From Leptolyngbya iicbica LK (lineage in GTDB: Bacteria; Cyanobacteriota; Cyanobacteriia; Phormidesmidales; Phormidesmidaceae): DNA of 64,000 nt. The stretch is taken from the NCBI RefSeq assembly GCF_004212215.1, contig NZ_QVFV01000001.1, positions 878,814 through 942,813 on the forward strand. Reading direction: 5' to 3'. Of the stretch, positions 1 to 64,000 are shown one piece after another. The notes below the pieces were generated by a model. That model was not told the origin of the DNA. It was given only the letters and a program-made list of their open reading frames with translations, and searched no databases. Position 1 is the stretch's first letter. Every line of letters starts with the position of its first letter. Both the position numbers and the translations under genes were made by a program.

Positions 1-1200
1 GGGAATGGCGAGGTTTTGGGCAATGCGCCAGATTTTCTCCCCTTCTTCGATCATCTTGGTTTTGAGCCGATCGCTCACTTCGGCCTCAGTCCAATACAGA
101 CCGCTACGATTTTGCACCCACTCGTAATAGCTGACGATGACGCCTCCGGCATTCACCAAAATATCGGGGAAGACGTACACGCCTTTATCTTCCAGAATGC
201 GATCGCCCTCGGAAGTGATCGGCCCGTTCGCGACCTCAAAAATGTATTGCGCTTGAATCTGGGCAGCATTGTCAGCGGTGATCTGATTTTCCAGCGCGGC
301 AGGAATCAGGACGTCCACATCGAGCGTCAGCAGTTCTTCATTGGTGAGGGTATCGTGGCCATCCACCAAATTACAGACGGTGCCCTCGCAGTAAACCGCT
401 TTGAGGCTGCGGGTCGAGGCTTTGAACTGTTGCAGACTGGGGATGTCGAGGCCGCGATCGCAATATACGCCGCCGCGCGAATCACTCACCGCCACCACTT
501 TGTACCCCGCGTCAAATAGCAGCCGCGCAATGACACTACCGGCATTGCCAAAGCCCTGCACCGCGACCGTCGTCTCGGCGGGCACGCGGTCAAACTTCGG
601 CAACATCGCCTGCAACACGTAAAACGCTCCCGTGCCCGTAGCGCGATCGCGTCCTTGACTGCCGCCCATCCCCAAGGGCTTGCCCGTAATCACCGCCGGG
701 CATAACTGGCGGCGAATGATGCTGTACTGATCCATCATCCAACCCATGATCATCGGGTTGGTGTAAACATCCGGCGCAGGAATATCGATATCCGGGCCAA
801 TAAAGTCGGCGATCGCGTCCACATAGCCCCGACTCAGCCGTTCCAGCTCAAACTTCGACAACTCTTTGGGGTTCAGCGTGATGCCGCCCTTAGCGCCGCC
901 AAAGGGCAAGTTCACCGCCGCACACTTAAACGTCATCCAAAACGCCAGCGACTGCACCTCATCCATACTGACGTTGGGGTGAAAGCGTATGCCTCCCTTA
1001 GTGGGTCCCCGAGTGTCGTCATAACGGACCCGATAGCCCTCAAACACGCGCAGCGAGCCGTCATCCATCCGCACGGGAATGGAGACTTTAAGACTCGCTT
1101 TGGGAAATTGCAGGCGCTCACTCGCATCTTCAGAAATTTGCACATGTTTAAGCGCCCGAGCCAGCCGCCGATTTGCATCCGACAATAATGAAGCTGTCAT
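1..1200 (-). CDS. gdhA: Glu/Leu/Phe/Val-family dehydrogenase, probably glutamate dehydrogenase (3' end cut by window)
   Basis: Reversible oxidative deamination of glutamate to 2-oxoglutarate and ammonium; a cytosolic enzyme at the carbon/nitrogen branch point. The minus-strand frame is open for 400 codons from ATG 1200 to the window edge, so the last ~30 residues of a ~430-residue enzyme are missing. Visible landmarks are KGGIRFHP, the catalytic-lysine motif PFGGAKGGI, DIPAPDVYTNP, the GGSQGRDRATGTGA segment that enters the nucleotide-binding domain, and the Rossmann motif VQGFGNAGS. The start is supported by GAGGT 5 nt upstream. It diverges from the large signalling gene at 1493, and an NtcA-type box lies about 65 bp upstream. 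Leucine or valine dehydrogenase is the alternative reading, but the GGSQGR..ATG context fits glutamate dehydrogenase better. Confidence 0.93.
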   Translation of the reverse strand, partial: MTASLLSDANRRLARALKHVQISEDASERLQFPKASLKVSIPVRMDDGSLRVFEGYRVRYDDTRGPTKGGIRFHPNVSMDEVQSLAFWMTFKCAAVNLPFGGAKGGITLNPKELSKFELERLSRGYVDAIADFIGPDIDIPAPDVYTNPMIMGWMMDQYSIIRRQLCPAVITGKPLGMGGSQGRDRATGTGAFYVLQAMLPKFDRVPAETTVAVQGFGNAGSVIARLLFDAGYKVVAVSDSRGGVYCDRGLDIPSLQQFKASTRSLKAVYCEGTVCNLVDGHDTLTNEELLTLDVDVLIPAALENQITADNAAQIQAQYIFEVANGPITSEGDRILEDKGVYVFPDILVNAGGVIVSYYEWVQNRSGLYWTEAEVSDRLKTKMIEEGEKIWRIAQNLAIP

Positions 1201-1238
1201 GACACCTCGTTTAACCGCCGCCGACTCCTATGGGCAAC

Positions 1239-1285
1239 GATTTAGGCGTCGTCCTACGGCTTAGTTAGTATTGATTGTTACTAAC
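1239..1285 (-). promoter_or_regulatory. NtcA-type operator with candidate -10 box upstream of gdhA
   Basis: GTATTGATTGTTAC at 1268-1281 fits the NtcA consensus GTA-N8-TAC and sits in a larger perfect dyad, GTTAGTA-N8-TACTAAC (1264-1285). On the minus strand, TAAATC (1244-1239) begins 23 nt after the TAC, close to the ~22-nt spacing of NtcA-activated class II promoters. The site is symmetric and could also serve the plus-strand gene at 1493. The assignment rests on consensus match, position and the nitrogen role of gdhA. Confidence 0.6.
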
Positions 1286-1492
1286 CATTGTCGAGGGTGG
1301 AGTCAATCCGGTTGGATTTGTTCAGCTGAATTGTTACTGGAATCCATAAAACTTAAAGGGTATGACCTTCGCATCTGCCGCAGTTCTACAATTTGGGCAT
1401 ACTAACTCGTAGCCTCCCATCTCCCAATTATACCTGCCAGCCTAGACTCCCTATCCGTGGTGCTTAGATGGCCGAGGTAATCTACCAGCCCC

Positions 1493-4400
1493 ATGTCTAA
1501 TCGCGATCGCGAGTCTCAACCAGTTGATGAACTCTCTTGGCTATCTATGGGAAAGTCACCCTTTTCCTTACCTTTAAGCCTGACCTTTTCCCGTGAGCAT
1601 CTCAGTCAACTATTAGATGATTTACCCGTTGCAGGGCTACTGATTGATCCGCACGGTCAGCTTTTGGCCACCAATCAATCGGCTTGCGATTTATTTGAGA
1701 TGAGCTCACCCGAGCTGCTGGAGCGATCGCTCACCCAATTATTGGTCACTCCCGAAAATCCAGAGCATGGGGTTTTGACGTTTCCCATTCAGGCCTCATG
1801 TTACGGCCTTGTGAACCTCCAAAATGAGCATCAACAATCGCGATCTCTGTCTTTTTCAGTGATCGCCCATGTGGGAGAAAATATTCATTTATTAATGCTG
1901 CAAGCAAGTCAACCAGACTACTTTCAGGGATTACAACTAGCCGCCGCGATCGCTCCCACTCTCCAGCCTGAAAAAACTTGTTATACCCTCGCTGACACCG
2001 CCGCACAACTGCACTTACAAAGTGTCGCACTCAGCGCCTGTGCTGACGCTATTGTCATTACCGATCGCCATGGGCAAATTGAATGGGCCAATCCCGCCTT
2101 TACCCAACTCACGGGTTACAGCCTGGACGAAGTCATCGGCTATGACCCGCGTGACTTGGTTAACTCCGGACAACAAGATCAAGCGTTTTTTCGCCAACTC
2201 TGGCAAACCATTCTCGCCGGCGAAGTGTGGCGCGGCGAAATCATTAACCGCCGCAAAGATCAGAGCCACTATGTCGAAGAGATGACCATTACGCCGGTAT
2301 ATAACCAGGCCGCCGAAATCACCCATTTCATCGCGATTAAACAAGACATCACTGAGCGCAAAATTGCTGAGCAGCGCCAGCAAGAATTGACGACCCAAGT
2401 CAACCAATACGCCCAAACGTTAGAGCAAATTAATCAAGCGTTGCGCCTGAGCGAGCAACGCTATCGCCACGTGATCGACACCCAAACCGAGCTACTTTGT
2501 CGATTGACCCCAGATGGCACGCTGACCTTTGTAAATGAGGCATTTTGCCGCTTTTTTCAACGCTCGTCTGCGGATCTGATTGGCAGCAGTTTTATTGACC
2601 TGGTGCCACCCGAACATCAGGCGCAGGTGCGGCAACAAATTGGTGAATTGCAACACCTATCAAGCGATCGCCCCATCGTGACTCATGAACACACGGTTGT
2701 CGGGGCCGATGGCCAAATCGCCTGGCACCAGTGGATTAACCGCGCCTTTTTTGATGATGACGGTCAGCTTACCGAGATTCAGGCCAGCGGTCGCGATATT
2801 ACGGACTATAAGCAGGCTGAGCAAGCCTTGCGCGATCGCGAACGCCAACTCAACCTCTTTTTTACGCAATCGCTCGACGGCTTCTTTTTTATGATGCTAG
2901 ATGAGCCCATCGCGTGGCACGACAGCAATCTTGATCAAACTGCAGCCCTGGACTATGCGCTCACCCATCAGCGAGTAACCAAAGCCAACCTGGCTTTTTG
3001 TGAGCAATATGGCTTTAGTCAGGTCGAAGACATGATCGGCCTCACCCCCGACGATGTTCTAAACCATGATCGCGCCACGGGCCGCGCCATTTTTCGGCAA
3101 TTGTTCGATGCGGGACGCCTTCATATCCAGACGCACGAACGACGGGGCGATGGCACTCTGATGTGGATCGAGGGGGACTATCAGTGTCTGTACGACGACC
3201 AGGGACGAATTACCGGGCACTTTGGCGTGCAGCGCGACATCACCGAGTTGCACAATGCCATTGATGCCTTGGCTGAGAGCGAACAGCAATATCGGCTATT
3301 AGTCGAAAACCAAACGGAACTTATCCTCAAACTCACGCCCGATCGCCAGTTGCTGTTTGCCAGTCCGTCCTATTGCCAACTTTTCAACAAAACGCTGGCA
3401 GAGTTAGTCGAAACCGATTTTCGCCCGCCAGGGCATCCGGCTGATCAAGCTGCCGCGCAGCAACAGTGGGAGACCCTGTGGCAGCCCCCACACACCTGCC
3501 GTCTAGAGCAGCGGACCCTCACAAACCAGGGGTGGCGCTGGTTGTCTTGGTCAAACCAAGCCGTATTAGATGAGGCGGGCAACGTGACGGCAGTCGTGGG
3601 GGTAGGGCGCGACATCACAGATCGCAAACAGGCCGAGCAAGAATTGCAACTCTCTGAGCAGCAGTTTCGCAATGTGCTCGAAACCCTGATGATGGTCGCC
3701 ATCATGACCGACTCACAGGGGAATGTGTTGTTCGCCAATGACTATTTGCTGTCATTGACGGGCTGGCGACGGGATGAGGTGTTAGGCCAAAACTGGTTCT
3801 CGATGTTTTTGCCTGCCGAAATCCGGTCAGAGCTACGGGCGCTCTTTAACCGGGCAATCAATACGACCGAGGGGGTCGCTGATTTTCCGGCATATCGCGA
3901 GAATGACATTGTGACGCGGACGGGCGATCGCCGTCTCATCGCCTGGAACAATACTGTGCAGCGCAACGCGCAAGGTGAGGTCATTAGCGTCACCTGCATT
4001 GGCGAAGACATTACGGAGCGAAAACGGGCAGAACAGTCCATCCGTGATTTATCACAGCGCCTGTCGCTCGCGACAGCCTCGGCCCAACTGGGCGTTTGGG
4101 AGTTAAATTACCAGACCGGTCAATTAATTTGGGACCAACGCACCTATGAAATTTACGGCTGCGCCCCGGGGATGGCGCCCCCCAGTTTTGAGGCCTGGCT
4201 GTCCACTTATGTTTATGCCGAGGATGTCGAGTTAATCGAGCGCGCAGCTCACGCGATTGAGCAAGGCCAAAACTATTTCCAGGTTGATTTGCGAATTGTG
4301 CGCGCTGATGGGGAAATGCGTTATGTCGAGGATCACGTTACCGTCATCCGCGATGATGATGGCCAGGTGCTCAGCATCCTCGGGCTCAATCGCGACATTA

Positions 4401-7400
4401 GCGATCGCAAAGCCAGCGAAAACAATATTCAACAACTCACGAGTCGCTTACAACTGGCCACCCAGTCTGGCCACATCGGCATTTGGGAATTTGCCCCCGA
4501 CACCAATACGATGTGGTTTGACGCCCGCATGGCAGAAATTTATGGCTGGGAGCCGACTGCGAGAGAGGTTGAATACGATGCTTGGGCCACAGCGATTCAT
4601 CCCGAAGATGCGCATGTTGTAGACAGCGAACTCGCCGATCTGCGCGGCAATGCCGCCGAAATGCATAAGGAATATCGGATCATTCGCCCTAGTGGTGAAG
4701 TCCGTTACGTCGAAGACCACGCCATCATCATTCGCGACGAGCGGGGGCAATTGCAGAAGATGATCGGCATCAACCTCGATGTGACCGATCGCGCCCGCAG
4801 CGAGCAGGCCATCCGAGAAACCTCACAGCGACTGGAGATCGCCAGTGACGCGGCCCAATTTGGGATTTGGGACTGGGACATCGTGCACGAAACCCTGACG
4901 TGGGATGAACGGCAGCATAGGATTCACGGCATGTCTCCCGGTGAGTTTGACGGCACCTACGCCGCCTGGCAGCGCCTAGTGCACCCAGATGATTGGCCCG
5001 GTTTGCTGGCAGCGGCAGAAGTGGCGCTACAAAAGGATGATATTTACAATGTCGAGTTTCGCATCATCCGCACTGATGGCGCAGTGCGATATATCGAGAC
5101 TTACGCACAGATTTTGCGCAATGCGGCGGGGCAACCCATTCGCATGATTGGCGTCAATCGCGACATTACCCATCGCCACCAAAAAGAAGTCACGCTGCAA
5201 GAGACAACCCAGCGCCTTACCCTCGCCACCGAAGCGGCCAAATTAGGCGTGTGGGAATGGGATATCGCCAGCGATCGCACCTATTGGGATGAGCGGATGT
5301 ATGAAATCTACGGCATCGACGCCGCCGAACACTCCGGCTCTCACCATGACTGGTACAACCTGATTCATCCTGAGGACCTGACGATTGTCGAGCAAGAAAT
5401 TGAGGCTCAGGAGCAAGGAGCAAAAGGCTTTCACTCCGAGTTCCGGATCATGCGGCCCAGCGGTGAAATTCTCTATCTCGAGGCCCATGGCCAATTTATT
5501 CGCGATGAAAACGGGCAAGTGGTGCGGGTGTTTGGCGTTAACGAAGACATCAGCGATCGCAAGCGATCGGAACTCGAACTTGCCGAAGCCCATGAAATTC
5601 TCCACGCCTTGATGCAAAACTCCCCCGCCATCATGGAACTCTATGACGAAACGGGGCGATATCACAAAGTCAACGCCATCACCGCTGAGTTTCTAGGCAA
5701 ACCCGCCGCCGAAATTGAAGGCCAACATTTTGCCGACCTGCATTCTCAAGAAGTTGCCACCCTCTTCATGGCTCGCATTCAGCAATTGGTCGCCACTCAG
5801 CAGCCCCTCGTCATCGAAGATCGTCTCCAGAGTGAGGGCCAAGAACGAGTCCTACAATCGGTGCTCTTTCCCGTCTTGTCGCGACCTGATCAGCCCCAAT
5901 TATTAGGGTTAGTCGCCACTGATATCACCGACATTGTCCAGGCGCAAACGCGGCTACGCCAACAGGCCGAGCGCGAACGCCTCTTGCGCGAGTTGACCGA
6001 AAACATTCGCCGCAGTCTTGATCTCAAGACCGTTTTGCAGACGGCAGTGACACGGATTCGTGAGTTCTTGCAGACAGATCGTGTCCTGATTTATCAGCTG
6101 GCCGCCGATCGCAGTGGCGAAATCACCGTGGAGTCGGTTGGTGACGAGTGGATGTCAGTGCTAGGCGAGACCGTGCGCGATCCGTGTTTTGCCGATCGCT
6201 GGATAGAGCGCTATCGCCAAGGCCGCATCAGCCAGGTCAACGATGTCAGCACGGCTGAGATGCGGCCCTGCTACCGTCGTTTCTTAGAGCATTATCAGAT
6301 TCGGGCCAATTTGGTGTTGCCCTTAGTGGTGAATGAGCAACTGTGGGGCTTGCTGTGCATTCATCAATGTCGTAGCCCTCGGCACTGGCAACCGGACGAA
6401 ATCGAGTTTGTACAGCAACTCTGTGGACAGGTCGAAATTGCCATTCAGCAAGCCCAGCTGCTGGCCGCCTCACAAAGCATCGCCCAGCGAGAACAACTGC
6501 TCAATGAAATTGTCAGCAGTATCCGCGACAGCCTAGACTTGCAAGAAATTTTGGCACAGGCCACGCAAACTTTGCTGGCGGTCTTTCAAGCGGGACGCTG
6601 CGTCATTGCCCTACTCAAAGCAGAGGATGACTCATTTGAATATTTGGCCTCCTCCTCCGGACCTGGTATTGCCCCCTTGCAGGGACAGGAAGTAAGCCTA
6701 CAAAGCTGTCGGCAAATGGGGCCAATCCTCTCGCAAGCGACCCCGGTAGCAAACCATGACGTGGCTCAAGACCCACAATTGGCCGCCGTTGCGGATAAAT
6801 TGTCGCAGCTACAGGTTGGGGCCATGTTGACGGTGACGATTCGCCACAACGACCAAATCAAAGGCTTGCTCTGCATCCAGCATCCTGTGGCGCGGCGATG
6901 GACTGACCAGGAATGTGCGCTGATCAAACAAGTCGCCGACCAATTAGCGATCGCCATTCAACAAGCCGAGCTGTATCAGCAAGCCCAAACCGAGCTGCAC
7001 CAACGCCAGCGGCTCGAAGAACAATTGCGTCATGATGCGCTGCACGATAGCCTCACTGGGCTGCCCAATCGCGCGCTGTTTTTAGAGCGGCTGCAACTTG
7101 CCCTGCGACGCTATCAGCGCCATCAGCATGATGCGGCGGGCATGTCCTCAGCCTACGGCGCCACTGAGTTTGCCGTGCTGTTTTTAGACCTCGATCGCTT
7201 TAAGGTGATCAACGACAGTCTCGGCCATGCCGTGGGCGATCAGCTATTACAGTTCGTTGCCGAAAGACTCAGCCACTGTTTACGCGATATCGATATTGCC
7301 GCCCGCTTAGGAGGCGATGAGTTCGTCGTTTTACTCGAAGAATTACATGAGCCGCAGTTTGCCGTTGAGGTCGCTCGACGCATTCACAATGTGTTGGAAC

Positions 7401-8371
7401 TGCCGATTTTTCTCGACGATCGCGAAATCTTTATTCGGGCCAGTATTGGCATCACTTTTAGCAGCAAACACCACACATCGCCAGAACATATTGTCCAAAA
7501 TGCCGATATCGCGATGTACGAAGCGAAGAAAAGCAACAGTGAATATATTGTGTTTGATGCCTCAATGCATGCGATCGCCCTAGAGCAGATGACGCTGGAA
7601 CATGATCTGCGCCATGCGATTAATCGTGAGGAATTTCGGCTCTATTTTCAACCCATTGTGGCCTTATCGTCGGGGCGGATTGTCGGCTTTGAGGCACTGG
7701 TGCGCTGGCAACATCCGACCCGTGGCCTGCTCTATCCGCGGGCCTTTGTCGAAGTCGCCGAAGAGACTGGATTGATCGCCGCCATCGACCTCTGGGTGCT
7801 AAATCAGGCTTGCCAACAGCTCAGTCAGTGGCGGCAGATGGGGGCAGAATTCCAGGATGTGACGATCAGTGTCAATCTGTCAGGACGGCAATTTTCGCAA
7901 CCCGACCTGATTCAGCAAATTGACCATGCCTTGGCGGCTGCCAACTTGACGGGGCGATCGCTCAAACTCGAAATTACCGAGAGTGTACTAATCACCAACA
8001 GTTCCCTAGCGGTGCAGACCTTAAATGAGTTTCAAGCACGCAATATTGCCGTCTGTATGGATGATTTTGGCACTGGCTATTCGTCCCTTAGCTATCTGCA
8101 TCAATTCCCGGTCGACATTTTGAAAATTGACAAATCTTTCATCCTAAACCTGAATGCCCAAAAGACCGATCCGCGCGATTATGAAATTGTCAAAGCGATC
8201 ATTAACCTGGCCCTCAACCTCAATTTGGAAGTCATTGCCGAAGGCATCGAAAACCATGACGTGCTGGTGTATTTGCAGAAGAATAAATGTCAATTTGGCC
8301 AGGGCTATTACTTTGCGCCCGCTTTAGCGACCGAGGCGGCCACGGCACTCTTACGGCGACCCTCGTTTTAA
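1493..8371 (+). CDS. Giant multi-PAS/GAF GGDEF-EAL cyclic-di-GMP signalling protein
   Basis: A 2292-residue soluble sensor expected to make and/or degrade c-di-GMP. There is no signal peptide or membrane segment. About eleven PAS/PAC units come first; the later ones end in D-I/V-T/S motifs at residues ~285, 434, 582, 707, 838, 968, 1096, 1224, 1352 and 1477. Two GAF domains follow (~1505-1655 and ~1680-1830), then GGDEF (~1860-2020) and EAL (~2040-2290). The cyclase A-site GGDEF (~1939) is intact and preceded by an RDID inhibitory-site motif. The phosphodiesterase side keeps EALVRW, VNLSGRQ, EITES, DDFGTGYSS, KID, AEGIE and GQGYYF, so both halves look catalytically competent. Units ending at 968-1352 are PAS_3-like tandem copies. 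ATG 1493 directly precedes the first PAS. Net activity cannot be told from sequence. Confidence 0.95.
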   Translation: MSNRDRESQPVDELSWLSMGKSPFSLPLSLTFSREHLSQLLDDLPVAGLLIDPHGQLLATNQSACDLFEMSSPELLERSLTQLLVTPENPEHGVLTFPIQASCYGLVNLQNEHQQSRSLSFSVIAHVGENIHLLMLQASQPDYFQGLQLAAAIAPTLQPEKTCYTLADTAAQLHLQSVALSACADAIVITDRHGQIEWANPAFTQLTGYSLDEVIGYDPRDLVNSGQQDQAFFRQLWQTILAGEVWRGEIINRRKDQSHYVEEMTITPVYNQAAEITHFIAIKQDITERKIAEQRQQELTTQVNQYAQTLEQINQALRLSEQRYRHVIDTQTELLCRLTPDGTLTFVNEAFCRFFQRSSADLIGSSFIDLVPPEHQAQVRQQIGELQHLSSDRPIVTHEHTVVGADGQIAWHQWINRAFFDDDGQLTEIQASGRDITDYKQAEQALRDRERQLNLFFTQSLDGFFFMMLDEPIAWHDSNLDQTAALDYALTHQRVTKANLAFCEQYGFSQVEDMIGLTPDDVLNHDRATGRAIFRQLFDAGRLHIQTHERRGDGTLMWIEGDYQCLYDDQGRITGHFGVQRDITELHNAIDALAESEQQYRLLVENQTELILKLTPDRQLLFASPSYCQLFNKTLAELVETDFRPPGHPADQAAAQQQWETLWQPPHTCRLEQRTLTNQGWRWLSWSNQAVLDEAGNVTAVVGVGRDITDRKQAEQELQLSEQQFRNVLETLMMVAIMTDSQGNVLFANDYLLSLTGWRRDEVLGQNWFSMFLPAEIRSELRALFNRAINTTEGVADFPAYRENDIVTRTGDRRLIAWNNTVQRNAQGEVISVTCIGEDITERKRAEQSIRDLSQRLSLATASAQLGVWELNYQTGQLIWDQRTYEIYGCAPGMAPPSFEAWLSTYVYAEDVELIERAAHAIEQGQNYFQVDLRIVRADGEMRYVEDHVTVIRDDDGQVLSILGLNRDISDRKASENNIQQLTSRLQLATQSGHIGIWEFAPDTNTMWFDARMAEIYGWEPTAREVEYDAWATAIHPEDAHVVDSELADLRGNAAEMHKEYRIIRPSGEVRYVEDHAIIIRDERGQLQKMIGINLDVTDRARSEQAIRETSQRLEIASDAAQFGIWDWDIVHETLTWDERQHRIHGMSPGEFDGTYAAWQRLVHPDDWPGLLAAAEVALQKDDIYNVEFRIIRTDGAVRYIETYAQILRNAAGQPIRMIGVNRDITHRHQKEVTLQETTQRLTLATEAAKLGVWEWDIASDRTYWDERMYEIYGIDAAEHSGSHHDWYNLIHPEDLTIVEQEIEAQEQGAKGFHSEFRIMRPSGEILYLEAHGQFIRDENGQVVRVFGVNEDISDRKRSELELAEAHEILHALMQNSPAIMELYDETGRYHKVNAITAEFLGKPAAEIEGQHFADLHSQEVATLFMARIQQLVATQQPLVIEDRLQSEGQERVLQSVLFPVLSRPDQPQLLGLVATDITDIVQAQTRLRQQAERERLLRELTENIRRSLDLKTVLQTAVTRIREFLQTDRVLIYQLAADRSGEITVESVGDEWMSVLGETVRDPCFADRWIERYRQGRISQVNDVSTAEMRPCYRRFLEHYQIRANLVLPLVVNEQLWGLLCIHQCRSPRHWQPDEIEFVQQLCGQVEIAIQQAQLLAASQSIAQREQLLNEIVSSIRDSLDLQEILAQATQTLLAVFQAGRCVIALLKAEDDSFEYLASSSGPGIAPLQGQEVSLQSCRQMGPILSQATPVANHDVAQDPQLAAVADKLSQLQVGAMLTVTIRHNDQIKGLLCIQHPVARRWTDQECALIKQVADQLAIAIQQAELYQQAQTELHQRQRLEEQLRHDALHDSLTGLPNRALFLERLQLALRRYQRHQHDAAGMSSAYGATEFAVLFLDLDRFKVINDSLGHAVGDQLLQFVAERLSHCLRDIDIAARLGGDEFVVLLEELHEPQFAVEVARRIHNVLELPIFLDDREIFIRASIGITFSSKHHTSPEHIVQNADIAMYEAKKSNSEYIVFDASMHAIALEQMTLEHDLRHAINREEFRLYFQPIVALSSGRIVGFEALVRWQHPTRGLLYPRAFVEVAEETGLIAAIDLWVLNQACQQLSQWRQMGAEFQDVTISVNLSGRQFSQPDLIQQIDHALAAANLTGRSLKLEITESVLITNSSLAVQTLNEFQARNIAVCMDDFGTGYSSLSYLHQFPVDILKIDKSFILNLNAQKTDPRDYEIVKAIINLALNLNLEVIAEGIENHDVLVYLQKNKCQFGQGYYFAPALATEAATALLRRPSF

Positions 8372-8460
8372 GCCATCAGGGGCAAACCGTTGCAGATTAT
8401 TGCTATTCAGTGCCAAAGCCGATGACTTCAGTCAGATTGAAAGGCATAGACGCTTAAGCT

Positions 8461-9291
8461 GTGAGAGTAATGGTTGCCATGACCTCGACCACCATCCCCG
8501 CCGTTTATGGGCCAGTCCGCTCATGGCGATTTGGTCAATCTTTAGGCATTGATCTACTCGGTGCAATCTCGACCTGTTCACTGCATTGTCGCTATTGTCA
8601 GCTCGGCGAGATCGAGCAGCTCACCTGCGATCGCGCGGAGTTTGTGCCCACCGAGCAAGTCCAGACCGAACTACAGCAGCTCGACACTGACAATAGCGCG
8701 ATTGATGTGGTCACCTTGAGCGGCAGCGGTGAACCGACCCTGGCGAGCAATTTAGCCCCCGTGATCGACATCGCCCGCGCCCAACTACAGCGCCCGATCG
8801 TCGTGCTGACCAATGGCACCTTGTTGAGCGATCGCGCCGTGCGTCATGATTTAGCTGCTGCCGATATCGTCGCCGTTAAAATTGATGCCGTCGCCGCCGA
8901 CCAGTGGCAAACCATCAACCGCCCTGTGGCGGGTCTCAACCTCGATCAGGTGTTGGCCGGCATCATGACCTTTCGCGAGCAGTTCCAAGGGCAATTTACG
9001 ATTCAGACCATGGTGATGGAACCCTGGCGCAAACTGGATATCGAACGCTACAAAGCGGTGATTCGCGCTTTGATGCCGGATGAGGTGCAACTAAATACGC
9101 CCCTGCGACCCCGCCCCTTGACCCATCAACTTGAAGCCCGGGGCAACCATGATGCCCCCCCTGATGCGCAATGGCGGCAGCCCCGATGCGTCTCAGCTGA
9201 GGTCTTGACCGCCTTGGGCGATCAACTACAGGCCGATTTGGCAATGCCCGTGCGCCATCGCTATGAGGCCGCATCCCTCTCACATCATTAA
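8461..9291 (+). CDS. Radical SAM protein, COG0731-like
   Basis: Iron-sulfur enzyme of the radical SAM superfamily; the substrate is unknown. Cluster ligands are in CSLHCRYC (~residues 39-46), a C-x3-C-x2-C motif, followed by the SAM-contact stretch TLSGSGEPTLA and later VKIDAVAADQW. The length (~270 residues) and layout recall the TYW1-related COG0731 group, which is often annotated only as radical SAM protein in cyanobacteria. Three in-frame starts compete: GTG 8461, ATG 8470 and ATG 8479. None has a strong Shine-Dalgarno sequence, so the first residues are uncertain. It ends 19 bp before the NUDIX-like gene and is probably cotranscribed with it. Confidence 0.88.
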   Translation: MRVMVAMTSTTIPAVYGPVRSWRFGQSLGIDLLGAISTCSLHCRYCQLGEIEQLTCDRAEFVPTEQVQTELQQLDTDNSAIDVVTLSGSGEPTLASNLAPVIDIARAQLQRPIVVLTNGTLLSDRAVRHDLAAADIVAVKIDAVAADQWQTINRPVAGLNLDQVLAGIMTFREQFQGQFTIQTMVMEPWRKLDIERYKAVIRALMPDEVQLNTPLRPRPLTHQLEARGNHDAPPDAQWRQPRCVSAEVLTALGDQLQADLAMPVRHRYEAASLSHH

Positions 9292-9310
9292 TCGCCAGCG
9301 GGGCTGACTC

Positions 9311-9853
9311 ATGGATCACTGGGCCGTGCGCGATCGCTTTCTCAACCTAGAGACGCGCTGGTTTACCCTCATCGGCGAACACCTCGAAACCGTTCAGGGC
9401 GACCGGCTGGAATATTGGCGGGTCGAACGGGCTCACTCCCTGATTGTGTTGCCCCTGCTGGCCGATCGGCTACTGCTACCCGAGCCGACATACCGGCCAG
9501 GGGTGGGCATGGCGACGTTAGACTTTCCCGGTGGCCGCGTGCCGCCCGAGCAGCCCTTAGACACCGACGCCCGACACATTTTGCACCGTAAATTGGGCAT
9601 CAACCCGACTCACTGCGTTCAACTCAAATTACTAAATTCAGACGGTTGGCCCGTTAACAGTTCGTTTTCTAACCAACGCCTGTTTGGCATGGTGGCCCAA
9701 CTCGCGCCGTCCGGCGAGCCGACTCATCCCTATCGCCATTACCCCAACCATGCCCATGGCATAGAGCAGCTGGCCGAGCTATTAACCTGTCTGCAATGTC
9801 GAGCAGTGCTGCGCGAATGGCAAACGCTGACCGTCCGTCCCCCTGCCCTCTAA
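9311..9853 (+). CDS. NUDIX-like protein with degenerate NUDIX box
   Basis: A 180-residue protein whose central part resembles a NUDIX fold: EYWRVERAHSLIVLPLL, then FPGGRVPPEQPLDTDARHI. A working NUDIX box needs GG-x5-E-x7-REUxEE-x-GU. Here the helix reads DTDARHILHRKLGI and the metal-binding REUxEE core is not recognisable. Pyrophosphohydrolase activity is therefore doubtful; the fold may be used for binding. It follows the radical SAM gene by 19 bp on the same strand and converges with the small gene at 9863-10258, only 9 bp away. ATG 9311 has only a weak upstream purine stretch. Confidence 0.75.
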   Translation: MDHWAVRDRFLNLETRWFTLIGEHLETVQGDRLEYWRVERAHSLIVLPLLADRLLLPEPTYRPGVGMATLDFPGGRVPPEQPLDTDARHILHRKLGINPTHCVQLKLLNSDGWPVNSSFSNQRLFGMVAQLAPSGEPTHPYRHYPNHAHGIEQLAELLTCLQCRAVLREWQTLTVRPPAL

Positions 9854-9862
9854 CTACTCACC

Positions 9863-10258
9863 CTAACTATCGGGATCAACCGCTAAATCAACGGCCAACT
9901 CATCTTGCAGCCAGTTAAATATCTGTTGCCGCTCGCCCGGGGTCAAATAAAAGCACCCCGTCCGGCGCAGGCGATCGTTGATGTCTTCCATATCTGCCGC
10001 AGTAAACAGGCCAGCGGTATTGGCAATATTGCACAGCAAATCGTCGCGCCCCTGCTGGTCAAGATTGTCGTAGCGATATCGGGCCAGTTGTTTGCTCAAG
10101 CGATGCCACGTCGCCTCTCCCCACGCTAACAGCTGTCGGCGCTCGGCTGGAATCCGTTCGCCCGCTGCGATTTTGGCGTAATCGGTATCCAGAATATCTA
10201 AATGAACGATGTGAGGTTGCTGAGTCACAAGCCAAGAAGTCGTAGTATCTTCACACAC
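9863..10258 (-). CDS. Conserved-looking hypothetical protein, 131 aa
   Basis: No recognised family. The product is hydrophilic, with no signal peptide or membrane segment, and looks helical. The middle (GRDDLLCNIANTAGLFTAADMEDINDRLRR) has an acidic, EF-like or helix-loop-helix flavour but no complete calcium loop. The start is GTG at 10258, with AAGAG about 8 nt upstream; no ATG in this frame gives a longer product. It converges with the NUDIX-like gene. The amino-acid composition is that of a normal coding region. Confidence 0.65.
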   Translation of the reverse strand: MCEDTTTSWLVTQQPHIVHLDILDTDYAKIAAGERIPAERRQLLAWGEATWHRLSKQLARYRYDNLDQQGRDDLLCNIANTAGLFTAADMEDINDRLRRTGCFYLTPGERQQIFNWLQDELAVDLAVDPDS

Positions 10259-10562
10259 ATTACTCTTGCTATCGCTAAGAGCTGTGAATCTAGGTGCAGG
10301 TCGCGATCGCCTACATCTAACTTGTTGATAGGGTAGTGTACTTTATCTTGCGCCGTCCGGACTCTTCAGAAAAAACTCAAGGTCTGGATCAGGCGGCGGC
10401 CTCGCTCGCGAACGACCGAAGACTCAGCAAAGAGCGGGCCATAAAGGGCTCACTAACGCGATGTCAACATTACGGATCATTTCGGTTAGTCAGAAGGTAT
10501 TACAACCTCGTGATAATTTCAAAACTGTAGACAGTTGAATTCCATTACGGGGAGAATCGCAC
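10259..10562. other. Intergenic region, no gene recognised
   Basis: Region between divergent genes. A 64-codon open frame at 10336-10530 has no ribosome-binding site and an unconvincing composition, so I do not call it. No riboswitch or tRNA fold was recognised. It presumably carries promoters in both directions. Confidence 0.4.
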
Positions 10563-10769
10563 GTGCTGGCAGCTTCTAATCATTCCACTCAAAGCATCGA
10601 AGCCACTCGCGAAGCTTGCAGTGATTACGTCGCCCACCTGCAACTACATATGGCGCTACAGGCGAAAAATCTGGTACCTTCGCTGGCACAAAACAGCGAT
10701 CGCCGGGAGCACTTACTGCATCAAACCCAGGCTGATCTCGAAAAAATGATTTCGCGCCAGGGCTTCTAA
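10563..10769 (+). CDS. Small hypothetical protein, 68 aa
   Basis: A 68-residue, helix-rich soluble protein of unknown function, with a Gln/His/Leu-rich middle (VAHLQLHMALQAKNLVPSLAQNSDRREHLL). GTG 10563 is preceded by GGGGAG about 10 nt upstream, a good ribosome-binding site. The reading frame ends shortly before a strong hairpin at 10798. These two points are the main support that it is expressed. No family is recognised. Confidence 0.55.
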   Translation: MLAASNHSTQSIEATREACSDYVAHLQLHMALQAKNLVPSLAQNSDRREHLLHQTQADLEKMISRQGF

Positions 10770-10797
10770 ACGCCGCAGTCAGTCACATCATTTTTGT

Positions 10798-10833
10798 TAA
10801 GCGCCGTGGAGTCTCTAGACTCCACGGCGCTTA
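10798..10833. terminator. 16-bp perfect hairpin between convergent genes
   Basis: GCGCCGTGGAGTC pairs with GACTCCACGGCGC around a TCTA loop; with flanking TAA/TTA the stem is 16 bp. It lies after the stop of the small plus-strand gene. There is no strong T-run on either side, so it may be a non-canonical terminator or an mRNA 3'-end stabiliser. Confidence 0.55.
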
Positions 10834-10869
10834 CTACTTCATCAGCAGAGAACAACCGAAACGCCTCCA

Positions 10870-10930
10870 GGGGACGGGGCCCTTGAACTGAATTCGATGC
10901 ATTCGGGTGATCCGGCAGGGACCCGTCCCC
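10870..10930. terminator. GC-rich hairpin downstream of tab2
   Basis: GGGGACGGGGCCC (10870-10882) pairs, with one mismatch, with GGGACCCGTCCCC (10918-10930) across a 35-nt loop. Its position just after the tab2 stop on the minus strand suggests a transcript-end structure. There is no clear U-tract. Confidence 0.4.
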
Positions 10931-10958
10931 TTCTAGGATGACCGACAAAAATGGTCAA

Positions 10959-11795
10959 CTACAGGCGCAGCAGCCAGAGCCCGGTGAACGTCATGCCGGA
11001 ATCATCGGGGCGCACCAGCAAAAAATGGAGACCCTGGGCTTGCTGTTGACGATCGCGAAACTGCTGCCCCGCCGCTGCAACCTGCGAGTCTTCAAACGTG
11101 GTGAGCACCCAGCGATCGACCAACCCCGCTTCGAGAATGACGCCATCCGGCGCACCGGGAATGTAATTCAACGCAGCTGGCTGTTGTTCGTGAAGCCACT
11201 GCGCCAGGGGCAGCGATCGCCGTCCCGCGTCAATAATCACGCCGGGAATCGCCGCTGTGCTCGGCAGTCCGAGCTTTAGCGGCAAAAATTCCTCCGGCAC
11301 CGACTGAAAGGGCATCGGTTCGTAAACGAGACTCTCTTGCAAATCTTGAGCCGACAAGCTGCCAAACCGCCACTGCTCGCCCCACAAATTTTCGGACATC
11401 GGCACGGGCGCAGGCTGTTCGAGCGCGATCGGCTCATAGGGTTCGCCACTGTATTCGGGTTGAGCCGGATACCACTGCGATCGCTGCACCAGCCAGCGCT
11501 TCAAAGTCGGAGTATTGCGACTGGGGCGCACAGTTAATGACCAGCCCTCGGCGGCAACCTGCAACAACGACAGGCACTGCGGGCGAAAAACCCGAATCTC
11601 TGCGGGCGACTGACCGGACTTTTGTAGAGCGGTGGCTAACTCCTGTTGCAACCAAGCCGCATTGACAGCAGCTTGGGGAGCCGTGGCACCATAAGTAAAC
11701 TCAAAGGCGCGATCGCACACCAGCAATTCCCACAGCGGTTGACCGTCTGCATTACGCAACGGTCGCCGATAACAATCCACTTCCCAAATGACCAT
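10959..11795 (-). CDS. Tab2/Atab2-family RNA-binding protein
   Basis: Cyanobacterial relative of Tab2/Atab2 (DUF1092), the factor that in algae and plants binds psaB mRNA and promotes translation of photosystem I (and II) core subunits. Recognised from the N-terminus MVIWEVDCYRRPL, the segment WELLVCD, and the C-terminal pattern RWVLTTF followed by a FLLVRPD..GFWLLR-like ending (here TFTGLWLLRL). I chose ATG 11795 (278 aa) because the family begins there. A TTG at 11816, overlapping the glgP stop, would add seven residues. It follows glgP on the minus strand with an 18-bp gap or a small overlap, so the two are probably cotranscribed. Confidence 0.88.
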   Translation of the reverse strand: MVIWEVDCYRRPLRNADGQPLWELLVCDRAFEFTYGATAPQAAVNAAWLQQELATALQKSGQSPAEIRVFRPQCLSLLQVAAEGWSLTVRPSRNTPTLKRWLVQRSQWYPAQPEYSGEPYEPIALEQPAPVPMSENLWGEQWRFGSLSAQDLQESLVYEPMPFQSVPEEFLPLKLGLPSTAAIPGVIIDAGRRSLPLAQWLHEQQPAALNYIPGAPDGVILEAGLVDRWVLTTFEDSQVAAAGQQFRDRQQQAQGLHFLLVRPDDSGMTFTGLWLLRL

Positions 11796-11812
11796 CGGTT
11801 TTCTGCGCTCCG

Positions 11813-14047
11813 TCAAGCCACATGGCCAGCTTTGAGTGGCAAAGGCCGCGACAGATCATCCAAGTAGGCCCGCATCACGTATTCCGCCACCATGCGATCG
11901 CTGTTAAAGTTGGGCGCATTTGTGCGAATCGACGCCTTCATCATGGCAATCCATTTGTGGGGAATGCCGTGGCGATCGCGCTCATAAAACAGCGGCGCAA
12001 TCTCCCGTTCTAGCAGCGTGTACAGCGAGTCCGCATCGATTTGGTCTTGATGTTCTTGGTCACTGGTGTCCACTTCTTCGCCAATGGTCCAGCCATTGCT
12101 CGGCTGTCCGGCCCGTCCGGGCTGATGCCCCTCACACCACCAACCATCGCCAATGCTGAGATTGATGACCCCGTTAAAGGCTGCCTTTTGGCCGCTGGTG
12201 CCACAGGCTTCCGTGGGACGACGCGGCGTATTCAGCCACACATCGACGCCATGCACCATCAGTTTGGCGGTAAACAGGTCGTAGTCTTCGATAAAGGCGA
12301 CGCGATCACGCAAAGCCGGATGCCGACACCACTCCATCAACCGCTGAATGATGCGTTTGCCCTCGTCATCACCAGGGCGCGCCTTGCCCGCAAAAATAAT
12401 TTGAATCGGTCGCCGCGCGTTGGAAAAAATCCGAATCGCCCGCTGCAAATCCTTAAAAATCAACGCCCCTCGCTTGTAGGGACTAAAGCGTCGCGCAAAT
12501 CCCAACGTCAACACATTCGGGTCCAGCAGCCGCTCCACGGCCATGATGTCGTCCTTGGCTTCCTTCCGCTCTAACCGGGAGGCCAACACCTGCGATCGCG
12601 CATACGCAATCAGACGCTCCTTCAAAATGCAGTGCCGCCGCCACAACTCCCGCTCCGGAATCGCGTTCACGTTTTGCCAAATTTCTTTGCTGGCGAGATG
12701 CAGTTCCACATGGGTCCAAATATCCGTCGTGTTCATGTGTAGCTGTGACCAGTTTTTGCCCAAATGCTGACTGTACAAGTCCACCAAAAGGGGGGCCGTC
12801 CAACTGCTGAGGTGGGCACCATTCGTCACATAGCCAATGGGCACTTCTTCCTCCGCCTTGTCGGGATACAGAATTTGCCACATTTCACGCGACACTTTGC
12901 CATGGCGCTGACTCACGGCATTGGCCTGACGGGTCATCCGCAGCGCCAGCACCGACAAGCTAAACGGTTCCCACGGATCGCCAATGCGGCGTGCCCCCAA
13001 ATTCAAAAACTCTTCGCGCTCCAGTTCGAGCTGCGGCCAGTAATGACCAAAAAACGAATCCATCATGTCGGCGGAGAAGGCATTGTTGCCATCAGGCACC
13101 GGAGTGTGGGTGGTGAAGACGGAGCGATCGCGCACCCACCTTTGCGCTTCATCAAAGGTGCTGCCCGCATATTCCATCTCTAGGCGCACCACTTCCAACA
13201 GAGCAAAGGCAGAGCTGCCCTCGTTGATGTGATAAACCGATGGCTCAATTTCTAACGTGTGGAGCACCTGCACGCCGCCAATGCCCAGCAAAATCTGCTG
13301 CGCCAGCCGGGTTTCCCGGTTGCCACCGTAGAGTTGGCCGGTCAACTTGCGGTCAATGGGGTCATTGTCGGGGCGATCTGCATCCAGCAAATATAAATCC
13401 ACCCGACCAATTCGGGCTTTCCACACCTGCACCCGCACCGTCCGCTGGCGCACCGTCACCTTGACCGTCACCGGCTGACCATATTCATCGCGCACCAGCT
13501 CCAGCGGCATGTGCTCAAAGTCGTTGTCGCGATAAAAGTCTTCTTGCCAACCGCTGCGGTTTAACCGCTGGCAAACGTATCCTTGCTTATACAACAAGCC
13601 CACGCCGACCATCGGCACCCCTAAATCAGAAGCCGACTTGAGGTAATCGCCCGCTAGCACCCCCAAGCCACCGCAGTAGGTATACAGCGATTCGTGAATG
13701 CCGTATTCCATACAAAAGTAGGCGACGGGCTCTTCAGGCGTGAGGTGTGGTGCCACGCGGCGGCCCCAGGTCGATCGCTCCCGCATGTAAGCGTCAAAAT
13801 GATTAGCGAGTACCTGTAACCGTTTCAAATAATCGGGATTTTCGGCCACTTGCGACAGCCGCTCATAAGACACCGCCTCTAACAAAGCGACAGGATTGTG
13901 GTAGCAGTTTTGCCACACCGTTGGCTCAATGATGCTGAACAGTGACATGCGATCGGGCGTCCAGCTCCACCAGTAGTTGTAGGCCAAATCAGCCAGCCGC
14001 CGTAACGGTGAAGGCAGTTTCTTTTTGAGTTGACTGATGGGATTCAT
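11813..14047 (-). CDS. glgP: Alpha-glucan (glycogen) phosphorylase, short GT35 form
   Basis: Releases glucose-1-phosphate from glycogen using pyridoxal phosphate. The 744-residue protein starts MNPISQLKKKLPSPLRRLA, which matches the DUF3417-type N-terminus of short archaeal/cyanobacterial phosphorylases; the open frame continues 52 codons upstream but that part looks non-coding. Family marks are FCMEYGIHESL, GGLGVLAGD, TNGAHLSSW, RFSPYKR, FAGKARPGDD, NTPRRPTEACGTSGQKAAFNG (with the PLP-binding lysine in SGQK) and a long C-terminal helical part. It is the first gene of an apparent glgP-tab2 unit. Confidence 0.95.
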   Translation of the reverse strand: MNPISQLKKKLPSPLRRLADLAYNYWWSWTPDRMSLFSIIEPTVWQNCYHNPVALLEAVSYERLSQVAENPDYLKRLQVLANHFDAYMRERSTWGRRVAPHLTPEEPVAYFCMEYGIHESLYTYCGGLGVLAGDYLKSASDLGVPMVGVGLLYKQGYVCQRLNRSGWQEDFYRDNDFEHMPLELVRDEYGQPVTVKVTVRQRTVRVQVWKARIGRVDLYLLDADRPDNDPIDRKLTGQLYGGNRETRLAQQILLGIGGVQVLHTLEIEPSVYHINEGSSAFALLEVVRLEMEYAGSTFDEAQRWVRDRSVFTTHTPVPDGNNAFSADMMDSFFGHYWPQLELEREEFLNLGARRIGDPWEPFSLSVLALRMTRQANAVSQRHGKVSREMWQILYPDKAEEEVPIGYVTNGAHLSSWTAPLLVDLYSQHLGKNWSQLHMNTTDIWTHVELHLASKEIWQNVNAIPERELWRRHCILKERLIAYARSQVLASRLERKEAKDDIMAVERLLDPNVLTLGFARRFSPYKRGALIFKDLQRAIRIFSNARRPIQIIFAGKARPGDDEGKRIIQRLMEWCRHPALRDRVAFIEDYDLFTAKLMVHGVDVWLNTPRRPTEACGTSGQKAAFNGVINLSIGDGWWCEGHQPGRAGQPSNGWTIGEEVDTSDQEHQDQIDADSLYTLLEREIAPLFYERDRHGIPHKWIAMMKASIRTNAPNFNSDRMVAEYVMRAYLDDLSRPLPLKAGHVA

Positions 14048-14494
14048 AAATCGATAGCAACCGATGCCAGGAAAACTGTAAACAAAGATGTGGCCGAGCT
14101 TGCCGCCAAGAACAGGAGGGAAAAGAGTGACACAGCTAGGGCACCACATCGTTGCCCATAAACCCGGGCAACCCCAATAAACAGCCAACAAATTGTGCTG
14201 CACTCACTGCCGCGCAGCCTGTCAAAAGCTGTCATTTTTTCTAGCCTAACGCGGATGCTTACTGCAGGATCATGGATTCCCTGCCGACCAGAAAAAATTC
14301 ATCTCACCTTTAGCTACGCTGGTGCGTCAGGGGCGTTATGCCCATCGCGACTAACGATAAGGGAGGGAGTCGCTTGCGGCAGTCTCTCCTGCCATAGGCC
14401 GACCAGCCCCTCCTGACAGCACCCCATCCAGACTAAATTCTGTGGCCTGAGAACACCCAGATTGCGGTGGTGACCCGCTCCCTGAGGATGGCAC
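14048..14494. other. Intergenic region upstream of glgP
   Basis: 447 bp between the aroF stop and the glgP start, both on the minus strand. Only short open frames without family resemblance occur. I saw no convincing terminator after aroF and no recognisable operator; a glgP promoter is presumably here. Confidence 0.4.
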
Positions 14495-15352
14495 TCAGAC
14501 TAAGGCGGGTTCCTGCGGGGCGATCGCTTCAGGCATCCGCCGCCCCACGGCAGTGGCAATGGGTCGCAGGCTCTCGACCAGAGCGGCCATATCCTCTAAC
14601 GACAGAGCTTGACGGGCATCCGACACGGACTCTTCGGGCACGGGGTGACACTCAATCATGAGACCGTCGGCCCCCGCCGCGATCGCCGCCCGCGCCAAGT
14701 TGGGCACCAGTTCGCGCTTGCCCGCCGCATGGCTGGGGTCAACAATCACCGGCAAATGGGTGATTTGCTTCAGAGCCACGACCGCCCCCAGATCCAACAC
14801 ATTGCGGGTGTAGGTATCGAAGCTGCGAATGCCCCGCTCACAGAGGATGATGTTGGGGTTACCGTGAGCGGCGATGTACTCAGCCGCCATGACCAGTTCT
14901 TGAATGGTGGCCGCCAGTCCGCGCTTCAGCACGATGGGCTTGTCAACTTTGCCGAGGGCTTTGAGCAAGTCGAAGTTCTGCATGTTGCGGCTACCGACTT
15001 GTAAGGCATCAGCATGGGCCGCGATCGCCTCAATTTGATGAATCGCCATGACTTCGGTAATCACGGGCAGGTGATAGCGCCGCCGCACCCGATCCAAAAT
15101 GGCTAATCCGGCTTCGCCCATCCCTTGGAAGGCGTAGGGCGAGGTGCGGGGCTTGTAAACGCCGCCGCGCAACGCCTGGATCGTGCGCTGACCCAGTCGA
15201 GTCGCGATCGCTTCCATCTGATCGAGACTTTCGACCGAGCAGGGACCGCCGACAATGAGCAGTTCATCGCCGCCGACGGTGACTTGCTCATTTAGGGCGA
15301 TCACCGTGCCGTGGTCGTCATGGGCTTTAGCGGTGAGTTTGGCGTCTTGCAT
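14495..15352 (-). CDS. aroF: 3-deoxy-7-phosphoheptulonate (DAHP) synthase, type I-beta
   Basis: First step of the shikimate pathway: phosphoenolpyruvate plus erythrose-4-phosphate to DAHP, leading to Phe, Tyr, Trp and other aromatics. The 285-residue protein has the KDO8P-synthase-like I-beta signatures GGPCSVES (metal-ligand Cys), RGGVYKPRTSPYAFQG, EVMAIHQIEAI, VGSRNMQNFDLLKALG, KRGLAATIQE, CERGIRSFDTYTRN, DPSHAAGKRELV and ECHPVPEESVSDARQAL. There is no regulatory ferredoxin-like, ACT or chorismate mutase domain, so allosteric feedback by aromatic amino acids through such a domain is not expected. That fits control at the RNA level: two leader-peptide attenuators precede the gene. ATG 15352 follows an AAGGA stretch. 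Confidence 0.96.
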   Translation of the reverse strand: MQDAKLTAKAHDDHGTVIALNEQVTVGGDELLIVGGPCSVESLDQMEAIATRLGQRTIQALRGGVYKPRTSPYAFQGMGEAGLAILDRVRRRYHLPVITEVMAIHQIEAIAAHADALQVGSRNMQNFDLLKALGKVDKPIVLKRGLAATIQELVMAAEYIAAHGNPNIILCERGIRSFDTYTRNVLDLGAVVALKQITHLPVIVDPSHAAGKRELVPNLARAAIAAGADGLMIECHPVPEESVSDARQALSLEDMAALVESLRPIATAVGRRMPEAIAPQEPALV

Positions 15353-15411
15353 GGATTGGATTCCTTGTTGATAGTGGTTGGATAACGGTCAGTCGAACAT
15401 TCGCAGCATTG

Positions 15412-15448
15412 AAAAACCCCCGGGTCGTCTAGGACGCTCCGGGGGTTT
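15412..15448 (-). terminator. Attenuator terminator 2, upstream of aroF
   Basis: On the minus strand AAACCCCCGG pairs with CCGGGGGTTT (10 bp) with an inner CGTC/GACG helix, ending in TTTTTC. It lies 60 bp before the aroF ATG and after leader peptide 2, so it terminates the aroF transcript itself. Its 5' arm is also claimed by the antiterminator. Confidence 0.85.
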
Positions 15449-15482
15449 GATTAACAGGCATCACAGCCTCGTCACCCGGAGC
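15436..15482 (-). promoter_or_regulatory. Antiterminator pairing 2
   Basis: In the transcript GCTCCGGG (15482-15475), made of the last codons of leader 2, is a perfect 8-nt complement of CCCGGAGC (15443-15436) in the 5' arm of terminator 2. The two pairings exclude each other. A ribosome stalled on the upstream Phe run leaves the first strand free; one at the stop codon covers it. Confidence 0.7.
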
Positions 15483-15540
15483 AAATCCTAGTGAAAAAGA
15501 AAAAGCTAAAAAGCCAGTAAGCCGAAGCGGAATAAAACAT
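15472..15540 (-). CDS. aroF leader peptide 2 (aromatic-rich, 22 aa)
   Basis: ATG 15540 to TGA 15472, 22 residues. Residues 2-16 read FYSASAYWLFSFFFF: six Phe, two Tyr and one Trp in 22 positions, with four consecutive Phe codons at 15504-15493. Such a run is very unlikely by chance just ahead of an aromatic biosynthesis gene. It is followed at once by terminator 2. No strong Shine-Dalgarno is visible, which is common in cyanobacteria. Its role is inferred to be sensing charged Phe/Tyr/Trp tRNA through ribosome stalling. Confidence 0.8.
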   Translation of the reverse strand: MFYSASAYWLFSFFFFTRICSG

Positions 15541-15582
15541 GATGACGAGCCGGGTGGGTGAGACGATAATCCCTAAAAACGC

Positions 15583-15608
15583 AAAAACCGCAGAGCGGGT
15601 CTGCGGTT
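15583..15608 (-). terminator. Attenuator terminator 1, upstream of leader 2
   Basis: On the minus strand AACCGCAGA pairs with TCTGCGGTT (9 bp) around CCCGC, followed by TTTGCGTTTTT. It is a compact intrinsic terminator placed between leader peptides 1 and 2. Confidence 0.85.
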
Positions 15609-15652
15609 CACTAGAAGAGTTCAGCACAAGCTAAATTCACACCTAGTGAACC
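15605..15652 (-). promoter_or_regulatory. Antiterminator pairing 1
   Basis: In the transcript GGTTCACTAG (15652-15643, including the leader 1 stop codon) is a perfect 10-nt complement of CTAGTGAACC (15614-15605), whose AACC is the start of the 5' arm of terminator 1. Formation of one helix prevents the other. Confidence 0.7.
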
Positions 15653-15696
15653 TCCTCAAAAAACCAAAAATAAAATTGCTCTGCGCGGAATTGCAT
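15643..15696 (-). CDS. aroF leader peptide 1 (aromatic-rich, 17 aa)
   Basis: MQFRAEQFYFWFFEEVH, from ATG 15696 to TAG 15643: five Phe plus one Tyr and one Trp, six of them consecutive (FYFWFF, 15675-15658). The frame stays open upstream to 15906, but that extension would begin upstream of the proposed promoter and looks non-coding. It is the first of two leader peptides in the aroF transcript; the stop codon lies inside the antiterminator strand. Confidence 0.8.
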   Translation of the reverse strand: MQFRAEQFYFWFFEEVH

Positions 15697-15721
15697 GTGT
15701 CTTGAAATTAACGCTTGGTAC

Positions 15722-15750
15722 AGGGTAACAATGGAATTCGGAGGCGTCAA
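15722..15750 (-). promoter_or_regulatory. aroF: Candidate promoter of the aroF leader transcript
   Basis: On the minus strand TTGACG (15750-15745), a 17-nt spacer and TACCCT (15727-15722) resemble a sigma-70 promoter. The predicted start near 15715 leaves about 20 nt before leader peptide 1 and would put both attenuators in one transcript. The -10 box keeps the essential TA...T but is otherwise weak. Confidence 0.55.
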
Positions 15751-15988
15751 CCAGCTCTCGCAATTTTGGCGCATCAGTGCGACGCCACCTGGGACTCCTG
15801 CTGAACTGAGCCGAACGTATCCGTTATTCAATACAGACTGATATTCCGCCTGCCGCCATCGGACCAATCGCAACAGTGCCGAAAGCTTGCATCGTTGCAG
15901 CTTCATAACAGAGCGCCACGGCCTTCCGGAAACTACTGTAGGCTGAGGGTTGACGGAGTGACCACCGCCATTTCATGGGGCCAAGACC

Positions 15989-16534
15989 ATGCTTTCCGAC
16001 CTTCAAAAGCGCAAGTTAACCAAGCTGTTTAGCCTATACGACTCAGACTATACGGGCGTTTTAGTCAAACAAGACTTTGAGCTCATGTTCAAAAAGCTCT
16101 CTAACCTGCGCGGTTGGTCAAAGCGATCGCCCCGTTGCATCGTGCTCGAAGATAAACTCATGCGCCAGTGGCAGGGACTAGAAGCCAAAGCCGATACCCA
16201 CCACAATGACGAAATTTCGTTGAGTGAGTGGTTTGCATATTACGAAGACATCCTGGCCGACGCCAGCGCCAGCCCGGAAATGATTGGCGATTTGATTGAG
16301 TTAGTGTTTGATGTCTTTGACCAAGACGAAGATGGCCGGATTAATCAAGCCGAATGGGGCCAGTTACTCGCCGTTTTTAACGAATCCCCCGTGTATGCGC
16401 CATTGGTATTTCCGCAACTCGACCAAGACCAAGACGGCTTTCTGACCAAAAACGAGATGCGGGGCTTGTTCATTAATTTCTGCTATAGCGACGACCCCGA
16501 TGAAGTTGCCAACCACATGTTTGGCCCGTACTAA
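15989..16534 (+). CDS. EF-hand calcium-binding protein
   Basis: A 181-residue cytosolic protein expected to bind Ca2+ as sensor or buffer. Calcium loops are DSDYTGVLVKQD (18-29), DTHHNDEISLSE (69-80, lacking the position-6 Gly), DQDEDGRINQAE (111-122) and DQDQDGFLTKNE (145-156). The last two are canonical, the first two weaker. The four-hand layout recalls calexcitin or sarcoplasmic calcium-binding proteins, also seen in other cyanobacteria. There is no signal peptide. It converges with the PilB-N-like gene, 72 bp away, and diverges from the aroF leader. Confidence 0.92.
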   Translation: MLSDLQKRKLTKLFSLYDSDYTGVLVKQDFELMFKKLSNLRGWSKRSPRCIVLEDKLMRQWQGLEAKADTHHNDEISLSEWFAYYEDILADASASPEMIGDLIELVFDVFDQDEDGRINQAEWGQLLAVFNESPVYAPLVFPQLDQDQDGFLTKNEMRGLFINFCYSDDPDEVANHMFGPY

Positions 16535-16606
16535 CGAGATACCAGCTCCCGGAGCCGCAGATCCAGTCGAGGCCGTTGCTGCCCGTAAATGGCAAACGCA
16601 GCAGCG

Positions 16607-18025
16607 CTACTCGTCTTCGTGGGCGTGATAAGCCGCCTCAATTTCTTGCATCTGGATGTCGAGCTCTTTGAGTAACTTGACCAGAGCTTTCAAGGTTTTA
16701 GAGCGTGACGGTTGAAAGTTGAGGGATTTGCGAGCGCGATCGCGCATATCATTCAGACGCTCTTTCAACGTTTGAGCGGCATCCAACGCATCCCGGCTTA
16801 AGCTATCGATTTGATACTGCTGATGAAATTCTAGTGCGGCCCCGCGTAACACTTGCAAGGTCGCCTCTTCAGTTTCATCGCCCGGCAGCAACTTCAGCCG
16901 GAGCAAGATCCGCTCACCATCTTGGGTGCGCTCAATCTCGACTTGCTTGGGCTGAGTCACCGGAGCTAATGTGGCATGAGTCAACTGCTTAAATTCATTA
17001 ATCACCGCTTGCAGGACTTGGCTGTCAACCGGTTCAATCAAGCCTTCTAAAACGCCGTTGCGGCTCCACAAAATTTGGTGGGAATGCCCATGGCGCTTGA
17101 GGTATAAACGGCCAATACCATCACCAATCACCTTATCCAAGAGGGCTTGCATCAGCACTTTGGGTGGCAGAGCACACAGCAGACGACTGATATCGTCATC
17201 GTGCGCTTCATCAGTGGCCGGGGCATCGGGTACTTCAGCGGGTGGGGCTTCAGCGAGCGGAGCTTCTTCAGGGGGCGGGACCTCAGCGGTCGGTGCTTCA
17301 GCGGGCGGAGGCGGCACCATAACCGATGGTGTCTCTTCGCTCTCGGGGGGAACTTCTTCACTGATCTCAGGCTCTGCAGTCTCAGCTGGGGGCGGCCCAA
17401 CCGCACTGGCCTCCTCTAGTACCGGAGAGGTTGTGGGCTCAAACACTTCGGCCAATGCCGCTGCTCGCTGCTCTTCAGCCACCAGCTGAGACGTCAGGTC
17501 TCTGGGCAGCAGCGCGGTCATCTCTTCGACTTGTTCGAGAATCAAGGTCGCCTGTAACTGCTCGTCAGAAATTGCACCCCCTGCCATGGGTGCTGGTTCG
17601 TGAGCGATCGCCGCTTCTGTCGCAAACGATGATACGGAAGCACCCGCTGCCGCATCAACCGCCGCTGATGCGGCAGCCTTTTCAGCCTCAGCGGCCTTTT
17701 CAGCCTCGGCATTGGCAACATTAGCCTGCCGCTGACTCTCAGCAGTGTGCTTAAGATATTGCGATAGCAAATCACGGTGCCAGTCAGACGCCACCTTCTG
17801 AAAGCGGATGGAGTAGTTGATGTAAGACAGCTGTTTAGTGACGTACTCAGCCGCTGCCGGATCATCAGGATCAACCGTTCCCATGGTTAGGCAGCTGCCA
17901 TCAATTGAGAGTGGGGCAACTTGGTAGTAGAGACACGCCTCAAAGGGCAAAATACTGTCAATTAGTGCGTAAATTTGAGCTCGCTCTAGGTCAGTTGGCG
18001 AACCATCGGTATCGGCCTGAGACAT
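16607..18025 (-). CDS. PilB/GspE N-terminal-domain-like protein without ATPase
   Basis: The N-terminal part (residues ~15-92: LPFEACLYYQVAPLSIDG, TVDPDDPAAAEYV) resembles the MshEN/GspE-N domain of type II secretion and type IV pilus ATPases. An Ala/Glu-rich helix and a Pro/Ala/Glu-rich linker (~200-285) follow. The C-terminal part (LPPKVLMQALLDKVIGDGIGRLYLKRHG) resembles the region ahead of the PilB ATPase core. No Walker A or B motif is present. I take ATG 18025 (472 aa) because AAGGAGG lies about 10 nt upstream; the frame continues to 18208 with other possible starts. It may regulate or anchor pilus machinery, by inference. It could equally be a c-di-GMP-responsive MshEN adaptor. Confidence 0.75.
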   Translation of the reverse strand: MSQADTDGSPTDLERAQIYALIDSILPFEACLYYQVAPLSIDGSCLTMGTVDPDDPAAAEYVTKQLSYINYSIRFQKVASDWHRDLLSQYLKHTAESQRQANVANAEAEKAAEAEKAAASAAVDAAAGASVSSFATEAAIAHEPAPMAGGAISDEQLQATLILEQVEEMTALLPRDLTSQLVAEEQRAAALAEVFEPTTSPVLEEASAVGPPPAETAEPEISEEVPPESEETPSVMVPPPPAEAPTAEVPPPEEAPLAEAPPAEVPDAPATDEAHDDDISRLLCALPPKVLMQALLDKVIGDGIGRLYLKRHGHSHQILWSRNGVLEGLIEPVDSQVLQAVINEFKQLTHATLAPVTQPKQVEIERTQDGERILLRLKLLPGDETEEATLQVLRGAALEFHQQYQIDSLSRDALDAAQTLKERLNDMRDRARKSLNFQPSRSKTLKALVKLLKELDIQMQEIEAAYHAHEDE

Positions 18026-18208
18026 CGAAGCCGCCCCTCCTTGATTAGCCCTCATCCGATCATCACCCGACTGTTTAGCCATACTTGCCAGAATTGCAGA
18101 GCGTTCCCCAAGAGCCACCCGTTGTGATGATCGACCCGCTAGAGACATCATCGCAAAGACGCTCTCGAAAGGTACGATCCGCTCAAGGATTGATAATGGT
18201 CTTAACAC

Positions 18209-18609
18209 ATATCGCTTTTATAACAACCCGGAGAAAATTCAGCGGCAATTTTTGAACCTTCTGGTAAGTCTATTTATAAAGCGTGAAGAATCTTTAGAGG
18301 GAATCAACCGAGTTCCTCACATCTTAATAAGCGTAAATAGAGCCCACTTTCGGAGCCGTATGGCAGCGGCGATCGCCCCTCTACGTACGCTCTGACAAAA
18401 AACTTATGCACTCAATACCAGAAGCACATATCAGTTAAGTCAGTTAAGTCAGTTAAATTAGCCTAAGCATGGAGACAAGAGGGCGATCGGACTCATACAA
18501 CTATGCCAGATCGCCTTACATAACCATTTCCGACAACACACCAAGGCTTTGACCGGCACCAAGAGCGAGACTCGGTACCACCCCGGTGGATTGCCTGGAG
18601 TGGATATTG
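18209..18609. other. Intergenic region upstream of the PilB-N-like gene
   Basis: No gene recognised. It contains a three-copy 9-bp tandem repeat (18431-18457), a short CCACC-CC-GGTGG dyad near 18580, and presumably the promoter of the downstream minus-strand gene. A 71-codon frame at 18458-18673 overlaps the ferredoxin gene and is not supported. Confidence 0.4.
18431..18457. repeat. TCAGTTAAG tandem repeat, three copies
   Basis: TCAGTTAAG, TCAGTTAAG, TCAGTTAAA in direct succession, a 9-bp unit. It may be replication slippage or a cluster of binding sites; nothing decides between these. Confidence 0.8.
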
Positions 18610-18918
18610 CTAGAGCACGGCTTCTTCTTGATGAGTTTTGATGGTGCAGTCTGAGGTTGGTTTGCCAATACAAGTTAGCACATAGCCTTCTTCGATCTGG
18701 CCTTCATCGAGCTGCATTTGCCCTTCCTGATCCAGGCTTTCGCCCTCGATCACCTGACCGGCGCAAGTGCTGCAGGCTCCAGAACGGCAAGAATACGGTA
18801 AGTCGATGTCATATTCCATTTCGGCCACGTCGAGAATGCTCTCGTTTTCAGGAACTTCAATAACCGTATCGAGTGCTTCTGCTTCATTAATGAGATGAAC
18901 TTGATAAGTCGTTGCCAT
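18610..18918 (-). CDS. Plant-type [2Fe-2S] ferredoxin
   Basis: A 102-residue one-electron carrier with cluster ligands C44, C49, C52 and C83 (CRSGACSTC ... LTC), the classical C-x4-C-x2-C arrangement, and [15 protein letters not shown] before the cluster. Soluble and acidic, it would take electrons from photosystem I or serve a dedicated reductase. The [15 protein letters not shown] loop is that of photosynthetic PetF-type proteins. The tail HQEEAVL is slightly longer than the ~97-residue PetF, so it may be one of several ferredoxin isoforms; I therefore leave the symbol blank. ATG 18918 gives the standard [10 protein letters not shown] start. Confidence 0.95.
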
Positions 18919-19257
18919 AAGAACTATTTACAGTTGCTTCAAAGTCATTGAAACAAACTGCACCCGACTCGCCCTCTGCCAATGGGGCAGAAAATTGATC
19001 GCGGCAATTTCCCTCAGTTGATAGACGATCGCTGGCACGAGGGCGATCGCTGCCCACCCTTGGCAGCGCCCCGATGCAGAATTGCACCGGGCTCATTTTA
19101 TTTTTTTTGGATATTGACTCCCGGCGCCAACGACTAACCTGATTGGCCAGCGCTCAGGAGTGGGAATTTAATTAAGTGTGGGCAGCCGTCTCGGCTGTCC
19201 CAGGGCAGGCAAGATGCCTGCCTGATACAACTTGGATGTGATATTCAACCCTGGTTC
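18919..19257. other. Intergenic region with ferredoxin promoter side and a dispersed repeat
   Basis: 339 bp between ferredoxin and the sulfatase. It contains repeat copy A (19156-19240) in its last third. No additional gene is convincing. Confidence 0.5.
19156..19240 (+). repeat. Dispersed double-hairpin repeat, copy A
   Basis: AGGAGTGGGAATTTAATTAA is followed by a GGGCAGCCG-TCT-CGGCTGTCC hairpin and a GCAGGCA-AGA-TGCCTGC hairpin, then ACTTGG. A closely similar copy lies in opposite orientation at 61071-61150. It is downstream of the sulfatase stop and could double as its terminator. Confidence 0.75.
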
Positions 19258-20709
19258 CTAAGGCTGATTGTCGATCGCCTCAGCGTCCTCCGGGGTCACA
19301 ACAGACGTAAATAGCACACTCTTGGCTGCCCCTAAAGCCTCGTTCAAAAACAGCGACGGTGACGCCTCCTGGGCCATTTGCTCGATCTGGTGTTTGAGCT
19401 GCGCCACCTTGCGGAGGTTTTGAGTCGCCAGGTTCGTTGCCTCACCGGGATCTTGCGCCAGGTTAAATAGCTCGACGCGGGAGGGCAACGCCACCTTCCA
19501 CACGAGTTTCCAATCGCCCTCATGGACAGCCGCGCGAAAAGGCTCAACGTCAAAGCCGACGGCATCGCGCTCCATCATTGTGCCCTCCGCCAGAGCAGGC
19601 CAAATATTCAACCCATCGAGTGGTTTCGTCGGATCAGGCGCTGCACCTGCCAGGCTGGCGAGGGTCGGATACCAATCGATAATGTGCATGGGCTGGTCAG
19701 TGGCCGAACCGGGTTCGATCTGGCCTGGCCAGTTGGCGAGGGCCACCACGCGAGTCCCCCCTTCGTAGAGCGACCCTTTGCCTTCGCGGAAGATCCCGTT
19801 ATCGGCAGGAATGGTGCCGCCGGAGGTATCTACTTCTCCTGTCACCGCCGCCGAACGAGGACCGCCATTGTCGCTCTGGAACACAATCAGCGTGTTGTCG
19901 CGCATGCCCCGCCGCTCTAACGCCTCGACCACCTGCCCGATCTGTTCATCCATCACAGAAATCATGGCCGCATAAGCCCGACGGCTCGGATCGGCGATGT
20001 GGGCGTATTGCGCCAGCGCTTCCTCTGGTGCCTGATAGGGGGCATGGGGGGCGGTAAACGCCAGATACATGAAGAGGGGCGTCTCCGGATCGTGCTCGTC
20101 GATCAGCTTGACCGCATCCTGCCCGAGCAGGGTGGTGACATAGCCCTCTTCTTCGACCAATTCGTTGTTGCGATACCAGTCCACGACGCCGTGGGCGGAA
20201 TGGGTAAAGTAGTCGATTTCGCCCAGAATGGGACCGTAGTGATAATCAAACCCGCGTTGCAGAGGCCAATACTGGCGATCGGCATGGCCCAGGTGCCACT
20301 TGCCCACCAGGGCGGTCTTGTAGCCGACCTCTTTGAGCGCCTGGGGCAACAGCCATTCATCGGTCGGCAGTCCATAGGTACCCGCCGAGGGAATCACGAG
20401 GGTTTGGAATCCATAGCGGAAGGGATAACGCCCCGTCATCAGGGCCGCTCTGGAGGGGGTGCACCAGGGATGAGCGTGGTACTTTTCGAGGCGAATGCCC
20501 GTCTGGGCGAGGCGATCGAGATTCGGGGTCTGAATATCTGAGCCATGAAACCCGACATCTTTCCACCCCTGGTCGTCCGCCATGATGTAAACGATATGGG
20601 GGCGAGAAGGTGTTTGGGCGATCGCGGCTGGCGACCACCAGCTATGCATCCCTGACACAACGGCCACAATGAAGGCGATGGCAAAGCCCAGGGCTTTTAC
20701 GTTACGCAT
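19258..20709 (-). CDS. Exported arylsulfatase
   Basis: Hydrolyses sulfate esters outside the cytoplasm. An N-terminal signal peptide (LGFAIAFIVAVVSG...AIAQ, ~1-32) precedes a type I sulfatase domain. IMADDQGW gives the metal-binding aspartates. CTPSRAALMTGRYP (Cys83) is the C-x-P-S-R motif whose cysteine is converted to formylglycine. GKWHLGH and the DNGG segment complete the active site. The 483-residue length is typical of arylsulfatase B-like enzymes. It diverges from an AraC regulator across 245 bp. No formylglycine-generating enzyme gene is in this window. It probably scavenges sulfate from sulfated polysaccharides. Confidence 0.93.
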   Translation of the reverse strand: MRNVKALGFAIAFIVAVVSGMHSWWSPAAIAQTPSRPHIVYIMADDQGWKDVGFHGSDIQTPNLDRLAQTGIRLEKYHAHPWCTPSRAALMTGRYPFRYGFQTLVIPSAGTYGLPTDEWLLPQALKEVGYKTALVGKWHLGHADRQYWPLQRGFDYHYGPILGEIDYFTHSAHGVVDWYRNNELVEEEGYVTTLLGQDAVKLIDEHDPETPLFMYLAFTAPHAPYQAPEEALAQYAHIADPSRRAYAAMISVMDEQIGQVVEALERRGMRDNTLIVFQSDNGGPRSAAVTGEVDTSGGTIPADNGIFREGKGSLYEGGTRVVALANWPGQIEPGSATDQPMHIIDWYPTLASLAGAAPDPTKPLDGLNIWPALAEGTMMERDAVGFDVEPFRAAVHEGDWKLVWKVALPSRVELFNLAQDPGEATNLATQNLRKVAQLKHQIEQMAQEASPSLFLNEALGAAKSVLFTSVVTPEDAEAIDNQP

Positions 20710-20954
20710 GACTCCCGTTCCTACTAATCACTTTGAGATGAGTTATGACCAACCAGAAATAGCGCGACACCCTGCGGCATAATTAATTTCAGGACTGACC
20801 ACAAAGCCCCACAATAGGGCGCAGCAAAACGGGTGACTATCTAAAAATCGCAAGTTTGCAGCAGCACAGCATTAAGAAATTTGAAGGCTTTCAACCCAAA
20901 AACATGATTTCAGGGGTGGCTTCTGTAGAAAGGTGGACATTACTTTGACCAGAC

Positions 20955-21947
20955 ATGAAACCGCTGAAAAGCCGGATGGCTGAATTTTCCAATAACGCCG
21001 CCTCGAATGCAGCCAAGTACTATCAATTCAAAGATGTTGATGAGCTAGCGTTTTTTTTGCCTGAAGATGTCCGCCTGACGCCCTTAGCGTGCGAGCCGTT
21101 TAAGTGCGAATCAGCGGCGCTTGATTTAGGAGCCGTTCAGTTCAATTTCAATGATGTGAATCGTAGCCTGCATGCCTTTGGCGATAAGCAGACGGAATTT
21201 TTGACTTTTGTCATGATTCTGAAAGGATCAGGCCAGCAGGGGATTGAAAATAGCCGACTTGTGACCGAAGACTATTTGTTTGGCTTTGATCCTGAACGGG
21301 AGGCGGATCTGGTTTTTCCGGGAGGGTGTTTATACTGTGCTGTTTATATCCGCCCCGATATTTTTGAGGTATACACTCAAGCCTTAAATCGGCTGGATTT
21401 AGATGCAAAATTTTTAGCGTCTAACTATGTTTATATGCCAGAGTCTTTTCCGAGCTTGCGGGGCTATCTGGAGAAGTTATATGAACTGTTGATCCAGCGG
21501 TCCCCATTATTGCAAAAACCGGTTTTTCAACAGATTGTTTTGGCAGACTTTTTGCCGTTATTTATCACAGCATTGCCGTCTCAAAGAGAAAATAAGCTTG
21601 CTATCAAGTTCTTTCGCCGATCGCGCCTGGTCAAACAAGCAGACGAGTATATGCGATCGCACCTCGACCAACCGCTGACGCTCACTGACCTCTGCACAGC
21701 CCTCGGCACCAGTAGCCGCGCCCTCTGCTATGGCTTTCAGGAAATCTTTGGCATGAGCCCAATGGCCTATCTAAAAACCTTACGATTACAAGGGGTTTTT
21801 CGAGTCTTACGAACCGCTCAATCCAGCCCCAAAACAGTGACCGAGGTCGCCACCCAGTTTGGCTTTTATCACTTAGGGTTCTTGGCTCGCGACTACAAGC
21901 AGATGTTTGGCGAACTCCCCTCAGCAACCCTCAAACGCAGTCAGTAG
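20955..21947 (+). CDS. AraC-family transcriptional regulator
   Basis: A 330-residue DNA-binding protein. The last ~100 residues carry the double helix-turn-helix: ADEYMRSHLDQPLTLTDLCTALGTSSRALCYGFQEIFGMSPMAYLKTLRL, then TVTEVATQFGFYHLGFLARDYKQMFGELPS. The N-terminal ~220 residues are a ligand/oligomerisation domain of unknown specificity. It is divergent from the sulfatase across a shared 245-bp region, so the sulfatase is a likely target by inference. ATG 20955 is used; an in-frame ATG at 20976 is the alternative. Confidence 0.92.
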   Translation: MKPLKSRMAEFSNNAASNAAKYYQFKDVDELAFFLPEDVRLTPLACEPFKCESAALDLGAVQFNFNDVNRSLHAFGDKQTEFLTFVMILKGSGQQGIENSRLVTEDYLFGFDPEREADLVFPGGCLYCAVYIRPDIFEVYTQALNRLDLDAKFLASNYVYMPESFPSLRGYLEKLYELLIQRSPLLQKPVFQQIVLADFLPLFITALPSQRENKLAIKFFRRSRLVKQADEYMRSHLDQPLTLTDLCTALGTSSRALCYGFQEIFGMSPMAYLKTLRLQGVFRVLRTAQSSPKTVTEVATQFGFYHLGFLARDYKQMFGELPSATLKRSQ

Positions 21948-22101
21948 ATTGTCGTTGTTCATGCCCCATCCCACCAATGCTGCGGCCTGCCAGTTGCCAG
22001 TTTCCGGTTTGCAGTGATCCGCAACGGGGGATAGATATCGTTGGGACTGTCAGCGATCGCCTCTACCCCTGCCTAAGTTTGCTGCGGTTGCCTGGGTAGC
22101 G

Positions 22102-22142
22102 ATTCATCCTCGGACAGAAACGTTAATCTGTTAAACAGGCTG
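22102..22142 (+). repeat. 41-bp perfect direct repeat, left copy
   Basis: Begins ATTCATCCTCGGACAGAAAC and ends TTAAACAGGCTG; identical to 22861-22901. It sits 44 bp before the Uma2 start. A further ~20 bp upstream (TGCGGTTGC...) is imperfectly repeated too. Confidence 0.95.
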
Positions 22143-22186
22143 CGATATCTTGGCCTTGCTCATTAGGATGGCATATACGCACAGCT

Positions 22187-22801
22187 ATGATTGCGATCGC
22201 TCCCATCAAATCCTTGCCGGATGGTTCAGTGGCAACCATTCCCATGGGCTGGGCCGAGTATGAACAGTTACTGGTCACTCGTAATGATCAGAGTGTGCCG
22301 CGTCTCAAATACGCCGATGGATATTTAGCCCTCAAAATGCCAACTTTCGAGCACGGGCAGTTAATTGCGATCGTGGTTGATTTAATTGTGGCCATCCTCA
22401 ACCAGCAGTTGCGCGATTACGTCCATACGACCCCGGTGACGTTGCAAATTCCTGAACAGGCAGGCATTGAACCGGATCATTGTTTTTGGCTCAATAACTG
22501 GGCTGCCGTGAATGGCAAAAGCCGGATTGATTTGGCCACTGAACCATCCCCTGATATCGCCATTGAGGTTGATGTCACCAACTTCACCAAGGTGGCTGAC
22601 TATCAACCTTTTCAGGTGTCTGAAGTCTGGCTCATCCGAGGCGATCGCCTCGCTGTTTTCACCTTGACGGTTGACGGCTATCAACCCGCTGAGGTAAGTC
22701 AGTTCTTCCCAGAGATTGACTTGTCATCTTTGTATCAGCAGGTCGTTGCAGCAGTTAGTAAGGGTGCGAGCCCGCCGCGCGCGATTCGTTCTGTGCTCTG
22801 A
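22187..22801 (+). CDS. Uma2-family (DUF820) putative endonuclease
   Basis: A 204-residue protein of the Uma2/DUF820 group, PD-(D/E)XK-like proteins hugely expanded in cyanobacteria; the cellular role is unknown. Features are YADGYLALKMPTFEHG, IEPDHCFWLNN (catalytic-type Asp) and SPDIAIEVDVTNFTK (E-x-D in place of the usual E-V-x-S). The C-terminus DRLAVFTLTVDGYQPAEVSQFFPEIDL is standard. It lies between the two copies of a 41-bp direct repeat, suggesting the gene was inserted or duplicated together with its upstream region. A second Uma2 gene is at 54521. Confidence 0.9.
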   Translation: MIAIAPIKSLPDGSVATIPMGWAEYEQLLVTRNDQSVPRLKYADGYLALKMPTFEHGQLIAIVVDLIVAILNQQLRDYVHTTPVTLQIPEQAGIEPDHCFWLNNWAAVNGKSRIDLATEPSPDIAIEVDVTNFTKVADYQPFQVSEVWLIRGDRLAVFTLTVDGYQPAEVSQFFPEIDLSSLYQQVVAAVSKGASPPRAIRSVL

Positions 22802-22860
22802 TCGAAAATTTTGGCCAGCGAGATCACGCCCTATCCTGCCTGCGGTTGCTCGGATTACGC

Positions 22861-22901
22861 ATTCATCCTCGGACAGAAACGTTAATCTGTTAAACAGGCT
22901 G
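22861..22901 (+). repeat. 41-bp perfect direct repeat, right copy
   Basis: Identical to 22102-22142, 759 bp downstream, ending 60 bp before the aminopeptidase start. It may be the original promoter region of that gene. Confidence 0.95.
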
Positions 22902-22961
22902 AGATCGCCCCCCAGCTTGGCGACCCATGCAGAAGATTTGCCGCGACGCTACGAGGACTCC

Positions 22962-25562
22962 ATGTTGAATTATTCCGGCTTCGATACCCCCGAACCCCCC
23001 AAGCACAAGTCATTTGAGCTGCCAGGGGCGCGGCCTCACTACACGCCGGATCGCCCGGGCCAAGTCAACCACATCGCTCTGGATTTGGATTTGGATATTC
23101 CGAATCAACGGTACACGGGCACCTGCACCATTCGCCTCACCCCCGTGCGCAGCGGCCTTGAACGCCTGGTGCTGGATGCGGTAAACCTACAAATTGAGTC
23201 GGTGATGGTGGGCAATCTGGCGCAGCGGTTCGACCATGATGGCGAGCAGCTTTACGTCTATCTTAGCCAGCCAACGACGGTGGGGAACGCGATCGAGGTG
23301 GCGATCGCTTACCACAGCGACAATCCCCAGCGCGGCCTGTACTTCGTGGCCCCGACCGAGCATCAGCCCGACAAACCCGTCCAAGTGTGGACCCAGGGCG
23401 AAGACGAAGACTCCCGCTACTGGTTCCCCTGCTTCGACTATCCCGGTCAGTTGGCCACCAGCGAAATTCGGGTGCGGGTGCCCAAGCCCTACCAGGCCAT
23501 CTCCAACGGCGAACTGGTTGAGACGCAGGAAGAAGGCGACGCCAAGATTTTCCACTGGGTTCAGAAGGAAGTCCACCCTTCCTATTTAATGACTCTGGCA
23601 GTGGGCGACTTTGACGAAATCCGTGATGAGTGGGACGGCATCCCCGTCACCTACTACGCGCAGAAGGGCCGCAAAGACGACGCCCAGCGCACCATGGGCA
23701 AGACGCCCGAGATGATTGCCTTTTTTAGCGATCGCTTCGGCTACCGCTACGCCTTTCCCAAATACGCCCAGGTCTGCATCAAAGACTTCACCTTTGGCGG
23801 CATGGAAAACACCTCCTGCACGCTGCTGACCGATCGCTGTCTGATCGACGAGCGGGCGGCGCTGGACAACACCAATTCGGAGATGCTGGTTGCCCACGAA
23901 CTGGCCCACCAGTGGTTCGGCGATCTGCTGGTGATCAACCACTGGTCCCATGCTTGGGTGAAAGAGGGCATGGCGACTTACTCAGAAGTGCTGTGGACGG
24001 ATGACCAGTACGGTGCTGACGAAGCCGCCTACTACCGCCTCGGCGAAATGCGCAGCTACCTGTCGGAAGACAAAAGCCGCTACCGTCGTCCCATGGTGAC
24101 CCACGTTTACCGCGAGCCGATAGAACTCTACGATCGCCACATTTATGAGAAAGGCGCGTGTGTCTATCACATGCTCCGCACCGAGTTGGGAGACGAGCTA
24201 TTCTGGCAGGCCATCCACGGCTTTGTAAACAAATATGCTCACAAGACCGTCGAGACTCTGGATCTCATCCGCACTATCGAAGAAACCACCGGACGCAACC
24301 TGCGCTTCCTGTTCGATCAGTATGTGTATCGCGGTGGTCATCCCGATTTCAAAGTGGCGTACAAGTGGGATGCCGACAGCAACCTGGCGAAAATTACGGT
24401 TACCCAAACCCAGGCGAAAGCGGGGGACAAGAGCAGCAAAAGCGGCTTGTTCGACCTGCGCATTCCCATCGGCATTGGCTATGTGGAAAACGGCGAAGTC
24501 AGCGTGCAGCCGATGACGGTGCGCATTCACGAGCAGGAGCAGGCGCTGTACTTCCCGCTGCCCAAAAAGCCCGATTTCATTAGCTTTGACGTGGGTAACC
24601 ACTACACCAAGACGGTGAAGCTGGAATATCCCCTACCGGAACTCAAGGCCCAACTGAAGTACGATCCCGACCCCATCGCGCGGGTCTATGCCGTGGAGGC
24701 GATCGCTCAAAAAGGCGGCCTTGATGCAGTGAACGCGCTAGCCGACGCCCTGACGACCGATTCTCTCTGGGGCGTGCGGGCCGAAGCGGCGAAACAACTC
24801 GCCGACCTCAAGCTGGATCAAGCGATCACCGCTCTTTTACAGGGCTTACAAGACCCGCATCCCAAGGTGCGCCGCGCCGTAGTGGAAGCCCTGGGCAAAG
24901 TCAAAACGTCGGCGAGCTACCAGGCTTTGCTGGAAATCGTGCAGGCAGGCGACCCCAGCTACTACGTCGAAGCGTCTGGCATTAGTGCATTGGGTGAAGT
25001 GGGTGCGTCGAAGCTCTCCGGTATTCCCGATGCGGCGCAGACCCTGGGCGTGTTGCGCACGGTGCTGCAAGAGCGAGCCGGGTGGAATGAAGTGGTGCGA
25101 TCAGGCGCGTTGAGCGGCGTCAGCCAGTTCAAAACCTCAGAAGACGCCCTCGACCTGATTTTGCAATACACCGAACCCGATGTGTCGTCGATGCTGCGGT
25201 TAGGGGCCGTGCGATCGCTGGGCAAGGTTTCCACCGGGCAAACCAAGCCCAATGTCGAGCGCATTCTCGAACGGCTGGAAGCGATCGCGCGGGAGCCCCA
25301 ATTCACCACGCAGATGACGGTGATTGCGGCGCTAGGCATGATGGAAGACGTCGGAGCCGTGACGGTGCTGCAAGGCATCGCTGACCACATTGACGATGGC
25401 CGCGTGCGCCGCCGCGCCGAAGAGACGATCAAAAAAGTACAGAAAAAGGTCGAGAAGGATCAGGCCGTTGCCAAACTCCAGGAGGATCTGGAAGAACTCA
25501 AAAAGTCGAACCAAGACCTCAAGAGCCGCTTAGAAGAACTGGAAGCGAAAGGCAAGGCTTAG
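22962..25562 (+). CDS. M1-family aminopeptidase (PepN-like) with HEAT repeats
   Basis: Zinc metallopeptidase that removes N-terminal residues from peptides. The exopeptidase motif GGMEN begins at about residue 279. The zinc site is HELAH (His312, His316) with Glu335 in WVKEG, the proper H-E-x2-H-x18-E spacing. After the M1 catalytic part, residues ~565-820 form HEAT/PBS-like repeats (DALTTDSLWGVRAEAAKQLADL, LQDPHPKVRRAVVEALGKV), and the last ~45 residues are a charged coiled coil. ATG 22962 is preceded by GAGG at a good distance and gives 866 aa. The frame extends upstream to 22716 but overlaps the Uma2 gene and is not supported. Confidence 0.94.
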   Translation: MLNYSGFDTPEPPKHKSFELPGARPHYTPDRPGQVNHIALDLDLDIPNQRYTGTCTIRLTPVRSGLERLVLDAVNLQIESVMVGNLAQRFDHDGEQLYVYLSQPTTVGNAIEVAIAYHSDNPQRGLYFVAPTEHQPDKPVQVWTQGEDEDSRYWFPCFDYPGQLATSEIRVRVPKPYQAISNGELVETQEEGDAKIFHWVQKEVHPSYLMTLAVGDFDEIRDEWDGIPVTYYAQKGRKDDAQRTMGKTPEMIAFFSDRFGYRYAFPKYAQVCIKDFTFGGMENTSCTLLTDRCLIDERAALDNTNSEMLVAHELAHQWFGDLLVINHWSHAWVKEGMATYSEVLWTDDQYGADEAAYYRLGEMRSYLSEDKSRYRRPMVTHVYREPIELYDRHIYEKGACVYHMLRTELGDELFWQAIHGFVNKYAHKTVETLDLIRTIEETTGRNLRFLFDQYVYRGGHPDFKVAYKWDADSNLAKITVTQTQAKAGDKSSKSGLFDLRIPIGIGYVENGEVSVQPMTVRIHEQEQALYFPLPKKPDFISFDVGNHYTKTVKLEYPLPELKAQLKYDPDPIARVYAVEAIAQKGGLDAVNALADALTTDSLWGVRAEAAKQLADLKLDQAITALLQGLQDPHPKVRRAVVEALGKVKTSASYQALLEIVQAGDPSYYVEASGISALGEVGASKLSGIPDAAQTLGVLRTVLQERAGWNEVVRSGALSGVSQFKTSEDALDLILQYTEPDVSSMLRLGAVRSLGKVSTGQTKPNVERILERLEAIAREPQFTTQMTVIAALGMMEDVGAVTVLQGIADHIDDGRVRRRAEETIKKVQKKVEKDQAVAKLQEDLEELKKSNQDLKSRLEELEAKGKA

Positions 25563-25685
25563 GCAACGCTCCTCCCAACACATTAGTAGCAGCATTGCAC
25601 TTTCACCGGACATCATGTAAATTCATTGTACGGGGAATGATTCTAGGTGGGGAAGAGAGAAGTTGCCGCTTCTCAAATCCCCTAA

Positions 25686-25717
25686 TCATCCCGCTTAGTC
25701 TCAGTAAGTCGGGATGA
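25686..25717. terminator. Hairpin downstream of the aminopeptidase
   Basis: TCATCCCG-CTTA pairs with TAAG-T-CGGGATGA around GTCTCAG with one bulged base. There is no T-run, so termination is uncertain. Confidence 0.35.
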
Positions 25718-25780
25718 CTGGAATCTATTGTATTCCCGCTGTCTTGTCCTTACCGCTTAATCAGGGATCTGGAGAGTTCC

Positions 25781-25806
25781 CCGTTTTCTTCAATGTGAAA
25801 ACGGAG
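25781..25806 (+). promoter_or_regulatory. Hairpin overlapping the ribosome-binding site of the 77-aa gene
   Basis: CCGTTTT (25781-25787) pairs with AAAACGG (25798-25804) around a 10-nt loop. The GG at its end is the first half of the GGAG ribosome-binding site (25803-25806) of the gene starting at 25815. The A/T-rich stem could make translation temperature- or factor-dependent, by inference. Confidence 0.4.
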
Positions 25807-25814
25807 ACACCCGT

Positions 25815-26048
25815 ATGTTTCAACCGCCCGCCGGAGCCGTGCAGACCGCTCCTCAGTTCAACCTGCCTTCCTTTAATCAAGAAGCCGTACGCCATATTTT
25901 GCTCGGTGACTATGGCGCCATTGTTGACAGCATCAATCGTATGACCGTGCTCGGCTACTGCGAAAGACTCGCCTGGAGCGAACCGCTGCCCACCGGACGG
26001 CATGGTGAATACATAAGCGTTATGACCCGCAAACGCACCCTGTCATAA
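25815..26048 (+). CDS. Small hypothetical protein, 77 aa
   Basis: No known family. The product is mostly polar, with FNQEAVRHILLGDYGAIVDSINRMTVLGYCERLAWSEPLPTGRHGEYISVMTRKR. It has no membrane segment or signal peptide. The well-placed GGAG 9 nt before ATG 25815 and a protein-like composition argue that it is real. It stands alone between the aminopeptidase and the DUF1350 gene. The ribosome-binding site is partly enclosed in a hairpin. Confidence 0.7.
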   Translation: MFQPPAGAVQTAPQFNLPSFNQEAVRHILLGDYGAIVDSINRMTVLGYCERLAWSEPLPTGRHGEYISVMTRKRTLS

Positions 26049-26163
26049 CAGGGCCACCGCTAGCCTCAGTTGTGTTAGTCACAAGAGCCTCTCGGTTTAA
26101 CAGCGATCGCCATACCAGGGGCTCGCCCTCGCCAGCCAATTTGCGCCACACTAGAGCAGGAAT

Positions 26164-26982
26164 ATGAACGGAGCGATCGCGATGGCATGGCGTGAGGTAT
26201 CGGGCAACTGGCTATATGTGCCACAGAGTCCCCGAGCCATCATTCACTTTTTGGGCGGGGCCTTTGTGGCGGCGGCCCCGAATGTCACTTACAAGCTGTT
26301 GCTAGAGGCTTTGGGTCAGCGGGGCTACGTGATTGTAGCCACCCCATTCATCAACACCTTTGACCACAAAGCGATCGCTCACGAAGTGCTCGTCACCTTT
26401 GACCAAGCCCGGTACTATCTCGAAAATCGCGTCATTCTCAAACGGCTACCCATTTATGGCCTGGGCCACAGCATGGGTTGCAAAGTCCATCTGCTCATCA
26501 ACAGCCTGTACGAAGTCGAGCGGGCCGGCAACATGTTCATGGCCTTCAATAACTTTTCAGCACGGCGATCGATTCCCTTGCTCGACCAAATGATGGCCTT
26601 CACCCCGGTCAAAGAGGCCATGACCTCGATGGAATTCACCCCCTCGCCCGAGGAAACCCTGGATTTAATTGACCGCTACTATCCCGTCGAACGCAATCTC
26701 CTGATCAAGTTCCGCAAAGACGACCTGGATCAGACTCGACCTCTGCATGAGGTGCTGTATCACCACTTTGCGGAACTGACGACAGTGCAAATTTTGCCCG
26801 GTACTCACACCACCCCCATGGCCCAAGATCTCTCCTGGCAACCAGGCCAGCAATTCAGCGCGCTGGATGCGATCGGGCAGTTCGTCAAACAAGAATTCAC
26901 CCGCGACCTGCGGCAGCTCGAAGACGCTCTGTTGATGTGGCTGAATCCCCTTGGTGCCATGCGATCGCGCCGCGATCGCTAA
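26164..26982 (+). CDS. DUF1350-family alpha/beta-hydrolase-like protein
   Basis: A 272-residue protein of the DUF1350 family found in cyanobacteria and plastids. It begins SGNWLYVPQSPRAIIHFLGGAFVAAAPNVTYKLLLEAL, the family hallmark. It contains GLGHSMGCKVHLL, a G-x-S-x-G nucleophile elbow with Ser in GHSMG, and ends with PGTHTTPMAQDLSW, where the His may complete a triad. A hydrolase or acyl-transfer function on an unknown substrate is plausible. In-frame ATGs at 26164 and 26182 both fit. Confidence 0.88.
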   Translation: MNGAIAMAWREVSGNWLYVPQSPRAIIHFLGGAFVAAAPNVTYKLLLEALGQRGYVIVATPFINTFDHKAIAHEVLVTFDQARYYLENRVILKRLPIYGLGHSMGCKVHLLINSLYEVERAGNMFMAFNNFSARRSIPLLDQMMAFTPVKEAMTSMEFTPSPEETLDLIDRYYPVERNLLIKFRKDDLDQTRPLHEVLYHHFAELTTVQILPGTHTTPMAQDLSWQPGQQFSALDAIGQFVKQEFTRDLRQLEDALLMWLNPLGAMRSRRDR

Positions 26983-27130
26983 CGTTCCAGAAGCGATACG
27001 AGACATTCGCTGCGATCGGCTCGAAAACAGCCGTCAGTCGTATGGAAGCCGCATTCAGGAAAATACCTTGTATTAAATATGACGGAATGGTTCATCCCTT
27101 GCAGGCTGGCGGACAAATTTCGGCATATTA

Positions 27131-27346
27131 GTGAGTCAACTTTCCCCAACTGCCCCGGCATCCCCTAATCATCCTCCCGGTCAGTCTGCGCCGATACCCC
27201 ATGTCGAGGAGACAAGAGTCGATCGCATCACTCTGGAATGTATGCAGATTTATGTACTTTCTCGACAACATTCCGACCCAAATGATGGAAAATTGCAAAA
27301 TATTGAAACCGCTATGCAGCAATATCTTGCATGGTTGTCTCGGTAA
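27131..27346 (+). CDS. Small hypothetical protein, 71 aa (uncertain)
   Basis: Open frame from GTG 27131: a Pro-rich N-terminus (SPTAPASPNHPPGQSAPIP) followed by a helix-like stretch with CMQIYVLSRQHSDPNDGKLQNIETAMQQYLAWLSR. No clear ribosome-binding site and no family. The ordered C-terminal half makes a real short protein possible. Confidence 0.35.
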   Translation: MSQLSPTAPASPNHPPGQSAPIPHVEETRVDRITLECMQIYVLSRQHSDPNDGKLQNIETAMQQYLAWLSR

Positions 27347-27513
27347 AAATCATCGTTGTACGTGATCAAGAACACTAGAATTTCTCTGGGTGGCCGGGAA
27401 ATATACGAGTAGTTCTGAATGTGAGGTGTGGCTCATCGGCTGGGTTATCCCAATTAATCCGGTGCGATTTGCCAGACACCTGCTGCTGTTGCTCCTCATT
27501 CCGGAAAAATTCT

Positions 27514-28305
27514 ATGGCATTTTCTGTTCCCACAGCGGTCACCGAGCAAATCGCGATTCCAGGCATTATTGGCGGCCTGGGGCCGCTCGCCCACATTCAA
27601 TTTGAACAGATTTTATTAGAGCGCAGCTGCCGTCGGGGGGCCACCTGTGACCAAGCCCATCCCGAGTGGATCTTGATGAATGCCACCCAGATTCCCGATC
27701 GCACCAAAAGTATCAAAGGCATTGTTCCTGACTGCACGCCTTACCTGGTGAAATATGGACAAAGATTACAGCGAGCCGGGGCTGATTTTTTGATTGTGAC
27801 GTGCAATACTGCCCACGCCTTTTATCCTCAAGTGCAGGCCCAGCTTGACATTCCCTGGATTCCGCTCATGCAGGCCACTACTCAGGCGATTCGCGAACAG
27901 TTTCCTACCGCCCAAAATGTGGGCATATTAGCGACGGATGGCACATTGCAGACTCAGCTTTATCATCAGAACTTATGCCAGGCAGGCCTTACGCCCATTT
28001 ATCCGGTCGTCGGCTCACCGATGCAGCGGCGGGTAATGCAGTCGATTTATCATCCCCAATGGGGCATCAAAACGACTGGTGCCAAAGTGACCGACCCGGC
28101 ACTAACGGCCCTGGCCCATGCGACCCACTGGCTCAAAGAACAAGGCGCTGACATCGTCATTGCTGGCTGTACTGAGCTGTCGGTGGGGCTCGCTCACATT
28201 GAGTCCCTGTCTTTGCCATGGATTGATCCGTTAACCGCGATCGCCGATATCACCCTTGATTTGGCCCATGGCGATCGCGCTGTCCACTCTTTATTGGCTG
28301 CCTAA
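27514..28305 (+). CDS. Aspartate/glutamate racemase family protein
   Basis: Cofactor-independent racemase expected to interconvert L- and D-aspartate or glutamate. The two catalytic cysteines are in TCNTAHAF and AGCTELSV, and the start IPGIIGGLGPLA is the family's first beta-strand and glycine loop. ATG 27514 (263 aa) gives this standard start; the frame is open 31 codons further upstream without family resemblance. It is followed directly by a solute-binding protein and a dicarboxylate/amino-acid symporter on the same strand, which suggests a shared role in uptake and stereochemical conversion of acidic amino acids. Confidence 0.9.
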   Translation: MAFSVPTAVTEQIAIPGIIGGLGPLAHIQFEQILLERSCRRGATCDQAHPEWILMNATQIPDRTKSIKGIVPDCTPYLVKYGQRLQRAGADFLIVTCNTAHAFYPQVQAQLDIPWIPLMQATTQAIREQFPTAQNVGILATDGTLQTQLYHQNLCQAGLTPIYPVVGSPMQRRVMQSIYHPQWGIKTTGAKVTDPALTALAHATHWLKEQGADIVIAGCTELSVGLAHIESLSLPWIDPLTAIADITLDLAHGDRAVHSLLAA

Positions 28306-28358
28306 TGAGGTGTTGCATCGTGTTTAGCTGCTTTTTTGCCCCCCTACAGCTAGCCTTC

Positions 28359-29330
28359 ATGGCGAGATTATTGAAACGTTGCATAGTTATCAGTGCCTGT
28401 TGTCTGTTGCTCTGGGGCAGTGGCAGCGGGATCATGGCACCATCGGCGATCGCCGCCCAGCAGCCAACCTTGATCGCCCAAACCAATCGCAGCACTACGA
28501 GTAGCGATCGCCCCTCTAGGGAGGCAGCCACCGATGAGGCCAAAAACGGGGCAACAGAAATCACCCTCATGCCCCCCGACATCCAACGCATTATGGATCG
28601 GGGCAAGCTCATCGTCGCCGTGTTGGGCACCAGCAATGCCCCTTTCTTCATGGCTGACGACAACGGCCAAGCGGCCGGACTCGACATCCAATTAGCACAA
28701 GCGCTGGCTGACCAGTTAGGGGTGGATTTAGAACTTAACCGGTCGCCTGATACCTTTAATGCCGTCGTCGATACCGTCTACTATCGCGGGGCTGACATGG
28801 CCATTTCCAAAATTAGCCGCACGATGAAACGGGCCGTGCGCGTGCGCTTTTCTCACCCTTACCTCACCATGCGTCAGGGGTTATTGATTAACCGCTTATT
28901 ACTGGCCCAGCAAACCAATAGCGACAACGTCATTGAAACCATTCGCGAATTGACGGGTGATGTTGGCGTGATTAAAGGGTCATCTTATGTTGGCTTTTTG
29001 CAGCAAAAATTTCCTCAAGCCACCATTGTGGAGCTCGAATCATGGGAAGACATTGTGACTGCCGTGAGCCAAGGGGAAATTTTGGCGGGCTACCGCGATG
29101 AGTTGGAAATCAAAAAGGTCGTCAAAACGAAACCGGATGCGGCCCTACAGCTTAAGACAGCCGTTCTTACAGATACTCAAGATGCACTCGCCATGGTCTT
29201 TCCATGGGAAAGCACCCACCTGCTGGCATTCGCGGATCAGTACCTCGACACCCTGGATGCAGAATACACCGTCGATAGCATTTTGGAAGAATTTGCCAGT
29301 TATCTGCAAACGCAGCCACTCACGCCCTAA
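28359..29330 (+). CDS. Periplasmic solute-binding protein (SBP_bac_3 type)
   Basis: A signal peptide (LLKRCIVISACCLLLWGSGSG...AIAAQ) is followed by a family 3 solute-binding domain: RGKLIVAVLGTSNAPFF, AGLDIQLAQALADQLGV, ADMAISKISRTMKRAVRVRFSHPY, VIKGSSYVGFLQQKFP, GEILAGYRDELEIKK. Such domains bind polar or acidic amino acids. ATG 28359 places the signal peptide normally; an earlier ATG at 28305 overlaps the racemase stop. No ABC permease or ATPase gene is adjacent; instead a secondary symporter follows. Confidence 0.88.
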   Translation: MARLLKRCIVISACCLLLWGSGSGIMAPSAIAAQQPTLIAQTNRSTTSSDRPSREAATDEAKNGATEITLMPPDIQRIMDRGKLIVAVLGTSNAPFFMADDNGQAAGLDIQLAQALADQLGVDLELNRSPDTFNAVVDTVYYRGADMAISKISRTMKRAVRVRFSHPYLTMRQGLLINRLLLAQQTNSDNVIETIRELTGDVGVIKGSSYVGFLQQKFPQATIVELESWEDIVTAVSQGEILAGYRDELEIKKVVKTKPDAALQLKTAVLTDTQDALAMVFPWESTHLLAFADQYLDTLDAEYTVDSILEEFASYLQTQPLTP

Positions 29331-29350
29331 TCACTGCCACATTGCCTAGC

Positions 29351-29376
29351 CGACCACCGACCTGCACTGGTGGTCG
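29351..29376. promoter_or_regulatory. Intergenic hairpin between binding protein and symporter
   Basis: CGACCACC (29351-29358) pairs with GGTGGTCG (29369-29376) around a 10-nt loop. No T-run follows, so it is more likely an mRNA processing or stability element than a terminator. Confidence 0.4.
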
Positions 29377-29419
29377 CCCCTGATCGTTGCCCCAAACCAT
29401 CGTTGGACATCTCACTGCC

Positions 29420-30748
29420 ATGACGACTTATCTGAAAAAAAGCCGACTGCCAAACATTTCGCTGGAATGGTTAAGGAGTCCTTGGTGCATTTTGGTGAGT
29501 GTCGTTTTAGGGGTTTACCTTGGCACCTCACTGCCTGCCGTGGCAGAAGCGATCGCCCCTATTGGCAACCTTTATCTCGGCTTGCTCAAAATGTGCGTAT
29601 TGCCGATTCTGTTATCGGCCATTTCTAACAGTATTGGGCGATTGATGCAGAGTCATGATGCCAAGCAATATGTGCAGCGCATTTTGATTGTGTTTCCTGT
29701 TGCCATGTTTGGCATGAGTGCGCTGGCCGCCATAGTGGCAATTTTGACGGGCCCAGGGCGTAATCTATCAGCTGCTACATTAGAAAACTTGGGGGGCTTG
29801 GTCAATCAATCCAGCATTGATTTAGAAATGTCACTGACCGGGCCGATTCCGGTGGAAGAGTCGGGCACCAATCTCGCCTCATTTATTCTCAACATGGTGC
29901 CGGAAAATATCTTCCTCGCCTTGAGTGAAGGGCAAACGCTAAAAGTACTCATTTTCGCCATCGTGTTTGGCATTTCTTTGGGTCTGATCAAAAACGCCAA
30001 CACCGAACCGCTATTCAATATTTTGGACAGCATTTACAGTGCCTTTAACCAAGTAATTCACTGGTTGACTTATCTGTTGCCCTTCGGTTTGTGCAGTTTG
30101 CTGGCCGTACAACTCTCACGCATTGGCCTGGATGTCTTGCTTTCAATGGTCAACTTTGTCGTAGTCACCTTGGTGATTTTTGCTGCGGTCTACGTGTTGG
30201 GCACCTTTATCATCAGCTGGCGAGCAAAGCGATCGCTCCTGGCAGTCCTGAGAGCGCAAAAAGATCCGACCATTCTGGCGCTGGCCACAACGAGCAGTCT
30301 GGCTTGCCTTCCTGCCGCGATCACCAGCCTGCACGAGGACCTCAACTTCGATCGCCAAACCACCGACTTGGTGACGCCGCTCTCCATTACTCTCTGCCGC
30401 TTTGGCTCCATCATCTACTTTGCCGCGGCCACGGTATTTGTCGTGCAACTCTATCAAAAACCGCTGGACTTCGGCACCCTGATCATCATCATCGTGGGTT
30501 CCGTGTTTGCGGGCATGGCGACCTCTGGGGTCACGGGCATCTTGACCTTAACCATGCTGGGGCTCGTCCTAGATCCCCTCAAGCTACCGCTAGATGCGGT
30601 CTTGGTACTATTTGTCGCGATCGACCCCATCATCAACCCTTTTAGAACCCTCAGCATCGTGCAAACCGGCATGGCCACAACGGCGATGATTGCCAATATC
30701 CAAACCGAGCCTCGTCCCGAGGGCTCACCCCTTAACCAATCGGCGTAA
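29420..30748 (+). CDS. Dicarboxylate/amino acid:cation symporter (DAACS family)
   Basis: A 442-residue inner-membrane protein with about eight membrane segments and two re-entrant loops, expected to import glutamate/aspartate or C4-dicarboxylates with Na+ or H+. The first loop is ATTSSLACLPAAI, matching the family's SSSAATLP-like hairpin. The later segment IDPIINPFRTLSIVQTGM corresponds to the D-x2-RT-x2-NV-x-GD substrate motif but lacks its NVxGD part, so substrate preference may differ. ATG 29420 is chosen over TTG 29387. It forms a unit with the racemase and the binding protein. Confidence 0.92.
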   Translation: MTTYLKKSRLPNISLEWLRSPWCILVSVVLGVYLGTSLPAVAEAIAPIGNLYLGLLKMCVLPILLSAISNSIGRLMQSHDAKQYVQRILIVFPVAMFGMSALAAIVAILTGPGRNLSAATLENLGGLVNQSSIDLEMSLTGPIPVEESGTNLASFILNMVPENIFLALSEGQTLKVLIFAIVFGISLGLIKNANTEPLFNILDSIYSAFNQVIHWLTYLLPFGLCSLLAVQLSRIGLDVLLSMVNFVVVTLVIFAAVYVLGTFIISWRAKRSLLAVLRAQKDPTILALATTSSLACLPAAITSLHEDLNFDRQTTDLVTPLSITLCRFGSIIYFAAATVFVVQLYQKPLDFGTLIIIIVGSVFAGMATSGVTGILTLTMLGLVLDPLKLPLDAVLVLFVAIDPIINPFRTLSIVQTGMATTAMIANIQTEPRPEGSPLNQSA

Positions 30749-30785
30749 TTTAAGGGACCTGGCTCTCAAGCCTGATCGCGATGAT

Positions 30786-31382
30786 TTAAAGACGGTTGGG
30801 CAAGCCAATTTCACAGTTCATCGCTTCAAAAGCCGCGATCGCCGCTGGATAATATGCGCCCAATGTTGTGGCGGGATCAAGCAACGGGCGCGGGTAGGCA
30901 TATTCGTAAATACCGGGCTGATCTTCATAGATGAAGGTGTTACCTAAGAAATTGCCATCGAGAAGAAAAACGAGATTCGTGGTGGTGTACACCTTGCCCT
31001 CTCGTACCTGTCCTGTGTAAAAATCGCCCTCATCGAGATAAATATCGAGGATACAAACCTGCCCCGGCGTGCTTGAAGGATAAATATAGAGAGATTCTTC
31101 GATTGCGACCCACTCTCCCAAGTAGGGCGCTACCGCTGGATCAACCGCTGCCCAGGCGCGAGCAAATTCAGCCACGATCCACCGCTCTGCCAGAGTGCGG
31201 CGATCGGGATAAAACTCACTCGTCGCTAAGTCTGGCAACCTTTGTCGCATTATTTGTTGCAATTGCTGTTGTTCAACTTCGGTCGGCCAGCGTTCTGACT
31301 GAGCGATCGCAGGGAGCCCGGCTCCAAGCAACAGATAACCGGTGATGCCCAGTCCTGGCAACTTCTTCCAAAACTTCTGCAT
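30786..31382 (-). CDS. Exported hypothetical protein
   Basis: A 198-residue protein with a signal peptide (LPGLGITGYLLLGAGLPAIAQ, ending ~28). The mature part starts with a helical region and ends in a beta-rich segment with IYLDEGDFYTGQVREGKVYTTTNLVFLLDGNFLG and two cysteines. No family is recognised. It converges with the symporter gene 37 bp away. ATG 31382 gives a normal signal peptide. Confidence 0.75.
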   Translation of the reverse strand: MQKFWKKLPGLGITGYLLLGAGLPAIAQSERWPTEVEQQQLQQIMRQRLPDLATSEFYPDRRTLAERWIVAEFARAWAAVDPAVAPYLGEWVAIEESLYIYPSSTPGQVCILDIYLDEGDFYTGQVREGKVYTTTNLVFLLDGNFLGNTFIYEDQPGIYEYAYPRPLLDPATTLGAYYPAAIAAFEAMNCEIGLPNRL

Positions 31383-32133
31383 AATTTTGCCTATCTATTG
31401 CCTCTCTTGTGCTGGTGTACGCCTAATGTGCCGATGTCTTCATTGGAGTTGATACTGATTCCGGACAAATGAGACAGAGCGCTTTATCGGGTCACGAGAC
31501 AAACCGGAAGAATGAGACCGGCGATCGCGAGAACGAGGAGGCAAAGTTGATCACCGACCGCGCTAACCAAGTAGACAAAATATCGGAGACCGGCCAACCA
31601 GTCGGCGTCAACCATTCAGCCAGGGTATAAAAGGGACACGATAAAACATTCCCCACGTAGACTGTCACTTCGCTGGCAATCAGCACAAAGGCGATCGCGG
31701 TCAATCGCGTGAGTTGGTTCGTCACGCCGCAATACAGCAAAAGAGAATGGTCCTCAACCTGATCTCAAGCACCCGGGGATGAAGCACTTTTACCCATGTC
31801 AGCAACAGACCACCATATGTAAGTAGTGGAAATTATGCGCTGCCAACGGGCCATCTATGGCGCTAACGCCAGCTTATAAGCGGTGCACTCAAAGTTAATG
31901 CCACCCTGGCAAAAGAGATTACTGCCATAATTGACGCCACTGAATGAAGGCAACTATGCTCTGATACTTGAGGAAACGTCATCGCCGATAACCGGACTCC
32001 GTCCCCAGCCTGTAGGGCTACCCCCCGGCTGTTGGCAGCGACACTTCATCTTTCGCAAAGTAATCTTCCCCACCTTGTCAAAATGTGAGCTAGGCTTACC
32101 GCTAGTGTAAATTCACTGAAGAGATATTTTTTC
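31383..32133. other. Long intergenic region, possibly with decayed coding remnants
   Basis: 751 bp without a convincing gene. An 82-codon minus-strand frame (31492-31740) has a hydrophobic stretch (LTAIAFVLIASEVTVYVGNVL), but no good ribosome-binding site and no family; it could be a small membrane protein or a remnant. The last ~100 bp must hold the FKBP promoter. Confidence 0.35.
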
Positions 32134-32553
32134 ATGGTAGAAAGTGGCAAAACAGTCAAAGTTCACTACACGGGTAAGTTAAACGACGGCTCGGTCTTTG
32201 ATTCTTCGGAAGGGCGCGAACCATTAGAATTTCAGGTTGGCAGCGGGCAAGTGATTCCCGGTTTTGATACCGCTATTCAGCAAATGGATGTAGGCGCGTC
32301 TCAGACCATCACCATTCCCAGCAACGAGGCTTATGGGGCAGTCCGCGATGAGATGATTGCGGTGGTGCCCCATGCACAATTTCCCGACGGACTCAACCCC
32401 GAAGTGGGGCAAACGCTACAGCTCCAAACTCCCGAGGGCGCGCTACCCGTTCGGGTCACTGCAGTGAAAGATGAAGGCGTGGTCATTGATGGCAATCATC
32501 CCCTAGCGGGCGAAGATTTGACCTTTGACCTGACTTTGGTCGAAGCCGCTTAA
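32134..32553 (+). CDS. FKBP-type peptidyl-prolyl cis-trans isomerase, SlyD-like
   Basis: A 139-residue folding helper that catalyses proline isomerisation. It has the FKBP core VKVHYTGKLNDGSVFDSSEGREPLEFQVG, the GQVIPGFDTAIQQMDVG active-site strand and the SlyD ending IDGNHPLAGEDLTFDLTLVEA, with an insert-in-flap chaperone domain between. The His/Cys-rich metal-binding tail of E. coli SlyD is absent. ATG 32134 gives the standard start. A strong intrinsic terminator follows 45 bp after the stop, so the gene is monocistronic. Confidence 0.95.
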   Translation: MVESGKTVKVHYTGKLNDGSVFDSSEGREPLEFQVGSGQVIPGFDTAIQQMDVGASQTITIPSNEAYGAVRDEMIAVVPHAQFPDGLNPEVGQTLQLQTPEGALPVRVTAVKDEGVVIDGNHPLAGEDLTFDLTLVEAA

Positions 32554-32597
32554 ATCTACCCGGCGAGAGCGATCGCTGTCGATAAGTCACAATTCAG

Positions 32598-32630
32598 CCA
32601 GCGCTATTGCGACGTAATAGCGCTGGTTTT
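32598..32630 (+). terminator. Intrinsic terminator of the FKBP gene
   Basis: CCAGCGCTATT pairs perfectly with AATAGCGCTGG (11 bp) around a 7-nt loop, followed by TTTT. The rest of 32631-32937 shows no gene. Confidence 0.85.
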
Positions 32631-32937
32631 GTGTGCAATTGGGTCGGCCAGAGGAATGGCGATCGCTCCCAATGGCCCTCCAGCAGCCATCCCATGATTT
32701 AGTGCATGTACAGTGCGCCGTCATACAGTAAGGCATCTGCCAAATGTTTCGGCTGCCGTTGGTGGCAGCCACGCTTTAAGCGCTGAGTCCACCCAGCTGA
32801 TGAGGGTGTCGGGCTCTTCACTTTGCGAGCAGGCAATGGCGCTGCACCCAGTTGAGAACGAAAAATCGATGGCATCGTGAAGAGCTCCTTGGGATAGTGA
32901 TGAGATACGAACAGGGACTCGATGAAGATAATCAGCG

Positions 32938-33108
32938 CTATTCAGAAGTCCATTGGCAAATCAAGCGACCGGCTGCTGTCGTGACCCAACGCGCCTGCAA
33001 TGGCCGATTGGCAGGCTTTTCACCATGAAGCGCCACGCCGCCACCGACAGGCATCAATTCTGTTTCGGCTAAACGGTAAAGCTTGATAGGGTTGGGGGTA
33101 CGTTTCAT
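32938..33108 (-). CDS. Small basic hypothetical protein, 56 aa
   Basis: From ATG 33108: NPIKLYRLAETELMPVGGG, then ARWVTTAAGRLICQW near the end. GGAG lies 9 nt upstream. The frame is open to 33399, but the added part looks random. Small cyanobacterial proteins with a RWVTTxxGRLxCxW ending seem familiar to me, but I cannot name a family. It diverges from rarA. Confidence 0.5.
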   Translation of the reverse strand: MKRTPNPIKLYRLAETELMPVGGGVALHGEKPANRPLQARWVTTAAGRLICQWTSE

Positions 33109-33419
33109 GGGGCAAAGCTCCAGAATAGTATTCGGTATTGCTAACCTCAGCCAGAGCACTGGCCTTCCCAACGCGACTCTTGTGTTCTTCATCACAGCTT
33201 CATTTGGTCGCTCATCACTCGGGAGATCCCCAAAAACAAAAATGCTGACCTGTGGTGCATTACGCGACGCGAATGACACCCTACGCATGGGAAATTCCTT
33301 TTCAGAGATCTCTATTAGATCTGGATAGATCTGGAACCAGTGCTCAACCGCTGAGGTGGCTGGCCGACGGCGCTGATAATTTTGGAGTTGGCAACGCATT
33401 TTCGGCTTAATCTATCGGC
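33109..33419. other. Intergenic region upstream of rarA
   Basis: 311 bp between the divergent small gene and rarA. No gene or strong structure seen apart from A/T-rich, promoter-like stretches. Confidence 0.4.
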
Positions 33420-35639
33420 ATGGATCTGTTTGACCACCATCGCGAAACCCAGATTGACGCCGAGGCTCCTTTAGCGGCGCGGCTGCGGCCTCGCACGTTG
33501 GACGAGTTTATTGGTCAGGATGCCGTGGTCGGGCCAGGACGTCTGCTGCGACGGGCGATTCAGGCCGACCAGCTGTCTTCGCTGATCTTTTTTGGGCCGC
33601 CGGGGACGGGGAAAACAACCCTGGCGCGAATCATCGCGAATACAACGAGTGCTCAGTTCATTGCGCTGAATGCCGTGTTGGCGGGAGTGAAAGATATTCG
33701 AGAGGCGATCGCCCAAGCCCAAAACCTGCGCGGTCAATTTGGTCGCCGTACCATTTTGTTTATCGACGAGGTGCATCGCTTTAACAAGGCCCAGCAAGAT
33801 GCGCTATTGCCCTGGGTGGAAAACGGCACGGTCATTCTGATTGGGGCGACGACGGAGAATCCTTTTTTTGAAGTGAACAAGGCGTTGGTCAGCCGATCGC
33901 GGGTCTTTCAGCTGAAATCGTTGGAACGGGATGATCTATATCGGGTGGTGGCGCAAGCTTTGGGCGACCGGGAGCGGGGCTATGGCGATCACTCGGTGCA
34001 GATCGATGAGGACGCGATCGCTCATCTGGTGAATGTGGCCAACGGCGACGCCCGCGCCCTCTTGAATGCACTGGAGTTAGCTGTAGAAACGACCACCCCA
34101 GCCTCCGACGGCAGCATTCACATCACCCTGGCAGTCGCCGAAGAATCGATTCAGCAGCGGGCCGTTCTCTACGACAAAGAAGGCGACGCCCACTTCGACA
34201 CCATCAGCGCCTTCATCAAAAGTCTGCGGGGCTCTGACCCCGATGCGGCACTGTACTGGCTAGCGCGCATGATTTATGCGGGGGAAGACCCGCGCTATAT
34301 TTTTCGGCGGCTGATCATTCTAGCCAGCGAAGATATTGGGTTGGCTGATCCCCAGGCAGTTGCCATTGCCATGAGTTGTGCGGAAGCGTTCGATCGCGTG
34401 GGCATGCCCGAAGGTCGCTATCCCCTCGCCCAGGCGACTTTATATTTAGCGACGGCACCGAAATCCAACAGTGCGATGGCCTTTTTTGACGCGCTATCCG
34501 CAGTGGAAAGGGAGCAGCAACGGGACGTGCCCAATCCGCTGCGCGATCCCAACCGGGATAAAGAGGGCTTTGGGCACGGCAAAGGCTATCTCTATCCCCA
34601 TTCCTATCGCGAGCATTGGGTAGCACAGCAGTATTTGCCTTCGGGCTTGCAGGGGCAGGTGTTTTACCAACCCTCTAATCAGGGATATGAGCGCTCGATT
34701 CAGCAGCAGGTGGTGCGACGACGCGAGGCCCAACTCGCGGCGATGGTGGAAGGCACCAGTACGCCCACGACAGAAGCGCTGACCTACAGCCCGAACGATC
34801 CGGTGCGAGATCGCTGGCTGCAGAGGACCATCAGCCAGACGGGCGAACGATTAGGCCAGGTGCGCGATCGCCTGTTTGACGCCCTCGAACCGCAGCGGCA
34901 CCACACGATTTTGGATCTCAATGCCCGCAGCGGTTTGCTGACCTGGGAAGCCGTGCGACAAGTCCCGGAAGGCGGCGTCTACAGCCGAGCGGTAACGGCG
35001 CAGGATTTAGCGGCGTTAACGGAGCAAGCCAGCTTTTTGCCAGAACTGTCTCGGCCCATCATTTTTCAGGCTGAATTGCGGACGTTGTCGGCTCAACTCC
35101 GCCAGATGGCTCCTGGGATTCAGTTCGATCGCATCATCGGGCGCAATGTGTTTGGCACAATCGCCCCGACGTCAGAATTGATTGCAGCGATCGTCGCGGG
35201 ACTGCATCCCTCGGGTCGGTTCGCCCTGGCCGAGACCCTTCCCCGCGACAGTCAACGGCTCTGGCAACTGGTGGCAGCCGACAAATTGCCGGAATCCCTG
35301 CATGAGCACTGGCAACAGGCCGAAGAACACCTCTATACCGATGACACCGAGCCCCGCTTTGCCTGGACAGCTGAGAAGCTGGTGCAGCAGTTAGAAGCGG
35401 CTGGCATGACCGTCAGTTGGACTCAAGAAACCGTCCAAAGTGACTTATTGATTAGCGAGCAGTTATGCGATCGCTGGTTTGACTTGCGCAACCCCACCAG
35501 TTACGGCACTAAACTCGCGGCGACTTTAAACGCTGAAGAGCTGCCAGCGATTGAGTCTGCCCTACGCCGCCAAGTCCAAAATCAAACCGTGAGTTGGCAA
35601 TCGACTCAACTCTTGCTCACGGGCCATCCGACCCACTGA
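33420..35639 (+). CDS. rarA: RarA/MgsA AAA+ ATPase fused to a methyltransferase-like domain
   Basis: Replication-associated recombination ATPase acting at stalled forks and ssDNA gaps, here 739 residues against ~440 for plain RarA. Residues ~1-440 are Rar[13 protein letters not shown], Walker A GPPGTGKT (~59), Walker [10 protein letters not shown], sensor [11 protein letters not shown], and the C-terminal MgsA part ([43 protein letters not shown]). Residues ~470-739 form a second domain with [18 protein letters not shown] and a Rossmann-like strand order, resembling a SAM-dependent methyltransferase, perhaps inactive. This fusion appears to be usual in cyanobacteria. ATG 33420 is the standard start. 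Confidence 0.92.
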
Positions 35640-35753
35640 GCACCACTACCGGCGATCGCGAGCAGTCGTTGCCATCCCTGTCTGTCCCAAGCAACTGATG
35701 TAGACGAGACGTGGGGTGACGACAGAACGGGCAACCGCAGATTTTAAGCAGCT

Positions 35754-37013
35754 CTAGCGGCTGGGGGTTGAGGAACGCGGCTCCAGTTCCAGATCATCTT
35801 GAATGGCTTGTTCGAGCAGGCGGTTGGGTTGAGGACGGGTGGGGTTGCCGAGGCCGACATACTTTTCCACCAAGGTCAGCAACTCGTGGGCCCCAAAGGG
35901 TTTGGTCAAATAATCGGTGGCTCCTGCCATGCGGGCTTTGACGCGATCGATAAAGCCGTCTTTGCCCGTCAGCATAATGATAGGCGTTTGCCGAAACACG
36001 CTGGACTGGCGCAGCATGGCACACAGTTCATACCCTTCTAACTCGGGCATGGCGATATCACAGAGAATCAAATCTGGCCGGAGCTGAAACAGCAAACTGA
36101 GGGCGCGGAGCGGATTCCCGATCGAGGTCGCTTCGTAACCGTGTTCATCCAAAATTTGCTCGATCGCTTGGCGAATGGTGACCCCGTCATCGACACAGAC
36201 AATGCGGGGCACTTGGATCGCTTGCCAATCTTCCACCGAGTCGGGCGGCGCGATGGGAGCCGTCACTTCCGATAAATGAATGATGCCCTGCCGCACGTAG
36301 GGATAAATTGCCTTAGCCACAGTGACCAGCCCCTTATTCCAGTACCGGGCAATCTGCTGAATAGAAGTGTTGCCATCCATCCAGCGCAACATGCGGGCCG
36401 TTTTTTCATCTTCGGCCTCATGGGACTGCAATTTTTGCAAAATGCTGGGGCACTGATGGGGCGATTGAATGTGCGGGTAAAACTGATTCCACGCCTGGAT
36501 TTGCGTGGTAATGGTGGCCACGAGGGAACTAATCTCGAACGTCGTGAGCTGGGGGCTCAAGCCCGCTGAGAGCTTGAATACAAATGCCCCTTGATGCAGA
36601 CTCAACAAATCGAACAACGTTTCCTGCACCATGCCGTTGAGAATCTGCCGTCCTTGCTCTGGCGTCAGGGTGTGATTTTCGAGCAACGCCCACAAGTAGC
36701 CATATTCCGGCGAGTTAAAGGTGGCGATCGCGGGCACATCCAAATCTTTGAGCGAGTCGTCGAGTTCGTAGCGATGAAGGTATCCCCGCAGACGATTCAG
36801 ATTGCCGTCGGTGGTTCCCGCATAGACGATTTGTCCATTGAGAAAAAAGACCAACCAGGAATGGGGGGATTGGGTCTTAGACTGAGCGCTATCAGCACCC
36901 ATCGCAGGCAAGGCCGGCAGGTAGGCTTCGACATAGAGTTCGCCGGTACGTTGGCCGAGCTCTATGAGCTGCAAGATACTCCGAATGTCAATTTCTGCCA
37001 GCTGGCCCTGCAT
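35754..37013 (-). CDS. PATAN (DUF4388)-REC response regulator, PatA-like
   Basis: Two-component output protein of the PatA type, known in cyanobacteria for phototaxis and heterocyst patterning. An N-terminal DUF4388/PATAN domain (QLAEIDIRSILQLIELGQRTGELYVEA) is followed by a helical middle. A C-terminal receiver domain follows: IVCVDDGVTIRQAIEQIL, phospho-acceptor Asp in LILCDIAMPELEGYEL, IIMLTGKDGF and YLTKPFG. I place the start at ATG 37013 (419 aa), where the PATAN domain begins; the frame is open to 37295 but that part looks unrelated. The gene is isolated, with no kinase nearby. Confidence 0.9.
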   Translation of the reverse strand: MQGQLAEIDIRSILQLIELGQRTGELYVEAYLPALPAMGADSAQSKTQSPHSWLVFFLNGQIVYAGTTDGNLNRLRGYLHRYELDDSLKDLDVPAIATFNSPEYGYLWALLENHTLTPEQGRQILNGMVQETLFDLLSLHQGAFVFKLSAGLSPQLTTFEISSLVATITTQIQAWNQFYPHIQSPHQCPSILQKLQSHEAEDEKTARMLRWMDGNTSIQQIARYWNKGLVTVAKAIYPYVRQGIIHLSEVTAPIAPPDSVEDWQAIQVPRIVCVDDGVTIRQAIEQILDEHGYEATSIGNPLRALSLLFQLRPDLILCDIAMPELEGYELCAMLRQSSVFRQTPIIMLTGKDGFIDRVKARMAGATDYLTKPFGAHELLTLVEKYVGLGNPTRPQPNRLLEQAIQDDLELEPRSSTPSR

Positions 37014-37510
37014 AAATTTGTGACCGTTTTCTGTAAAAAGCCGTGGGTTTAATTTAACGTCGTTGGGGCGAGAATGAAATGCCGCTGAATGGCTAAGCGC
37101 CAATTCAATCCACATTCTTTTCCGTACCGGCTCACGGATGGCGTTGGGTAGGCACTGGTTGCAGCTCATTCCGCCGACGGTGATGAGCCCCCTCGGCGAG
37201 CTTGAGTTGCTTACAATCATATGACCTTCGCGGGGGAATGTCTCGCAAGTCAGCCTGGGGCTTAGCGATCGCCCCCATAACAGGGACCGCAGCAATACCG
37301 CGAAGGCTTGAATTAACTGGCTTCATCAGGTCGAGCGAGGCGAATCTTTCTGGCGGCAAAGAAATGCTACAAAAGTGACGCCGACCGCGAGTCTGACTAA
37401 CGGCGGGAGTATGGTGTGGTGGCAGGATGATGAGCGGTTTCGTCGGCTCTCTTCCCCGCCTTGATCGGCGATCGCGCCCCTCCCCATTCGCTTCTTTCGG
37501 ACGTTGAGCT

Positions 37511-40500
37511 ATGACGCAGTTATCCGGGCCGGCGATCGCGACTCTAGTGACTCTCTATACGGGACTTAGTGTCTGGCCAGCGCAGGCCAACGACATCGTG
37601 CCTGCGCCCAACCGCACGGGCACCCAAGTCACCACTCAAGGCGCTGATCACATCATCACCGGCGGTGCCACCTCAGCCGATCAGCAAAACCTCTTTCATC
37701 AGTTCGCCGAGTTCAATCTATCGACCGGGGCCAGCGCCACGTTTCTGACCGACCCGGCCATCCTCAACATTCTCAGCGGCGTCAATGGGGCCAATCCTTC
37801 GGTCATCGATGGGTTGCTCCAGGTCAGCGGCTCCAACGCCAACCTGTATTTGATTAACCCCAACGGCATTTTGTTTGGCCCCAATGCGGCGCTCAATCTG
37901 CAAGGAAGTTTTACCGCACTCACCGCTGACCAAGTAGGTTTTGCCGCCGGTGAACTGGATTTAGTGGGGGCCAATGACTACGCGGCCTTGGTCGGTTCGC
38001 CGCAAAGCTTTGGTTTTAGCCTGGAGCAGCCCGCCAGCGTGGTAAATGCTGGCAATTTGCAGGTATCCGCCGGTACAGCGGTGGTTTTAGTCGGGGGGCA
38101 AGTCCTGAATACTGGCACGATCGCAGCACCGGGGGGCAACATTCTCATCAGTGCGGTGGCGGGAGGCAGTCGGGTTCGGATCACCCAAGAAGGTCAGTTG
38201 CTCAATTTAGAACTGGCGACTTTGCCGGAAACATCCCTGACCACAGAACTACCGTTTTCGCCGCTGGGCCTGCCAGAGTTGTTGACGGGGAATGCGATCG
38301 CCACCGCCACCGATGTCACCGTCAATCCAGACGGCACGATTACCCTGGGAACTGGCGACTTGGCGATCCCGACAGCGCCCGCAACCACCCTGATTAGCGG
38401 ACAGCTGAATACCGATGGCACTGCACAAGGCGGCGCGGTAACGGTGCTGGGCGACACGGTCGGCCTATTCAGAGCAGCGGTCAGCGCCACCGGAGCCACC
38501 GGGGGCGGCACGATCCGAGTGGGGGGCGATTACACCGGGGGCGGCAGCTTGTCCACGGCATCCGTCACGTTCGTCGATGAAGCGTCGAGTCTGGTGGCTG
38601 ATGCGATCGCCCAAGGCAATGGCGGCACCATCATTCTCTGGTCAGAAGAGACGACCCGCAGTTACGGTTTCTTGAGTGCGCGAGGCGGGGGCCAAAGCGG
38701 CAACGGTGGGCTGATCGAAACCAGCAGCCGGGGCTTTTTGGAAACCACGGGCGTCCCCGATATCACCGCACCGAACGGGCAAGCGGGACACTGGTTACTC
38801 GATCCGCGAGATATTCTGATTGTCGATGCCCCCAGCAATCAAACTACGGGCTTTCCCCCTAACAACCCGTTTGTCGCGCAATCGAGTCCAGCGGTGATCA
38901 GCTGGTTGGATATTGAAAGCGCCCTCAGTGGCGGGGGGACCGTCACTGTCAGCACGGGCAGCACCGGCAACCAAGCAGGCGACATTGACGTGGATGGTTT
39001 TGTCTTGGACACCGGCACAGACAGCACCCTGGTGCTCCGCGCGGCCCGCGATATCACCATTAATGGCGAGGTCTCCAGCATTAGTGGGGCCACGAGTTTC
39101 GATTTTCGGGCTGATACTGACGGCAACGGCAGCGGCGAAGTGACCATCGCGGCACCGCTTTCCTCGGGCGGCGGCAATATCACGCTGCGAGGCAACAATG
39201 TATTTGTGACCAGCGGCGGCGCGATTAATCCTCAGGGGGGTACCCTGACGGTGACTGAAACCGGACAAACTAGTTGCCCAGACGGTTGTCAAAACCCGCC
39301 GCCAGAGGGGCCAGATGACTTCGGCGAGCCAGGTGACTTCGGTGGTGACTTTGAGTTTGAGGGCGATGATTTCGGCGAGGGGCCAGATGACTTTGGCTTC
39401 GAAGGCGATGACTTTGGCTTTGAAGGCGATGACTTCGGCGAGGGACCAGACGACTTTGGCGAGGGGCCAGATGACTTTGACGATGGCCCCGGGGGACGAG
39501 GGCGGCGAGCCGGCAGGGGTGAAGCGGATGGCCCTGACGGCGAAGGCGGCGAAGAGGGCTTTGAAGACGGCGACGACTTCGAAGGGGATGAGTTTGCTGA
39601 GGATGGCGACGGGCCGGAGCCGGGCGATCCAGGGTTTGACGTCAATGCCGAAGATCTCACGGGTGAAGACTGGGCCTTTGAGGATGGTCTCTACGCCGAA
39701 GACTTTGTCAGCTACTTTGATTTGCCCGTCCTGCCCGAACCGAACTTTGAAGCCAGTCAGGGCACGTTGCGAACCCTGACCCAACAAGTCGGCACGGCCT
39801 CCGCCCTGGTCTATGCCCGATTCATCCCAGCAGGCCGCAGTGTCGCCCAGCGATCGCCCCTCAAACAACTGCCCGATCCGCAACCGACGGACGTACTGCA
39901 ACTGGTGGTAGTCACCCCGGATGGTCAACCCCAACAAATTGAGGTGCCCGCCGCCACTCGCGAAAAGGTGGTCGCCGCCGTGCGCAGCCTCCAAATTGAA
40001 TTGACCGATCGCACCCGGCGACGTTTGACCACTTATTTGCAGTATTCACAACAGCTCTATGACTGGCTCATCGCCCCGATTGAGCCCGTGTTAGCCGCCG
40101 AAGACATTGGTCATATTTCCATGATCATGGCACCGGGCTTGCGATCGCTGCCCCTCGCCGCCCTGCACGATGGCGAACAGTTCATTATTGAAAACTACAG
40201 CGTCGGGCTCATGCCCAGCCTGGCCCTCACCGACACGCGCTACACCGATGTCCGCCGCGCCCTCGTCCTCGCCATGGGCGCCTCCGAATTCACCGACCAG
40301 CCCGCGCTCCCCGCCGTACCGTTTGAACTCAGCACGATCGTCGGCACCTTGCGGCAAGGGCAACGCAACTTAAATGAATCCTTCACTCCCCAAACGCTGG
40401 TTTCAGAGCGGCAAGCGGATGACTACCAGGTTCTACACCTGGCTACCCACGGGGAGTTTCGTCCCGGTGGCCCCGCCAATTCCTACATTCAGTTTTGGGA

Positions 40501-40924
40501 TCGTCGGCTCAGCCTCGACCAAATTCCCGAACTTCAACTCAATGATCCCCCTGTCGAACTGTTGGTCATGAGTGCTTGCAAAACCGCCCTGGGCGATACC
40601 TCTGCCGAACTCGGCTTTGCCGGGTTGGCCGTGCAGGCCGGAGTGCGATCGGCCCTAGCGTCACTCTGGCAGGTGAGTGATTTAGAAACCGCTGGCCTCA
40701 TGGCTGAGTTTTACACCCAGCTCAGCCAGCAACCCTATAAAGCCGAAGCCCTACGCCAAGCCCAGTTGGCGATGTTGAGGGGGCAAGTCACCGTGCAAGA
40801 TGGCGTCTTAACCTGGAGCGCTGATGCTGCACCGCTGCCCGAAGAATTGGCAGCACTTGGGTTTGGCAATACACAGCATCCCTACTATTGGGCTGCTTTT
40901 ACCCTCGTGGGTAGCCCGTGGTAA
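37511..40924 (+). CDS. Secreted FHA-type (two-partner secretion) protein with C-terminal CHAT domain, paralogue 1
   Basis: A 1137-residue protein. After a signal peptide (~1-27, ending PAQA) comes a filamentous-haemagglutinin secretion domain with the hallmark LINPNGILFGPNAALNLQGSF, then beta-helix strands to ~590. An Asp/Gly/Phe-rich acidic repeat region (~600-710) follows, and the C-terminus is a CHAT (caspase-HetF) protease domain. The catalytic dyad appears present: His980 in HLATHGEF and Cys1023 in SACKTALGD. It would be exported across the outer membrane by a TpsB partner, which is not in this window. The product is similar to the next gene over both ends, so the pair arose by duplication. 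The substrate of the CHAT domain is unknown. Confidence 0.88.
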   Translation: MTQLSGPAIATLVTLYTGLSVWPAQANDIVPAPNRTGTQVTTQGADHIITGGATSADQQNLFHQFAEFNLSTGASATFLTDPAILNILSGVNGANPSVIDGLLQVSGSNANLYLINPNGILFGPNAALNLQGSFTALTADQVGFAAGELDLVGANDYAALVGSPQSFGFSLEQPASVVNAGNLQVSAGTAVVLVGGQVLNTGTIAAPGGNILISAVAGGSRVRITQEGQLLNLELATLPETSLTTELPFSPLGLPELLTGNAIATATDVTVNPDGTITLGTGDLAIPTAPATTLISGQLNTDGTAQGGAVTVLGDTVGLFRAAVSATGATGGGTIRVGGDYTGGGSLSTASVTFVDEASSLVADAIAQGNGGTIILWSEETTRSYGFLSARGGGQSGNGGLIETSSRGFLETTGVPDITAPNGQAGHWLLDPRDILIVDAPSNQTTGFPPNNPFVAQSSPAVISWLDIESALSGGGTVTVSTGSTGNQAGDIDVDGFVLDTGTDSTLVLRAARDITINGEVSSISGATSFDFRADTDGNGSGEVTIAAPLSSGGGNITLRGNNVFVTSGGAINPQGGTLTVTETGQTSCPDGCQNPPPEGPDDFGEPGDFGGDFEFEGDDFGEGPDDFGFEGDDFGFEGDDFGEGPDDFGEGPDDFDDGPGGRGRRAGRGEADGPDGEGGEEGFEDGDDFEGDEFAEDGDGPEPGDPGFDVNAEDLTGEDWAFEDGLYAEDFVSYFDLPVLPEPNFEASQGTLRTLTQQVGTASALVYARFIPAGRSVAQRSPLKQLPDPQPTDVLQLVVVTPDGQPQQIEVPAATREKVVAAVRSLQIELTDRTRRRLTTYLQYSQQLYDWLIAPIEPVLAAEDIGHISMIMAPGLRSLPLAALHDGEQFIIENYSVGLMPSLALTDTRYTDVRRALVLAMGASEFTDQPALPAVPFELSTIVGTLRQGQRNLNESFTPQTLVSERQADDYQVLHLATHGEFRPGGPANSYIQFWDRRLSLDQIPELQLNDPPVELLVMSACKTALGDTSAELGFAGLAVQAGVRSALASLWQVSDLETAGLMAEFYTQLSQQPYKAEALRQAQLAMLRGQVTVQDGVLTWSADAAPLPEELAALGFGNTQHPYYWAAFTLVGSPW
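39361..39490 (+). repeat. 21-bp (7-residue) tandem repeat encoding DDFG-rich segment
   Basis: About six units of DDFGEGP/DDFGFEG follow one another with small changes, so the DNA repeats every 21 bp. The encoded segment is strongly acidic, typical of a flexible or calcium-binding linker. Confidence 0.85.
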
Positions 40925-41074
40925 GTCGCCAACCGGCCACTATGACGGGCTGTGCCATTGTTTTGTAATCGCTAAAAATTACGAATTCTCATTGCAAACG
41001 ATACCTATTCCCCGACAGATCATCTGTAATAACCCTTAGTGCCACCGCCAATGGGCGATCGCAGGAGAAATCAC

Positions 41075-44000
41075 ATGAGAGTTGCCACCATCGGGGCGAT
41101 CGCCAGCACCAGCGCCACCCTTTTGCTCACGCTCAACAGTTGGCCCGTGCAGGCCCAAGGCATCGTGCCAGCGGCTGACGGCACCGGCACCCAAGTCACG
41201 CCCAACGGCCCCGACTACACCATCACCGGGGGCAGCACCGCCGCAGACAATCAAAATCTGTTTCATCGCTTCACCGATTTCAATTTGCTCACGGGCGAAA
41301 GCGCCACCTTTCTAACCCAGCCGGAAATTCTCAATATCCTGAGTGGCGTCACGGGCAACAATCCTTCCATCATTGATGGGCTATTGCAGGTCAGCGGCTC
41401 TAACGCCAACCTGTTTCTGATCAATCCCAACGGCATTCTCTTCGGCCCCAACTCAGCGTTAAATCTTCAGGGCAGCTTTACCGCATCGACTGCTAATCAG
41501 GTCAACTTTGCCGATGGTCTGCTCGATCTGGCAGGCACCTCCGACTACGCCACCCTCGTCGGTCCGCCGCAAAGCTTTGGCTTCACCTTAGAGAATCCTG
41601 CCAGTGTGGTGAATGCGGGCAATTTGACTGTCCCCGTTGGTGAGTCTGTGATGTTGCTGGGGGGACAGGTCTTAAACACAGGCACTCTCACTGCCCCCGG
41701 TGGGGAAGTCGTGATCAGTGCCGTGGAAGGGGGGAACTGGGTACGCATTGCCCAAAGCGGATCCTTGCTCAACCTCGAACTCGCCACCGTAGCAACCGAG
41801 GCGACGGGGGCGATGCCGTTTTCACCGCTCACGTTGCCTGAGTTGTTGACGGGCAGTGCGATCGCCCTCGCCGAGAGCGTGACGATCAATGCCGACGGCA
41901 GCATTCAACTCGGTGAGGCCACCGTCGAGGCCACACCGGCAAGCGCGATTGTTTCAGGCGCGATCGAGGTCGCAGCGCTGACCGGCGGACAAGTCCTAAC
42001 ATTGGGGCGTGACCTCACCTTGACCCATGCGCTGATTAACGCCTCGGGTCAAACCGCTGGCGGCACCGTCCGCATTGGCGGCGACTATCAAGGGCAGGGC
42101 AGATTGCCCCGCGCCCAAACCGCCTGGCTCGATGCCCATAGCACCATTCAGGCCGACGCTCTCGATACGGGTCATGGCGGCGAAGTCATTGTCTGGGCCG
42201 ATGGCACCACCCTCTTCCAGGGGTTGATCACCGCGCGGGGTGGCCCCAACGGTGGCGACGGGGGCCTGGTAGAAACGTCGGGACGGCAAGCGATCGACAT
42301 TGACGGGGGACAAGTGGATGCTAGCGCCACACAAGGCACAGCGGGGCTCTGGTTCGTCGACCCCAATGACATTAACATTGACGCCGACCTCGCGCTGACC
42401 ATTGAGAATGCATTAGCGGGAGGGACGAACTTCACCGCCTCCACCATTGAGGGAGACCCAGCGGATGCGACGGGAGTGCCGGGCAATGGGGATATTTTTC
42501 TCAATAGCGCGATCGCCGCCAGCGCCACGAATAACGCCACCCTGACGCTCATCGCTTCTCGCTACATTCAGGGCAACGATGGGGCTTTTATCAGCATTAC
42601 CGGCGGCAATCTAGTGCTCAAGCTCAACCAAGAAGGCTTAGCAGTGCCGACAAATCCGACGATTAACGATGCTTTCAACATCATCAGCTTTATCGATGGC
42701 GCCACTGAAATTCATTTAGGGCCTGGCACTTATCAAGAACCAGACACCATTTTTCTGGGTTCTGATGTGCTTTTGCAAGGGTCAGGCGCGGCCAACACCA
42801 TTATCGACGCCTCCAGAAGTGGGCCAATTTCAGTCTCCATATCGAGTTCATTCGATGACGCCTTGCCGACTCAGATCAATGACCTGACCATTGCCAATAG
42901 TGTAAATCGTGACGGGGATGGTGGGGCCATTAGCAACTTTGGCAATCTCATTATCAACAACAGCATCATTCGCAATAATCAGGCTAGTGGCAGGGGTGGA
43001 GGCATTGCCAATATCCGCTCTACCCCTACCTTCAGTCCCGCCGAAGGGACTCTGGTCATCAACAATTCCACGATTCGCAATAATCGCTCCGGCGGCGATG
43101 GTGGGGGCATCAGCAACGCCGGCGGCACCGTCACCATCAACCGCAGCACGATTCACAACAATATCGCTGGTGATGATGGTGGGGGCGTCGATAACAATAA
43201 TGATGGCGGTACTGTCACCCTTCGCAACAGCACCCTTGTGGACAATGTCGCCGCTGGGGAAGGCGGCGGCGTAGAAAATGACAGTACGATGGCGATCGCC
43301 AATAGCACTATCGTTGGTAATCAATCAGCGACCGGGGGGGGCATTTCCAACACGCTCAACGGCAGTACGCTGACCCTCACCAGTAGTCTGGTCAGTGGCA
43401 ACACCGCCACCAGTGGTTCGGGCAATAATGTGTTCAACGGTGGCAGTCTGACTGGCGGCAACAATCTGTTTGGCGCTAACAACGCAGCGGGAGTGCTCGG
43501 CTTTTCGCCAGCGGCAAGTGATATTGTGCCAGCTGTACCCTTAGGAGCCATCATCTCCACCACGCTGGCCGATAACGGTGGCCCCACCCAAACCCTGGCC
43601 CTGGTCGCGGGCAGTCCGGCAATTAATGCAGGCAGCGGTTCGGACGCCGACCAACGCGGCTTTTCCATCATTGGCATTCGCGACATTGGCGCGTTTGAGT
43701 TTCAGCAAGGTAGCGGTGGTTCAGATCTGGGGGAGGGCGACAATTTTGACTGCCTCGCTGGGGACTGTAATCCGCTCACGCTGCCCCCTGAAACCTCACC
43801 TCAGGCCCGTAGAAGCAACTCAGAGCCCAGCTATGTGCAGCAATTTGAAGAGCATTTGGGCGTCGAGGCCAGCGCCTTCGAAGATATTGATGCACTCAAC
43901 CGTGCTCGGAATATTACGGGCGTGACTCCCGCCCTGATTTATGCCAGTTTTGTGCCCCCTAGTGAAGATTTAGAGACCGCAACCACCGAGGAGACGTTAA

Positions 44001-45142
44001 TTGCTGATGCCCGGGCGGCACAGCCCCGGCCCGTGGTCAACGATATGTTAGCGCAGCAAATTGTGGCCCAAGCCGAAGGCCGACAAGAGCGCACTACCGC
44101 ACTGGCTAATGAAGATGTTTTGCAGTTGGTGCTCGTCACTGCCGACAATACGCCCCGGCGCATCAACACCGGCGCCACCCGCAGCGAGGTATTGGCGGCT
44201 GCACGGCAGTTACAAATCGAGTTGACTGACCGTACCCGTCGCCGCTTAGACAATTACTTGATGCCATCACAGGCGTTATATCGCTGGCTAGTGGCACCGT
44301 TAGAAGAGACCTTGGCAGAAGAAGATATCGGCCATATTTCGTTTGTGCTGGATGAAGGGTTGCGATCGCTCCCCTTAGCGGCCCTGCATGACGGCGAAAA
44401 GTTCATCATCGAAACTTACAGCGTGGGGCTGATGCCGAGTCTTTCACTCACTGACACCCGCATTGGCAACATTCGCAACGCTTCGGTGCTGGCTATGGGC
44501 GCTTCCGAATTTAGCGATCAGCCGCCACTGCCCGCTGTACCGCTCGAAATTGCTACGATTGGCGACTTACGGGTCAGTGACGCCTATCTCAACGAAGCCT
44601 TCACACCCGAGACTCTGGTCACGCAGCGCTCCGAAGAAGCCTATCCCATCTTGCACTTGGCGACCCATGGCCAATTTACTAGCGGCGAATTAAGCAATTC
44701 CTACATTCAGTTTTGGGATCGCCGCCTGGGCCTGGATGAATTACCCCAACTCCAGCTCGGAGATCCAGCCGTCGAACTGATGGTGTTGAGCGCTTGCCGC
44801 ACCGTCTTAGGTGACTCCGAAGCCGAACTCGGCTTTGCCGGTTTGGCCATCAAGTCAGGGGCCAAAAGTGCGATCGCTGCGCTCTGGCAAGTCAGCGACC
44901 TCGAAACTGCTGGCCTCATGGCCGAACTCTATACCCAGATGGGACAAGTCACTTATAAGGGCGCAGCATTACGAGAGGCCCAACTCGCCATGCTACGCGG
45001 CGATGTCGTCATTCAAGATGACCAACTCGTTTGGAGTGGTGGCAGTGAGCCATTACCCGATGAATTTAGCGGCCTGGGGTTTGCCGATACGAGCCATCCC
45101 TATTACTGGGCCGCCTTTACCTTAGTCGGCAATCCCTGGTAA
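41075..45142 (+). CDS. Secreted FHA-type protein with beta-helix and C-terminal CHAT domain, paralogue 2
   Basis: A 1355-residue paralogue of the preceding gene, 150 bp downstream. ATG 41075 has AGGAG 8 nt upstream and opens a signal peptide (~1-29, ending PVQAQ). Next are the two-partner secretion domain (LINPNGILFGPNSALNLQ) and a right-handed beta-helix with repeated INNSTIRNNRSGGDGGGISN-type turns (~600-850). A choice-of-anchor-Q-like end (GGPTQTLALVAGSPAINAG) and a linker lead into a CHAT domain with His1198 (HLATHGQF) and Cys1241 (SACRTVLGD). The CHAT parts of the two proteins are nearly superimposable while the middles differ, so the passenger region has been swapped. Likely cell-surface. 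Confidence 0.88.
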   Translation: MRVATIGAIASTSATLLLTLNSWPVQAQGIVPAADGTGTQVTPNGPDYTITGGSTAADNQNLFHRFTDFNLLTGESATFLTQPEILNILSGVTGNNPSIIDGLLQVSGSNANLFLINPNGILFGPNSALNLQGSFTASTANQVNFADGLLDLAGTSDYATLVGPPQSFGFTLENPASVVNAGNLTVPVGESVMLLGGQVLNTGTLTAPGGEVVISAVEGGNWVRIAQSGSLLNLELATVATEATGAMPFSPLTLPELLTGSAIALAESVTINADGSIQLGEATVEATPASAIVSGAIEVAALTGGQVLTLGRDLTLTHALINASGQTAGGTVRIGGDYQGQGRLPRAQTAWLDAHSTIQADALDTGHGGEVIVWADGTTLFQGLITARGGPNGGDGGLVETSGRQAIDIDGGQVDASATQGTAGLWFVDPNDINIDADLALTIENALAGGTNFTASTIEGDPADATGVPGNGDIFLNSAIAASATNNATLTLIASRYIQGNDGAFISITGGNLVLKLNQEGLAVPTNPTINDAFNIISFIDGATEIHLGPGTYQEPDTIFLGSDVLLQGSGAANTIIDASRSGPISVSISSSFDDALPTQINDLTIANSVNRDGDGGAISNFGNLIINNSIIRNNQASGRGGGIANIRSTPTFSPAEGTLVINNSTIRNNRSGGDGGGISNAGGTVTINRSTIHNNIAGDDGGGVDNNNDGGTVTLRNSTLVDNVAAGEGGGVENDSTMAIANSTIVGNQSATGGGISNTLNGSTLTLTSSLVSGNTATSGSGNNVFNGGSLTGGNNLFGANNAAGVLGFSPAASDIVPAVPLGAIISTTLADNGGPTQTLALVAGSPAINAGSGSDADQRGFSIIGIRDIGAFEFQQGSGGSDLGEGDNFDCLAGDCNPLTLPPETSPQARRSNSEPSYVQQFEEHLGVEASAFEDIDALNRARNITGVTPALIYASFVPPSEDLETATTEETLIADARAAQPRPVVNDMLAQQIVAQAEGRQERTTALANEDVLQLVLVTADNTPRRINTGATRSEVLAAARQLQIELTDRTRRRLDNYLMPSQALYRWLVAPLEETLAEEDIGHISFVLDEGLRSLPLAALHDGEKFIIETYSVGLMPSLSLTDTRIGNIRNASVLAMGASEFSDQPPLPAVPLEIATIGDLRVSDAYLNEAFTPETLVTQRSEEAYPILHLATHGQFTSGELSNSYIQFWDRRLGLDELPQLQLGDPAVELMVLSACRTVLGDSEAELGFAGLAIKSGAKSAIAALWQVSDLETAGLMAELYTQMGQVTYKGAALREAQLAMLRGDVVIQDDQLVWSGGSEPLPDEFSGLGFADTSHPYYWAAFTLVGNPW

Positions 45143-45160
45143 CGGAGCGGCGTTGCCCTC

Positions 45161-45907
45161 TTATTCCACAAAACGCCCGACCCGCATCGTGATCGGCCAG
45201 GTCATCAGAACGCGATCGCTCGGCCAGTGTGGCGTCATATGCTCCGCCAAGTCTTCTAGCGGATTCACACCATGAGCCGCAATGAACCGCTGCGTCGCCG
45301 ACCAGGTGAACAGATAGCCCAGCAACTCCGCTAATGTCCACATTACCTGCATGCTGTAGGCCGGAGCCGTGAGCTCGACCCAGGGAAAATCCAGAGCAGC
45401 ATACCCAGTCTCGACCAGTCGCCGCTCCGGCGTCCAAAAGTCGTCCAACGTCTCGCCATAGTAAGTCTGGAGCAGTGATGCCAAAGCCGGATTCGCCAAG
45501 TGAGGGCAGCCATAGCACCAGATCGCCAACAGGCCATCCGGCTTTAAGACCCGCCGTAACTCCGCATAAAAGGCTTCCAGCTGAAACCAGTGAACCGCCT
45601 GGGCGACAGTGACTAAATCAAGACTACGGGCGGCGATGCCACTCGCCTCAGCAACAGCTACCCGGTAGGTAACCTGGGGATGCACAGGCGCTTGCTGAAG
45701 CTGCGCCGCACTCCCGTCGGTCGCGATGACCTGCGTAAAGTGCTCGGCCAAGGCGATCGCCGCTTGTCCATTCCCCGTCGCACAATCCCAAACGCGATCG
45801 CGCTGCCCACATTGCTGCGCCAACCAAGCAAACAACTCAGCCGGATAATGGGGCCGATATTGGGCATAGTCGGTGGCGTGTCCCGAAAAATAGTCTTTAA
45901 AAGTCAT
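45161..45907 (-). CDS. SAM-dependent class I methyltransferase
   Basis: A 248-residue protein with the SAM-binding motif WDCATGNGQAAIAL (motif I, ~40-53), IATDGSAAQL (motif II), LVTVAQAVHWF (motif IV) and LRRVLKPDGLLAIW (motif VI). The N-terminus FKDYFSGHATDYAQYRPHYP is typical of a broad family of small-molecule methyltransferases. The substrate is unknown. It lies 15 bp downstream of the HAD gene on the same strand, so they form a pair. It converges with CHAT paralogue 2. Confidence 0.9.
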   Translation of the reverse strand: MTFKDYFSGHATDYAQYRPHYPAELFAWLAQQCGQRDRVWDCATGNGQAAIALAEHFTQVIATDGSAAQLQQAPVHPQVTYRVAVAEASGIAARSLDLVTVAQAVHWFQLEAFYAELRRVLKPDGLLAIWCYGCPHLANPALASLLQTYYGETLDDFWTPERRLVETGYAALDFPWVELTAPAYSMQVMWTLAELLGYLFTWSATQRFIAAHGVNPLEDLAEHMTPHWPSDRVLMTWPITMRVGRFVE

Positions 45908-45922
45908 CGCTGGGTCACATCC

Positions 45923-46717
45923 TTATGCCTGCTCACAGAGATGGGTGATGGCGGTAACAGTCAACTCCGTGAGTTGGGGTACCACCATATCGGCCCCGGC
46001 AGCTTTGAGGCGATCGCCATACTCAGCGGCATAGGCGGCCCCGGCCGCCACCACATGGGGGGGCAAAATGCCGACCCCCAACCAAACCCCATCAGGGCGC
46101 TGGTCTTTTGCCCGCTGCACAGTTTGCATATCCGCTACCGTGTCCCCCGCATAGAGAATCGGCACATCGGCCCCTCCCCCTAAGCGTTCCGCCGCTTGAA
46201 AGAACCCCGTCGGATCAGGCTTGCTCGGTGCATCATGCATCGCAATCAGCAGCGGCTCGACTAATCCCAACCGCTGCTCCAGAATAAACTTCGCCGACCC
46301 TCGGGTCGCCCCGCTAAAAAAGCCCCAGGCGACATCGCCCTCGGTCAAATGCTCAAAATACTGGGGCGTCACCAGCAACGGCTCTTGGGTGATGTAGCCC
46401 GTCCATTGCGCCGGATCTTCGAGCATCGGCCCCCGATATCGTCGTTGAAAGAAATCTACGATCGCGTCGAAATCAAGCGCGATCGCCTCCCGCGCCTTAC
46501 CTCTCGCCTCAAAATAACGATAGATGAACTCCTGCGAGGCTTCCCAATCATTATTCCAACTCCCTTCAGCTTTGAGTTGGTCAATGTCCGTTGGCGAGGG
46601 ACGATAGCGTCCTTGGGTAAAGTGTTCAACGGTATCGGCCAAAGCTCGACGATACGACCCGCCCACATCTCGAATCACGCCATCAATATCAAAGATTGCG
46701 ATCGCCTTTATGGACAT
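45923..46717 (-). CDS. HAD-superfamily IA hydrolase (TIGR01548-like)
   Basis: A 264-residue phosphatase-fold protein. HAD motif I is FDIDGVIRDVGGSYRRAL, with the nucleophile in DID. A Ser/Thr motif II lies in FFSGATRG, the Lys of motif III in PSKPDPTGF, and the acidic motif IV in YAGDTVADM. The DGVIRDVGGSYR start is that of the TIGR01548 group, whose eukaryotic relatives are fused to histidine biosynthesis domains; the substrate is unknown. It is the first gene of a pair with the methyltransferase and diverges from the gene at 46842. Confidence 0.9.
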   Translation of the reverse strand: MSIKAIAIFDIDGVIRDVGGSYRRALADTVEHFTQGRYRPSPTDIDQLKAEGSWNNDWEASQEFIYRYFEARGKAREAIALDFDAIVDFFQRRYRGPMLEDPAQWTGYITQEPLLVTPQYFEHLTEGDVAWGFFSGATRGSAKFILEQRLGLVEPLLIAMHDAPSKPDPTGFFQAAERLGGGADVPILYAGDTVADMQTVQRAKDQRPDGVWLGVGILPPHVVAAGAAYAAEYGDRLKAAGADMVVPQLTELTVTAITHLCEQA

Positions 46718-46841
46718 CGGCCCTGCCTCAACGTAGTTAAGCTAGTAAACACAATGACTCCTGGATTGGCAACCCGTAATTGGGCCTCGATACCCACCTG
46801 GGTCAACCACCAGTTGCCACCGCCAACAAACGGTATAGCCC

Positions 46842-47378
46842 ATGAAAGAACTGGCCCAAACCTGGACACACTGGCGTTACCAGTATTATCTCGACGTTCG
46901 CTGGGCCAGCGACTGCCTGTGGCTATCCGTTCAGCAGAAAAAAGGCGACACTACACAACTCCCGCATTGGAAACACTTCGGCATCCGCTGGGAGCATCCT
47001 CGCTGCATCTCCGTTAAGACCCGTTGGCCTCCAGAGGCAAAACATGACAGTACGGACAAATCCCAGGACGGGCAATTGCTCACGCCCAGTCAGCAAATAG
47101 AAGACGATCCGATAGAACAGCTGAGGACATCGTTATGCGAACGAGCCGCTAAAATCCAAGCGATTCAGGCGCGTTTTGGTCCCGATATGCCAGAAGAGTA
47201 CCGAATCGAGATACTCAACACGGCGCAAGCAGTCATTGACTATTGGCAGGATGGCGGCAAGCATGAGCGTTGCTACAAAGCCCGCTGGAAGTTCGAGCAC
47301 GCCCCCGTCAACTTCAGCGGCCCTCAATGCTCACGGGCTCTCGGTCGCGCCTTCTTCGGCTTGGATGCGGATGACTAA
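46842..47378 (+). CDS. Hypothetical protein with a PSRP-3/Ycf65-like C-terminus
   Basis: A 178-residue protein. Its C-terminal part EILNTAQAVIDYWQDGGK resembles [18 protein letters not shown] of the PSRP-3/Ycf65 gene 0.4 kb downstream. The N-terminal YLDVRWASDCLWLSVQQ loosely matches [17 protein letters not shown]. The middle (~50-100) is polar and unlike PSRP-3. The simplest inference is a diverged, enlarged paralogue with a changed role. ATG 46842 follows a short purine stretch. Confidence 0.65.
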   Translation: MKELAQTWTHWRYQYYLDVRWASDCLWLSVQQKKGDTTQLPHWKHFGIRWEHPRCISVKTRWPPEAKHDSTDKSQDGQLLTPSQQIEDDPIEQLRTSLCERAAKIQAIQARFGPDMPEEYRIEILNTAQAVIDYWQDGGKHERCYKARWKFEHAPVNFSGPQCSRALGRAFFGLDADD

Positions 47379-47732
47379 CGAGGGTCAGCGAGAGCTGAGT
47401 TAATCGCATGTCTGAGATTGAATGCTGGCACAGCGTGCATCTACGAGCAACTGGGCTGGGGCAAGAAAAGTGCCAACAGCCGGTCACAGATCTTTGATGG
47501 ATCTTCCTAATAGTTAGAGGCGACTCAACAGCTATATGCCTACCCGACTGAGTCGGCTCCGATTAGCTTGCAAACGTCAACACAACGGCTGCTTGTTGCT
47601 TGCCGTTGGTTGCTGGAGAGCTGTATTACGGTTAGCGGGGCGATCGCCCATCCTCCTTCGTGTACTCAATCATCCAACATGCGGTGCTAACGCCAAGTTC
47701 GGCACCTTACAGATTTACCGCTTTAAGATATT
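47379..47732. other. Intergenic region between PSRP-3-like gene and PSRP-3
   Basis: 354 bp; an 81-codon frame at 47536-47781 overlaps the PSRP-3 start and is Arg/Leu-rich without family. No structure recognised; it must contain the PSRP-3 promoter. Confidence 0.4.
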
Positions 47733-48086
47733 ATGGAGGACTGTAGTTTTGAAAGGGGGTTTGCGGTGGAGGCTGCATTAGAAACCAGCGCCCGGTTCGT
47801 ACTCAAGGTGCTTTGGCTCGATAAAGATGTCGCGTTAGCGGTTGATCAAGTCGTTGGTAAGGGCACGAGCCCGCTGACAGCTTACTTCTTTTGGCCTCGC
47901 AACGATGCTTGGGAACAAATGAAGGCTGAACTTGAAGGTAAAAGCTGGATTTCCGAAGAAGAGCGCGTAGAGCTGCTCAATACTGCCACTGAAATCATTA
48001 ACTATTGGCAAGAGGAAGGCAAGGGCAAGCCCATGCGGGTCGCTCAAGAAAAGTTTAAGAACGTTCTGTTCACAGGTAGTTCGTGA
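47733..48086 (+). CDS. Small ribosomal subunit protein PSRP-3 / Ycf65 (cS23)
   Basis: Ribosomal protein shared by cyanobacteria and plastids, bound near the foot of the 30S subunit. Recognised from [21 protein letters not shown], then [16 protein letters not shown] and [20 protein letters not shown] 47733 gives 117 residues, but GTG 47766 (106 residues, preceded by AAAGGGGG) may be the true start. It converges with atpC, and a bidirectional terminator lies between. Confidence 0.93.
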
Positions 48087-48150
48087 AGACTGGGGACATC
48101 AGCCCATCGGTAATATTGCCGCCCCCCAGTAAAGCCTGAATCAAACCATT

Positions 48151-48184
48151 AAAAAGCGACTGTTCAATGAACAGCCGCTTTTTT
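48151..48184. terminator. Bidirectional intrinsic terminator
   Basis: AAAAAGCG-A-CTGTTC pairs with GAACAG-C-CGCTTTTTT around AAT, with one mismatch. T-runs on both strands suit the convergent PSRP-3 and atpC genes. Confidence 0.88.
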
Positions 48185-48242
48185 GTGGCTAATGACGATA
48201 GCTATCGTTGCGGAGGCAAAATCTCAGCAGCATTCAGCAATG

Positions 48243-48650
48243 CTAAACCGCACCACCTGCTGCTTGCAGACGCGCCCGCGCCCGACGTAACTCTTGCTTG
48301 GCTTGCAGAGACGCCCGACGATCATCGGCAGAAACCGTGTTGACCGCAGTCTGCGCCGCCTCAAAAGCACTACGGGCTTCATCCTGATCGATATTGCTGC
48401 CCTGCTCAGCGCCCCGCACCAGAATGGTGACTTCGTCATTATCGACTTCGGCAAAGCCACCCATGACGGCGATCGCCACCCACTCTTTCTCAGGGCGAAC
48501 TCGCATGACACCGATATCTAAGGCCGTCATCAACGGCGCGTGCCCACCTAAAATACCGAGTTGCCCAGTCGTACTCGGCAAAATAATTTCTTCCGCTTCT
48601 GCATCCCAGACCGTTTTGTCGGGAGCGATTACTCGCACGGTTAAAGACAT
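48243..48650 (-). CDS. atpC: F1F0 ATP synthase subunit epsilon
   Basis: Central-stalk subunit that couples rotation to catalysis and inhibits ATP hydrolysis. The 135-residue protein begins [46 protein letters not shown], the standard beta-sandwich, and ends in two helices ([27 protein letters not shown]). It follows the beta-subunit gene by 87 bp. This two-gene arrangement, separate from the other atp genes, is the cyanobacterial and plastid pattern. Confidence 0.97.
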
Positions 48651-48737
48651 GATGGATTAAACCGCTCTTTTAACAAGACAAATGTACAAACAGGAGCCGA
48701 ATTACTCACGTTTCATCAGCTCCTGCCAATCCGCGAA

Positions 48738-50638
<1,901 letters not shown>

Positions 50639-52777
50639 ATGGCCCAAGCCACAAAATCCAAGTCCTCTGTTGATTTGAGCGACCCGCAATATTATTTCAA
50701 CCGAGAGCTGAGCTGGCTGGCGTTCAACGATCGCGTGCTACACGAAGCGATCGATCCCCGCACTCCGTTTCTTGAAAGGGTCAAATTCATTGCGATTTAC
50801 AGCTCTAACCTGGACGAATTTTTTATGGTGCGGGTGTCAGGCTTGATGGAGCAAGTCAGTGCTGGGGTCAAAACTAAAACGGCCGATGGGTTAGGGCCAG
50901 CCGCCGTGATGGATGCCATTCGCGCCCATCTGCGACCGCAGTTGCAAAAGCAGCATCATTTTTTTCAACAGGAGTTGCGGCCTCAGCTACAAGCCCACAA
51001 CGTCTACTTACTTGACTACAGCGAATTTAATTCTGCCCAGCAGGCCTATCTCAAAGAATATTTTGAGCGGCAGATTTTTCCGGTGTTGACGCCTCTGAGC
51101 GTTGATCCGGCCCATCCGTTTCCCCGACTGTCGAACCTGAGCCTGAATCTGGCCGTCGCGGTGACCAATCCCGAAACCAAGATTCAGAAGTTTGCGCGGG
51201 TAAAGGTGCCGAATAATTTGCCGCGCTTCATTGGGTTGCCGCCAGAGTTAGTTGATGAGGAGACCGTGTGGGCTGGCACCACGCTGGAGGAAATCATTGC
51301 CCATCATCTGACTTACCTGTTTCCTGGTATGGAGATTTCGGGCCACTACTTATTTCGGATTACGCGGGATGCGGATTTTCCGGTACGGGAAGACGAGTCG
51401 GATGATTTGCTAGTGGCCATGGAGGAAGAAATTAGCAAGCGACGACTCGAAGGCTTTGTCTGTCGCCTCGAAATTGAGTCAGCGATGCCGACAGATCTGC
51501 GAGAAGGGCTCATGCAGGAATTGCAGGTCGCCGAAGAAGATATTTACGAACTGGACGGGGTGCTGGATCTCAAGGATCTGTTCTTTTTCTTGTCGATGCC
51601 GTTGCCACAGCTCAAAGATCAGCCCTGGTCAGCGGTGACGCCACCCCGATTGAAAAGTGTAGAGCGCGGTGAAGAGAGCATTTTTAGCGCGATCCGCAAG
51701 CGCGATGTCTTGGTTCATCATCCCTATGAGTCGTTTTCGGCTTCGGTGCAGGCGTTTGTGGAGAAGGCGGCACTAGATCCGCATGTGTTGACTATCAAAA
51801 TGACGCTTTATCGCACGTCGGGAGATTCACCGATTGTGCGATCGCTGATTGCGGCAGCAGAAAATGGCAAACAAGTGGTGGCCCTGGTAGAAATCAAGGC
51901 TCGCTTTGACGAAAAGAACAACATCATCTGGGCGCGCAAGTTAGAAGATGCAGGCGTGCACGTGGTGTATGGCGTGGTGGGCTTGAAAACTCACACCAAA
52001 ACGACGTTGGTAGTGCGGCAAGAGGGCGATCGCATTCGCCGCTACGTCCACATTGGTACCGGCAACTACAACCCCAAAACCTCGAAGCTGTACACCGATT
52101 TGGGCATTCTCAGCGCGCGGGATGATCTGGGTGCGGATTTGACCGATGTGTTCAACTTTTTGACGGGCTATTCGCGCCAGACCAATTATCGGCGGCTGCT
52201 GGTGGCGCCCTTGACCTTGCGCCAGGGCATGTTGCAGCTGATCGAGCGAGAAGTGGCTCATGTGAAAGCGGGGGAACCGGGGCGGATTATCGCCAAAATG
52301 AATTCTCTAGTCGATGCGGAGATGATTCGAGCGCTGTATCGAGCATCGCAGGCGGGTGTAGAAATTGATTTAATTGTGCGGGGTATCTGCTGTTTGCGGC
52401 CCGGGGTACCAGGGGTTAGCGATCGCATTCGCGTGATCAGCGTGATTGGCCGCTTTTTAGAGCACGCTCGCATTTTTTACTTCACCAACAATGGTGAGGA
52501 GGAAATCTATATCGGTAGTGCCGACTGGATGCCCCGCAACCTCGACCGCCGGGTGGAAGCCGTGACGCCGGTGCTGGATACCGACGCCGTGCAAGAACTC
52601 AAAGATATTTTGGAAATTATGCTGGCGGATAATCGCTTTGCCTGGGACTTGGGGGCTGATGGCCAGTTTGTGCAACGGCAGCCCAGCGAAGGAGAACCCG
52701 TCATTAGCACCCATGATCAGCTCATGGAGCGGACGCTGAAACGCGATCGCGGCGGCACCATCGACAGCATCGCCTAA
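50639..52777 (+). CDS. ppk1: Polyphosphate kinase 1
   Basis: Polymerises the gamma-phosphate of ATP into polyphosphate, reversibly. The 712-residue protein shows the N-domain start FNRELSWLAFNDRVLHEA, SNLDEFFMVRVSGL, the head domain HPFPRLSNLSLNLAV, and the phospholipase-D-like catalytic part with two key histidines: GLKTHTKTTLVVR (the one that is phosphorylated) and YVHIGTGNYN. ATG 50639 is the normal start. A Na/Pi cotransporter gene follows on the same strand, which suggests a local phosphate theme. Confidence 0.97.
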   Translation: MAQATKSKSSVDLSDPQYYFNRELSWLAFNDRVLHEAIDPRTPFLERVKFIAIYSSNLDEFFMVRVSGLMEQVSAGVKTKTADGLGPAAVMDAIRAHLRPQLQKQHHFFQQELRPQLQAHNVYLLDYSEFNSAQQAYLKEYFERQIFPVLTPLSVDPAHPFPRLSNLSLNLAVAVTNPETKIQKFARVKVPNNLPRFIGLPPELVDEETVWAGTTLEEIIAHHLTYLFPGMEISGHYLFRITRDADFPVREDESDDLLVAMEEEISKRRLEGFVCRLEIESAMPTDLREGLMQELQVAEEDIYELDGVLDLKDLFFFLSMPLPQLKDQPWSAVTPPRLKSVERGEESIFSAIRKRDVLVHHPYESFSASVQAFVEKAALDPHVLTIKMTLYRTSGDSPIVRSLIAAAENGKQVVALVEIKARFDEKNNIIWARKLEDAGVHVVYGVVGLKTHTKTTLVVRQEGDRIRRYVHIGTGNYNPKTSKLYTDLGILSARDDLGADLTDVFNFLTGYSRQTNYRRLLVAPLTLRQGMLQLIEREVAHVKAGEPGRIIAKMNSLVDAEMIRALYRASQAGVEIDLIVRGICCLRPGVPGVSDRIRVISVIGRFLEHARIFYFTNNGEEEIYIGSADWMPRNLDRRVEAVTPVLDTDAVQELKDILEIMLADNRFAWDLGADGQFVQRQPSEGEPVISTHDQLMERTLKRDRGGTIDSIA

Positions 52778-52910
52778 ATGTTGCATCGCTCGTCAACCCA
52801 GGTTCCCGTTGGCAAAGGAACTCGCCGCTATAGGCTTTGTCACAATCGCCCTGTGAGCGATCGCTTTTTGGTATGAGTAGCCATGCGATGTCGCAACGGA
52901 GCTAGCCGCG

Positions 52911-54503
52911 ATTAATCTCTCGGTCACCATTGCAGAAGCCCTGGGCGGCCTTGGTCTATTCCTGCTCGGAATGACAGTGATGACCGATGGCCTGCGATCG
53001 CTGGCGGGCAATGCCATGCGATCGGCACTGATGCGGTTTACCAAAACGCCCGTGTCAGGAGCCCTGACCGGAGCGGTGACGACGGCGCTGCTGCAATCGT
53101 CAAGTGCCACCACCGTCGCGACGGTGGGATTTGTCAGTGCCGGACTCCTCCGCTTTGAGAATGCGCTGGGCATCATTTTTGGGGCCAATCTGGGCACCAC
53201 CGTCACGGGTTGGCTCGTAGCGATTCTGGGCTTCAAACTACAGCTCGATACGGCGGTGCTGCCGCTGATTTTCATCGGCGCGAGTCTGAAGCTGTTCGCC
53301 GGGGAGAACTACGCCAAGGTCGGGATGGCGATCGCCGGATTTGGCCTGATCTTTGTCGGCATCAGTACCCTGCAAACAGCGATGGGCGAGGTGCAAGGGG
53401 TGATCACGCCGGAGCGCCTGCCCAGCGATACGTGGCTGGGCCGATTGCAACTGGTGACCCTGGGCATCATCGCGACCATCATCACCCAATCCTCGAGTGC
53501 CGGGGTGGCGACAACGTTGGCGGCGCTCTATGCCGGGGCGATCAACTTTGCTCAAGCAGCGGCGTTGGTCATCGGTATGGATGTCGGTACGACCGTCACG
53601 GCCATGATCGCCACCCTGGGCGGTTCTGTGGATACGCGGCGAACGGGACTCTCCCACGTCATGTACAACGTCATTACCGCCGCGATCGCCCTCACGCTGA
53701 TTACACCTTATGTCTCGATTTGGGAGGCGATCGCCCCAGGGCAGCTCACCCAAAATGCCGAAATCGGCCTCGTCGCGTTTCACACCAGTTTCAACATCGT
53801 CGGGGTGCTGTTGCTGCTGCCCTTCACCGCGCAGTTTGCCCGGTTGATTACGCACCTGCTGCCAGGCCATGGCCCTACCTTTACCGATGGCTTGAGCCAC
53901 GAACTGCTCGACCAGCCAGATCTCGCTCTCCGGGCGGCGCAAATCTCTATTCAGTCAGAGTTCATCGCCCTGTTGCAGCATATTCATGCCATTCTCGGAC
54001 ACACCAACGGCCAGCTCGCGGAACTCCCGGCTTTGCAGGTGGCTCTCGACGAAACCCACAGCTATCTCGACAGCATCCAGCTCCGCAGCACCCACGCTAA
54101 CCAACTGGAACGCTTAATCGCGATGATGCACGCCCTCGATCATTTGCAACGCATCCACGAGCGCTGCGAAGAAGATGAAGACCGCGCCTACACGGCCCAA
54201 AGAACGGTAGATTTGGCAGCGGAATATCGGCTGCTGGTGGAGAGTGTAGATGAGGCGATCGCCGCCCTGCAAAGCAGTGATTGGTATCAAGCCAACCAAA
54301 TTGCGACCACCAGCGCTAAACACATTCACCAACAGGTGCGCCCCTATCGCGACCAGACCATTGCCCAAATGGCGCAAGGCGAACTTGATGTCGTGCAAGG
54401 CACAGCCCGCCTGGAAGCGATTCGCTGGTTGCGGCGCGTCAGTAAACACATCGCCCGGATTACAGGGCACATGCAGCAGGCCACTTTAGCGATCGGAAAA
54501 TGA
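52911..54503 (+). CDS. Na/Pi cotransporter family protein with PhoU-like tail; atypical start
   Basis: Membrane protein for Na+-coupled phosphate uptake or a related anion. It has the duplicated signature LLQSSSATTVATV and ITQSSSAGVATTL, GANLGTTVTG, GMDVGTTVTAMIATLGG, and a C-terminal PhoU-like helical domain (~residues 340-530). The in-frame ATG at 52971 would cut into the first membrane segment: the family's LGGLGLFLLGM lies just before it and is encoded here in frame. Upstream of that ATG there is no ATG, GTG or TTG back to the stop at 52878. ATT 52911 with CGGAG 8-9 nt upstream is the best candidate start. A sequencing error or disruption is the alternative. Confidence 0.85.
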   Translation: MNLSVTIAEALGGLGLFLLGMTVMTDGLRSLAGNAMRSALMRFTKTPVSGALTGAVTTALLQSSSATTVATVGFVSAGLLRFENALGIIFGANLGTTVTGWLVAILGFKLQLDTAVLPLIFIGASLKLFAGENYAKVGMAIAGFGLIFVGISTLQTAMGEVQGVITPERLPSDTWLGRLQLVTLGIIATIITQSSSAGVATTLAALYAGAINFAQAAALVIGMDVGTTVTAMIATLGGSVDTRRTGLSHVMYNVITAAIALTLITPYVSIWEAIAPGQLTQNAEIGLVAFHTSFNIVGVLLLLPFTAQFARLITHLLPGHGPTFTDGLSHELLDQPDLALRAAQISIQSEFIALLQHIHAILGHTNGQLAELPALQVALDETHSYLDSIQLRSTHANQLERLIAMMHALDHLQRIHERCEEDEDRAYTAQRTVDLAAEYRLLVESVDEAIAALQSSDWYQANQIATTSAKHIHQQVRPYRDQTIAQMAQGELDVVQGTARLEAIRWLRRVSKHIARITGHMQQATLAIGK

Positions 54504-54520
54504 AAGCGTGCTTAATGCGT

Positions 54521-55126
54521 TCACTCAGTGACATCACCCGATGCTGGTGGAGTTGGTTCCAGGGTCACATCTTCATACAGCGCGGCCAGCGTCTCGACGA
54601 ACTGTAGGCTTTGCAGTTCAAATGTTGCCGTCTCGTCAGCGGGGGTATAGCTCTGCAACAGCCAAAGGTTATCTGGCGTCCGGCGAAAGCATTCCACTCG
54701 CTCATGGCGAGTATTGATGATCACGTACTCTTCCAGCGTGTCGAGGCTCTGATAATCGGTAAATTTGTCGCCTCGGTCAAAAGCCTCCGTCGAATCCGAC
54801 AGCACCTCTACAATCAGCTTAGGAAAACGCTTATACGTCGAAGTCTCCGCATCTCGCGCATCGCAGGTGACCACCACATCGGGATAGTAAAAGCAGTTCT
54901 TGGCATCGACGCGCACTTTCATATCAGCGATGTAAACCCGACAGCCTGTACCGCGTACATGACTACGCAGCAGGGCGAATAGGTTGCCCGCGATCGTGAC
55001 ATGCACATCACTCGCGCCCGCCATCGCAAACGCCTGGCCGTCAATATATTCGTGTTTGGTTAGGCTCTCCGCCTCGAAGCGCAGATACTCATCCGGCGTC
55101 AATGCGGGTTGAGGAGACGCAATCAT
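54521..55126 (-). CDS. Uma2-family (DUF820) putative endonuclease
   Basis: A 201-residue member of the Uma2 group with the canonical pattern: LTPDEYLRFEAESLTKHEYIDGQAFAMAGAS, then FYYPDVVVTCD (Asp), RFPKLIVEVLSDSTEAFDRGDKF (E-V-L-S) and YQSLDTLEEYVIIN. Its catalytic-type motif is more complete than in the copy at 22187. ATG 55126 is preferred over TTG 55141. It converges with the Na/Pi cotransporter, 17 bp away. The function of the family in cyanobacteria remains unclear. Confidence 0.93.
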   Translation of the reverse strand: MIASPQPALTPDEYLRFEAESLTKHEYIDGQAFAMAGASDVHVTIAGNLFALLRSHVRGTGCRVYIADMKVRVDAKNCFYYPDVVVTCDARDAETSTYKRFPKLIVEVLSDSTEAFDRGDKFTDYQSLDTLEEYVIINTRHERVECFRRTPDNLWLLQSYTPADETATFELQSLQFVETLAALYEDVTLEPTPPASGDVTE

Positions 55127-55271
55127 GCCGCAATCACCCAATCGCTGGTTCCATTTTAGACAGCCTTCACCAGATAGCCCCGCATCGCCCGACCAATCAT
55201 GTAAAAATGTTTCTTAAACCTTATTCAGTTTGAGAACTGGAGTTTGACATCAGCGAGGCAACCTTACCTGG

Positions 55272-55331
55272 CCTCTCCTTATGAAGGAGAGGAATCAGAA
55301 TTTGCTTAAACCTCTCCTTCATAAGGAGAGG
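55272..55331. repeat. Pair of hairpins in inverted orientation
   Basis: CCTCTCCTT-ATG-AAGGAGAGG (55272-55292) and CCTCTCCTT-CAT-AAGGAGAGG (55311-55331) are each a perfect 9-bp hairpin and are exact reverse complements of each other, so they can also pair together across 18 bp. Likely a dispersed palindromic repeat. Confidence 0.85.
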
Positions 55332-55434
55332 GGTCGCAGGCGGTGAGGTTAACCCGACTATCCCAACTCCACTTGATGAACCTGGATGAGATTGATCGCC
55401 ATTTTAGAAATCACTTACGGCTGACGCTCCTGCT

Positions 55435-58400
55435 ATGACCCACGCCTTTTTAGAGCACCTTCATCGTCCCGATCGCCCCGTTGTTGTGTTTGACGGCGCG
55501 ATGGGCACGAACCTGCAAGTGCAAAACCTGACCGCCGAGGATTTTGGCGGGCCAGAGTACGAAGGCTGTAACGAATACCTCGTGATGACTAAACCGGAAG
55601 CGGTCGCCAAAGTGCATCGTGGCTTTCTGGAGGCGGGAGCTGATGTCATCGAAACCGATACCTTTGGCGGCACCTCCATTGTGCTGGCTGAATACGACCT
55701 AGCGGATAAAGCCTACGAACTGAACAAAGTCGCTGCCGAACTCGCGAAAAGCGTCGCTGCCGAATTTTCCACTTCCGAAAAGCCCCGCTTCGTAGCGGGT
55801 TCGATGGGACCGGGCACCAAGCTGCCCACCCTCGGCCACATCGACTTTGACACGCTGAAGGCCGCCTATGTGGAGCAGGCCAAAGGACTCATCGACGGCG
55901 GCGTGGACCTGATGTTGGTCGAAACCTGTCAGGACGTGCTGCAAATCAAAGCGGCACTAAACGGCATCGAAGAAGCGTTTGAGGCCACGGGAACCCACCT
56001 GCCCATCATGGTCTCCGTCACGATGGAGCAGCAGGGCACCATGCTCGTCGGCACCGAGATGGCCGCTGCCCTGGCAATCCTGGAACCGTACCCCATCGAC
56101 ATTTTGGGCCTGAACTGCGCCACCGGCCCCGACTTGATGAAAGACCACGTCAAGCACCTGGCGGAGCAGTCCCCCTTTGCCATCTCCTGTATCCCCAACG
56201 CCGGACTCCCCGAAAACGTCGGCGGTCAAGCGGTCTACCACCTCTCCCCGATGGAACTGCGCATGGCGTTGATGCACTTCGTCGAAGACCTCGGCGTACA
56301 GGTGATCGGCGGCTGCTGCGGCACCCGGCCCGAGCACATCGCCCAACTGGCCGAGATTGCCAAGGATTTGCACCCGAAGGAACGACCCGTGCGGGGAGGC
56401 AGAGGAGCAGGGGAGCAGGGGAGACAAGACACCCTAGCCCCCCATCCCCCTAGCCCCCCATCCCCCCAAATCGATCCTCGTCCCGCGCTCAACTACGTCC
56501 CCTCCTCCGCGTCCATCTACAGTCCCCAGCCCTACGACCAGGACAATTCGTTCCTGATTGTGGGTGAGCGGCTGAATGCGAGCGGTTCGAAGAAGTGCCG
56601 CGAGATGCTGAATGCGGAAGACTGGGATGGGCTGGTGGCGCTGGCGCGATCGCAGGTCAAAGAGGGTGCCCATGTCCTCGACGTGAACGTGGACTATGTG
56701 GGGCGCGATGGCGAGCGCGACATGCACGAACTCGTGTCCCGACTCGTCACCAACGTGACGCTACCCCTGATGCTCGACTCCACCGAGTGGCAAAAGATGG
56801 AAGCGGGGCTGAAAGTTGCGGGCGGTAAGTGCATTCTCAACTCCACCAACTACGAAGACGGCGACGAGCGCTTCTTCAAGGTGTTGGAACTGGCGAAAAA
56901 GTACGGCGCGGGCGTGGTGGTCGGCACCATCGACGAAGACGGCATGGCCCGTACCGCTGAGAAGAAATTCCAGATTGCCCAACGGGCGTATCGGGATGCG
57001 CTGGAGTACGGCATTCCGGCCCGTGAGCTGTTCTTTGACACCCTGGCGCTGCCCATCTCCACCGGGATTGAAGAAGACCGGGTGAACGGCAAGGAAACCA
57101 TCGAAGCGATTCGCCTGATCCGGGAAAATCTGCCCGGTAGCCACATCATGCTGGGGGTTTCCAATGTTTCCTTTGGTCTGAATCCGGCGGCGCGGGTGAC
57201 ACTGAACTCGGTGTTCCTCCACGAAGCGATGCAGGTGGGCCTGGATGGGGCGATCGTCAGTGCCGCCAAAATCCTGCCCCTCGCCAAAATCGATCCCGAG
57301 CATCAAAAGATTTGTCGCGACTTGATCTACGACAACCGCGAATACGACGGCGATATTGTCACCTACGATCCCCTGACGAAGCTGACGACGCTGTTCGAGG
57401 GCAAGAGCCTGAAGAAGAAAGAGGCGATCGCCAAAGACCTCCCTGTCGAAGAACGCCTGAAACAGCACATCATTGACGGCGAACGGATTGGTTTAGAAGA
57501 CGCCCTAGCGGATGCCCTGAAACAATACGAACCGCTCCACATCATCAATACCTTCTTGCTCGACGGCATGAAGGTCGTCGGTGAACTGTTCGGCTCCGGG
57601 CAAATGCAGCTTCCCTTTGTGCTGCAATCCGCTCAAACCATGAAAGCGGCAGTAGCTTACCTGGAACCCTTTATGGAGAAGTCCGACAGCGACGGTTCCG
57701 GCAAGGGCACCTTCATCATCGCCACGGTGAAAGGCGACGTTCACGACATCGGCAAAAACCTGGTGGACATCATCCTTTCCAATAACGGCTACAAGGTCGT
57801 CAACCTGGGCATCAAGCAGCCCGTGGAGAACATCATTCAGGCTTACCGCGAGCACAACGCCGACTGCATCGCCATGAGCGGTCTGCTGGTGAAGTCCACT
57901 GCGTTCATGAAAGACAACCTGGCCACTTTCAACGAAGCAGGCATCACCGTTCCCGTCATCCTTGGCGGCGCGGCCCTCACCCCCAAGTTCGTCCACGAAG
58001 ACTGTCAGAACACCTACAACGGCAAAGTCGTCTACGGCAAAGATGCGTTCGCCGATCTGCACTTTATGGATAAGCTCATGCCCGCGAAGTCGGAGGGGAA
58101 TTGGGATGACCTCAAAGGCTTTTTGGATGAGGAGATGGCTTTGGTAGAGGAGCAGGGGAGCAACGGAGCAGGGGAGCCGGTTGTCCTTGACGAAGAGACC
58201 AATCCCTCAACTCCCCATCCCCCTAGCCCCCCTGCCTCCGCCGACACTCGCCGCTCTGAGGCCGTCGAAATCAACATCCCTCGACCCACGCCACCGTTCT
58301 GGGGCACCAAGATTCTCAATCCCGAGGATATTCCTCTCGACGAGGTGTTCTGGTATCTGGACTTGCAGGCGCTGTTTGTGGGTCAGTGGCAGTTCCGCAA

Positions 58401-59172
58401 GCCCAAAGAGCAGTCGCGGGAAGAGTACGACGCCTTTTTGCAGGAGACGGTGCATCCGATTCTGGATAAGTGGAAGGCTCGCATTCTGGCGGAAAAGCTG
58501 CTGCATCCGCAAATCGTGTACGGCTATTTCCCCTGTCTGGCGGAAGGGAATTCATTGCACATCTACGATCCGGCTGTGCTGGAAGCAGGGGAGCAGGGGA
58601 GCCAGGGAGCAGAGCAACCGGATGCGGCTGTCAGCGTAGCCCCTCATCCCCCTAGCCCCCTAGCCCCGATCGCGACCTTCACCTTCCCCCGCCAAAAGTC
58701 CCTGCGTCACCTCTGTATCGCTGACTTCTTCTTGCCGAAGGATCAGGCCAAACCGGGTGAATTCGACGTATTCCCGATGCAGGCGGTCACGGTGGGCGAA
58801 ATTGCGACGGAATTTGCCCAAAAGCTGTTCCAGGCAGACCAATACACCGACTACCTCTACTACTACGGGCTGTCGGTACAGACGGCGGAAGCGATGGCGG
58901 AATGGTGCCATGCCCGCATTCGACGGGAGCTGGGCTACAGGGATCAAGAACCTGACACCCTCCGCGAAGTGCTCCAGCAACGCTATCAGGGATCGCGGTA
59001 CAGCTTTGGTTATCCTGCCTGTCCCCACATTCCCGATCAGTACGTGCAGTTAGACTTGCTCCAAACCGATCGCATCGGCATGTACATGGACGAAAGCGAA
59101 CAGCTCTATCCTGAACAGTCCACAACCGCGATCGTCACGTATCATCCCGTCGCGAAATATTTCAGCGCCTAA
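55435..59172 (+). CDS. metH: Cobalamin-dependent methionine synthase with three repeat-derived linkers
   Basis: Transfers a methyl group from methyltetrahydrofolate to homocysteine through cobalamin. The 1245-residue modular protein consists of a homocysteine-binding barrel (1-315; GAMGTNLQ, zinc ligands LNCATG and GGCCGT ~293), a pterin barrel (~360-630; [12 protein letters not shown]), a B12 cap and binding domain (~650-895; DVHDIGKN, the D-x-H-x2-G motif, ~768) and a C-terminal activation domain (~960-1245; [21 protein letters not shown]). Three low-complexity inserts (Gly/Glu/Gln-rich, then Pro/Ser-rich) occupy residues ~320-347, ~904-942 and ~1051-1079. The first two lie between domains; the third lies inside the activation domain, probably in a surface loop. 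All catalytic motifs are intact, so the enzyme is presumably active. Confidence 0.96.
56396..56475. repeat. G-rich/C-rich repeat insert 1 in metH
   Basis: GGAGCAGGG units followed by CATCCCCCTAGCCCC (from 56443). In frame, coding a Gly/Glu then Pro/Ser linker between the homocysteine and pterin domains. Confidence 0.8.
58147..58245. repeat. G-rich/C-rich repeat insert 2 in metH
   Basis: GGAGCAGGGGAGC at its left and CATCCCCCTAGCCCC from 58216 at its right; in frame, after the cobalamin domain. Confidence 0.8.
58582..58672. repeat. G-rich/C-rich repeat insert 3 in metH
   Basis: GCAGGGGAGCAGGGGAGC at left and CATCCCCCTAGCCCC from 58645 at right; in frame, within the activation domain. Confidence 0.8.
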
Positions 59173-59262
59173 ACGGGATGCAGAGGGATCACTGATTTTC
59201 AGTTCATCATCAAGCGAGTAGCGTAGAATCCAATCAAGCTTAGCTGCTTGAGGAGTGATGTC

Positions 59263-60378
59263 TTGAAACTCTCAGATTGGATTAGCCTCATCTGTTTTGT
59301 ACTGTCTTTGGTGATTCTCTGGCAGTTTCGCGGCATTTTGCTGCTGGTGTTTGCGGCGATCGTTCTCGCCATTGCGCTCAATAGTTTGGTGCGGCGCTTG
59401 GTGCGGCGTTTTGAGGTTCTCCGCCCTCGCGCCGTCCTCATGGCGATGGGCATCGTGCTGGTCGTGATGACCCTATTTTCGGTGTTGGTGGTACCGCTGT
59501 TTGCCAATCAGTTTGAGCAGTTATTAGAACTCGTACCCCAGGGCTTTAATCGGTTAGATCGATGGGTGGCAGGGCTTTCTGCTAATCCACCCGAGTGGGT
59601 GCCCGATATCGTGGCTGACTTTGAGTTGCCGCGTCTCAATAATTTGATTGAGCAATTTTTAACCTTTAGCGGGCAGTTTTTCGGCAATTTTGTGAGCTTT
59701 TTCTCCGGCTCGGTCGTCACCCTCTTGCAAATGCTCCTGCTGTTCGTACTAACTATCATGTTTTTGAGCGATCCGCAGGCGTATCGGCGCTTGTTGCTGC
59801 GCTTATTTCCTTCTAGTTATCGGCGGCGAGCAGACGAAATTTTAGATAAATGCGAGTGGTCGCTACTGTGTTGGCTGGGGGGCGTCTCCGTCAACTCTTT
59901 GTTTGTCGCGACCTTGAGCTTTTTGGGATTGGTGGTTTTGCAGGTGCCTTATCCGTTTGCTAATGCGATGCTGGCAGGCTTGTTCAACTTTATTCCGAAC
60001 ATCGGTCCGGCATTAAGCGCCATCTTCCCGATTATCGTCGCGTTGTCACAATCCTTTGGTAGCGCGATCGGGGTGGTGATCCTGTATGTCGTGATTCAGA
60101 ATCTGGAGAGCTATTGGTTTAGCCCGATGATGATGCGCAAGCAAATCTCTCTGTTGCCCGCAGCGACCTTAGTGGTGCAGCTCTTTTTTGCTAACTTTCT
60201 CGGGCCGGTGGGACTGATTTTGGCTTTGCCCTTAGCCGTGGTGTGTAAAACCTGGATTGAGGAAGCCTGGATTATCGACGTTTTAGAAAAAGGTCAGGCA
60301 GTCACGTCCGAAGGCTCTGCGGCGTCTCTAGAATCTGAGACGCCGCCAGCGATCGAGTCAACTAATCAGTCAGAATAG
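59263..60378 (+). CDS. AI-2E family (PerM-like) transporter
   Basis: An inner-membrane protein, 371 residues, with about seven membrane segments and the family features LLLVFAAIVLAIALNSLVRRL, FNFIPNIGPALSAIFP and the C-terminal VIQNLESYWFSPMMM. Proposed roles in the family include autoinducer-2 export and Na+/H+ exchange; the substrate here is unknown. I choose TTG 59263 because AGGAG lies 7 nt upstream; TTG 59248 would add five residues. The C-terminus is acidic and disordered. It follows metH by 90 bp. Confidence 0.9.
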   Translation: MKLSDWISLICFVLSLVILWQFRGILLLVFAAIVLAIALNSLVRRLVRRFEVLRPRAVLMAMGIVLVVMTLFSVLVVPLFANQFEQLLELVPQGFNRLDRWVAGLSANPPEWVPDIVADFELPRLNNLIEQFLTFSGQFFGNFVSFFSGSVVTLLQMLLLFVLTIMFLSDPQAYRRLLLRLFPSSYRRRADEILDKCEWSLLCWLGGVSVNSLFVATLSFLGLVVLQVPYPFANAMLAGLFNFIPNIGPALSAIFPIIVALSQSFGSAIGVVILYVVIQNLESYWFSPMMMRKQISLLPAATLVVQLFFANFLGPVGLILALPLAVVCKTWIEEAWIIDVLEKGQAVTSEGSAASLESETPPAIESTNQSE

Positions 60379-60449
60379 CGAGCAAAGATAGACGGGGTCG
60401 GGGGCGATCGCTACGATAAAGGGTGAATTTCGTTTCAGCCATTATCACC

Positions 60450-60908
60450 ATGAGCCTCAAAGACCGCATTTCTGAAGACATCAAAACCGCGATGAAGGCC
60501 AAAGATAAACTACGCCTTGAAACGGTACGCAGCATCAAAAAGGTCATCATCGAAGAAGAAAGTACGGCCCGAGGCAAGGGGCAAGAGTCACTGACAGAAG
60601 CGCAAGAACTGGCGATTTTGACGCGGTTGGCTAAGCAGCGCAAGGACGCGATCGCTCAATATACCGACGCCAACCGTACCGACTTGGCAGATCAGGAAGC
60701 CGCCGAACTGACCATCATTGAAGAGTACCTGCCAGCGCAAGTCTCCGACGCCGAAATTGAGGCGATCATCGACGGTCTGATTGCGAAAACGGGAGCCACT
60801 TCGGCTAAAGACATGGGCAAAGTCATGGGACCAGCCATGAAAGAATTGCAAGGTCGCGCTGACGGCGCCAAAGTGCAGGCGATGGTCAAATCAAAGCTGG
60901 CCGGATAA
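60450..60908 (+). CDS. GatB/YqeY domain-containing protein
   Basis: A 152-residue helical protein related to the tRNA-binding tail domain of the amidotransferase subunit GatB. It has LKDRISEDIKTAMKAKDKLRLETVRSI at the start, RLAKQRKDAIAQY, and DMGKVMGPAMKELQGRADGAKVQAMVKSKL at the end. Such stand-alone proteins may act on aminoacyl-tRNA, but the role is not settled. ATG 60450 is the family start; the frame is open to 60423. It lies 71 bp after the AI-2E gene. Confidence 0.94.
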   Translation: MSLKDRISEDIKTAMKAKDKLRLETVRSIKKVIIEEESTARGKGQESLTEAQELAILTRLAKQRKDAIAQYTDANRTDLADQEAAELTIIEEYLPAQVSDAEIEAIIDGLIAKTGATSAKDMGKVMGPAMKELQGRADGAKVQAMVKSKLAG

Positions 60909-61070
60909 CTCAGCGGTATTTCTGTTTGACCTGCTTAGCCCAGGTGTTCCAATCACCTGGCGCTAAAAGTACGGGAACCAGTCAAAGTTACGTAAGCCCT
61001 CGCGCAATCGATCTGGCCGAGTCGATATCACGCCTCCTAGACGACCCTTTAGGAATCAGGATTTTATAAA

Positions 61071-61150
61071 ACCCAAGTTTTTTCGGCAGCATTTTGCCTG
61101 CGCTTGAACAGCCGAGACGGCTGTTCACACTTAATTAAGTTCCCATTCCT
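61071..61150 (-). repeat. Dispersed double-hairpin repeat, copy B
   Basis: Minus-strand copy of the element at 19156-19240: AGGAATGGGAACTTAATTAA, a GAACAGCCG-TCT-CGGCTGTTC hairpin, GCAGGCA-AAA-TGC and ACTTGGG. It lies downstream of both flanking genes; the rest of 60909-61199 shows no gene. Confidence 0.75.
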
Positions 61151-61199
61151 TAGTCATTCAGACAAGTTGATTCAGGCGCATACCTATCGGCCTCAAAAT

Positions 61200-62162
61200 T
61201 CAGCTTCGAAAAGCCCACCAGAGTGTGATCCCACTCAGCAAACCACAGACACCGCCCAAAGCAGCGGTTAACAACCAATTGTCAGTGCGAAAGTTGACCT
61301 GGTTAGTTGCAGGATGGTTGATGAAACGATTCACCTCCTCGGCTAGTGCGATCGCAGGCATCGCCCGGGCATTCGCCAAAAGAGAAAAATCACCTTGATC
61401 GGTCGCCAATACGACTTGGTGCAAGATTTGAGTATCCCCCTCATCATTCGTGTAAGTCTCCTGCCGAATGCGGGCTGCTCGCAGTGCTTCAGCAGTCATT
61501 ACAAGGGTGCCTTGGTCTTGCAGCCTCCAGGCCAACAGCACACACTGTTGATTCGCACAACGCAGTTCAATCCGATGATTAATCGCAATCACGACTAAGA
61601 GGCCACCCAAAAACAGGCTGAGGCTAACCATGACCATCGGCAACCTGACACTCGCTCCTCGCCGTCCGGGTTGTCGTGCCGAGAGCAGAAATGCAGGAAA
61701 AATTCCGACTGTGACAATCAAAGTCAGGCCGACGACATATTTAAACAATCGGTTAGACACCCTCAGGTGTAAATCAGTCGTCGGATTTTCTACAAACGCA
61801 TTGATTTTATTCGCGATCGCCTGCTGAAGAATATCTTGACCATAGGGGGCAGACGCCGCGTAAACTCCCTCAGAAAACTGATATTCCGGCTGTACACGAA
61901 GCATCACAGAGCCAGCCGAATTCAAATATGCGCCCTGAAGTTGAGTCACAGCAAAATCAACTTCTTGACGACTGATTAAGGTTGAGCGCGTCAGTCGACA
62001 AGCCTGCGGCTCAATATGACAAGTTAATGTGGTTTGAGAAGCCGTCAGTAGTGAGTAAATTCCCACGAGGAAAAATATTCCCAAACCCAAGCTCACGAGA
62101 GCCAACTGAACAATTGCCCGAACAGGAAACCGATTAGGTGAGTGATTGGAGGCATGCGTCAT
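61200..62162 (-). CDS. Membrane protein with internal duplication, function unknown
   Basis: A 320-residue protein with membrane segments at ~18-40, ~143-160, ~176-195 and ~298-318. Each half reads membrane segment, paired cysteines (C48/C55 and C202/C207), a ~70-residue extracytoplasmic domain, then NKINAFVENPTTD..RVSNRLF or EEVNRFINHPATN..RTDNWLL just before the next membrane segment. The two halves are clearly related. No named family comes to mind, although single-module proteins of this style seem familiar from cyanobacteria. ATG 62162 gives a short cytosolic N-terminus. Function not inferred. Confidence 0.8.
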   Translation of the reverse strand: MTHASNHSPNRFPVRAIVQLALVSLGLGIFFLVGIYSLLTASQTTLTCHIEPQACRLTRSTLISRQEVDFAVTQLQGAYLNSAGSVMLRVQPEYQFSEGVYAASAPYGQDILQQAIANKINAFVENPTTDLHLRVSNRLFKYVVGLTLIVTVGIFPAFLLSARQPGRRGASVRLPMVMVSLSLFLGGLLVVIAINHRIELRCANQQCVLLAWRLQDQGTLVMTAEALRAARIRQETYTNDEGDTQILHQVVLATDQGDFSLLANARAMPAIALAEEVNRFINHPATNQVNFRTDNWLLTAALGGVCGLLSGITLWWAFRS

Positions 62163-62520
62163 ACACTACATCGCCATTCCATCATGAATCTAAGCCTAGA
62201 ACAGCTGATCAACCACAACTGTCATCAAGTCGCAGTATTCCCAAGAATTGTCCAATGCCACTGCCCGCTCAACCACAATTCAGGCGTGATGCTTAGATAT
62301 GCCTGTTGAAAGCCCCATCGCAATCCAATCAATATGACATTCTACGGTAAAGCGCGGATCTCTCAGATATCCAGAAGCTTGGTACAAAAACGTTTTGAAT
62401 TCTGCCTTTGCTTCTCTCACTAGGCAAAAAAATAAGCCCCTGAACTCAGGAATGCATCCTATCGTTCCAGGGACTAACCTAGCTGATGGAATTTCAAGCA
62501 CTGAAACCCAATGTGAGGGG
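62163..62520. other. Intergenic region containing a minus-strand terminator
   Basis: 358 bp with no convincing gene. An 83-codon frame (62280-62531) spans the terminator below and is rejected. The part next to 62162 should hold the promoter of the membrane protein gene. Confidence 0.45.
62426..62472 (-). terminator. Intrinsic terminator after the 76-aa gene
   Basis: On the minus strand CCCTGGAAC pairs with GTTCAGGG (one bulge) around an AGGA/TCCT inner stem, followed by GCTTATTTTTTT. Confidence 0.75.
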
Positions 62521-62751
62521 CTAGTAAGCAAGGGTTTCTAGAGTTTCACGCAGATAGAGCCGAACTTGTTTATCAAGGGATAAATCACCAAGTTCCGAAG
62601 ATTGCTGCTGCTTCCAGCCTTGAAAACCAGAGCTGTTAGCGATCGCCTCTCTGAGATTAGCCCAAATTTCGCTATCTTCAGAGGTATTGCGCATCGATAC
62701 CGAAGGAAAACTGGCCATACGCGCTTCCATAGTGAGAGAACAAACAGTCAT
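62521..62751 (-). CDS. Small hypothetical protein, up to 76 aa
   Basis: A soluble, mostly helical small protein with SEDSEIWANLREAIANSSGFQGWKQQQ and a C-terminal LSLDKQVRLYLRETLETLAY. The composition and the terminator 49 bp after its stop argue that it is real. In-frame starts occur at ATG 62751, 62730 and 62718; none has a clear ribosome-binding site, so the first ~11 residues are uncertain. No family can be named. It is transcribed in the same direction as the membrane protein genes on both sides. Confidence 0.65.
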   Translation of the reverse strand: MTVCSLTMEARMASFPSVSMRNTSEDSEIWANLREAIANSSGFQGWKQQQSSELGDLSLDKQVRLYLRETLETLAY

Positions 62752-62927
62752 TGAGCTCTTGCTTGACGGAACTATAAACAGCTTTGCCTAGCATTCACTC
62801 AGTAGTCTAAGCATAACGCACCTAATCGAGGCTCCATTGTGCGTACAACCACACTTTTATTCGTAATTGGAGCGAAAATTAAGATTTTCTGAACAGTTTT
62901 TTAATTCATAACATTGACTCAATTTAT

Positions 62928-64000
62928 TTAACTGGGATCCAAACTGGTAGGCACTGAATGCAAACCAGGGCGAAGCTCAGATACGCCACCATTATCAGCT
63001 GCAGGAGTGACCACCTTAGACGCCTCTACGGCATCATCCCCCGGCTCAGAAGCGTCTGAATGAGTAGTCGATGTCCCATCCATTTTCTGCTGCAAAGCTT
63101 GATGTCGCTCTGGCGGCGGAACGATCGCGGTAGTCGAGTCTGAATCTTCAGGTATTAGACGATGAGGAGGCTCTGCCGTTATCGATACATCTGCTGCAGA
63201 TATTGCCGATCTGTGGTTGATCATATGAGACCCAAATTCCTTGATTGCGGTCTGACTCTCGCCGCCAGACACTTTGTCCTCTGCGAATGGAGCTACTGGC
63301 CATGCCGTTAACAGATCCGAAGGCGGCGCCATGCTCGGTGTAGACACCGAGGGGTCGTCCTTGTCGATCTCGGTGGCATCAGCGACGTGCTCGTCTGAAT
63401 CGCCTCCTAAATTCACTTCAGGTTCTTCTACAACAGCAGACTGAGCCTCGTCACTCCCTTCGGGCGCAGACAAACTTTTAGACTGAATTACAGGACTCGA
63501 ATCTGCTGAGTGAGGAATCGTCACCTCAGCACTCTCGGGCGCAATAGATTGCTTCTCAACAATGACTTTATCGGTTCCTGGTGAAGCGGCTGGCGTTTGG
63601 TCAGGCTGCTCACCAACAGCTGGCTGAGTAGGCCCGATCGACTCTGAAATGAAGGTTTCCGACGCTGCGGAGGCATCCGGCAAAATCCGGCCCAGCCGTA
63701 CGCCTACCACTAAAAAATTCGTTAAGACCTTCGTGACTTTAAACGGCGTTGTATGTTCTAGTTGTCGCGGTGAAATCAGCAGAAGCGGGACGACCGTCGC
63801 TGGCACTAAAGCGAATAAATTAGCCAGCCCAAAGCCCCCAGCACAAATCGCCCAGCCTGTTGCCCGAGACTTGTCAGATAGCCAGGGTAAGTCGATCGCC
63901 ATGGGAGCCATCTGATACAGGCGATACAGCATGAACCAAAGCGCGATCGCAGTGAGCACCACGAGCCCCCGGCTCCACCAGTTCCGCTGAATCGTCAATA
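62928..64000 (-). CDS. Membrane protein with long disordered acidic tail (5' end probably cut)
   Basis: At least 356 residues. Two membrane segments lie near the N-terminus (VVLTAIALWFMLYRLY and ATGWAICAGGFGLANLFALVPATVVPLLLI). From ~110 onward there are ~245 residues rich in Ser, Glu, Asp, Pro and Ala without predicted order. The first in-frame start seen is TTG 63998, at the very edge, so the gene may begin outside the window. No family is recognised. The tail, if cytoplasmic, could be a scaffold or interaction region. Confidence 0.6.
   Translation of the reverse strand, partial: LTIQRNWWSRGLVVLTAIALWFMLYRLYQMAPMAIDLPWLSDKSRATGWAICAGGFGLANLFALVPATVVPLLLISPRQLEHTTPFKVTKVLTNFLVVGVRLGRILPDASAASETFISESIGPTQPAVGEQPDQTPAASPGTDKVIVEKQSIAPESAEVTIPHSADSSPVIQSKSLSAPEGSDEAQSAVVEEPEVNLGGDSDEHVADATEIDKDDPSVSTPSMAPPSDLLTAWPVAPFAEDKVSGGESQTAIKEFGSHMINHRSAISAADVSITAEPPHRLIPEDSDSTTAIVPPPERHQALQQKMDGTSTTHSDASEPGDDAVEASKVVTPAADNGGVSELRPGLHSVPTSLDPS

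Follow-up and report, generated by a model that had tools for sequence, protein, structure and literature searches.

Two probable ribosome-mediated transcription attenuators in series ahead of the DAHP synthase gene aroF of cyanobacteria

What role might be played by two short open reading frames (ORFs) crowded with codons for Phe, Tyr and Trp, each followed by an intrinsic terminator, when they lie between a promoter and the gene for DAHP synthase, the enzyme that opens the pathway to the aromatic amino acids? This arrangement is found in Leptolyngbya iicbica LK, in a stretch of 64 kb (referred to here as the window) in which the minus strand carries, in this order, a promoter, leader 1, terminator 1, leader 2, terminator 2, and aroF. 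The analyses described below argue that the 5' leader of aroF contains, downstream of a single promoter, two successive ribosome-mediated transcription attenuators of the classical kind, each opened by ribosome stalling at Phe, Tyr or Trp codons, a reading to which a probability of about 0.9 is assigned.

The promoter, leaders, terminators, and aroF of a preliminary description of this DNA were all recovered where it had placed them on the minus strand, and its counts of aromatic residues in both leaders are correct (Table 1). When both strands of the window were scanned for ATG-initiated ORFs of 8–45 amino acids with at least five Phe, Tyr or Trp residues in eight codons, only leaders 1 and 2 were retrieved, and in both cases the next element is a terminator, ahead of aroF. 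Terminator 2 was missed by a simple terminator scan and was found by comparing hairpin folding with shuffled sequences, which is stronger than in the shuffles at both gates (z of -2.2 for gate 1 and -5.4 for gate 2). Inspection by eye revealed no obvious Shine-Dalgarno sequence ahead of the leaders. The divergent neighbour on the plus strand (15989–16534) is an ORF of 181 amino acids with EF-hand-like motifs (DQDEDGRINQAEW and DQDQDGFLTKNEM), which makes it a candidate calcium-binding protein.

Table 1. Features of the aroF leader region, with positions in the window
Feature	Position	Strand	Details
Sigma-70-type promoter TTGACG-17-TACCCT	15722..15750	-	TTGACG 15750-15745, 17 nt, TACCCT 15727-15722
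Leader peptide 1, MQFRAEQFYFWFFEEVH	15643..15696	-	7/17 residues aromatic; regulatory codons F-Y-F-W-F-F
Antiterminator 1, 5' arm, GGTTCACTAG	15643..15652	-	overlaps the end of leader 1 and its stop codon
Antiterminator 1, 3' arm, CTAGTGAACC	15605..15614	-	common to the terminator 1 stem; helix of 10 bp
Intrinsic terminator 1	15575..15609	-	stem 15609-15585 and U tract
Leader peptide 2, MFYSASAYWLFSFFFFTRICSG	15472..15540	-	9/22 residues aromatic
Antiterminator 2, 5' arm, GCTCCGGG	15475..15482	-	at the end of leader 2
Antiterminator 2, 3' arm, CCCGGAGC	15436..15443	-	common to the terminator 2 stem; helix of 8 bp
Intrinsic terminator 2	15411..15448	-	stem 15448-15414 and U tract
aroF, 285-aa type I-beta DAHP synthase without ferredoxin-like regulatory domain	14495..15352	-	

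The key element, absent from the preliminary description, is an antiterminator at each gate which excludes the terminator and is excluded by it. Each gate shows three features of a leader-peptide attenuator: a run of codons for the end products of the pathway, an intrinsic terminator, and an antiterminator that shares an arm with that terminator.

The same layout is present throughout the family of the window, in which 39 related genomes were searched and the DNA upstream of the gene was inspected. Among 90 non-redundant loci, 83 possess the two leaders with their two terminators, in unchanged order (79 identified by script and four, L042, L049, L054 and L093, by reading), three hold gate 1 alone (L025, L056/L072 and L096), three hold gate 2 alone (L065, L087 and L099), and one holds neither (L105). 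A model built from gate 1 (R1, alignment A2) matches 37 genomes in a phylum-wide sample of 386, with one match per genome, and finds a single match in the genome of the window even at E values up to 10. The corresponding model of gate 2 (R2) gives 36 strong matches (E < 1e-6), all of them at the same loci, while scattered matches with E between 1e-5 and 1e-2, mostly in small genomes of family f40, were treated as noise. The pair is conserved across many cyanobacterial families, with carriers that include Nostoc, Desmonostoc, Calothrix, Iningainema, Scytonematopsis, Hydrococcus, Laspinema, Symploca, Drouetiella and Leptolyngbya-like strains, as well as in non-photosynthetic relatives, the Obscuribacterales, in which both gates are kept. 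The comparison with relatives that the preliminary description had proposed thus shows the aromatic codons and the hairpins conserved in close and distant genomes alike. The distance between stop codon and terminator stem is also narrowly distributed, with medians of 28 nt for gate 1 and 24 nt for gate 2.

No related leader was found in the same genome before the trpE-like gene, pheA or the other two DAHP synthase genes. The trpE-like gene (L154, G000:C6) directly follows an ORF that ends in FSGKEPYEV and resembles psaD of photosystem I; the terminator between the two lies just after the psaD-like ORF, and no aromatic leader is present.

Regarding the amino acids that the leaders could read, leader 1 of cyanobacteria contains at least one Phe, one Tyr and one Trp in 82 of 82 loci, and its Trp codon is invariant in all 80 aligned windows. 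Leader 2 contains Phe and Trp in 78 of 78 loci and Tyr in 76 of them. At the peptide level, the motifs YFYFWF and WFYGFYFWP are conserved. The preliminary description had suggested that the gates might weight Phe separately from Tyr/Trp, an idea that finds no support, as both leaders read all three; since the two gates read the same signals, a division of labour between them is unsupported. The leaders of Obscuribacterales depart from this composition, with a cluster that is essentially Tyr-only (e.g., MSARRYYYYYPNEVHPQ and MLMTQSYYYYRRMLRGSPR) on an unchanged RNA skeleton, which suggests, judging from sequence, that the amino acid sensed has changed there while the switch has stayed.

Both gates appear to lie on one transcript, because a promoter motif (TTGACN-16..18-T(T/A)NNNT) precedes leader 1 in 82 of 83 loci, against 2.7% in shuffled sequences, and the same motif occurs neither between the gates (0 of 53 loci) nor between gate 2 and aroF (0 of 82 loci).

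Both alternative folds of both gates are supported by covariation. In antiterminator 1, 96.8–99.2% of the cells are paired and 23–35 cells have changed on both sides; at 96.8% paired, the 35 double changes compare with 9.1 in shuffles, and none of 500 shuffles reaches that number. About 99% of the cells of terminator 1 are paired (99.4%), with double changes above all 500 shuffles. For gate 2, the antiterminator is 91.1% paired, with 27 double changes versus 11.2 in shuffles (0/500), and the terminator 91.9% paired, with 27 versus 7.9 (0/500). As the loci are phylogenetically related, these shuffle counts, like the Fisher value for the association between gates and enzyme, should not be taken as true probabilities. 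Changes in the shared arm are matched in both of its partners, as illustrated by columns 24/74/86 of gate 2, which read T-A-T in 14 rows and C-G-C in seven. An alignment-free comparison leads to the same picture: cognate duplexes between the leader end and the terminator arm are more stable than non-cognate ones, with -22.6 versus -18.6 kcal/mol for gate 1 and -16.0 versus -14.4 kcal/mol for gate 2 (0 of 5000 permutations in each case). Duplexes across the two gates are near the shuffled level.

The effect of a ribosome on these folds was modelled by masking its footprint to +12 from the A site and computing the probability of the antiterminator before the 3' arm of the terminator is made. For gate 1 this probability is 0.99 with the ribosome stalled and 0.30 with the ribosome at the stop codon (n = 83), and for gate 2 it is 0.92 and 0.10, respectively (n = 81). 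The outer pairs of the terminator, computed in the full transcript, rise from 0.34 to 0.83 in gate 1 and from 0.56 to 0.90 in gate 2 on moving from the stalled position to the stop. Masking a footprint always lowers pairing to some extent, and the comparison of cognate with non-cognate duplexes is the better control. Within limits, the modelled geometry is one in which a stalled ribosome would free the antiterminator and a ribosome at the stop would block it. The modelled switch is incomplete in gate 1, where the probability of the antiterminator at the stop exceeds 0.2 in 47 of 83 loci. In gate 2 of the window, equilibrium in the full transcript favours the terminator (P of about 0.9) even when the ribosome is stalled, so this gate would have to act through the order of synthesis, that is, under kinetic control. 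Without a ribosome, the model predicts antitermination at gate 1, contrary to enteric trp, where termination is the default. Equilibrium folding of full transcripts was dropped as a test of the switch, since part of the terminator 1 stem coexists with the antiterminator and the terminators of gate 2 dominate; it was replaced by folding before the 3' arm and by the outer stem pairs.

Conservation, covariation, promoter placement and modelled stalling support the earlier proposal of two ribosome-mediated attenuators behind one promoter. According to this mechanism, a ribosome would trail the RNA polymerase through the short aromatic-rich ORF of each gate. When tRNA charged with Phe, Tyr or Trp is scarce, the ribosome would stall in the aromatic cluster, leaving arm A (the 3' end of the leader ORF) free to pair with arm C (the 5' side of the terminator), and the polymerase would read through. 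When all three amino acids are plentiful, the ribosome would reach the stop codon and cover A, so that C would pair with D and transcription would end. The gene aroF would be transcribed only when the polymerase clears both gates. Leader translation, stalling, antitermination in vivo, and a response equal to the product of the two gates are what we infer from the architecture of the locus. Because the two gates share the same signals, the second probably serves to lower leakage and to steepen the response, approximately to the product of two; such a multiplicative response, which the preliminary description had raised, would be plausible.

This mechanism would provide transcriptional end-product feedback for a DAHP synthase isoenzyme devoid of an allosteric domain. 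The AroF of the window holds the DAHP_synth_1 domain and lacks the ferredoxin-like domain PF18152, with a match that begins at residue 70 of chain 1rzm, in agreement with the initial view of an enzyme without an added regulatory domain. PF18152 is also absent from the four gated relatives tested (L034, L052, L100 and L103) and present in the distant cyanobacterial DAHP synthases tested; for the remaining DAHP synthases, domain content was judged from frame length (mostly ~335–370 aa) and match start. An AroF-type enzyme (at least 65% identity, or the split copy of G411) was found in 37 of 386 genomes, and all 37 carry at least one gate: 35 carry both, G150 only gate 1 and G177 only gate 2. The other 349 genomes yielded no match to gate 1 except G068 (L064, G068:C48:71500-76500). 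This candidate for a gate without its gene was rejected, as gate 1 is fused there to an internal piece of aroF; the locus is a decay remnant that has lost the terminator arm and most of aroF. In a phylogenetic tree, the enzymes of cyanobacteria and Melainabacteria and one from Blastocatellia form a single branch with a support of 100. The genome of the window encodes two further PF00793 proteins of ~380 aa and no class II DAHP synthase was found in it; since the cell has these two further enzymes, control by RNA covers one isoenzyme.

Several individual loci deserve mention. In L073 (G411:C1:3949500-3959500, minus strand; family f22, with Nostoc-like loci), aroF is split by ~5.8 kb of DNA that has a 16-bp direct repeat (TACGCTTTCCAGGGAA) at its borders, and an ORF for a recombinase of the phage-integrase family lies just inside the 5' junction. 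This insert is reminiscent of the excisable elements that interrupt genes in heterocyst formers, which have been surveyed with no mention of aroF (PMC4874684). Four loci of Acidobacteriota (L142, L153, L133 and L141) show single aromatic-rich leader ORFs (e.g., ..YRFWYWYF..), with a terminator between the ORF and the DAHP synthase gene, and are possibly independent attenuators; the enzyme of L142 lacks PF18152. In L158 (G374, same phylum, another class, family f50), one leader (MMKRFYYFSFYPNALRC) and a terminator lie ahead of a DAHP synthase with ~56% identity.

Other explanations of this region have been considered. Only one of the gates might work, the other being a copy in decay or a plain terminator that happens to follow a chance ORF. 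One gate is missing from six loci, so that neither is strictly needed everywhere, and gate 2 of the window is thermodynamically biased to termination; nevertheless, 83 of the 90 loci have kept both gates with their aromatic codons and both alternative helices, which covary separately, and the losses go in both directions, which argues for each gate being sufficient by itself rather than for one of them being defunct. This explanation is improbable. Even less credit is given to the proposal that the ORFs encode functional hydrophobic micropeptides and that the terminators merely end small transcripts. The leaders are indeed conserved as peptides, but this conservation is concentrated in the aromatic codons, their C-termini follow the RNA pairing, they always lie ahead of aroF alone, and those of Obscuribacterales have become poly-Tyr on the same RNA skeleton.

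A long structured leader before an amino-acid biosynthesis gene could also be a riboswitch, a T-box or the target of an RNA-binding protein that senses aromatic amino acids directly, without translation. However, neither a T-box nor any other Rfam cis-regulatory family reaches its gathering score in the window, where a loose threshold gives only weak matches (NsiR1, E = 0.03; Phe_leader, E = 0.95). In addition, the structure consists of the A:C/C:D switch only, with no conserved aptamer-like core, and the spacing between the end of the in-frame aromatic codons and the terminator is nearly constant, all of which makes direct sensing very improbable. A different proposal, which would add to attenuation rather than replace it, is that the terminated leader RNAs or their peptides have a further role in trans, like the one reported for peTrpL from the trp leader of Sinorhizobium (PMC7298713). 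Under repletion the two gates should yield discrete terminated RNAs of roughly 130 and 300 nt, and the gate pair has been retained over great distances, which would suit such a role; as the sequence indicates no target, an additional function of this kind seems unlikely.

The proposed attenuation in two steps by ribosome stalling has partial counterparts in other bacteria. The enteric trpL and pheL leaders share with the aroF region a leader ORF with regulatory codons and an antiterminator that competes with an intrinsic terminator, but they are single gates of other genes (trpE and pheA). Contrary to them, arm A of the present locus is located within the leader ORF, at its 3' end, and its pairing with C is direct, and the window scores 19.9 bits with the Rfam family RF01859 (Phe_leader), below its gathering score of 55. 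Another counterpart is aroR-aroF from Corynebacterium glutamicum, for which leader-peptide attenuation of a DAHP synthase gene has been described (Neshat et al. 2014, via PMC11802643; PMC4046766). There, a leader peptide with Phe-Tyr-Phe lies directly upstream of the gene and transcription attenuation involves ribosome stalling, with a reported response to Phe and not to Tyr (PMC11802643; PMC4046766). As far as the available descriptions go, that actinobacterial system is set apart by its one gate and by the lack of a Trp codon in the motif described. In Acholeplasma, the uORFC-13-1 motif is a predicted upstream ORF with Phe codons and a terminator before aroF (PMC8632094); it is presented as a single element restricted to this genus, and its description mentions neither a tandem nor a cyanobacterial form. 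Two short ORFs and two attenuation events on one transcript are known from the Salmonella mgtCBR leader (PMC3641672), whose two signals are different (ATP and proline), while the gates of aroF share one set of three amino acids; the two systems also differ in gene and phylum.

According to a 2016 study of leader genes, attenuation in cyanobacteria lacks reliable data (PMC4833913), and no reliable report of such control in this phylum was found in the open journal literature. A doubled, same-signal, phylum-wide cyanobacterial attenuator of DAHP synthase therefore appears to be new. The novelty suggested in the preliminary description stands for cyanobacteria in the open literature, but not for leader attenuation of DAHP synthase as such, already known from C. 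glutamicum (PMC11802643).

The locus offers a conserved cyanobacterial case of attenuation with covariation for both alternative folds. Cyanobacteria and their relatives in the Melainabacteria probably use classical ribosome-mediated attenuation, doubled long ago, whose two gates, placed in series and reading the same signal, would sharpen the feedback on a DAHP synthase without the regulatory domain. If this is true, RNA polymerase and the leading ribosome would be closely coupled on the aroF leader of cyanobacteria, and the region would constitute a tandem attenuator whose signals are redundant and not distinct. Transcription-translation coupling in cyanobacteria becomes testable at this locus in culturable strains of Nostoc, Calothrix or the Leptolyngbya type, as do the contribution of a second gate with the same signal and whether the loss of the allosteric domain accompanies feedback at the RNA level. 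The feedback on DAHP synthase is, moreover, an engineering target for the production of aromatic compounds in cyanobacteria.
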